Source: a bacterium
Lineage (GTDB): Bacteria > UBP6 > JAFGXH01
DNA length: 33,354 bases
Direction: 5' to 3'
Assembly (NCBI GenBank): GCA_027064085.1
Contig: JAMOQH010000149.1
Location: 1-33,354, forward strand
In this document: positions 1 through 33,354 of the stretch, in pieces
Layout: each line of letters opens with the position of its first letter
How positions within the stretch are numbered: position 1 is the first letter of the stretch
Translations under genes and position numbers: made by a program
Notes under the pieces: model-generated
Databases searched by the model: none
What the model saw: the letters and a program-made list of their open reading frames with translations, nothing else
What the model was told of the DNA's origin: nothing

Positions 1-534
1 TTTTAAGTCTTTTAAACTCTTTTCGTTTAACATTATTTTATAAATATTAAATTTAGGTATATAATTTATTGCATTATCAAATGGTTGTTCTATTAACTTA
101 GTTAAATCAAATTCAAAATTCCACTTAGTCTCCCCAATATAAAATAATATAGGAAAAATAAAAGGTAATTTTTTATCTCTATCATTCTTATTTCTGTTTT
201 TTAGTATGTCAATATGTAATAAACTATCATAAATTAAAAATCTAAAAGGCATTTTCCTATCGGGTATTGATTGAAATTCTATGTGAATATAAAAATAAAT
301 TTTATTGCCTTTAAGTTTAACACTCCAAAGTAAATCTTTTCTAAATTCTTTTAAATCTTCTGATAAAAAATCTGTTTTTTCTTTTTTTAAAGTTCTAAAA
401 TCTATATTTCTAACCCAATCTTCATCTATAAATCCTGTAATTAATTGTTTCATTAATGTTTTATTATCTAAAAGCTCTTTTAAAGTTTTATCATAACGGT
501 TTTCTATTTTATTTTTATCCTTATTTTTTACCAT
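1..534 (-). CDS. Rpn family nuclease / YhgA-like putative transposase (partial, runs off left edge)
   Basis: I read 178 codons without a stop from an ATG at 534 down to base 1, so the C-terminus is missing. The N-terminal part looks like the Rpn/YhgA (Transposase_31, PD-(D/E)XK) family. The start 'YDKTLKELL' resembles the family opening. An acidic residue precedes a beta strand (D67 in RKDLLW), followed by 'IHIEFQS' with E86 and Q88 as the likely catalytic E-x-Q, then 'PDRKMPFRFLIY', which fits the family pattern D-x-x-MP-x-R-x-x-x-Y. Known Rpn proteins are DNA endonucleases linked to recombination, and recent work implicates some in phage defence. The start is supported by AGGAGG 4-5 bases upstream. 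The family is recognised by motif only; the function in this organism is inferred. Confidence 0.75.
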   Translation of the reverse strand, partial: MVKNKDKNKIENRYDKTLKELLDNKTLMKQLITGFIDEDWVRNIDFRTLKKEKTDFLSEDLKEFRKDLLWSVKLKGNKIYFYIHIEFQSIPDRKMPFRFLIYDSLLHIDILKNRNKNDRDKKLPFIFPILFYIGETKWNFEFDLTKLIEQPFDNAINYIPKFNIYKIMLNEKSLKDLK

Positions 535-540
535 TTAAGC

Positions 541-553
541 CTCCTAATAGGAG
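541..553. repeat. Short palindrome at the Rpn gene's transcription start
   Basis: CTCCTAATAGGAG is a 5+5 bp inverted repeat with a 3-base centre. It overlaps the edge of the -10 box and the predicted start of transcription, and one arm supplies part of the Shine-Dalgarno sequence. It could be a small operator, or a chance echo of the Shine-Dalgarno. Only the symmetry is seen directly. Confidence 0.35.
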
Positions 554-580
554 TATAACTTCTTTTATTTAAATGTGCAA
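552..580 (-). promoter_or_regulatory. Predicted sigma-70-like promoter of the Rpn-family gene
   Basis: Read on the minus strand: TTGCAC (580-575), 17-base spacer, TATACT (557-552). The expected transcription start, near 545, falls at the first base of the AGGAGG ribosome-binding site. The 5' leader would then be only about 11 bases. Confidence 0.55.
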
Positions 581-647
581 GTTGAGAAAATTTATTTAAT
601 TGCAATTTATAATTTTAAATGTAGTTTTTATGAAATTAAAAATTTTC

Positions 648-2822
648 TTATTCTTCATCTATAAAAGCCTTATAAGTTTCATATCTTGTTTTTATTAGGG
701 ATACATAGGCAATAGGTTCTTTGCATTTACAATAACCATATTTTGTATATTTTCTGTATTTCTTTTTTGATAGCTTTGTCATAGCCTTTTCTACATTATT
801 AAACCATTTATTAGGATTTAAGCCCGTCATTTTTGCAACCTTAATTGCATCTAATACATGTCCATAACCAGCATTATACGAGGCGAGTGCAAACCATAAT
901 CTGTCTTTTGCTGGGACATTAGAGTTAAATCTTTTTTTAAGCCATTTCATATATTTTGTTCCTGCATGAACCCCATTATTGGGATTATACAAATCAGTAA
1001 ATCCAAGCATTTTACCTGTTTTAGGCATAACTTGCATAAGCCCCATGGCTCCAACCCATGATTTTGCTTTAGGGTTAAATCTGCTTTCCTGAAATGACTG
1101 CGAAGCAATCATTAACCAATTAAATTCATATTTTTTTGCATATTTCTTAAAAAGATAATCATAATTTGATATCTTTCCCTTTTGTTTGGAGATAAATTTT
1201 TTTAATTTTGTAATTCTTCTTATATTTTTAAAGTATTTATTATGTATAATATTAAATTTTAATCCTTTGTAATTTTTTTTAAAAAAAGTATTAACAGCTT
1301 TAAGTAACTTAGGATTATTTTTTCTGACAATCCATGAATATGTATCTCCCTCTTTTAAAGAAAATACTTTTTTTATTTTTGTTCCCATTGATATTTCTCG
1401 GTTTACAATGCTACTGTCTGCAAGCGTTAACTCATATTTTCCTGATTCTATCGATTCTAAAATATCTTCTGTTTCTTCATCTTCAGAAATAAAATTTATT
1501 TTATATCCCAATTCTTTTTGGTGTTTTAGAAGTGTTGTATAATAAGAACTTTCTTTTCTGATATAAAAAGTTTTTCCTTTTAAATCTTCTTTTTGGGTAA
1601 TATTACTTTTGGCTGAAACAACAACATCCTCTGTTATTTCGTCATATTTTTGAGAGTAAGCAATTTTATCATTGTTTATTGCATTAGTTGTCATTGAGGC
1701 AGCAATAATATCTCCTTTGCCTTCCAAAAGCCATGGTATTAATTTATCTCTTGAAGGTGGTATTATGAATTCAATTCTTAAGTTATATGCTTTAGCAAAA
1801 AATTTAGCTAGTTCATATTCAAACCCCAAAACTTTGCCTTTATATAGAAAATATGTCATTGAATTATTTCTTGTTAAAATTCTGATATAACCTTTTTTAA
1901 GTATTTTATCAAAATCATCAGTTGATATTCTTGCAATTCTTAAATCAATATGTTGCATTGAAATAAATCTATCGAGTGCCTTTTTTAGCAGGGGGCTTTT
2001 TTTTCTTACTCCCCACGCTATAGTTCTGTGTTTATTTATAGCGATATTTTTTTGAAATTCAGTTCTTGTTAAAAGAACTTCTTCTAGTTTATTGTCATCT
2101 AAAATTGTCAAATCATATTTTTTATTTGCAAGATTATTTATAATCTCTTCTTCTTCGATATTTTCTGGAACTAGGGCTATTTTTAATTCTGGTATTTGGG
2201 ATTTAATAGTCATGACCGATTCAAAATATGATGATGATTTTTTTACCCATATAGTTCTGGTTTTTAAATCATTAAAAGATTTAATGTTATCTCCCTTTTT
2301 TGATATAATAATTTCATTTATTGCTGTTAAAGAGTTAGTAAAATCAATTTTTTTCTTTCTCGCTTCAGTAACTGTCATATTTGCAGCAATAATATCTCCT
2401 TCACCATTAATTAACGCAGGAATTAATTCCTTGAAGTTTTTCTTGAAAACAAATTTAAATTTTAAGTTTTGTAATTTTGCGAATTTTTTTAAATAATCAA
2501 ATTCTTGTTGCATAAGAGATAATTTTCTTGGTAGTGAATCATATTCAAGACCTTTAACTATTAAAACTCTTAATACTCCTTTTTCTTTTATTTTATCTAA
2601 ATCTCCAAGATATTTTTCTATTTTATTATCATAATTATTTATGAATTTGATATTTTGCTTTTTGGATTTTTTAGAAGTAGGGCTTTTATGGTTTTGAAAG
2701 GATGTTTTGTTATGCTCCTGGGCTTTATTATTCTTGTTTATGTTGGATTTAGAAGTATTATTTTCACAAGACAGAATGAAAATGGAGATAATTAATAAAA
2801 TAATTAAATAAACAGTTTTCAT
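648..2822 (-). CDS. Lipoprotein with two solute-binding (SBP_bac_3) modules and an SLT lytic transglycosylase domain (MltF-like)
   Basis: This 724-residue protein starts with a lipoprotein signal peptide (lipobox ending at Cys19), then a Lys/Asn-rich linker. Two family-3 solute-binding modules follow, at about 77-305 and 310-545; each opens with a 'KxKGxLRVL'-type strand and contains a 'GKGDIIAA' or 'GEGDIIAAxMT' motif. The C-terminal lysozyme-like SLT domain (about 560-720) has 'QESRF' with likely catalytic Glu579, 'GAMGLMQVMP' and 'ASYNAG'. The family cleaves peptidoglycan between MurNAc and GlcNAc, leaving 1,6-anhydro ends. Known MltF has a single binding module of about 200 residues, so the tandem pair is unusual. 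It lies 56 bases after ispG on the same strand. The start is supported by AGGAGG. It is expected to be membrane-anchored on the periplasmic side. Confidence 0.88.
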   Translation of the reverse strand: MKTVYLIILLIISIFILSCENNTSKSNINKNNKAQEHNKTSFQNHKSPTSKKSKKQNIKFINNYDNKIEKYLGDLDKIKEKGVLRVLIVKGLEYDSLPRKLSLMQQEFDYLKKFAKLQNLKFKFVFKKNFKELIPALINGEGDIIAANMTVTEARKKKIDFTNSLTAINEIIISKKGDNIKSFNDLKTRTIWVKKSSSYFESVMTIKSQIPELKIALVPENIEEEEIINNLANKKYDLTILDDNKLEEVLLTRTEFQKNIAINKHRTIAWGVRKKSPLLKKALDRFISMQHIDLRIARISTDDFDKILKKGYIRILTRNNSMTYFLYKGKVLGFEYELAKFFAKAYNLRIEFIIPPSRDKLIPWLLEGKGDIIAASMTTNAINNDKIAYSQKYDEITEDVVVSAKSNITQKEDLKGKTFYIRKESSYYTTLLKHQKELGYKINFISEDEETEDILESIESGKYELTLADSSIVNREISMGTKIKKVFSLKEGDTYSWIVRKNNPKLLKAVNTFFKKNYKGLKFNIIHNKYFKNIRRITKLKKFISKQKGKISNYDYLFKKYAKKYEFNWLMIASQSFQESRFNPKAKSWVGAMGLMQVMPKTGKMLGFTDLYNPNNGVHAGTKYMKWLKKRFNSNVPAKDRLWFALASYNAGYGHVLDAIKVAKMTGLNPNKWFNNVEKAMTKLSKKKYRKYTKYGYCKCKEPIAYVSLIKTRYETYKAFIDEE

Positions 2823-2878
2823 ATATCCTCCTATTTTTACTGTTTCTTGCCAATATTACTTAAAGCAAGTTTTGTGTT

Positions 2879-3925
2879 TTAGTCTTTTTTTACTAGCTCA
2901 ATAAAATCATTAATCAAAGTTATTTTAGGGATGGATTTTAAAAACTTACCGCTTTTATAAACTGAAGCTTTATCTTTGTTTGAAACAATTGCCCAATCAC
3001 TATCTCTTGCTTCTCCTGGACCATTTACTATACATCCCATTACTGCAACTCTTATGTCTTTATTTATATCGGATAATTTCTCTTCAACTTTAGTAGCAAT
3101 TTCAATTACATCAGCTTCTGCTCTTGAACAAGTAGGGCATGATACAAATGTTATTCCTGATTTTCTAAGCCCGAGATTTTTTAATATTGCAAGTCCTGCC
3201 TTAACTTCTTCTATAGGGTCTGCGGTTAAACTAACTCTTATTGTATCTCCAATACCATCATAAAGTAATATTCCAAGTCCCATTGCTGATTTTATTGTTC
3301 CATTGTATAAAGTTCCTGCCTCTGTAACTCCAAGATGTAAAGGGTAATCAACTTTTTTAGCAATTAACCTATATGCTTCAACTGTTCTATATATATCAGA
3401 TGCCTTGAGTGATAATTTTGTATTGTAAAAATCAAGATTTTCAAGTATCCTTACATGACGCAGAGCTGATTCAACCATTGCTTCAGGTGTTGCAGAACCA
3501 TATTTTTTTAATAAATCTTTTTCAAGAGAGCCCCCATTTACTCCAATTCTGATAGGAATATTTTTTTCTTTTGCTAAAGTCACTACTTTTATAATATTTT
3601 CTTTATTTCCTATATTACCGGGGTTAAGTCTTAGAGCATCTACTCCTGAGTGTAGTGCTTCCATTGCAATTCTATAATCAAAATGGATATCAGCAACAAT
3701 CGGAATCGTTATTTCTTTTTTGATTTCTTTTAAGGCCTTTGCCGCAGCTATTGTAGGAGCAGAAGATCTGATTATTTCACATCCTGCAACAGTCAAGGCA
3801 TAAATTTGTTTAACTGTTGCTTCGATATCTTCTGTGTTAGTTGTTGTCATCGATTGAATAGTGATAGGAGCCCCACCACCTACTAAAACATTACCAACTT
3901 TAATTTGTTTTGAATTTCTTTTCAT
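2879..3925 (-). CDS. ispG: 4-hydroxy-3-methylbut-2-en-1-yl diphosphate synthase (IspG/GcpE)
   Basis: A 348-residue enzyme of the MEP (non-mevalonate) isoprenoid pathway. It reductively converts methylerythritol cyclodiphosphate to HMBPP, using a [4Fe-4S] cluster and a low-potential electron donor. The N-terminal TIM barrel is clear ('VGGGAPITIQSMTTTNTEDI', 'PIVADIHFDYRIA', 'LRLNPGNIG'). The C-terminal cluster domain has 'CPTC' and 'GCIVNGPGE', which hold the three Cys ligands and a conserved Glu. The length is normal for the short bacterial form. The start matches the family N-terminus, but I see no Shine-Dalgarno, and the tRNA-Asn terminator ends only about 20 bases upstream. No separate promoter was found, so it may depend on read-through. 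The lytic transglycosylase gene follows 56 bases later. Confidence 0.96.
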   Translation of the reverse strand: MKRNSKQIKVGNVLVGGGAPITIQSMTTTNTEDIEATVKQIYALTVAGCEIIRSSAPTIAAAKALKEIKKEITIPIVADIHFDYRIAMEALHSGVDALRLNPGNIGNKENIIKVVTLAKEKNIPIRIGVNGGSLEKDLLKKYGSATPEAMVESALRHVRILENLDFYNTKLSLKASDIYRTVEAYRLIAKKVDYPLHLGVTEAGTLYNGTIKSAMGLGILLYDGIGDTIRVSLTADPIEEVKAGLAILKNLGLRKSGITFVSCPTCSRAEADVIEIATKVEEKLSDINKDIRVAVMGCIVNGPGEARDSDWAIVSNKDKASVYKSGKFLKSIPKITLINDFIELVKKD

Positions 3926-3945
3926 AGCAATACCAAAAATAGAGC

Positions 3946-3983
3946 AAAAAAAAAGGGAATTTAGATAAATCTAAATTCCCTTT
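3946..3983 (-). terminator. Intrinsic terminator of tRNA-Asn
   Basis: A perfect 14-bp stem (3970-3983 pairing with 3952-3965), a 4-base loop, and a run of nine U in the minus-strand transcript. The stem begins at the last base of the encoded CCA. It ends about 20 bases before the ispG start codon, so it could also act as an attenuator for ispG. Confidence 0.88.
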
Positions 3984-4058
3984 GGCGCCCGTTGATGGAC
4001 TTGAACCAACGACCCAATGATTAACAGTCATTTGCTCTACCGACTGAGCTAAACGGGC
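3983..4058 (-). tRNA. tRNA-Asn (anticodon GUU)
   Basis: A 76-base cloverleaf on the minus strand with an encoded CCA end. It has a perfect 7-bp acceptor stem (GCCCGTT/AACGGGC), a 4-bp D stem, and a 5-bp anticodon stem AATGA/TCATT around loop CTGTTAA, giving anticodon GTT (4025-4023). The T loop is TTCAAGT. The T stem GTTGG/CCATC has a U-U mismatch at its second pair. It has its own promoter and terminator and lies 78 bases downstream of asnB, which makes the amino acid it carries. Confidence 0.96.
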
Positions 4059-4079
4059 TCAACCTTTCGGTGTGGTGTA

Positions 4080-4108
4080 TGTATATACTATTTTTTTTTT
4101 CTTGTCAA
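4080..4108 (-). promoter_or_regulatory. Strong predicted promoter of tRNA-Asn
   Basis: Minus strand: perfect TTGACA (4108-4103), 17-base A-rich spacer, TATACA (4085-4080). The predicted start, near 4073, leaves a leader of about 15 bases before the mature tRNA. The promoter lies in the short gap after asnB, so the tRNA need not rely on asnB transcription. Confidence 0.8.
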
Positions 4109-4136
4109 TAGTTTTTTCTATTTTTTTTAAATTTTT

Positions 4137-5810
4137 CTATTTTTTCTCATAACTATCAACATGAACAGATAAAACAGCTCTTCCAGATGGGTCAACTACA
4201 TTTTTTAAACTTTCATCCCATTCAAGAGCTTTTGCAGTACTACAAGCAACTGATGCTTCAAATGGAACAGTTAGTGCTTCTGCATCAGATGGATAAAAAT
4301 CCATAAAAATATTTCTGTAAAAATATGCTTCCTTTGTTAATGGTGTATTAACGGGAAATTTAAATTTTGCATTTTTCATATCTTCATCACTAATATGTTC
4401 TTCTACAAATTTCTTTAATTTATCAATCCAAGAATAACCAACACCATCTGAAAATTGTTCTTTTTGTCTTTCTATTATTGATTCTGGAAGATAATCACTG
4501 AAAATATCCCTTAGTATTTGTTTTTCAAGTTTTCCTTTTTGTATCATTTTGTCTTTTGGGTTAATTGTCATTGCAATATCCAGAAATTCTTTATCAAGAA
4601 AAGGAACTCTTGCTTCAAGACCCCATGCCGCCATTGATTTATTTGCTCTCAAACAATCATATTTATATAAATCATTCAGTTTTCTAACAGTTTCCTCATG
4701 GAATTCCTTTGCATCAGGTGCCTTATGAAAATATAAATAGCCTCCAAAAATTTCATCAGCACCTTCTCCAGAAAGTACCATTTTTATTCCCATAGATTTA
4801 ATTTTTCTTGCCATTAAATACATAGGCGTTGATGCTCTTACTGTTGTAACATCATAAGTTTCCAAATGATAAATAACATCTCTTAAGGCATCAAGACCTT
4901 CTTGAATAGTAAAGTATATTTCATGATGAATAGAGCCTATAAAGTTGGCAACTTCCTTTGCTGCTTTAAAATCAGGTGCTCCTTTAAGCCCTATTGCAAA
5001 TGAATGTAATTGAGGCCACCACGCATCTTTGATGTCATTACTTTCTACTCTTCTGTCTGAAAATTTTTTGGTAATTGCTGCAATAATAGAAGAATCTAAT
5101 CCTCCACTTAATAATACACCATAGGGAACATCGCTCATTAATTGTCTATGGACAGCATCTTCAAGAGCTCTTTTTAATTTCTTCTTATCGGTAACATTAT
5201 TTTTTATATTTTCAAAATTTTTCCACATAGGATTATAATATTTTACAAACTCATTATTTTTACTATCAAGATAATGTCCTGGAGTAAAAGTTTCTATAGT
5301 TTTACATTCTGTTGAAATTGCTTTCATTTCTGAAGCCACATATAACTGCCCCTTTTCATCGTAACCTTTATATAATGGTATTATTCCCATATGGTCACGA
5401 GCAATAATATATCTACTTTCTTGATTGTCATATAAAATGAAGGCAAAAATCCCGTTTAATTCATTTAAAAAATCTATTCCTTTTTCTAAATAAAGAGCAT
5501 TAATTATTTCACAATCTGATTTGGTTTGAAAATTGTAATTTATAGTTAAAGTTTTTTCTAACTCTTTATGATTGTATATTTCTCCGTTTACAACAAGTAC
5601 AAGCCTGCCGTCATCTGAAATTATTGGTTGAGCACCACTTTCAACATCTACAATACTCAATCTTTCATGTACAAATAATGCATTGTCATTTTGATAAACT
5701 CCACTCCAATCAGGGCCTCTATGTCTTTGTTTTTTAGACATTTCTATTGCTTCTTCTCTTAATTTTGTTGTTTTTTGTTTTGTATTTAATATACCAAGTA
5801 TAGAACACAT
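4137..5810 (-). CDS. asnB: Asparagine synthetase B, glutamine-hydrolysing
   Basis: A 557-residue enzyme that makes asparagine from aspartate, glutamine and ATP in the cytoplasm. The N-terminal class II glutaminase domain begins MCSILG, with Cys2 as nucleophile, followed by 'RGPDWSG' and 'VNGEIYNH'. The synthetase domain has the ATP PP-loop 'LLSGGLDSS' and 'SGEGADEIFGGY'. Length and motifs match E. coli AsnB (about 554 residues) closely. The start is fixed by the need for Cys at position 2 and by AAGGAG 9 bases upstream. It follows a lipoprotein gene by 63 bases and precedes tRNA-Asn, an apt neighbour. No T-box or other leader structure was evident in the 63-base gap. Confidence 0.96.
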   Translation of the reverse strand: MCSILGILNTKQKTTKLREEAIEMSKKQRHRGPDWSGVYQNDNALFVHERLSIVDVESGAQPIISDDGRLVLVVNGEIYNHKELEKTLTINYNFQTKSDCEIINALYLEKGIDFLNELNGIFAFILYDNQESRYIIARDHMGIIPLYKGYDEKGQLYVASEMKAISTECKTIETFTPGHYLDSKNNEFVKYYNPMWKNFENIKNNVTDKKKLKRALEDAVHRQLMSDVPYGVLLSGGLDSSIIAAITKKFSDRRVESNDIKDAWWPQLHSFAIGLKGAPDFKAAKEVANFIGSIHHEIYFTIQEGLDALRDVIYHLETYDVTTVRASTPMYLMARKIKSMGIKMVLSGEGADEIFGGYLYFHKAPDAKEFHEETVRKLNDLYKYDCLRANKSMAAWGLEARVPFLDKEFLDIAMTINPKDKMIQKGKLEKQILRDIFSDYLPESIIERQKEQFSDGVGYSWIDKLKKFVEEHISDEDMKNAKFKFPVNTPLTKEAYFYRNIFMDFYPSDAEALTVPFEASVACSTAKALEWDESLKNVVDPSGRAVLSVHVDSYEKK

Positions 5811-5873
5811 ATTATTTACTCCTTAATATTATTTATAATTAACTCCTAAAGAATTCATTAATTTAAAATAAGT

Positions 5874-7559
5874 TTATTTATTTAATATTTCTATAATTTT
5901 TTCAATAATTTCAATTTTCATATCATTTTTGTGTTCTAAAAAATATAATTTAATTAAAATATTAATTTGTGAAACATTAAAATGATATAGTTTAAGATAC
6001 TCTTTTCTATAAAATCTTTTGTTTATTATAAATCTTTTAAAATCATCATTTTTTTCATTTGTTTTTTGTAAAATTACAGAAAAATAAATTATTTTTATGA
6101 AATACTGATTTTTTATTTTTTTTATTTTTTCTTGTTTAAAATATTCATTTATTTGATTAACAGTTAATCTGTTTAGGTAAAAGATCATCATTCTGGCATC
6201 TTTCCATTTTTTTAAAGCAGTAAATGCAAACTTTTCCAAAAACTTATTGTTTAAATACTTATGATATTCTAATAAAATATTGTAATATACTATATTGTCA
6301 TATTCCTTAAAAAAAGATATATTTTCTTTGTTTTTTATAAGTAAAGTTAGAGCTTTTGACTTTACTTCTTCATTTTGTTCTTTATTTTTTAATATTTCAA
6401 AACACTTTTTACAATCAACTTTTTGGTTAAGAGCGATTAAAGCATCTTGCCTTCTTAAATATTTGCTTAAATTATTAGATGAGGTGTTTTTTATATCTTT
6501 TATAAAATTTAGAGCATAATCTTTATCTAAATCAAATAATATACTTAAAATAGCACCGCCATCTCCACAGTTAAATTTTTTAGGGGAGCCAAGAATTTTT
6601 TTTAAGTTATTAGTATATTTTTTTAATTTTAAATCTCTAATTAGTTTTATACTAGTCTTAAAATATTCTTCTTCATTGTTTTTTAATAGATTTTCTATTA
6701 ATTTTGGGTCAATTTCAATTTTAAATCTTTTGTAATAGCTTTGATAAATAAGAATTTTTAATCCTTTATTTGTAATATGAGGATAAACTTTATTTATAAA
6801 GTGCTTAACATCTTTTTGGGAACCATATTTTATAAATAAATAAAAAGCATGTTTCTTTTGTAAAAAATTTGAACTAGATATAAAGTTTTTTATTGTATCC
6901 ATATCAAAATTTTTAGGAAGATTTTGTATGTATATAAATATTTTCTTGTTTTTATTTATTTCATTTTTTAAAAATTCATTAGAGTATTCATTATTTAATT
7001 TTGCGATTAAATTTAATATTCTTACTTTTTTAGTTTCTTTATATAAGTTTTTCAATTTAAAGAATATTATGTCCTTTAAGTATTTATTATTCTTATTAAA
7101 TAGTTCATCAAATTGCAAATATACTTTTAATGCTTCATTTATTTTTTTTAATTTCAATAAACTAGCTAGATATTCATTATATATCTTTTCTGAGTATGGA
7201 AATGCTTTTAGTGTGTTTTTATAGAATTTAATTCTTTTTTCTATAGGAATTTTTTTATTTGCTTTTATTATTATTTCTGAAATTCCTTTCAATATATCTT
7301 TATCTTTTTTTATAGACATATATTTTGTGTTTTGGTACTTTTTTAGAATACCCTGTAAATCATTTTTAATGATAGCAAGTTTTATATATGAGCGCTCAAA
7401 TAATTCATCTGTACCATTTATTTGATAATATTCATTTAGTAGTTTTTCTACTTTAGGAATATCTTTTTTAGTTAGTGCTAGGTTTATTTGAGTCTTAAAA
7501 TCTTTTGCTTGACAAGAGGAGAAAATTATTAATATAAAAATTACTATAGAAAGCTTCAT
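5874..7559 (-). CDS. Large predicted lipoprotein with alpha-helical repeats, function unknown
   Basis: I do not recognise this 561-residue protein as a named family. It starts with a short hydrophobic signal and lipobox 'IIFSSC' (Cys16), so it is probably lipid-anchored. The rest is rich in Lys, Asn, Ile and Leu and looks all-helical. Residues from about 30 to 200 have TPR-like spacing, and the middle (about 225-400) has HEAT-like helical pairs. No catalytic motif was seen. It starts 4 bases after the stop of the S66 peptidase gene, so the two are probably cotranscribed and translationally coupled. An envelope role, such as a scaffold for a peptidoglycan enzyme, is inferred from position only. 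Low-complexity composition makes distant homology hard to judge by eye. Confidence 0.75.
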   Translation of the reverse strand: MKLSIVIFILIIFSSCQAKDFKTQINLALTKKDIPKVEKLLNEYYQINGTDELFERSYIKLAIIKNDLQGILKKYQNTKYMSIKKDKDILKGISEIIIKANKKIPIEKRIKFYKNTLKAFPYSEKIYNEYLASLLKLKKINEALKVYLQFDELFNKNNKYLKDIIFFKLKNLYKETKKVRILNLIAKLNNEYSNEFLKNEINKNKKIFIYIQNLPKNFDMDTIKNFISSSNFLQKKHAFYLFIKYGSQKDVKHFINKVYPHITNKGLKILIYQSYYKRFKIEIDPKLIENLLKNNEEEYFKTSIKLIRDLKLKKYTNNLKKILGSPKKFNCGDGGAILSILFDLDKDYALNFIKDIKNTSSNNLSKYLRRQDALIALNQKVDCKKCFEILKNKEQNEEVKSKALTLLIKNKENISFFKEYDNIVYYNILLEYHKYLNNKFLEKFAFTALKKWKDARMMIFYLNRLTVNQINEYFKQEKIKKIKNQYFIKIIYFSVILQKTNEKNDDFKRFIINKRFYRKEYLKLYHFNVSQINILIKLYFLEHKNDMKIEIIEKIIEILNK

Positions 7560-7563
7560 AATA

Positions 7564-8421
7564 TTATATTCCTATATAAAGTTTAGAGTTTTCAATTATT
7601 GCTTTTATTCCTAAGGGTATAGATAAAGTTGAATTCATGTGTCCTATATTTATTTGAGTAAAAAGGGGGGTTTTAAAGAAATTGTCTCTAAAAATCTTTT
7701 CTATTCTATCGTAGTTTCCACAATCCAAGAATTGACCTAAAATAATTGCTTTAGGTGAAAATCCTGAGAGTTTTAACTGCATAACCATTCTATCTATTTT
7801 ATAAAGAGGTTCATTTAAATCTTCAAGAAAAACTATTCTCTTTTTAAAATTATAAAAATATTTTGTACCAATTAAAGATGTTATTACGGCTAAATTACCT
7901 CCGGTAATAATACCTTCAAATCTTTTATTCTTTTCACCAATTAAATCATATATAAAGTATTTTTTATTTCCTGATAGAATATCAAATAAATAATTAGTGG
8001 ATACTTCATCCCTTGCAAATGCTCCTACCATAGGGCCATGTATAGATAATGATTTGTTTTGATTTAAAAATATATGGAAAACAGTAATATCACTAAAACC
8101 TACTATTACTTTTTTAGATTTAAGTAATAATCTTTTATTCATTGCGGTTAATGTTCTAATTGATCCATAACCACCTCTAGCAGAAATTATAACCTTTATA
8201 TCTTTATTATTTAATAATGATTCAAAGTCTTTTTTTCTAAATTCATCTGATTTCATTAAGTAATTATCTGATTTATCTAAAAGAGCTCCATTATAAACGG
8301 GAAAATACCCCCTTTTTTTGATTATTTCGACTCCTTTTAGAAAATCTTCTTTGCTAAAATCTGATGCAGGAGCGGTAATACCAATACTATCACCTTCTTT
8401 TAAAAAAAAATTATAACTCAA
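7564..8421 (-). CDS. LD-carboxypeptidase / MccF-like peptidase S66
   Basis: A serine peptidase of family S66, whose best-known members trim the terminal D-Ala from tetrapeptides during murein recycling (LdcA) or give immunity to microcin C7 (MccF). The family opening 'LKEGDSIGITAPAS' is present, as are 'SARGGYGSIR', the nucleophile motif 'GFSDIT', a Glu in 'LEDLNEP' and a His in 'NIGHMNSTLSIPLG', completing the Ser-Glu-His triad. Two TTG starts are possible, 8457 and 8421. I prefer 8421 because AAGAGG sits just upstream, the family begins near this point, and the overlap with the response-regulator gene falls to 11 bases. That gives 285 residues. No signal peptide is seen, so it is probably cytoplasmic. 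The exact substrate is not determinable. Confidence 0.88.
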   Translation of the reverse strand: MSYNFFLKEGDSIGITAPASDFSKEDFLKGVEIIKKRGYFPVYNGALLDKSDNYLMKSDEFRKKDFESLLNNKDIKVIISARGGYGSIRTLTAMNKRLLLKSKKVIVGFSDITVFHIFLNQNKSLSIHGPMVGAFARDEVSTNYLFDILSGNKKYFIYDLIGEKNKRFEGIITGGNLAVITSLIGTKYFYNFKKRIVFLEDLNEPLYKIDRMVMQLKLSGFSPKAIILGQFLDCGNYDRIEKIFRDNFFKTPLFTQINIGHMNSTLSIPLGIKAIIENSKLYIGI

Positions 8422-9067
8422 CCATACCTCTTTTATATCCTTCTGTAATTGCCTCAACTCTATTTGTTACATCCATTTTTTGATATATATGTTCTAAATG
8501 AGTTCTTACTGTTGATTTGGATATTCCAAGAATATTCGCTATTTCATTGTTGCTGAATCCTTTTGCTATTAGTTGTAATGTTTCTTGTTCCCTTTTTGTT
8601 AATTTTATTTTTTCTTCTTCTGGAAACATATTTTGATTGCTAGGTAATTTAAAGTATTTTAATAATATTCTTGCTAGTGATGGTTGTATAAATGAGCCAC
8701 CTTTATGAACTGCTTTTATTGCATATAAAATTCTATCTGCGGGTGCTCCTTTTAGTATATAGCCATTTGCTCCTGATTGTATTGCTTTTACAACTTTTTC
8801 TTCTTCTTCAAAAATAGTGAATATTAGTATTTCAATTTCAGGGAATTTATTTTTAACCATTTCAGTTAATTCAACTCCATCAATATCAGGTAATCCTAAA
8901 TCCATCAAAATAACATCTGGTTTTAATTTTTCTAAATCTTTTAAAACATTTTTAGAGCTTAGGGAGTATCCAATGATTTCAATTTCTTCATATCTACTTA
9001 ATAGTTTTGTTTGTGTTTTTAAAATATTTATTTGGTCTTCCACAATATATACTTTAATTATATCCAT
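8411..9067 (-). CDS. NarL/FixJ-type response regulator
   Basis: A two-component response regulator of 218 residues from the chosen start. The receiver domain (1-120) has acidic residues E10/D11, phospho-acceptor Asp56 in 'VILMDLGLPDIDG', a conserved Thr in 'LIFTIF' and Lys in 'YILKGAP'. A LuxR-type helix-turn-helix (about 150-212) follows with 'LTKREQETLQLIAKG' and 'SNNEIANILGISKSTVRTHL'. The ATG at 9067 is favoured over one at 9100 because AGGAGG lies 5 bases upstream and the receiver fold starts there. No histidine kinase is encoded in the window, so it is an orphan here. Its overlap with the S66 peptidase gene suggests a joint transcript with envelope genes. Confidence 0.93.
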   Translation of the reverse strand: MDIIKVYIVEDQINILKTQTKLLSRYEEIEIIGYSLSSKNVLKDLEKLKPDVILMDLGLPDIDGVELTEMVKNKFPEIEILIFTIFEEEEKVVKAIQSGANGYILKGAPADRILYAIKAVHKGGSFIQPSLARILLKYFKLPSNQNMFPEEEKIKLTKREQETLQLIAKGFSNNEIANILGISKSTVRTHLEHIYQKMDVTNRVEAITEGYKRGMVEL

Positions 9068-9090
9068 AAACACCTCCTTTCGTGATTTAT

Positions 9091-9119
9091 AAGTTATCAT
9101 TTAAAATAAATTTATTCAA
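9091..9119 (-). promoter_or_regulatory. Possible promoter of the response-regulator operon
   Basis: Minus strand: TTGAAT (9119-9114), 17-base spacer, TAACTT (9096-9091). The -10 box is a weak match. It would give a leader of about 17 bases before the ATG at 9067. Other AT-rich hexamers nearby could serve instead. Confidence 0.3.
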
Positions 9120-9166
9120 CTATTAAGAATGATTTGAAATAAAAATTTAAAATTAACCATAAAGAT

Positions 9167-9195
9167 TTGCTTTTTAAATTGAAAAAAATTATAAT
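9167..9195 (+). promoter_or_regulatory. Predicted promoter of the FHA-GGDEF / VWA gene pair
   Basis: TTGCTT (9167-9172), 17-base spacer, perfect TATAAT (9190-9195). The predicted start near 9202 gives a leader of about 26 bases before the ATG at 9228. Confidence 0.5.
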
Positions 9196-9227
9196 ATAGG
9201 TGGTGTTAATTTTTTATTAGGATTTAT

Positions 9228-10145
9228 ATGTACGAAGATTTTGAAGAACGAACCGCTATAATTGATTCAAAAGATCCACAATTTGGAAATAATGCACACA
9301 AAAATACTAACTTTTATTTAATTGAGATTTATGGAGATAATAAAGGTAAAAAGGTTATCTTAGATAAAGATGAAGTAACAATTGGAAGAGGTATGAGTAA
9401 TGAGATTGTTATTGATTCTACTTCTGTATCAAGAAATCATGCTGTTATTTATAAAAAAGAATCTTACGATAATTACACTAAAGTATATATTAAAGATTTA
9501 AATTCAACAAATGGAACATATGTTAAAGATAGGCAAGTTCCTCCTAATAGAGGTGTAGAATTAACAGATGGCGTAACGATAAAAATCGGAAGTACAATCT
9601 ATAAATTTCTTACTGGTAATGATTTAGAGGCAAATTATTTTGAAGAGATATATAGGCTTACAATTATAGATGGTTTAACAGAAATATATAATAAAAGGGC
9701 TTTTCTTGAAACCTTAGAAAGGGAATTTAATAGATCCCAAAGATATAGCAGACCTTTATCTATGATAATTTTTGATATTGATCATTTTAAAAATGTAAAT
9801 GATACTTATGGGCATTTAACTGGTGATTATGTTTTAAAACATATGTCAAAAATTATTAAAAATTCCGTTAGAACAGAAGAGTTTCTTGCTAGATATGGAG
9901 GAGAAGAATTTACTATTATTATGCCCGAATCAACAAGGATGGCGGCTATTAATCTTGGTGAAAAAATTAGAGCTTTAGTTGAAAGTTCTACATTTCACTT
10001 TGAGGGGAAAATAATTCCTATCACAATAAGTGTTGGAGTATCAACTTTAACACCATCTATATTTACTCCAATGGAGCTTATTTCTGTCGCTGATAAAAAA
10101 TTGTATCAGGCTAAAGCAACAGGGCGTAATCGTGTGGTTGGATAA
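9228..10145 (+). CDS. FHA domain-containing diguanylate cyclase (GGDEF)
   Basis: A 305-residue soluble protein. The forkhead-associated domain (about 30-128) carries the phosphothreonine-binding signature: 'TIGRGMSNEIVI', 'SVSRNHA' and 'DLNSTNGTYV'. The GGDEF domain (about 138-305) has 'DIDHFKNVNDTYGH' and an intact active-site 'YGGEEF' at 223-228, so it should make c-di-GMP from two GTP. The inhibitory I-site position reads RTEE (215-218) instead of RxxD, so product inhibition may be weak. The architecture implies that Ser/Thr phosphorylation steers c-di-GMP synthesis, although no such kinase lies in this window. It overlaps the following VWA gene by 14 bases and faces an operon with three more FHA domains. 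Confidence 0.93.
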   Translation: MYEDFEERTAIIDSKDPQFGNNAHKNTNFYLIEIYGDNKGKKVILDKDEVTIGRGMSNEIVIDSTSVSRNHAVIYKKESYDNYTKVYIKDLNSTNGTYVKDRQVPPNRGVELTDGVTIKIGSTIYKFLTGNDLEANYFEEIYRLTIIDGLTEIYNKRAFLETLEREFNRSQRYSRPLSMIIFDIDHFKNVNDTYGHLTGDYVLKHMSKIIKNSVRTEEFLARYGGEEFTIIMPESTRMAAINLGEKIRALVESSTFHFEGKIIPITISVGVSTLTPSIFTPMELISVADKKLYQAKATGRNRVVG

Positions 10146-11475
10146 ACTTTTTAAAGATTTTTTTTTATTTCTTAAAGAACAAAAAATACTACTTAATACA
10201 AATGATAAAATTCTTATTCTTAAAGCAATTACTTATATAGATATTTTAGATAAAGAGCAACTATACTCTTTATTATCTTCATTTATTGCTAAAAATAAAG
10301 CAGAGTTAGATAGTTTTAGAAATTTATTTGATATTTTTTTTAAAAACATTGATTTTAAAAAAAAAGATAAGATAGAATATAATGATGTAAATAGCTCCAA
10401 TAGTAATATTTTAGAGTCAGTTGTATCATCATATAAGTTTAACAAGTATAATTATGGTACAACTTTAAAGTATTTTATTTTAAATGATAAGAATAGATTA
10501 GATAGATTGATAAGATTGGCTATTTCAAATTTAGATAGTATTAGAATTAATAATCAAGGGAATGCTTTTAATCAAGTAAAAAATTCTCTAAATATTGGGA
10601 ATCTTGAAGATGATATTAAGATTTTTAAAGATGAGTTACAGCAAAAAGGAGCATCAACTATAGAAATAAACTTAATTGTTGATAAAATCATAAATAATTT
10701 AAAGAATTTCAAGAAAAAAATAAGAGTTGAATTAAAAAAAGAAAGTTCAATAAAGAAAAGTATATCAGAAATCGAAATCAGTAATTCAGAAATAAATATT
10801 TTAGAGGATATTTCTAAAAAAATAATTAATAAATTGAATAAAAAAAAGAGTAAAAAATATAAAAAAGCCAATAGAGGTATTTTAGATATTCGTAAAACAG
10901 TACATAAATCAGTTTCTTATAATCAAATGCCTTTAAAAAGGATTTATAAAAAACAAAAAAAGAAAAAAAGGAATTTAATTGTTTTTACCGATATGTCTGA
11001 TTCTGTAAAAAAATATTCACAAATTATTTTATACTTTATATATTCGCTTAATAAATTTTTTAAAACAATAAAAACTTTTACATTTATAGCAGATGTAGAA
11101 GAAATCACAAGTGTTTTTAAAGAAAACTTAAGCTTTAATGATTTTTTTGATAGAATAAATAGTAAAGGTGGTAACAGTGATTATAATTCATCTTTTGAGA
11201 TCTTTTTAAAAAAGCATGGTGACAACCTAAATAAAAATACAATATTTATCATAATTGGAGATGCAAGAAATAATTATATTGAGCCAGATTTAAGAAGTTT
11301 AATTTTAATTCAGAAGAAGGTTAAGGAAGTTATATGGCTAAACCCAGAAAGTAAATTTTTATGGGGAACATCAGATAGTAATATTAATGTTTATAGAAAA
11401 TTAATTAATGAAATTTATCAAGTTAAAACAATAAAAGATATAGAGAAATTTTCTACAGAAGTTATTTTTAAATAA
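10132..11475 (+). CDS. CoxE-like VWA domain protein
   Basis: A 447-residue protein with a GTG start inside the end of the diguanylate cyclase gene (14-base overlap, different frame), implying translational coupling. The first 270 residues are helical and very Lys/Asn-rich, with no motif I can name. The C-terminus (about 280-447) is a von Willebrand A fold of the CoxE/YehP-like group. It has a metal-site motif D287-M-S289-D-S291 ('IVFTDMSDSV'), a 'KGGNSDYNSS' loop where other family members have G-G-T-D, and 'IIIGDARNNY' supplying the later Asp. CoxE-like proteins usually work with a MoxR-type AAA+ ATPase in assembling or remodelling metal enzymes or complexes; no such ATPase is encoded nearby. 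A link to c-di-GMP or the secretion operon is inference. Confidence 0.8.
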   Translation: MWLDKLFKDFFLFLKEQKILLNTNDKILILKAITYIDILDKEQLYSLLSSFIAKNKAELDSFRNLFDIFFKNIDFKKKDKIEYNDVNSSNSNILESVVSSYKFNKYNYGTTLKYFILNDKNRLDRLIRLAISNLDSIRINNQGNAFNQVKNSLNIGNLEDDIKIFKDELQQKGASTIEINLIVDKIINNLKNFKKKIRVELKKESSIKKSISEIEISNSEINILEDISKKIINKLNKKKSKKYKKANRGILDIRKTVHKSVSYNQMPLKRIYKKQKKKKRNLIVFTDMSDSVKKYSQIILYFIYSLNKFFKTIKTFTFIADVEEITSVFKENLSFNDFFDRINSKGGNSDYNSSFEIFLKKHGDNLNKNTIFIIIGDARNNYIEPDLRSLILIQKKVKEVIWLNPESKFLWGTSDSNINVYRKLINEIYQVKTIKDIEKFSTEVIFK

Positions 11476-11477
11476 TG

Positions 11478-13424
11478 TTATTGAGCGGCATTGTTAATTT
11501 TATTAAGTGCTTTTTTATGCAATTCATCTTTTTCTGAAGTCATATCAATAATTGCATTCCAATATCTAAAAGCCATTTTATCTCCAGATTTTTCTAGTTG
11601 AAGAGATTTGGACCAAAATTTATTAGCTCTTTTTCTGAGCCTAGACAACTCTGCTAAAGCGTATGTATTTTGTGAGTTATACTTTAATGATTCTGTTAAT
11701 TTCACAAATGCTGACTTATAGAGTTGAGCTTTAAGAGCTTTTTTACCCATTTTATAGAATCCATCGCTGAGGTGAGTTTTAATCATTTGTGCATATTTAG
11801 ACTCTATCTTTATTCCTTTTAACAATTGTTTATCAAATTCAAGTACTTTATCCCACTCATTTCTAGCTTTGGGATAATTCTTTTTTACAATAAAACCATT
11901 TCCTATAGCATATTTTATTTTTATTTGCATAATCAGCTTTAAAATAGGTCTAGTTTTTGTATAGTTTTTATTTGTAACAGATATTTTATTAAGATACTTT
12001 ATTGCATATTCAATATCACCATTAACATAATACTCCAATGGAGTTGCTATTTCTTTCTGAGGATATTGTTTTTTAATCTTTTCTCTGACATTACCAGTAT
12101 TTGCGACTTTAACATCATTTAATTTTATATTAAATTTTTTATACTTAATGCGATAATATTTCATATCCTTTTCTATTTGAGTTTTTAATTGAATTCCTCC
12201 TGAATGATATGCTGAAACGTTAAATAATTTTTTTAACATTGCATAAGCATCAATAAGATGTCTTGATTTATATAGAGTTTTAGCTTCTGCAAAATATTTA
12301 TTTTTCAATTGCTCTTTTGCTTCCCTTGTATGCAGTCTAGCTTTTTCTCTGTAAAAGGTGTTTTTAGGTATCTTTTCCAAAAATTTTATTGCATCATCAT
12401 AGTTAAGTAAATCAAAAGCTTCTTTTCCTTGTCGGTAATATTCTTTATACTTTTTTTCATTAATATATGAGTTTTTATATTTTTGAGCCTGAATATTTGC
12501 AGGATCCTCATTTAATACGGTTTCACAATTTTTTATTGCATCGTCCCATTTCGCCTTGTTAGCAAATCTTTGTGATTTTGCAATAAGCATTTCAAGTTTT
12601 TTTTCTTTGTTTTCTATATCATCTTCAAGGGTTGTAACTTTAACTTTCTTTTTAATTACTGTTTTCTTGGGTTTAAAAATTACAAAAGATAAAAGTAATA
12701 ATACAAAAATAGTCGTAATAATTATCAGTTTTTTCTTGTTTCCTGAATTATCTTTTTTTATTTCAATGTTACTGTTAATAACAAATTTAACATCTCCTAT
12801 TTCTATTTTATCTTTATCATAAACTTGTTTTCTTTCTCTTAATTTTCTACCATTAATTCTTGTGCCATTAATGCTTCCTAATTCCTCTAGAAATAATTTA
12901 TTTCCTTTTTTATCAAACTTTAAATGCCTTTTAGAAAGTGTTTGGTCAGGAACAACAATGTTTGATGCAGATGTTCTACCAAGAGTTGTAAATCCTTCAT
13001 CAATTTCAAATATTAATCCTGGATATCTTTTGTCTTTTGATACTAATCTGTAATATGGCTTTTCTGATTTACGATTTCTTTCTTGAATTAATTCTTCAAC
13101 GATTTCATCAATTTTAAAATCTTTTTTTATTTTGTTAGTATTATTTAATTGAGCATATAAATCTCCAAATCGAATAACATCACTTTCTGTTATTTGAGTA
13201 ATTTTATCTATTTGTTCATCATTTATAAATGTTCCATTTGAACTATTTAAGTCTTCAATATATAATTTTAAACCTTTAGAGATTATTCTAAAGTGTTTTC
13301 TGGAAATCTTATTCGAATCAATTTGAATATGGATATTATCTCCACGACCAACAACAACAACCTGATTATCTATAGGAAATTCTTCCCTGTAGTTTTTTAG
13401 ATTTCTTACTATCAAGTTAAACAT
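11478..13424 (-). CDS. Membrane protein with two cytoplasmic FHA domains and C-terminal TPR-like repeats
   Basis: A 648-residue protein. FHA domain 1 (about 5-95) has 'VVGRGDN', 'KISRKH' and 'DLNSSNGTFI'. FHA domain 2 (about 125-217) has 'TLGRTSASNIVV', 'LSKRH' and 'SINGTRING'. One membrane helix lies at about 233-250, followed by a basic segment. Residues from about 270 to the end form helical TPR-like repeats with 'A-x-x-x-Y/F' spacing. With the FHA part inside, the repeats would be periplasmic. This layout resembles the FHA-TM-periplasmic design of YscD/PrgH inner-ring proteins of type III secretion. By analogy it could be the inner-membrane partner of the secretin, which is inference. It is the third gene after the secretin and FHA-CpaF genes (24-base gap) and has AGAGGT at its start. 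Confidence 0.85.
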   Translation of the reverse strand: MFNLIVRNLKNYREEFPIDNQVVVVGRGDNIHIQIDSNKISRKHFRIISKGLKLYIEDLNSSNGTFINDEQIDKITQITESDVIRFGDLYAQLNNTNKIKKDFKIDEIVEELIQERNRKSEKPYYRLVSKDKRYPGLIFEIDEGFTTLGRTSASNIVVPDQTLSKRHLKFDKKGNKLFLEELGSINGTRINGRKLRERKQVYDKDKIEIGDVKFVINSNIEIKKDNSGNKKKLIIITTIFVLLLLSFVIFKPKKTVIKKKVKVTTLEDDIENKEKKLEMLIAKSQRFANKAKWDDAIKNCETVLNEDPANIQAQKYKNSYINEKKYKEYYRQGKEAFDLLNYDDAIKFLEKIPKNTFYREKARLHTREAKEQLKNKYFAEAKTLYKSRHLIDAYAMLKKLFNVSAYHSGGIQLKTQIEKDMKYYRIKYKKFNIKLNDVKVANTGNVREKIKKQYPQKEIATPLEYYVNGDIEYAIKYLNKISVTNKNYTKTRPILKLIMQIKIKYAIGNGFIVKKNYPKARNEWDKVLEFDKQLLKGIKIESKYAQMIKTHLSDGFYKMGKKALKAQLYKSAFVKLTESLKYNSQNTYALAELSRLRKRANKFWSKSLQLEKSGDKMAFRYWNAIIDMTSEKDELHKKALNKINNAAQ

Positions 13425-13448
13425 TGTTTAATACCTCTCTTTAAATTT

Positions 13449-15191
13449 TTATCTAAAAATATTCATGTCTACATGAATACCTTTTCTTTGTAGTTCTTCA
13501 TAGAATTTAGGAATAAAACCTGTTGCAACAAATTTACCAAGAACTTTATTTTTAGCATCATAACCTTCTTGTTGGTATACAAAAATATCCTGAAGTGTAA
13601 TTATGTCAACCTCCATTCCGCTAACTTCAGTAATATTTATAATTTTTCTTGTACCATCAGAAAATCTTTTTATCTGTACAATAATATCAACAGCAGAGGC
13701 GATTTGCTCTCTAATTGCTTTTACAGGCAACTCCATTCCACTCATTAAAACCATTGTTTCTAGCCTTGAAAGCATATCTCTAGGAGTGTTGGCATGGCCT
13801 GTTGTCATAGAACCATCATGTCCAGTGTTCATCGCTTGAAGCATATCAAGAGCTTCACCGCCTCTACACTCACCAACAATAATTCTATCTGGTCTCATTC
13901 TTAATGTGTTTTTAACTAAATCCCTGATTTTTACTTCACCTGTACCTTCAATGTTTGGAGGACGGGATTCCAAAGAAATAACATGTGGTTGCCTAATTTG
14001 TAATTCAGCAGCATCTTCAACGGTTATAATTCTTTCATCTTCTGGAATAAAGTGAGAAATAATGTTTAAGGTTGTTGTTTTACCACTACCTGTACCACCT
14101 GATATAAAGATATTTTTTCGGGCTTTAACACACATATCTAAAAACAAAGCCATTCCCTTGCTTAATGACTTAAACCTTATTAAATCATCCACCTGTAATT
14201 TTTCTTTTTTAAATTTACGAATTGTTATTGAAGGTCCTTTTAAAGCAAGTGGAGGAATAATTGCATTAACACGACTACCATCTTTTAATCTTGCATCAAC
14301 CATTGGAGAAGATTCATCGATTCTTCTACCTATAGGAGCAACGATTCTCTCAATAACTCCAAGTACTGCTTTGTTTGAACTAAATTTTTTAGGACTCAAT
14401 GTAAGTTTACCATTTTGTTCTATATAAATTTGGTTTGCATGATTAACCATTATTTCACTAATGGATTCATCGGCCAGAAAATCCTCAAGTGGACCTAAAC
14501 CTAGTGCTTCATGAATTACATCGGTAAGGAGTTCAAACTGATTTATAAAATGAGGTATTTCGTGATTAGCATCCATTTGTTCAATAATATCTTTTATTGC
14601 ATCTTCAGTTTTATTTTTTAAATCTTCATCAGCTAGTTCATCAATATTTAATCGTCTCAAATCAAGATAATCAATGAGTCTGTCATGTATTTCATTTTGA
14701 ATTTTGATATATTCTTTTTGTTCTGGTGTAAGTCCTGTTGCAATTAACTTATTAACTTTTTCCTTTTTTTCTTCCATATTTGGAATAGCTAGATCAAGGC
14801 CTTTTTCTCCTAAATCATCTGGTATTTCTTCTAGATTAGCTTTTCTTCTTCTTCGTTTTCTTGTTGATTTTACAGGAGCTTCATCTTGGTCTTCTCCTGA
14901 AGATATATATTTTGCTTTTAAATAAAAATCTCCTATTTTTATGATATCCATTGGTGATATTGTAACAACACCATTTATCTTTTTATCATTAACATCGGTA
15001 CCGTTTGTAGAACCTAAATCTCTAATGAACAATTTCCCCGATTTAACAATAATCTCCGAATGATGTTTAGATATATTTTTTCTTTCAAAAACTAAATCAT
15101 TATCAGGAGTTCTTCCTATGATCACTTTATTGGTAGTAAATTCTTTTAAATCTTTTTCACCCATTTTATCTTTAATGACAATTTTAATCAT
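13449..15191 (-). CDS. cpaF: FHA-fused CpaF/TadA-type secretion ATPase
   Basis: A 580-residue cytoplasmic motor ATPase of the Tad/CpaF branch of type II/IV secretion. An extra N-terminal FHA domain (about 5-95) has 'IIGRTPDNDLVF', 'ISKHHSEI' and 'DLGSTNGTDV', then an acidic and very basic linker (108-117 is almost all Lys/Arg). The CpaF core follows, with 'GLGPLEDFLADESISEIMVN', the Walker A 'GGTGSGKT' (365-372), 'RIITVEDAAEL', and 'RMRPDRIIVGECRGGEA' with 'TGHDGSMTTGHAN'. These match active ATPases. Ordinary CpaF is about 450-500 residues and lacks FHA, so motor activity here may be gated by phosphothreonine binding. It starts 15 bases after the secretin gene. The TadB/TadC platform and pilin genes are not in the window. 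Confidence 0.94.
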   Translation of the reverse strand: MIKIVIKDKMGEKDLKEFTTNKVIIGRTPDNDLVFERKNISKHHSEIIVKSGKLFIRDLGSTNGTDVNDKKINGVVTISPMDIIKIGDFYLKAKYISSGEDQDEAPVKSTRKRRRRKANLEEIPDDLGEKGLDLAIPNMEEKKEKVNKLIATGLTPEQKEYIKIQNEIHDRLIDYLDLRRLNIDELADEDLKNKTEDAIKDIIEQMDANHEIPHFINQFELLTDVIHEALGLGPLEDFLADESISEIMVNHANQIYIEQNGKLTLSPKKFSSNKAVLGVIERIVAPIGRRIDESSPMVDARLKDGSRVNAIIPPLALKGPSITIRKFKKEKLQVDDLIRFKSLSKGMALFLDMCVKARKNIFISGGTGSGKTTTLNIISHFIPEDERIITVEDAAELQIRQPHVISLESRPPNIEGTGEVKIRDLVKNTLRMRPDRIIVGECRGGEALDMLQAMNTGHDGSMTTGHANTPRDMLSRLETMVLMSGMELPVKAIREQIASAVDIIVQIKRFSDGTRKIINITEVSGMEVDIITLQDIFVYQQEGYDAKNKVLGKFVATGFIPKFYEELQRKGIHVDMNIFR

Positions 15192-15206
15192 TGTTTACAT
15201 CCTATT

Positions 15207-16802
15207 TTAGTCAAAAATTGAAAATCCTATTTCATCACCAGCTGCTTTATATCTTCTTTTCATTTTCTTAATCATGTTTTTAATAACATTAGAATCTGGA
15301 GTTACTATTGATGGGTGTACAAAAATTAATAAATCTGATTTAGCATCCTGAAAGTTTCTATTTTTAAATAATTCTCCAAGTATAGGAATGTGTCCAAGGC
15401 CAGCCATTTTATTAACTGATTTTTGTTGATCAAATCTAAACAAGCCAGATAATACAATTGTTGATTCACTAGGGACCGTTACTGTTGTTTCAACACTCCT
15501 TTTTATGAAAGCAGGTACATCAAGTACTGTTTTAGACCAGTCTGGCTCTGATACCTCTGCTTTAATTTTTGTTATAATATTTCCATCATTATCCGCTAAA
15601 GGTTCTACTTCAAGAAGAACTCCATAATCTTTAAATGTAACACTAACTTCCATTTGAGTTTTTATTACTACAGGAATTTGTCCACCTGATTGAAATTTAG
15701 CTTTTTCTCCACTTGCACAAATTAATTTTGGTTTTGCTAAAATTTTAGCATATCCTTCATTTGCAAGTAAATTTAAGTCTGCACCGAAATTAATATTACT
15801 CATTAATCTAAATGAGTTTTTGAAGTTAGGATAGTATATAACTTGTGAACCTCTTGTTATGTCTTCACCAGTCATTGGATTAGTTTCAATAGTATATGTT
15901 GTTGCTGCTCCAGAGATACCATTTTGTAAAACCTTATTACCTTTTGAATCAACACTCCACCAATCAAGTCCTAACTTTAATCCATTATCTTTTCTGATTT
16001 CTACAAATTCTAAATCTAACAATATCATTTTTCTTAGGCCTATAGTAATTAAGTCTATAAATTCTTGGCCTATATTTCCCGTGTCATCACCCTGTTGATC
16101 TTTTGCCATGGCAACAATATCTGATTTCTGTTTTGTTTTTGATTCTTTTTGTTTTGAGTAGCTTTTTGATGATTTTAAGCCTAATGATTCAGCAATAGAT
16201 AATGCTTTTATTTTCTCTCTATCATCAGCTACAAAACCTTCTAAGAAAATCATATCTCCAATTACGCTTGCCCTTACATCTTTTAATCCGTTTTCACTAA
16301 ACATCATATTTAACTGTTCTGTTATACCTTTCTTAGCATTAGGACTAATTACAACTAATGACCTTACTAGTGGAAAAATTTTCATTACTTTTTGTATTCT
16401 AAGATAATCTATAGCTCTATAAACTTCTCCATCTAGAATAATATAATTTTCTGCTACTTTTATATTTAAGCCTTCTATATCACTTAATAGTGCTGCTACA
16501 TCTTTAACAACTCCTTGAGGGTCTAATTTGCTTATGTGAATAGAATATGTTCTTCTTCTCCCATTTCTTAACCATAGTATTAATGTCGTTCTTCCATGTT
16601 TTTTTGCAGTTAAGATTAATTGATTTTGGCCAATTGGAACAGCATCTAGTACTGATGGGTCTCCAATTGCAGCTCTCTTTAGACCAGGTACTCCAATTAC
16701 TTTTTGCTGTCCAACACCTAAATTAATTGTAGTCGTTTCACTACCGAAGATTGTAGTATTAAAAGAAAGTGTGATAAAAAAAATTAATGTGAAATACTTC
16801 AT
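15207..16802 (-). CDS. cpaC: Secretin of the Tad/Cpa type (CpaC/RcpA-like outer-membrane channel)
   Basis: A 531-residue exported protein. A signal peptide covers about residues 1-20. The N-terminal pilus-secretin domain follows ('INLGVGQQKVIGVPGLKRAA', 'GRTTLILW', about 25-95). BON-like ring domains lie at about 98-165 and 170-195. The secretin beta-barrel domain (about 270-505) has 'VPSESTIVLSGLF' and the closing 'PILGELFKNRNFQDAKSDLLIFVHPSIV' region. It should form the outer-membrane pore through which a Tad-type pilus or secreted protein passes. A TTG at 16814 also opens this frame, but the ATG at 16802 has GGAGGT just upstream and starts a proper signal peptide. It is the first gene of an operon with FHA-CpaF and the FHA-TPR membrane protein, under a near-consensus promoter. 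Confidence 0.93.
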   Translation of the reverse strand: MKYFTLIFFITLSFNTTIFGSETTTINLGVGQQKVIGVPGLKRAAIGDPSVLDAVPIGQNQLILTAKKHGRTTLILWLRNGRRRTYSIHISKLDPQGVVKDVAALLSDIEGLNIKVAENYIILDGEVYRAIDYLRIQKVMKIFPLVRSLVVISPNAKKGITEQLNMMFSENGLKDVRASVIGDMIFLEGFVADDREKIKALSIAESLGLKSSKSYSKQKESKTKQKSDIVAMAKDQQGDDTGNIGQEFIDLITIGLRKMILLDLEFVEIRKDNGLKLGLDWWSVDSKGNKVLQNGISGAATTYTIETNPMTGEDITRGSQVIYYPNFKNSFRLMSNINFGADLNLLANEGYAKILAKPKLICASGEKAKFQSGGQIPVVIKTQMEVSVTFKDYGVLLEVEPLADNDGNIITKIKAEVSEPDWSKTVLDVPAFIKRSVETTVTVPSESTIVLSGLFRFDQQKSVNKMAGLGHIPILGELFKNRNFQDAKSDLLIFVHPSIVTPDSNVIKNMIKKMKRRYKAAGDEIGFSIFD

Positions 16803-16825
16803 ATAGACCTCCAAATTATGAAATA

Positions 16826-16854
16826 ATTATATATGTATATTTTTTAAAGGTCAA
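16826..16854 (-). promoter_or_regulatory. Predicted promoter of the secretin / FHA-CpaF operon
   Basis: Minus strand: TTGACC (16854-16849), 17-base spacer, perfect TATAAT (16831-16826). The predicted start near 16819 gives a leader of about 17 bases. The 227-base gap shared with the Mbx-type operon holds only these two divergent promoters that I can see. Confidence 0.75.
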
Positions 16855-16972
16855 GAAATAAATAATTTTACTACAAATATGTATTTTTTGTGAATAATAT
16901 TTAGGACAAGTTCTAGCTTTATTAATTAAACTTATATTGATTGCTCATTATTGAAAAAAAATTAAAAAACAT

Positions 16973-17001
16973 TTTACATTTCTTTATTTTTATATTATAT
17001 A
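16973..17001 (+). promoter_or_regulatory. Predicted promoter of the Mbx-type operon
   Basis: TTTACA (16973-16978), 17-base spacer, TATATA (16996-17001). The predicted start near 17008 gives a leader of about 22 bases that contains AGGAGG before the ATG at 17030. No riboswitch could fit in so short a leader. Confidence 0.55.
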
Positions 17002-17029
17002 AGTGTATCTATTTTTTAAAGGAGGATAG

Positions 17030-17530
17030 ATGAAAAAAGGATTATCTCTTTATTCGCAAGAGGCTGTCATCCTATTTGTTTTGTGGTTAGGGCTAACAAG
17101 TTCATTAAATAGACAGGAGCTTATTATTGGAATTTTGATTTCGATTGTCATTCCTTTTTTAACTCCATATCCACTAAGCGATATGGGGCTTAAGTGGCTA
17201 TCTCCCAAAAGGATTTTAGGAGTAGTGCTGTACTTACTTGTATTTTTAAAGGCATTATTTATTGCAAATATTGATGTTGCTAAAAGAGTACTTTCTCCTA
17301 GTTTAAATATTAATCCAGGTATTGTTAAAATCAAGACAAGCTTAAAAACAGATGTTGGTAAAATGTTACTTGCAAACTCAATAACTTTAACTCCAGGTAC
17401 TTTAACTGTAGATATTAGAGATGAATACCTTTATATACATTGGATTGATGTAGAAGTTAAGGATATCGAGAAAGCAACTAAGATTATTGCAGGTGATTTT
17501 GAAAACCTTATTAAGGGTATTGTAGAATGA
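17030..17530 (+). CDS. mrpE: MrpE-like antiporter subunit (MbxA/MbhA)
   Basis: The first gene of the complex, 166 residues. It has two or three N-terminal membrane helices, including 'VLYLLVFLKALFIANIDVAKRVL'-type residues at about 63-85. The MrpE family region follows ('PGIVKIKTSLKTDVGKMLLANSITLTPGTL', about 104-133), ending in a cytoplasmic 'YIHWIDV' segment. MrpE is a small subunit of Na+/H+ antiporter modules; in Mbh and Mbx complexes it belongs to the sodium-translocating part. AGGAGG lies just before the ATG. The stop overlaps the next start (ATGA), as do several junctions in this operon. Identification as part of a redox complex rests on the downstream genes. Confidence 0.93.
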   Translation: MKKGLSLYSQEAVILFVLWLGLTSSLNRQELIIGILISIVIPFLTPYPLSDMGLKWLSPKRILGVVLYLLVFLKALFIANIDVAKRVLSPSLNINPGIVKIKTSLKTDVGKMLLANSITLTPGTLTVDIRDEYLYIHWIDVEVKDIEKATKIIAGDFENLIKGIVE

Positions 17531-17787
17531 ATGAAATGGTATTTTTAATTTTTATAGGTGGAATAGTCTTAGCCATTTTCTTGGCATTTATAAGGCTATT
17601 AAAGGGACCTAGCGTTCCTGATAGAGCAGTAGCATTAGATGCATTAACCACAATTACAACGGCTTTAATGGTTTTGCTAGCTCTTTACATGAAAAGAGGC
17701 ATATTTTTAGATGTTGCTTTAACTTATTCTATAATAGGTTTTATTGGAGTATTATCGCTTGCCAAATTCTTTGAAGGGGGTAAATGA
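17527..17787 (+). CDS. mrpF: MrpF-like antiporter subunit (MbxB/MbhB)
   Basis: An 86-residue, three-helix membrane protein. It has the MrpF/MnhF signature 'RLLKGPSVPDRAVALDALTT' at about residues 23-42, followed by helices ending in 'TYSIIGFIGVLSLAKFFEGG'. MrpF is a small core subunit of the Mrp Na+/H+ antiporter and of the ion-translocating module of Mbh/Mbx complexes. It overlaps the MrpE gene by four bases at the start and the MrpG gene by four bases at the end, typical of tight translational coupling for subunits needed in equal amounts. The length is normal for the family. Confidence 0.94.
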   Translation: MNEMVFLIFIGGIVLAIFLAFIRLLKGPSVPDRAVALDALTTITTALMVLLALYMKRGIFLDVALTYSIIGFIGVLSLAKFFEGGK

Positions 17788-18125
17788 TGGAATATGCTGG
17801 ATTAATATTCGTTTCTATTGGAGTTTTATTTTTGATATTAGGTGCCTTGGGTATTCTTAGGTTTCCTGATTTATTTAATAGAATGCAAGCGGGTACTAAG
17901 GCGACTACTTTTGGTGCGATATTTTCAATTATGGGTGTTGGTTTTCTTGAACCTTCATGGTTGCCTAAAACTTTTATAATTGTGTTGTTTATATTATTAT
18001 CCAATCCAATTAGCAGTCATGCTCTTGCTAGGGCTGCATACAGAAAAGAAAGTAGGCTATGGAAAGATACAGTGGTTGATGAATATGCTGATGTTTTTAA
18101 AACTGATAAAAAGGGGGATGAATAA
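17784..18125 (+). CDS. mrpG: MrpG-like antiporter subunit (MbxC/MbhC)
   Basis: A 113-residue membrane protein of the MrpG/MnhG family, with three predicted helices. The signature 'LGALGILRFPDLFNRMQAGTKATTFG' lies at about residues 20-45, then 'NPISSHALARAAYR' near residues 73-86. The hydrophilic C-terminus ends in acidic and Lys-rich residues. It completes the E-F-G trio that opens both Mrp antiporter and Mbh/Mbx operons. It overlaps mrpF by four bases, and its stop directly abuts the next ATG without a gap. The AGGGGG-like purine stretch near its end probably serves as ribosome-binding site for the next gene. Confidence 0.94.
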   Translation: MMEYAGLIFVSIGVLFLILGALGILRFPDLFNRMQAGTKATTFGAIFSIMGVGFLEPSWLPKTFIIVLFILLSNPISSHALARAAYRKESRLWKDTVVDEYADVFKTDKKGDE

Positions 18126-18371
18126 ATGGTATTAATGCTCTTACAAATCTTTCTTCTGATTTTAATGCTTATTGCAGCGATATTTACTGTTGCCTATAAA
18201 GACTTAATGAACTCAGTAATTGTTTCTGGATTTATAAGTTTAGGTGCGAGTTTATTGTTTTATTTTTTACAAGCACCAGATGTTGCGTTAACAGAAGCGG
18301 CAATAGGAACAGGTTTAACTACTTATATATTTGTTGTAACTATCCGTAAAACAGAAAGGATGGAAAAATGA
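18126..18371 (+). CDS. MbhD/MbxD-like membrane subunit (DUF4040, MrpA C-terminal type)
   Basis: An 81-residue protein with two to three membrane helices. It carries the MbhD motif 'LQAPDVALTEAAIGTGLTTYIFV' region at about residues 49-71. This piece corresponds to part of the C-terminus of the large MrpA subunit; in Mbh/Mbx operons it is a separate small gene, as here. A full MrpA is absent, which separates this operon from a plain Mrp antiporter and supports a redox-linked complex. The next gene overlaps by four bases. Confidence 0.9.
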   Translation: MVLMLLQIFLLILMLIAAIFTVAYKDLMNSVIVSGFISLGASLLFYFLQAPDVALTEAAIGTGLTTYIFVVTIRKTERMEK

Positions 18372-19111
18372 AAAAAATAATAGCAACGCTGATACTTTTA
18401 GTTTTTACATTTTATACTTATAACACAATAAAAGGTTTTAGGTTTGGACATGACTTTTTGAATGCAAAAACTAATAATAAGAAAATTTCACAAAAAATAG
18501 AGCCTGCAGGTAAACATTATTTGGAAAATAATAAACTTGAAAACAATGCTTCAAATGTTGTTACATCAATTGTCGTCTCCTATAGAGGGTTTGATACTCT
18601 TGGTGAAGTTACTGTGCTGTTTTTAGCCGCAACTGGCTTAGGGGTAATTTTAACTCTTACAAAAAAAGAAGATGACGATGAAAATGAAAATGATAGTTCT
18701 GAAGGAGAGCCTAGCTTAATTGTTAAAACGGCATCAAGGATTTTATTTCCTTTGATTTTTATTTTTGGTGCATATGTGTTCATTCATGGTCACTTAACTC
18801 CGGGTGGAGGTTTTCAAGGTGGTACAATTATTGCATCTGCATATTTAATGATGTTTCTAAGTTATAGTAATTTTAAAATTAATCATTCAATATTTAAATC
18901 AATTGAAAGCATGAGTGGGTTAACCTTTATAAGTATTGGCCTTGTTGGATTAATCGGTTTTGGGATTTTTTTAAAATTAAATTTAATACCAATGGGTGTA
19001 TTTAACACTCTTTTTAGTGCGGGGCTAATTCCAATTGTATATATTATTGTTGGTTTTAAAGTAGGCAGTGAATTAACGGCTGTGGTAGATAGTTATAGGG
19101 AGAATTGGTAA
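18368..19111 (+). CDS. Fusion of MbhE-like and MrpB (MbhF)-like membrane subunits
   Basis: A 247-residue protein that joins two subunits. The N-terminal third (1-100) has one helix, a hydrophilic stretch and 'SYRGFDTLGEVTVLFLAATG', matching the MbhE/MrpA-end type. A highly acidic linker (about 100-113, nearly all Asp/Glu/Asn) follows. Residues 117-247 are MrpB/MnhB-like, with 'RILFPLIFIFGAYVFIHGHLTPGGGFQGG' near 125-153 and three further helices. In Pyrococcus Mbh these are separate genes E and F, whereas the Mbx nomenclature has no separate E, consistent with a joined form. The stop overlaps the next ATG (TAATG). It belongs to the ion-translocating module. Confidence 0.88.
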   Translation: MKKIIATLILLVFTFYTYNTIKGFRFGHDFLNAKTNNKKISQKIEPAGKHYLENNKLENNASNVVTSIVVSYRGFDTLGEVTVLFLAATGLGVILTLTKKEDDDENENDSSEGEPSLIVKTASRILFPLIFIFGAYVFIHGHLTPGGGFQGGTIIASAYLMMFLSYSNFKINHSIFKSIESMSGLTFISIGLVGLIGFGIFLKLNLIPMGVFNTLFSAGLIPIVYIIVGFKVGSELTAVVDSYRENW

Positions 19112-19479
19112 TGAGTTGGGTTGAAACAGTTTACAATTACTCCTATTTTGTAGGAGCTTTTGGGCTTATTATGATAGGTTTATATGCCGTAATGGTAAAG
19201 ACAAATCTTATCAAAATTTTAATAGGAATAAATTTAATTGATGTTGGTGTTAATATTTTTTTAGTATCTTTAGGTTATATAAAGGGTAAAGGTGCTCCGA
19301 TATTTTCAAATGCTAGTGTTACACCTGCAAATTCAATTGATCCTATTCCACAAGCATTAGTGCTTACCGCAATTGTTATAGGTGTCGCAGTAACGGCATT
19401 GTCGTTATCAGTAATTATAAAATTATATCAACACTATAAAACTCTTGATATATCTAAAATTAGGGAGATGAGATGGTAG
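19111..19479 (+). CDS. mrpC: MrpC-like (NuoK-related) antiporter subunit (MbxG/MbhG)
   Basis: A 122-residue, three-helix protein of the MrpC/NuoK family. The signature 'GLIMIGLYAVMVKTNLIKILIGINLIDVGVN' spans about residues 16-46, and 'DPIPQALVLTAIVIGVAVTALSL' lies near 78-100. An upstream TTG at 19105 opens the same frame, but the ATG at 19111 overlaps the preceding stop as TAATG and has AGGGAG upstream, so I choose it. NuoK-like subunits pair with the large antiporter subunits to form the proton or sodium path. The next gene (MrpD) begins seven bases before this stop. Confidence 0.93.
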   Translation: MSWVETVYNYSYFVGAFGLIMIGLYAVMVKTNLIKILIGINLIDVGVNIFLVSLGYIKGKGAPIFSNASVTPANSIDPIPQALVLTAIVIGVAVTALSLSVIIKLYQHYKTLDISKIREMRW

Positions 19480-20960
19480 ATTATGCAATTTTACTTATAG
19501 CACTGCCTCTTTTTGCTGCTTTTCTAATACCTCTAGTGGCAATGGTAAATAAAAATTGGCCTAAATATATTCCAATTTTAGTTACAGCATTTAACTCAGT
19601 GTTATCAATAAATTTATTATTATATTTAAATGCTCATAACGGAACGCCTTTTATTGTTAAAATTGGTGGGTTTATACCTCCTTTTGGTATTAACTTATTT
19701 ATTGGCTATCTAGCTATAATATTACTAATGTTAATTTCATTTGTCGGTTTAATGATTTCGTTATATACCATCAATACCGTTAAAGATGCAGAAAGTCGTT
19801 ATTATATGTTATTTATTTTACTCCTTATGGGAGTTACAGGGCTTGTCATAACAGGTGATTTATTTAACATGTTTGTATTTTTAGAAATAACTAGTATTTC
19901 AGCATATTCACTAACTGCATATAAAAGAGATGGTTTAAGTTTAGAAGCATCAATGAAGTACATTCTTATTGGTTCCCTTGCTTCTGTTTTTGTGTTAATA
20001 GGAATAGGAGTTATTTATTATTCAACTCACACATTGAATATTGCAGATATTTCTAATCATATAAATACTGTTCCTAAATATATTAAAATGTTCTCACTAT
20101 CAATGCTTTTGATTGGCTTAGCAATAGAAGCAGAATTATTTCCAGTAAATGGATGGGTACCTGATGTGTATCAAGCTTCTCCAACACCTGTAACAACTAT
20201 TTTTAGTTCAATTGTTGTGAAAGCAACTATTTATGTGTTTTTTAGAGTTTTATTTACTGTTTTTAGGGCAGATTTAACTGTTATGAATTTTGTAATGGGG
20301 CTTGGAGTGATAACATTATTGATTGGTGAAATTTCCGCATTAAAACAAGTAAATATAAAAAGAATGCTTGCGTATTCTTCAATTGGTCAAGTTGGATTAA
20401 TTGTAATTGCAATTTCTTCGTATAGTAGTATGGGGGTTGCTGGTGGTATTTATCAAATGATAAATCATGCAATTTTTAAAGGTATTTTATTCTTAGGTAC
20501 GGCCTATATGATAACTTCAGTATCTGGCACTGGTAAAATATCAGATTTAAAGGGAATTGCACAAAAAATGCCAATATCTTCTTTTATTGTGTCATTTAGT
20601 ATTATTGCATTGCTAGGAGTACCACCGTTAACGGGCTTTTGGGCTAAAATGATGATTTTGTCATCTGTAATGTCAAGTGGACACCAGATAATTGTTGCAT
20701 TAATTTTGTTTGCAACTGTTGTTGAAGCTGTTTACTACTTAAAATTTATTGCTGTAATTTATGATAGTAGTGAAATAACCAATAGCTTTAAATCAACAAT
20801 TAAATTTAATAAAATTGTTCCTATTGTTTTATTTGCACTTACAATCATACTATTTAGTGTTGTTCCTCAATTCTTGGTTAAATTTCAAGATGTTTTATTG
20901 AAAGCGGCAAATGAATTAACAAATGTTAGTTCTTATATTTCAATTGTATTAGGTAGTTAA
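19473..20960 (+). CDS. mrpD: MrpD-like antiporter subunit (MbxH/MbhH; NuoL/M/N family)
   Basis: A 495-residue protein with about 14 membrane helices, the first of two large antiporter subunits in the operon. Motifs of the proton-translocating NuoL/M/N family are seen: the helix-5 glutamate E138 in 'FVFLEITSISAYSL', 'PVNGWVPDVYQASPTPVT', the helix-7 lysine K250 in 'IVVKATIYV', 'KRMLAYSSIGQVG' and 'INHAIFKGILFL' with its His. The length matches MrpD (about 490-500). All charged residues normally needed for ion movement appear intact. It overlaps the MrpC-like gene by seven bases and is followed after nine bases by the second antiporter-like subunit. Confidence 0.95.
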   Translation: MVDYAILLIALPLFAAFLIPLVAMVNKNWPKYIPILVTAFNSVLSINLLLYLNAHNGTPFIVKIGGFIPPFGINLFIGYLAIILLMLISFVGLMISLYTINTVKDAESRYYMLFILLLMGVTGLVITGDLFNMFVFLEITSISAYSLTAYKRDGLSLEASMKYILIGSLASVFVLIGIGVIYYSTHTLNIADISNHINTVPKYIKMFSLSMLLIGLAIEAELFPVNGWVPDVYQASPTPVTTIFSSIVVKATIYVFFRVLFTVFRADLTVMNFVMGLGVITLLIGEISALKQVNIKRMLAYSSIGQVGLIVIAISSYSSMGVAGGIYQMINHAIFKGILFLGTAYMITSVSGTGKISDLKGIAQKMPISSFIVSFSIIALLGVPPLTGFWAKMMILSSVMSSGHQIIVALILFATVVEAVYYLKFIAVIYDSSEITNSFKSTIKFNKIVPIVLFALTIILFSVVPQFLVKFQDVLLKAANELTNVSSYISIVLGS

Positions 20961-20969
20961 GGAGTCAAT

Positions 20970-22838
20970 GTGAATGTTTTAAGAACTATTGCTTTGATAT
21001 TAAGCTTGGGCTTTTTATCATCTATATTGTTTTATAAAATTAGAGAATTAAGAAATCTTTCAATAATTGCATCGTTATCTGTTGCTTTAGGGTTTGTAAT
21101 AAAATTTTTTGGTATATATACTGGAATAAAAAGAGCTTTTTCTTATAAAGACTTATTTTATTTTAAATTTGATGCTTTTTCTAACTTTTTTGTGGTTTTA
21201 ATACTTGGGGTAGGGCTTTTAGCTATTCTTGCATCATGGAATTACATGAAAGAAAAAAAAGGTGAAACATTTTTCTATGTTTTCTTTATGCTAACTATTT
21301 TAGGAATGGTTGGATTAGTGTATTCAAGAGATATGTTATCGTTTTTTATTGGTTGGGAAGTAATGACCATGGGTTCATTTTTAGTTATTCTTCAAAGTAA
21401 TGAAAAGGATAGATTTAAGTTTGCATTGAGGTATTTTATAATTAGTTTGATTGGAGCTTATTCACTATTATGGTCTATGTTTATTATCTATAATAAAGTA
21501 CATAGCTTTAAATTTTCTGCATTCAATTCATCAGTTTTTACAAAGGGAGAATTAACAACTTTACTTATAACTATTTCCATAGGCTTTCTAATAAAAGCTG
21601 CAATTATGCCTTTTCATACTTGGGCATCTGGGGCATATAGCCGTTCACCCTTAACTTTTACGGCATTCTTTTCTGGTGCAATGAGTAAAATGGGAATTTA
21701 TGGGCTGTTTATCTTTTTATATGGAAGTATTGGGCTTTCTGCAATATATAAAACTGGTTATAATGAATTCTTTCAAACATCATATTTTCAATATACTTTA
21801 GTTTGGTTAGGTGTTATTACTGCATTTCTTGGGACATTAAGAGCGATACTGTCTGAAGACATAAGAGTAATGCTTGCATATTCATCTGTAGGGCAATTAG
21901 GTTACATGCTTATTGGTATAGGATTAGGCTCTACTCTTGGATTAACTGCAACATTATTTCATGTTGTAACTCACGGATTGTTTAAAACCTCTTTATTTAT
22001 AGTAGTTGCTGCAATTATTCATAGAACTGGTAAAACAAAATTTCACGAATTGGGTGGCTTAATTAACAATATGCCTATTGCTTTTATTGCAACATTAATT
22101 TCAATTATAACTCTTGCGGGTATTCCTCCATTAGGTGGTTTTGCAACAAAATGGTTGCTATATGAGGCTATGATAGAAAAGAGAATGTTTTTTGCAACTG
22201 CAATTACAATGTTAGCAAGTATTGGAGCTTTTTTATATGCTTACAGGTTAATACAAAACTTATTTTTAGGTCAAAGAAAATTAGAACATGATGATGTTAA
22301 ACCTGCACCATTAACTATGCAAATTGCAATGCTCATTCCTGCTTTAGGTATGGTGTTTTTAGGTTTCTTTCCTAATTTATTAATAAAATATACCAATTTA
22401 TTTATAGAACTAATAAATATTGACTTTTTTAAATTAGGTGTTAAAGTAACTGATACAGCTTTTACTAATTCTTATGGGTATTGGAATGCTTTTTATTTGG
22501 GTTCTGCTGTTGTTATAATATTTATTGTTTCAACAATTTACTACAATCTTCAAAGAAGAGCTAAAATTTATAAAATTGGGCAGTTAGATATTTATACTGC
22601 TGGAGAGTATGTTACTAGAGAAACTCCTCTAAATTATTCATTTAATTTTTATGGTTTTATTTTTGATTCATTAAAACCCGCTATTAAATACAGTGTGACT
22701 AATTTTATAACAAGGATTTCAAAAGAGTTTATTGCCTTGTCTGATTTTGTGAGAAGAATATATACTGGAAATGGCCAACATTATGCTATTTTTACAATGA
22801 TTTTTACAATAATTACTTTAATATACTTTTTATCTTAG
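20970..22838 (+). CDS. Second large antiporter subunit (MbxH'-like; NuoL/HyfB family)
   Basis: A 622-residue membrane protein starting at GTG with GGAG five bases upstream; an ATG two bases earlier runs straight into a stop. Family motifs include the key glutamate E130 in 'FFIGWEVMTMGSF', 'MPFHTWASGAYSRSP', 'SGAMSKMGIYG', 'VMLAYSSVGQLGYM' and 'HVVTHGLFKTSLF'. The C-terminal extension past about residue 500 includes further helices, as in NuoL. Mbh hydrogenase has only one large antiporter subunit. A second one here matches the H' of Mbx and would add a second ion path, so more ions could be moved per electron pair. It is followed eight bases later by the NuoH-like gene. Confidence 0.92.
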   Translation: MNVLRTIALILSLGFLSSILFYKIRELRNLSIIASLSVALGFVIKFFGIYTGIKRAFSYKDLFYFKFDAFSNFFVVLILGVGLLAILASWNYMKEKKGETFFYVFFMLTILGMVGLVYSRDMLSFFIGWEVMTMGSFLVILQSNEKDRFKFALRYFIISLIGAYSLLWSMFIIYNKVHSFKFSAFNSSVFTKGELTTLLITISIGFLIKAAIMPFHTWASGAYSRSPLTFTAFFSGAMSKMGIYGLFIFLYGSIGLSAIYKTGYNEFFQTSYFQYTLVWLGVITAFLGTLRAILSEDIRVMLAYSSVGQLGYMLIGIGLGSTLGLTATLFHVVTHGLFKTSLFIVVAAIIHRTGKTKFHELGGLINNMPIAFIATLISIITLAGIPPLGGFATKWLLYEAMIEKRMFFATAITMLASIGAFLYAYRLIQNLFLGQRKLEHDDVKPAPLTMQIAMLIPALGMVFLGFFPNLLIKYTNLFIELINIDFFKLGVKVTDTAFTNSYGYWNAFYLGSAVVIIFIVSTIYYNLQRRAKIYKIGQLDIYTAGEYVTRETPLNYSFNFYGFIFDSLKPAIKYSVTNFITRISKEFIALSDFVRRIYTGNGQHYAIFTMIFTIITLIYFLS

Positions 22839-22846
22839 GAGAATAG

Positions 22847-23755
22847 ATGAGTACTGATTCAATGTATCGTCTTTTAGTAACGATTGCTGTTATATTAGGA
22901 AGCATAATATATGGTTTCTTTATTAATTCTTTAGCAAGAAGAATAACTGCAAGAGTACAAAATAGAATGGGGCCACCTTTAAAGCAGCCGTTTATTGATG
23001 TAATAAAATTATATAGTAAAAGAACTTTTGTTACTCATGGCATAATGCAAACACTTGGGCCTATATTAATGTTAACAGGTATTATTTCAACTTTAATATT
23101 AATACCTTATGGTAAAGGATATTTAACATTATATAGTTCAAATGGTGATTTAATAACTATTTTATATATTATGACATTTGGACAGTTGGCAATGGCACTT
23201 GCTGTAGGGCAAGCTGGTAATCCTTATGGAACAATTGGTGTAGCAAGAGGATTAACTAGAATGTTTGGTTATGAATTACCATTGATTTTAGCATTAATAT
23301 CTTTAATTGCTTTAAACCATTCTGCTGATGTAAATGTTATTATTGCTAATCAGCATGGAGGTATTGCAAATTGGAATGCATTTAGACATCCTTTTGTTGG
23401 AATTACTGCATTGTTGGCAATGTTAGGAATGATGAGTTATCAACCCTTTGATAATGCATCAGCTCCTGCCGAAGTTGCAAGTGGACCAATTACTGAGTTT
23501 GGTGGTAAATTTATGGCAATAATGATGACTACAAATGCTATGTTTGTAGTTGCTAAATTGGCATTATTGGTTGATTTATTTTTTGGTGGAGCAAGTAATA
23601 TATTTATACTTGCTTTAAAAATATTTTTATTATATTTATACCCTCTTTTTGTTGGGCTCGTTTTTCCAAGATTTGCAATGGAAGATACCTTTTTGTTTTT
23701 CTGGAAATGGCCTACTCTAATAGGATTTATTGGTTTGGCAATAGCAATTTTTTAA
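22847..23755 (+). CDS. NuoH-like membrane anchor subunit (MbxM)
   Basis: A 302-residue protein with about eight membrane helices, of the NuoH/complex I subunit 1/MbhM family. 'RRITARVQNRMGPPLKQPFIDVIKLY' (about 25-50) contains the family's 'RxQNRxGP' loop, and 'NPYGTIGVARGLTRMFGYELPL' and 'PFDNASAPAEVASGPITEFGGK' carry the conserved acidic loops facing the redox arm. This subunit couples electron transfer to the antiporter modules. Its place before the NuoB-like gene, rather than after the catalytic subunit, follows the Mbx order; in Pyrococcus Mbh the M gene comes near the end. AGGAG lies just before the ATG. Confidence 0.94.
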   Translation: MSTDSMYRLLVTIAVILGSIIYGFFINSLARRITARVQNRMGPPLKQPFIDVIKLYSKRTFVTHGIMQTLGPILMLTGIISTLILIPYGKGYLTLYSSNGDLITILYIMTFGQLAMALAVGQAGNPYGTIGVARGLTRMFGYELPLILALISLIALNHSADVNVIIANQHGGIANWNAFRHPFVGITALLAMLGMMSYQPFDNASAPAEVASGPITEFGGKFMAIMMTTNAMFVVAKLALLVDLFFGGASNIFILALKIFLLYLYPLFVGLVFPRFAMEDTFLFFWKWPTLIGFIGLAIAIF

Positions 23756-23773
23756 AATAATGGAGTATCCAAT

Positions 23774-24355
23774 ATGGATGATTTAAAAAGACCAACGTTA
23801 GATTCAGATTTTACTTGTGATATGGCCTTTAATAAAATAACTAAATGGGCTCAAAAAAATTCTTTATGGTTACTTGCTTATGGTACGGGTTGTGGAGCAA
23901 TTGAACTTTCTCCAACAATGACATCAAGATATGATTGGTCTAGATTAGGTATAAGAGGTTCTGCAACCCCTCGTCAGGCAGATTTACTGCTGATAACTGG
24001 TTATTTATCTACGAAAACATTAAAAAGAGTGATTAGAAGTTATGAGCAAATGCAAGACCCTAAGTATGTGATTGGATTTGGTTCATGTACAATAAATGGT
24101 GGAATGTACTATGATTCTTATAATACAATTAAGCAATTAGATTTATATATACCTGTAGATGTGTATATTAATGGTTGTATGCCACGTCCAGAAGCTGTAT
24201 TATCCGGATTAGCATATTTAAAAGATAAAATTGGTGATAAAAAAGCTGATGGTTGGATTAAATATAAGCAAAACTTTGAGTGGTATAGGGAAAATCAGAA
24301 AAAAATTCTCAAAAGTTTTAATGGTGATAATATGCCAGACAAGTATAATTGGTAG
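23774..24355 (+). CDS. NuoB-like small electron-transfer subunit (MbxJ)
   Basis: A 193-residue soluble subunit of the NuoB / NiFe-hydrogenase small-subunit family that should hold the [4Fe-4S] cluster nearest the catalytic subunit. Motifs: 'YGTGCGAIELSP' (C40), 'IGFGSCTINGGMY' (C105) and 'YINGCMPRPEAVLSGL' (C135). NuoB has two adjacent Cys at the first motif and hydrogenases have CxxC; here Gly41 stands where a second Cys is expected, so only three ligands remain (C15 lies in an unrelated segment). Three-Cys binding would leave one iron open, as reported for the sulfane reductase MBS, which I recall as having a site-differentiated cluster. The start has GGAG upstream. Confidence 0.93.
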   Translation: MDDLKRPTLDSDFTCDMAFNKITKWAQKNSLWLLAYGTGCGAIELSPTMTSRYDWSRLGIRGSATPRQADLLLITGYLSTKTLKRVIRSYEQMQDPKYVIGFGSCTINGGMYYDSYNTIKQLDLYIPVDVYINGCMPRPEAVLSGLAYLKDKIGDKKADGWIKYKQNFEWYRENQKKILKSFNGDNMPDKYNW

Positions 24356-24363
24356 GAGAAATT

Positions 24364-24918
24364 ATGGGATTTTCGAAATTAACTGAAACAAAAGTTCTCC
24401 TTAAGCAATATTTTAAGGATATTATATCCATAGAAGAAGGTGGAGAGCAAAGACTAATTATAGATTTACAGAGTAAAGATATTACTTCTATGATTAATCA
24501 TTTAAAAGACTTTATGGACTTTAAGCATTTGAGTATGATTTCATGTGTTGATTGGCCTGAAGAAAATAAATTTGAGATTGTTTACATATTAACATCATAT
24601 AGTAAAAATATTGTTTTAATGCTTAAAACTAAAATAGACAGAAAAAATCCAAAATTACAGTCAATAATGAGCTTATGGCCACAAGCTGTAACTTATGAAA
24701 TTGAACTTAATGAAATGTTTGGAGTCTTCTTTGAAGGAAATGATAGAATGGGAGAAGAATTTATTCTTGAAGATTGGGATGATATTCCTCCAATGAGAAG
24801 GGATTTTGATAGTTTAGAGTATGCAAATAAGAATTTTAAATTTAGAGATGAAAGAAAAGATAAAAAAATAATAAGAGAATTTATCTCCGAACATTATGAT
24901 GAATGGAGGAAAAAATAA
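24364..24918 (+). CDS. NuoC-like (30-kDa) subunit (MbxK)
   Basis: A 184-residue soluble subunit of the complex I 30-kDa / NuoC family. The conserved C-terminal motif region reads 'EIELNEMFGVFFEGN' then 'EFILEDWDDIPPMRRDF' (about 110-150), matching the family's E-R-E-x-x-D-x-x-G-I and L-x-x-x-P-x-R-x-D-F pattern in relaxed form. It braces the catalytic subunit and carries no cofactor in the family. The frame also opens at a TTG (24349) inside the NuoB-like gene, but the ATG at 24364 has TAGGAG eight bases upstream and avoids the overlap, so I choose it. The next gene's ATG follows the stop directly. Confidence 0.92.
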   Translation: MGFSKLTETKVLLKQYFKDIISIEEGGEQRLIIDLQSKDITSMINHLKDFMDFKHLSMISCVDWPEENKFEIVYILTSYSKNIVLMLKTKIDRKNPKLQSIMSLWPQAVTYEIELNEMFGVFFEGNDRMGEEFILEDWDDIPPMRRDFDSLEYANKNFKFRDERKDKKIIREFISEHYDEWRKK

Positions 24919-26016
24919 ATGAAAACGACTAAACTTTATTTAGGTCCTCAGCATCCAGGAATTACTGGAAATATGATGATTGAACTTGATGTAGAAGGTA
25001 ACAAAATACTTAAATCCAAAACACATGTTGGTTATTTGCATAGAGGCTTTGAAAAATTAATGGAAAGAAGAACATATATTCAGAGTTTTCCTATTGTATG
25101 TAGAATCTGTGTTCCAGAACCCGATGTTAATGAAAATAACTATGCAAGAGCTGTAGAAAAGCTCTCGGGTTTAGAAGTTCCAGAAAGAGCCAAGTGGATA
25201 AGAACTATGGTTCTTGAGATGGCGAGATTACAATCTTATTTATTATGGATGGGTGGTCAATCAGGAAGTATGGGATTGTATACTATGCCACAGTGGACTA
25301 TTGGAGATAGAGATTACTTACTTGATAGATTTGAAGAATTAACTGGTGGTAGAGTTTATCATCTATATGTATGGCCAGGAGGAGTAAGGAAAGATTTACC
25401 AATAGGCTTTAAAACAAGAATGCTTGATTTGATGGATTATTTAGAATCTAGAATGAAGGATTATACTAAGTTAATGTTTGAAAATGCTATCTTTAAAAAA
25501 AGAGCAATTGGAACGGGAGTAATTCCTAAAGACAAAGCATTAGAGTGGGGAGTTGTTGGCCCTGTGTTGAGAGGAACAGGTATTAAACATGATGTTAGAA
25601 TAGATGAGCCTTATGAGATATATGATAAATTAGAATTTGAAGTACCAACTTACGAAGGTGGAGATATTTACTCTAGAGCATTGGTAAGAAAATTTGAATT
25701 TATGCAAAGTATTTCAATAATCAGGCAGATAATGGACAAGATACCGGAAGGACCTATTTATAACAGAATACCAAATCCATTTAAATGGAAAATTCCTAAA
25801 GGTTATACCTATGTTAAACTAGAATCATCAAGAGGAGAATTCGGCTATTTTATGGCATCTGATGGTAGTGAGAAATTAAGGCGAGTTAATGTTAGAGGTC
25901 CAGCCTATGTTCATGGGATTTCTCTTCTAGAAAAAATATTACCTGGTTCAAGGTTAGGAGATGTTTCAACTATTCTTAATTCATTGGGAGTTTGTCCCCC
26001 TGAAATGGAAAGATAA
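24919..26016 (+). CDS. NuoD-like catalytic large subunit lacking a full NiFe site (MbxL-like)
   Basis: A 365-residue subunit of the NuoD / group 4 NiFe-hydrogenase large-subunit family. It opens with 'YLGPQHPGITGNMMIELD' and 'THVGYLHRGFEKLMERRTY', typical of the family. True hydrogenases bind NiFe through an N-terminal RxCGxC and a C-terminal DPCxxC. Here the first motif reads 'IVCRIC' (C61, C64), with Gly replaced by Arg. The second reads 'SLGVCPPEMER', keeping C359 but having Glu362 where the last Cys should be. The NiFe centre therefore cannot form as in hydrogenases. Complex I NuoD has none of these Cys, so this is the intermediate Mbx/Mbs type. No hydrogenase maturation genes are nearby. 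The protein ends directly after the motif, without a cleavable tail. Confidence 0.93.
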   Translation: MKTTKLYLGPQHPGITGNMMIELDVEGNKILKSKTHVGYLHRGFEKLMERRTYIQSFPIVCRICVPEPDVNENNYARAVEKLSGLEVPERAKWIRTMVLEMARLQSYLLWMGGQSGSMGLYTMPQWTIGDRDYLLDRFEELTGGRVYHLYVWPGGVRKDLPIGFKTRMLDLMDYLESRMKDYTKLMFENAIFKKRAIGTGVIPKDKALEWGVVGPVLRGTGIKHDVRIDEPYEIYDKLEFEVPTYEGGDIYSRALVRKFEFMQSISIIRQIMDKIPEGPIYNRIPNPFKWKIPKGYTYVKLESSRGEFGYFMASDGSEKLRRVNVRGPAYVHGISLLEKILPGSRLGDVSTILNSLGVCPPEMER

Positions 26017-26027
26017 GGAGTTATTGT

Positions 26028-28256
26028 ATGATTGATATAAAAGGAATTCTCGGACCATTATCTGCTTTAAAATTTTTAGGTAAGGCTCCTCACACCATTG
26101 ATTATCCAAAAGAAACTAAAAAAACAGCAGATAGATATAGAGGTATTCATTACAATGATGTTGAAGCATGTATTGGATGTGGTAGTTGTGGAACAATTTG
26201 TGAAAATGATGCTATTGATATGGTAAATGTTGGTTTTGACCCTAATAAAGCAGATACTGGGTTTAGGCCTGTTGTTGATTATGGTAGATGCTGTTGGTGT
26301 GCTTTATGTGTTGATGTTTGTCCATCAGGCTCTTTATCGTTAACAAAAGATTATGTATATGTTGATGATGACCCTAAGAAATTTTTATATGTGCCAGGAT
26401 TACAAGAATTAGGAAAAGTTAATATTGACTCAACAGATGATTTAAAAGAACTTGCTAAAATAGAGAAAGAAAATAGACCTAAATTAAAAGAAGGTGAAAG
26501 ATCTTGGTATCAAAAAGATAGAACAGAAGGGTTACTAGAATTTAATAGAGTCCCTATGAAAGAACTTCCAGGCAGTACTAGAATAAAAAGTTTTGCAGAA
26601 GTTGTTCTTGGCTATACAGAAGAAGAAGCATTTATGGAGTCTATTAGATGTTTAGGTTGTGGACTTTGTATTTCTGCATGTCCTGATAGAATGCATATTC
26701 CTGATTATATTCAGGCAATTACAGAAAGAGATTATAATAGTAGTGCAAATATTATATATGAAAATAATCCTCTTCCTGAAATGTGTGGTAAAGTTTGTAC
26801 TAGACAATGTGAAACTGCATGTGTTTATCATAATAGAGGTGATGCGGTTGCTATTAGATGGTTAAAAAGATTTACTACAGAGCAATTTGATGATTTTAGA
26901 ACTATCATTAATGCTGAAGTGAAACCATTAAATGGTAAAAAAGTTGGTATTATTGGTGCTGGACCTGCTGGGCTAACTGTAGGATATTACTTAAGGCTTA
27001 GAGGTTATGATGTAACAATTTATGAAGCATTATCAAAAGCTGGTGGTATGACTATGGCTGGTATTCCAAAATACCGTTTTCCACTTGATTCTTTAGATAA
27101 ACAAATTTCATATATGGAAGAAATGGGTGTTAGAATCCATTATAATACAAGAGTAGGCAAAGATATAATGTTTGATGAAATTATGGATACCTATGATGCT
27201 GTATTTATTGGTATTGGTTTCCATGATCCTTATGATTTAGGTTTAAAAGGCGAAAAAGAAGCTAAAAGTGGTGTCATTTCAGCAGTTGAATTACTTAGAA
27301 GAGTAAATTTTGGAGAAAAAGTTGATGTAGGTAAGAAAGTTGCTGTTATTGGTGGTGGTAATGTTGCTATTGATGGAGCTAGAGTATCTAAAAGACTTGG
27401 TAATGTTGATGTAACAATACTTTACAGAAGAAGAGTACAAGATATGCCTGCTGATTGGGAAGAGATAGAGGGTGCTGAAGATGAGGGTGTACATATAGTT
27501 CCACAAGCAATACCTGAAGAAATAATGCTTGATAAAAATGGTAAAGTTACAGGTATTAAATATGTAATGGCAGAAATGGTTGATGATGGAAAAGGTGGAA
27601 GACCTAGACCTAAAAAAATTGAAGGTTCAGAGAAAATTTTACCTATTGATACATTGGTTGGTGCTATTGGACAACAAGCTGATTATAGCTTTTTACCAGA
27701 TGAATATCTATTTAAAACTCAAGATGATGAAAAAAGTGGAAGTAAAAAAGGTATAGATACCTTTTGGGGAAGAATTTTAGTTCATGGTTATAATGAAACT
27801 ACAATGAAAAAAGTATTTTCCGGTGGTGATATGGTAAATAGAACTGCTGATGCTATTTCTGCTATTGCTGATGGTTTAAATGCTGTTAAAGGTATAGATT
27901 TATTTTTACAAGGTGGTAAAGAAACTAAAGTTAATCACTCCGTTACAGAATCTGATTTGGATAAAAACAAATTATTAGATAAGCATTACAAAATGAAGCA
28001 TGAAAATGGTAAGCTTGTTTCTGTTAAGCTTGATTTAAGTGGAAATATTGTAACTGAATCTGTAAAAATTGCCAAAGACCCTGATGAACTTAAAAAAGAT
28101 GTTGAAAAAAAAGAAGTAAATAAATCCACTGACAAAGCCAATAGTAAGGATAAGACAATGTCTTATCCTACTAAAAATACAAATGGAGAAACGAAAAAGG
28201 AAGAAAAAAAATCTAAATCCAAGAAAAAATCTAAAAAGAAGAAAAAGAAAAAATAA
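26028..28256 (+). CDS. Fusion of NuoI-like ferredoxin subunit (MbxN) with an NfnL/GltD-like FAD-NAD(P) oxidoreductase
   Basis: A 742-residue protein joining two electron-transfer units. Residues 1-125 are the MbxN/NuoI-like part, with two 4Fe-4S motifs (C48/51/54/58 and C88/91/94/98). After a linker comes the GltD/NfnL-type part. It has two further Fe-S motifs (C208/211/214/218 and C253/257/261/265), an FAD dinucleotide fold 'GIIGAGPAGLTVGYYL' (about 307-322) and a second nucleotide fold 'VAVIGGGNVAIDGARV' (about 438-453). Arginines in 'LYRRR' (466-469) resemble the NADPH-binding arginines of GltD. The last 55 residues are hydrophilic, and the final stretch is almost pure Lys. The likely role is passing electrons between NAD(P)H or ferredoxin and the membrane complex; the direction is not known. 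It ends the operon. Confidence 0.93.
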   Translation: MIDIKGILGPLSALKFLGKAPHTIDYPKETKKTADRYRGIHYNDVEACIGCGSCGTICENDAIDMVNVGFDPNKADTGFRPVVDYGRCCWCALCVDVCPSGSLSLTKDYVYVDDDPKKFLYVPGLQELGKVNIDSTDDLKELAKIEKENRPKLKEGERSWYQKDRTEGLLEFNRVPMKELPGSTRIKSFAEVVLGYTEEEAFMESIRCLGCGLCISACPDRMHIPDYIQAITERDYNSSANIIYENNPLPEMCGKVCTRQCETACVYHNRGDAVAIRWLKRFTTEQFDDFRTIINAEVKPLNGKKVGIIGAGPAGLTVGYYLRLRGYDVTIYEALSKAGGMTMAGIPKYRFPLDSLDKQISYMEEMGVRIHYNTRVGKDIMFDEIMDTYDAVFIGIGFHDPYDLGLKGEKEAKSGVISAVELLRRVNFGEKVDVGKKVAVIGGGNVAIDGARVSKRLGNVDVTILYRRRVQDMPADWEEIEGAEDEGVHIVPQAIPEEIMLDKNGKVTGIKYVMAEMVDDGKGGRPRPKKIEGSEKILPIDTLVGAIGQQADYSFLPDEYLFKTQDDEKSGSKKGIDTFWGRILVHGYNETTMKKVFSGGDMVNRTADAISAIADGLNAVKGIDLFLQGGKETKVNHSVTESDLDKNKLLDKHYKMKHENGKLVSVKLDLSGNIVTESVKIAKDPDELKKDVEKKEVNKSTDKANSKDKTMSYPTKNTNGETKKEEKKSKSKKKSKKKKKKK

Positions 28257-28289
28257 CTAGAATTATAACAAGTTATTCTAAGAGGTAAT

Positions 28290-28979
28290 ATGAGTATTTT
28301 TAAAGCAGAAAACTATTTTGACTTAACGAATATAAGTTTTAAAGAGCTATTTGATACAGATAATGTTTTTGAAGTATTAGGAACAAAACTAAAAGAATAT
28401 GTTAAAAATAATGTGAAATCAGAAATTAATGGTATAGTTGAAGAAGGTGCTTATTTAGCTGATGATATGATATTTATTGGGAAAGGTAGTGTTGTAGAGT
28501 CAGGAGCTTATATAAAAGGTCCTACAATTATTGGTGAAAATTGTCAAATAAGGCAAGGAGCTTATATAAGAGGTGGAGTTATTACTGGAAATGGTTGTGT
28601 TATTGGTCATGCTACAGAAGTCAAAAACTCTGTTTTTCTAAATGGGGCGAAAGCTGCTCATTTTGCTTATGTTGGGGATAGTATTTTAGGAAATAAAGTA
28701 AATTTAGGAGCAGGAACTAAACTCGCTAATTTAAAAATAGATACTTCAATTGTAATGGTAAAAGATGCTAATGGTGATAAGCATAATTCAGGATTAAAAA
28801 AGCTTGGTGCCATATTAGCTGATGATGTTGAAATTGGCTGTAATGCAGTTACTTCTCCTGGCACATTTTTGGGTAAAAACTCAAGAGTTTATGCTAATAC
28901 TTTAGTTAGTGGATATATTCCTCAAGATTCTATAGTTAAAAACAAAGCAAAAGTTGAAGTGGTTAAAATTAAAAAATAG
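28290..28979 (+). CDS. GlmU-like left-handed beta-helix (hexapeptide repeat) transferase
   Basis: A 229-residue protein. A helical N-terminus (1-50) is followed by hexapeptide repeats from about residue 50 ('GIVEEGAYLADDMIFIGKGSVVESGAYI'-type turns) forming a left-handed parallel beta-helix. 'EVKNSVFLNGAKAAHFAYVGDSILG' at about 112-136 matches the acetyltransferase half of GlmU, including the catalytic His of 'KAGHLTYLGD' (here about H124). 'VNLGAGTKLANLK' and 'DDVEIGCNAVTSPGT' continue the fit. The uridylyltransferase half of GlmU is missing, so it is a stand-alone acyl- or acetyltransferase-like protein, probably acting on an activated sugar. It starts 33 bases after the Mbx-type operon with AGAGGT upstream and may be read through from it, although the functions look unrelated. 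Confidence 0.85.
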   Translation: MSIFKAENYFDLTNISFKELFDTDNVFEVLGTKLKEYVKNNVKSEINGIVEEGAYLADDMIFIGKGSVVESGAYIKGPTIIGENCQIRQGAYIRGGVITGNGCVIGHATEVKNSVFLNGAKAAHFAYVGDSILGNKVNLGAGTKLANLKIDTSIVMVKDANGDKHNSGLKKLGAILADDVEIGCNAVTSPGTFLGKNSRVYANTLVSGYIPQDSIVKNKAKVEVVKIKK

Positions 28980-29039
28980 TTTTGTATTTTACTCTACATA
29001 TATTAGCCTAGTTCTGATATAAAAGAAATGTTAAAATCT

Positions 29040-30122
29040 TTAATGGAGTAATTTTCTTAATTCTATGATAATTTTTTTTGCAGAAATTTTAGGATAATCA
29101 TACTCACTTGTAATATCAGCTTTTATTATTTTTATTTCTTTATCTATATTTTCATAATCTAGCATAAATGGATAATTGTGTTTTTTATCTAATATTATGT
29201 AATTTAAGTAATCATTTATATTTTCTGCCTTTAGATATTTAAGTATTTCCTTAACTTGAAAACTAAGAGCTCTATTATTTAATTCTGAATCAAAAAAAGT
29301 ATTAGCTATGTATATTTTAGGGGCTTTGTTTGCTTTTATTGCTAAATTTACATTGTTTACTAAAAAATTTGATAAAATACTTGTGTAAAAACTACCTATT
29401 GGATAAATTATTAAATCTGCATTTTCAATTTCTTTTTTTAGTTTATTATTTATTGAAGCTTGTGAATTTATCAAAAATATTTTTTCTATATTAGAATTAA
29501 GAGGGGGAGTTTCTTTAGCTGTTATTAAGTGTTGTCCTATAATTTGTTCATTGTTTTCTAAAATTGCTCCTATGTGTAAAGATTTGTCTGTAATGGGATA
29601 TATTTTATCTTTAATTGATAATAACTTTCTTATTTTTTTTATTGTTTCATATATATTTTGAGTTTCTAAGTAATCTCCAAGTAGTATAAAATTGCCTATT
29701 GAGCCATTTTGAAGTTTAAACTGTGAAGATTTTTTATCATTAAAATTTTTTAATGATTTTGCAAAAAATATTTTATATTTTTCTTTTATATTTTTTATGA
29801 GGGTATGACTTAAGTCAATAAATTTATCTAACTCTATTTGTATTTTTTTATCATCATTATTATTAAATCTATATTTTAACAAATTGATTATATTTTCATT
29901 TTGATTTTTTAAAATTAATGAAATTATCCTATTTCTAATGTCTCCTATAGCTAATACATCAAATTCTTTTCTTATAACAGCACTACTTCCTCCACTGTCA
30001 AAAGTTGTGATAATATTTATCATTATTAAATCATTTTGAACAGAAAACTCCGAAGCAATTTGCCTTAAAGCCGTTCCACCTGTAAAAAATAATATTTTTT
30101 TGTTTAAATCATTACCAAACAT
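29040..30122 (-). CDS. CofD/YvcK-family protein, predicted leaderless mRNA
   Basis: A 360-residue protein of the CofD-YvcK fold. It has 'FFTGGTALR' (about 12-20) for the N-terminal nucleotide or phospholactate loop, 'TTFDSGGSSAVIRKEF' (about 39-54) in place of the more usual DDGGSSG, 'AIGDIRNRIISL' (58-69), and 'YPIGSFYTSILSNFLVNNVNLAIK' matching the family's G-P-G-S-L-Y-T-S-I loop. CofD makes the F420 precursor, while YvcK proteins control cell-wall growth on some carbon sources. Nothing here indicates F420 synthesis, so a YvcK-like role is more likely, but the divergent motifs leave this open. The start is fixed by the essential GGTALR loop. No Shine-Dalgarno is present, and the promoter places transcription at the A of the ATG. 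Confidence 0.82.
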   Translation of the reverse strand: MFGNDLNKKILFFTGGTALRQIASEFSVQNDLIMINIITTFDSGGSSAVIRKEFDVLAIGDIRNRIISLILKNQNENIINLLKYRFNNNDDKKIQIELDKFIDLSHTLIKNIKEKYKIFFAKSLKNFNDKKSSQFKLQNGSIGNFILLGDYLETQNIYETIKKIRKLLSIKDKIYPITDKSLHIGAILENNEQIIGQHLITAKETPPLNSNIEKIFLINSQASINNKLKKEIENADLIIYPIGSFYTSILSNFLVNNVNLAIKANKAPKIYIANTFFDSELNNRALSFQVKEILKYLKAENINDYLNYIILDKKHNYPFMLDYENIDKEIKIIKADITSEYDYPKISAKKIIIELRKLLH

Positions 30123-30128
30123 ATTTGC

Positions 30129-30156
30129 ATTATAGCTTTGAAAAAAAAATTGTCAA
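30129..30156 (-). promoter_or_regulatory. Promoter giving a leaderless transcript of the CofD/YvcK-like gene
   Basis: Minus strand: perfect TTGACA (30156-30151), 16-base spacer, perfect TATAAT (30134-30129). Only six bases separate the -10 box from the ATG, so the usual spacing puts +1 on the A of the start codon at 30122. Confidence 0.75.
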
Positions 30157-30159
30157 TAA

Positions 30160-30188
30160 TTGCAGAATTATTTCATGTATGATAGTAT
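30160..30188 (+). promoter_or_regulatory. Possible promoter of the Tim44-like gene
   Basis: TTGCAG (30160-30165), 17-base spacer, TAGTAT (30183-30188). It lies back-to-back with the strong minus-strand promoter in a 90-base divergent gap. The leader would be about 18 bases and contains GGAG before the ATG at 30213. The match is moderate. Confidence 0.4.
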
Positions 30189-30212
30189 CAAATGGTTTTG
30201 TTGGAGTGATAA

Positions 30213-31013
30213 ATGAAAATATTAATAAATATTATTTTTTTTATGTTTATGTTATCAATGCCTTTGTTTGCCTTAAGAAGTGGTGGGCGTAGTGGAGGAA
30301 GAGGGTTTTCTGGACGAAGTGGTTATCATAGTTCTGGGCATAGTGGTGGAGTGGGTGGTACTCATGTTATTAGTGGTAGCGGGCATGGATTACATTCAGG
30401 AGTTGAATATGGGAATGTAGTTCCTGCGAAAAACAGTAAGTATGATATATTAGTGGTCGTTGGAATTATTCTTTTAATAATTATTTCTATTGTAATATTT
30501 ATTATTACTAAAAATAGAAAAATTAAAAAATCAAAAGAAATAATAGGAAAAATATCTGAAATTGATGAAACATGGGACACTGAATATATTAAAACTAGAG
30601 TTGAAGAAGTCTTTTTTAAATTAGTTGAATCAAAATTAAATAGAACAGCTGATATTAAAGAGCTTACTAGTGCTAGTTTTTATAGGAATTTTAAAGCCAA
30701 AATAGATGGAATGTTAATTAGAAATGAAAAATATATTATTGAAAATATAGAAATTAAAGAGATACAAGTTGTTGAAGTTACAGATTATAAAGATGATACT
30801 CAAGATAGATTCTGGGTGTATCTTGTAGTAAATATGGTTCATTTTTTAGTAGATTCTAATAATATTATTATTGAGGGCTTCCAAAAACCAGAAGATTACA
30901 AAGAGTTATGGAATTTTATGCGAGGAAGTGATAATTCATGGATATTAAGAGAAATATTAGATGAACCAGAAGAACATATGCATAAATTCAAATCTTTTTC
31001 TGAAGAATTATAA
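30213..31013 (+). CDS. Tim44-like domain membrane protein with Gly/Ser-rich N-terminus
   Basis: A 266-residue protein. A signal-like hydrophobic N-terminus (1-20, 'MPLFALR') is followed by a Gly/Ser/His/Arg-rich segment (about 22-65) with RSGGRSGGRG-like repetition, a second membrane helix at about 78-102, then a basic stop. The C-terminal part (about 120-255) resembles the Tim44-like/MrpL45 fold: 'WDTEYIKTRVEEVFFKLVES', 'SFYRNFKAKIDGML', 'IEIKEIQVVEV' and 'DDTQDRFWVYLVVNMVHFLVD', ending 'YKELWNFMRGSDNSWILREI'. Bacterial proteins of this layout are common, but their role is poorly known; a transport or envelope-assembly function is only a guess. It stands alone, with its own putative promoter, between the CofD-like gene and hflX. 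Confidence 0.82.
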   Translation: MKILINIIFFMFMLSMPLFALRSGGRSGGRGFSGRSGYHSSGHSGGVGGTHVISGSGHGLHSGVEYGNVVPAKNSKYDILVVVGIILLIIISIVIFIITKNRKIKKSKEIIGKISEIDETWDTEYIKTRVEEVFFKLVESKLNRTADIKELTSASFYRNFKAKIDGMLIRNEKYIIENIEIKEIQVVEVTDYKDDTQDRFWVYLVVNMVHFLVDSNNIIIEGFQKPEDYKELWNFMRGSDNSWILREILDEPEEHMHKFKSFSEEL

Positions 31014-31027
31014 GTTAAATATCTATC

Positions 31028-31056
31028 TTGTTACAAATATTCATATATGTTATTAT
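31028..31056 (+). promoter_or_regulatory. Predicted hflX promoter
   Basis: TTGTTA (31028-31033), 17-base spacer, TATTAT (31051-31056). The predicted start, near 31063, gives a leader of about 20 bases with a GGGGG purine run before the ATG at 31083. Confidence 0.45.
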
Positions 31057-31082
31057 AAGCTTAAGTTTATTTATGGGGGCAA

Positions 31083-32693
31083 ATGTCTAAAAAGGTTTAT
31101 GGTAATATTAATAATTTAAAGGCATCTACAATTAAAAAGCTAGAATCTATTTACACTAGAACAGTTCATAAAGATGAAATAGTTTCAACATTTATTGCAA
31201 AACAACTAAATACAATTTCAAGAGAGATTAATAAAATTATTGCTGTTATAATTGATAGAAAAGGCAAGATTGTATTTGTCATTGTTGGTGACAGTAATAA
31301 AGTTTTTATTCCAGATTTAGGAAGGTTTAGAAGTGGAGGAAATAGATTTAGAGGGCTTAGATTATTTCACACTAGGCTTAATTATGAAGAACTAAATATA
31401 GATGATTTGACAGATTTATATAAACTTAAATTAGATATGGTATCGGTATTAACAATGACGCCTAATGGAGACCCCGATTTAATTTATTCTGCTACAATTG
31501 AACCGTCAGCTAAAGAGAGTTATAGATACTTAGATCCTGTGTCTATACATGAAATTAATATTAATTTTCTAAATATAATAAAGGAGATAGAAGAAGATTT
31601 TAATAAAAAAGTAGATGAACAAATAAATATTGAAGATAAAGAGAATGCAATAATTATCTATGTTTCAAATAAACCTAGAAACGAAATTAATAGTTCAATA
31701 GAAGAAATAAAAGCTCTTGCTTATACAGCAGGAGTTAATGTTTTACGAGTTGTTATTCAAAGAAAAAAAACTAATCCTAAAACAATTATTGGCTTAGGAA
31801 AATTAGATGAAATTTTATTGTTATCCAATAAGTTGAATTGTAATTTATTGATTTTTAACCATACTTTGTCTCCTGCTCAGCTTAGGACATTAACAAATTA
31901 TTTAGATGAAAAAATTATAGACAGAAATATGCTTATTTTAGATATATTTGCTCAAAGAGCAAAATCTAATGATGGAAAAATACAAGTTGAGCTAGCACAA
32001 TTAAAATATTTATCAACCCGCCTTGCAGAAAGAGCTAATGCTTTATCTAGATTAACAGGAGGAATTGGTGGTAGAGGGCCAGGTGAAAGTAAATTAGAAG
32101 TTGATAAAAGAAGAATAGAAAAAAGGATTAAATTATTGAGCGATAAATTAAAAAAAATTGAAACTAAAAGAAATTTACAAAGAAAAAAAAGAATATCAAG
32201 TGATAGTATGATTATTTCTTTATTAGGATATACAAATGTTGGTAAGTCTACCCTTTTAAATAGAATAACAAAATCTAATGCAATTGTTGAAGATAAATTG
32301 TTTGCTACATTAGATACCACTAGTAAATCCCTAGTTTATAATAATAAAAAATTAATTATTAGCGATACTGTCGGTTTTATTAAAGAATTACCAAAAGAAT
32401 TATTTCAAGCATTTAAAGCAACGATTGAAGAAATTAAGTTTAGTAATTTGATCTTACATGTAGTTGATCCTTCAGATGATGATTATTTAAATAAAATGAA
32501 ATCAGTTAACAAAATATTAGAGGATTTAAAATTAATTAATAGTGAGATTATTTATGTTTTTAACAAAATCGATTTAATTTCAGAAGATGAATTAAATTTT
32601 TTAAAAAGGCTTTATCCAAGAGCAATATTTACATCAGCTAAAAAAGATTTTAATTTCATTGAATTTATAGAAAGAATAAGTATGATTTTATAA
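31083..32693 (+). CDS. hflX: Ribosome-associated GTPase HflX (long N-terminal form)
   Basis: A 536-residue GTPase that splits or rescues stalled ribosomes under stress. The HflX-specific domain has 'KTIIGLGKLDEIL', 'LSPAQLRTLTNYLDEKIIDRNMLILDIFAQRAKSNDGKIQVELAQL' and the glycine-rich 'LTGGIGGRGPGESKLEVD'. The G domain begins at about residue 380, with 'GYTNVGKST' (G1), 'DTVGFI' (G3) and 'NKID' (G4). E. coli HflX has 426 residues; the extra 100-plus N-terminal residues here ('INKIIAVIIDRKGKIVFVIVGD' region) match the longer form I know from clostridia and some deltaproteobacteria. It ends 11 bases before the convergent stop of a lipoprotein gene; no terminator is evident between them. Confidence 0.95.
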   Translation: MSKKVYGNINNLKASTIKKLESIYTRTVHKDEIVSTFIAKQLNTISREINKIIAVIIDRKGKIVFVIVGDSNKVFIPDLGRFRSGGNRFRGLRLFHTRLNYEELNIDDLTDLYKLKLDMVSVLTMTPNGDPDLIYSATIEPSAKESYRYLDPVSIHEININFLNIIKEIEEDFNKKVDEQINIEDKENAIIIYVSNKPRNEINSSIEEIKALAYTAGVNVLRVVIQRKKTNPKTIIGLGKLDEILLLSNKLNCNLLIFNHTLSPAQLRTLTNYLDEKIIDRNMLILDIFAQRAKSNDGKIQVELAQLKYLSTRLAERANALSRLTGGIGGRGPGESKLEVDKRRIEKRIKLLSDKLKKIETKRNLQRKKRISSDSMIISLLGYTNVGKSTLLNRITKSNAIVEDKLFATLDTTSKSLVYNNKKLIISDTVGFIKELPKELFQAFKATIEEIKFSNLILHVVDPSDDDYLNKMKSVNKILEDLKLINSEIIYVFNKIDLISEDELNFLKRLYPRAIFTSAKKDFNFIEFIERISMIL

Positions 32694-32704
32694 TTACAGA
32701 ATTA

Positions 32705-33289
32705 CTATTTTCTCGTATTTTTTTTAAAGGCATCTTCAAATCTAAAGCCTTTAGGTGCTTTTTTATTTACATCATTCTTAAAATTTTTATATAAATTCTT
32801 ACCTTTTTGGGTTTCAATATTTGCTTTAGCTTCTTCTGCCATTTTTTTATTTCTTCTTTCCATGCTTGCTGATGGAGTATATCTGTTGTCTATGGAAAGC
32901 ATCTTTCTGTAATATCTAAGAATTTTTTTAGCTTCTATATTTTTAGGGTCTATACTTAATACTTTTTTGGCATATCTAATAGCTACATTCATTTTTAATG
33001 CCTTTTGGGCATCTTTGGCCATTCCTAGATAATAATCCACTTTGGCATCATCTGTATTATCGAGGTCATCAGTATCCATTAAGAATTTCCTTCTTTTTTC
33101 TTGAACTTTAACGGATTCTTTGGTTTTGTTTCTTCTTCTTTCATGTATTCTTTCAAATCTTTTTTTTAATCTTTGTTCTTGCTTAAAGGCATCCTCTTGA
33201 GAGTCAATTCTAATATTGGGTTCAACAGGTCCACTGTCACAAGAGATTATTGTAAATATTGATAATGAAACTAGGATAATTAATCTCAT
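32705..33289 (-). CDS. Small predicted lipoprotein with TPR-like segment
   Basis: A 194-residue protein that I do not recognise as a named family. It has a signal peptide with lipobox ending at Cys17 ('FTIISC'), a charged Arg/Lys/Glu-rich helical region (about 35-75), then a TPR-like helical pair at about 83-125 ('YYLGMAKDAQKALKMNVAIRYAKKVLSIDPKNIEAKKIL'-type spacing, with the D-P-x-N-x-x-A turn). The C-terminus is basic and hydrophilic. It has a clear AGGAGG and a near-consensus promoter, so it is a real gene, probably lipid-anchored. The role is unknown; TPR lipoproteins often act as scaffolds in outer-membrane assembly, which is only a possibility here. Confidence 0.8.
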   Translation of the reverse strand: MRLIILVSLSIFTIISCDSGPVEPNIRIDSQEDAFKQEQRLKKRFERIHERRRNKTKESVKVQEKRRKFLMDTDDLDNTDDAKVDYYLGMAKDAQKALKMNVAIRYAKKVLSIDPKNIEAKKILRYYRKMLSIDNRYTPSASMERRNKKMAEEAKANIETQKGKNLYKNFKNDVNKKAPKGFRFEDAFKKNTRK

Positions 33290-33311
33290 ATTTCCTCCTA
33301 AAGTACATAAT

Positions 33312-33340
33312 ATTCTATTATTATTTTATATATTTGTCAA
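33312..33340 (-). promoter_or_regulatory. Predicted promoter of the small TPR-like lipoprotein gene
   Basis: Minus strand: perfect TTGACA (33340-33335), 17-base spacer, TAGAAT (33317-33312). The predicted start near 33305 gives a leader of about 16 bases that includes AGGAGG. Confidence 0.7.
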
Positions 33341-33354
33341 TTCTTAAACTTTCT

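Follow-up and report, generated by a model that had tools for sequence, protein, structure and literature searches.

The window, i.e. the whole analysed stretch of 33,354 nucleotides (contig JAMOQH010000149.1), contains 13 ORFs on the forward strand between positions 17030 and 28256, located where the initial annotation had placed them; neighbouring ORFs overlap or are separated by gaps of at most 18 bp (Table 1). Profile searches matched each of the 13 to the expected Pfam family, with Fer4 and pyridine-nucleotide oxidoreductase domains in the last gene. The proposal that thirteen contiguous genes encode Mrp-type subunits together with a NuoH-B-C-D-I module was thus confirmed with respect to ORFs, strand and Pfam domains.

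Table 1. Predicted genes of the Mbx/MBS-type cluster in the window and the matches on which their assignment is based.
Predicted product	Position	Strand	Supporting match
MbsA-like (MrpE/MnhE)	17030..17530	+	PF01899, E 2.8e-41
MbsB-like (MrpF)	17527..17787	+	PF04066, E 7.5e-19
MbsC-like (MrpG)	17784..18125	+	PF03334, E 1.6e-24
MbsD-like (MbhD)	18126..18371	+	PF13244, E 5.2e-23
MbsE-like, MbhE and MbhF/MrpB (MnhB) domains in a single ORF	18368..19111	+	PF20501 and PF04039
MbsG-like (NuoK/MrpC)	19105..19479	+	PF00420, E 8.7e-26
MbsH-like antiporter subunit (MrpD type)	19473..20960	+	Proton_antipo_M; best PDB match 6u8y_H, E 7.8e-106 (MbhH, E 4.1e-58)
MbsH'-like second antiporter subunit	20970..22838	+	Proton_antipo_M; best PDB match 6u8y_X (MbsH'), E 4e-82
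MbsM-like (NuoH)	22847..23755	+	Best PDB match 6u8y_M, E 2.9e-42 (MbhM, E 2.8e-22)
MbsJ-like (NuoB)	23774..24355	+	Best PDB match 6u8y_J, E 1.1e-66; J tree 98/99
MbsK-like (NuoC)	24349..24918	+	PF00329, E 5e-29
MbsL-like (NuoD/hydrogenase large subunit fold)	24919..26016	+	Best PDB match 6u8y_L, 361 bits (MbhL, 154 bits); L tree 100/100
MbsN-like NuoI domain and NfnL-type FAD/NAD(P)H domain	26028..28256	+	6u8y_N and NfnL matches; NF010590, 600 bits

As shown in Table 1, the genes are arranged in the order A-B-C-D-EF-G-H-H'-M-J-K-L-N, in which E and F form a single gene and H' is a second antiporter subunit. The Mbx/Mbs order, including the second antiporter subunit, had already been recognized in the initial annotation, and the fusion of MbhE and MbhF adds to it; MbsE has been described as an E+F fusion (PMC8415708), and the Mbs layout is also presented in PMC7684303. 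The same arrangement was observed in many other genomes and, since these are independent, it is not a product of chance. The description of this order as archaeal is true but not exclusively so, as it is common in bacteria too.

For the five core subunits tested (H, H', M, J and L), the best solved match was the MBS complex of P. furiosus (formerly Mbx; 6u8y), with MBH well behind (Table 1). In a tree of 99 L sequences, the window protein, P. furiosus MbsL and 84 other homologues formed a single group (support 100), apart from both the hydrogenases and NuoD. A phylogeny of the NuoD-like (L) and NuoB-like (J) proteins had been suggested as a check of the Mbx/Mbs affiliation. Smaller, careful trees placed L inside the MbsL clade and J inside the MbsJ clade (support values in Table 1), both lying outside MbhL/HycE and NuoD/NuoB. 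The tree references, taken from PDB alignments, were MbsL, MbhL, HycE, Nqo4, NdhH and human NDUFS2, with EchE and the Thermotoga proteins absent.

The proximal cluster of MBS, a [4Fe-4S] cluster that is open and catalytic, is ligated by MbsJ C28, C93 and C123, and C25 is a non-ligand whose mutation is harmless (PMC7684303). The equivalents of the three cluster cysteines in the window J protein (C40, C105 and C135) are invariant across 80 homologues (80/80). The equivalent of C25 is Gly37, a position occupied by a residue other than Cys in 65 of the 80. The cluster loop is short, as in MbsJ, and lacks a fourth Cys; the motif GTGCGAIE contains one Cys, not the two adjacent NuoB cysteines of complex I. 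The L subunit of MBS retains two of the four [NiFe] cysteines, and Nqo4 H38 and Y87, as well as MbhL E21, are absent there (PMC7684303). In the window L protein, two of these cysteines are likewise retained, C64 and C359 (CRICVPEP...CPPEMER in place of the hydrogenase CxxC...CxxC), the positions of the quinone residues His38/Tyr87 (Nqo4) are occupied by T16 and V65, and that of the proton Glu by G17. None of 86 L sequences contains the quinone His, and the Tyr position is Val in all of them (residue roles from PMC7684303).

Lacking the residues for [NiFe] binding, quinone binding and proton reduction, the complex is unlikely to evolve hydrogen or to reduce quinone; an open-cluster reductase is the best fit to the active-site residues of L and J. 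The complex has folds and Nuo-like subunits in common with group 4 [NiFe] hydrogenases (Mbh/Ech) and with ordinary quinone-reducing complex I. Its identity with either of them is nevertheless extremely improbable and, as far as sequence allows, refuted: the proton Glu is gone, along with two of the four [NiFe] cysteines and the quinone His and Tyr, and both groups are excluded by the trees.

The phylogeny of L and J, the gene order, the E+F fusion and the active-site residues all speak strongly for an assignment to Mbx/Mbs and not to Mbh. Neither a catalytic subunit inside the group 4 hydrogenases nor an Mbh gene order was seen. Judging from these features, the complex almost certainly belongs to the Mbx/MBS clade, and it is a fresh bacterial member of an already known, widespread kind.

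P. furiosus MBS and the window complex share 13 subunits in an identical gene set and order, the fused E+F, two antiporter subunits, the three-Cys J cluster and two residual cysteines in L, a subunit with 47% identity between them. The window complex differs in the fusion of N to an NfnL-type flavoprotein, the Gly equivalent of J-C25 and an extra Cys61 in L. The MBX complex of T. maritima is, according to PMC9431562, likewise a 13-subunit bacterial MBS homologue. P. furiosus MBH (6cfw) also possesses an Mrp arm and a NuoH-B-C-D-I module but, unlike the window complex, it has a four-Cys [NiFe] site, separate E and F and one large antiporter subunit, and it is clearly outside the clade.

The extra Cys61, found in bacterial L subunits, is close to the J cluster and might close its open iron. 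The idea of a compensating cysteine, with L-Cys61 appearing where J-C25 is lost (Fisher p 1.8e-4), was dropped, since J-C25 changes just once on the tree. The alignments, read by eye, show that H, H' and M retain the majority of the residues with a proposed role in proton transfer: the equivalents of E138 and K250 in H (H330 is replaced by Q), of E128, K248 and H336 in H', and of D196, E203 and E211 in M (E193 and E104 are replaced by Q and T, respectively).

The last gene had been taken for a plain NuoI; instead, its product combines NuoI with an FAD/NADPH module of NfnL type. This 742-aa fusion protein comprises a NuoI-like part (residues 1 to about 115), an NfnL/GltD-type flavoprotein (residues 173-630) and a Lys-rich tail. 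For the NuoI-like part, MbsN (6u8y_N) outscored any other NuoI chain, and the matches of the flavin part scored above 6u8y_N. Residues 173-630 correspond to an FAD/NAD(P)H domain of NfnL type that carries two further [4Fe-4S] sites and is 36-38% identical to NfnL over the domain, and the best structural matches of an AF2 model of N (mean pLDDT 79) were NfnL 5jca_L and 4ylf_B. The NfnL fold, the Fe-S cysteines and the Arg at FAD N5 are all present in N. The family NF010590 (PRK13984, "putative oxidoreductase"; curated cut-off 946 bits), which has no assigned function, shows the same NuoI+NfnL architecture and, because it covers the whole length of N, this architecture is already represented in a curated library. 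N itself, at 600 bits, is below the cut-off; one of 14 control genomes contained a match above it. No description of an MbxN-flavoprotein fusion was found in the open-access literature.

All 16 Fe-S cysteines, including the eight of NfnL type, and R350 are invariant in the 63 full-length N fusions (63/63). R350 corresponds in the alignment to NfnB Arg187, the residue that forms a hydrogen bond with the bifurcating FAD at N5 (PMC6405883). The FAD/NAD(P)H domain, two [4Fe-4S] sites and N5-Arg are shared with NfnL/NfnB (5jca_L, 4ylf_B) and with the large subunits of StnABC/NfnABC (8oh5, 9bov, 9n5u). Unlike in these systems, the flavin domain of the window is fused to the NuoI subunit of an ion pump and lacks NfnS: no such partner (FAD + [2Fe-2S]) is encoded among the 13 genes or directly adjoining them. 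The second nucleotide (Rossmann) motif of N is YRRR in the window, suggesting an NADPH-type site. In 26 of the 63 fusions this position is acidic, which points to an NADH-type version, and at least six switches between the two motifs were counted on the L tree.

The NuoI-type clusters fit the ferredoxin-linked complex of the initial annotation, but this description is incomplete. Because N is fused to an NfnL-type module, and such fusions are common among the relatives, electron input may include NADPH beside ferredoxin, and the flavin module may serve as an NADPH entry in the bacterial relatives as well. The invariance of the eight NfnL-type cysteines and the N5-FAD Arg, as well as the bifurcating NfnL subunits found as the best structural matches, would even be consistent with a working bifurcating or confurcating flavin, so that the pump itself would split or combine the electrons of NADPH and ferredoxin. 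We consider this improbable: the cluster has no NfnS/[2Fe-2S] partner, retained residues are no proof of bifurcation and the Campylobacterota/Chromatiaceae branch is devoid of the NfnL domain. Equally doubtful is the broader proposal that bacterial Mbx complexes couple such bifurcation or confurcation (NADPH and ferredoxin, at the fused NfnL site) to an Mrp pump with an open-cluster reductase, NAD(H) and NADP(H) versions having arisen several times.

Analysis of the distribution of the complex revealed relatives of the L subunit in at least 563 stretches from named genomes; Desulfurellales, Sulfurovum and Chromatiaceae are represented among the matches listed. The fusion is present in about 60 of 80 sampled loci, NuoI alone was found in 11 Campylobacterota/Chromatiaceae loci and two archaeal loci, and the remaining loci are cut by contig ends; because the sample consists of the 80 best matches to the window, these shares hold for the sample and not for the whole clade. 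The named strains in the sample include Thiocystis minor, Thiorhodococcus mannitoliphagus, Rectinema subterraneum and Tropicimonas isoalkanivorans.

In the 99-sequence L tree, the closest relatives of the window protein come from Ignavibacteriota, Fidelibacterota and Bacteroidota. In two genomes of the window's own family, the sole match was of NuoD type and scored lower (40-42% identity). Other families of the phylum carry a different subtype, whose H and H' are fused where the contig is long enough to show it. A single clade of the window L protein and those of its phylum-mates was rejected by the AU test (p 2e-5), ruling out vertical inheritance of L within the phylum. The GC content of the cluster is 30.8%, compared to about 26% in its flanks. 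The cluster was probably gained by horizontal transfer, independently of those in related families.

The host genome (95% complete) encodes a complex I that includes NuoF and NuoG (on C172), a second Nuo-type complex (on C75), an A6-type [FeFe] hydrogenase and four POR-type matches. Two molybdopterin oxidoreductase genes lie in one region with genes for Fe-S proteins, a multihaem cytochrome and cytochrome b561. A COX1 match proved to be a NorB-type NO reductase, not an oxygen reductase. There is no support for regarding the complex as the main ion pump in a fermenting or sulfur-using anaerobe, since the genome also carries two other complexes of the complex I type, along with the molybdopterin oxidoreductases and the NO reductase. 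The host looks like an anaerobic respirer, with Mbx as one of its three pumps of the complex I family.

The genome, 95% complete, lacks Rnf, yet its four POR-type genes would supply reduced ferredoxin. Together with the FAD/NADPH domain fused to N in most sampled relatives, this fits an Rnf-like, ion-pumping ferredoxin:NADP+ oxidoreductase, with NADP+ as the acceptor at the fused FAD and sulfur as no substrate; PMC6349859 quotes an older account of Pyrococcus Mbx as a ferredoxin:NADP+ oxidoreductase. Such a role is unlikely, though less so than bifurcation. Against it stand the strict conservation of the open three-Cys J cluster and the later finding that Pyrococcus MBS reduces polysulfide (PMC7684303); direct flow from ferredoxin to FAD would also bypass the J cluster, the coupling point to the membrane arm.

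By its sequence, the complex comprises a membrane arm derived from Mrp, an anchor resembling NuoH, and a peripheral arm ending in the three-Cys J cluster. On balance, we lean towards a mechanism in which ferredoxin and NADPH enter at N and sulfane reduction at J drives ion export. Electrons from ferredoxin would be accepted by the NuoI-type clusters and those from NADPH by the fused NfnL-type FAD, and would reach the J cluster through a series of [4Fe-4S] clusters. This cluster would reduce sulfane sulfur (polysulfide or organic polysulfide), driving export of H+/Na+ through H, H' and the Mrp module.

The sulfane-reductase reading is supported by the position of L and J inside the MbsL and MbsJ clades, the five core subunits with 6u8y as the best solved match, the invariant J cysteines of the 80 homologues and the missing quinone His/Tyr; NADPH input is supported by the invariant residues of the 63 fusions and the YRRR motif. 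The relatives in Desulfurellales, Sulfurovum and Chromatiaceae also count in favour of sulfane reduction, as does, indirectly, the rise in transcripts of the 13-subunit MBX of T. maritima with S0 (PMC9431562). No report of bacterial Mbx activity or of a functional assay was found in the literature searched. Several observations count against sulfane reduction coupled to ion export. Adjoining sulfur genes were dropped as a functional clue, as no sulfur-specific gene was detected in the flanks of the window's cluster or among ten neighbour genes from six other loci. The replacements of MbsH H330 and of MbsM E104 and E193, and the possible closure of the open iron by L-Cys61, argue in the same direction. 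Furthermore, sulfur respiration is not known from host groups such as Cloacimonadota and digester Bacteroidales.

It has been proposed that MBS stands between hydrogenases and complex I in evolution; a single hyperthermophilic archaeon is the source of its enzymology. The Mbx/MBS clade is spread over many bacterial phyla, and a fused NADPH-type flavin module is usual in the sampled relatives. The conserved J cysteines and missing quinone residues lead to a sharp prediction, that of a sulfane reductase, and the fused flavin leads to a second, that of NADPH input; cultured hosts among the sampled loci make the bacterial form testable. If the bifurcation reading were true, redox bifurcation and ion pumping would be coupled in a single complex.

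Most bacterial Mbx L subunits (73 of 86) carry an extra cysteine three residues N-terminal of the retained [NiFe]-type cysteine. It adjoins an invariant arginine, which aligns with the arginine near cluster N2 of complex I. The extra L cysteine is found preferentially where the J-subunit cysteine C25 (Pyrococcus MbsJ numbering) has been lost, but this loss maps to the tree as one event only. The coordinates of this residue in the window and of the other features are listed in the table below.

Coordinates of features in the window, its own genome and related loci
Feature	Location	Strand	Remark
L residue Cys61	window 25099-25101	+	extra Cys of bacterial Mbx L subunits
Nucleotide motif, fused flavin domain of N	window 27420-27434	+	also compared in homologous loci
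C-terminal tail of N	window 28050-28256		Lys-rich, low-confidence
Second Nuo-type complex	own genome C75:34808-47750
Two molybdopterin oxidoreductase operons in tandem	own genome C6:8087-20430		PhsA-like first domain
Hint (intein-splicing-like) ORFs	L066:12939-13475; L103:6987-7544		directly 3′ of Mbx cluster

The layout of the cluster varies among relatives. In Campylobacterota and Chromatiaceae (loci L036, L037, L040, L043, L044 and L055) the flavin fusion is absent and gene A is relocated to the cluster end. The antiporter subunits H and H′ appear to form one protein of approximately 970–1090 aa in L052, L053, L059, L062, L064, L065, L067, L070, L071, L075–L079, most of L083–L094, and L096, nearly all of which lie within one large subclade. 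One of the two related genomes with a Hint ORF is a Desulfurellales MAG. The L gene of L034, on a contig labelled Sulfurovum, groups with that of a Saprospiraceae MAG; this contig is possibly misbinned.

The last gene of the second Nuo-type complex encodes a 705-aa protein joining nitrate-reductase-gamma-like, Fe-S and CCG domains, a possible heterodisulfide-reductase-like module. An Fe-S protein, cytochrome b561 and a multihaem cytochrome c accompany the molybdopterin oxidoreductases in their operons.

The C-terminal tail of the fused N protein reads SKSKKKSKKKKKKK. Within the clade, at least six switches have converted the nucleotide motif of the protein's flavin domain from YRRR to an acidic form (E/D) or back, which suggests changes between NADP(H) and NAD(H).
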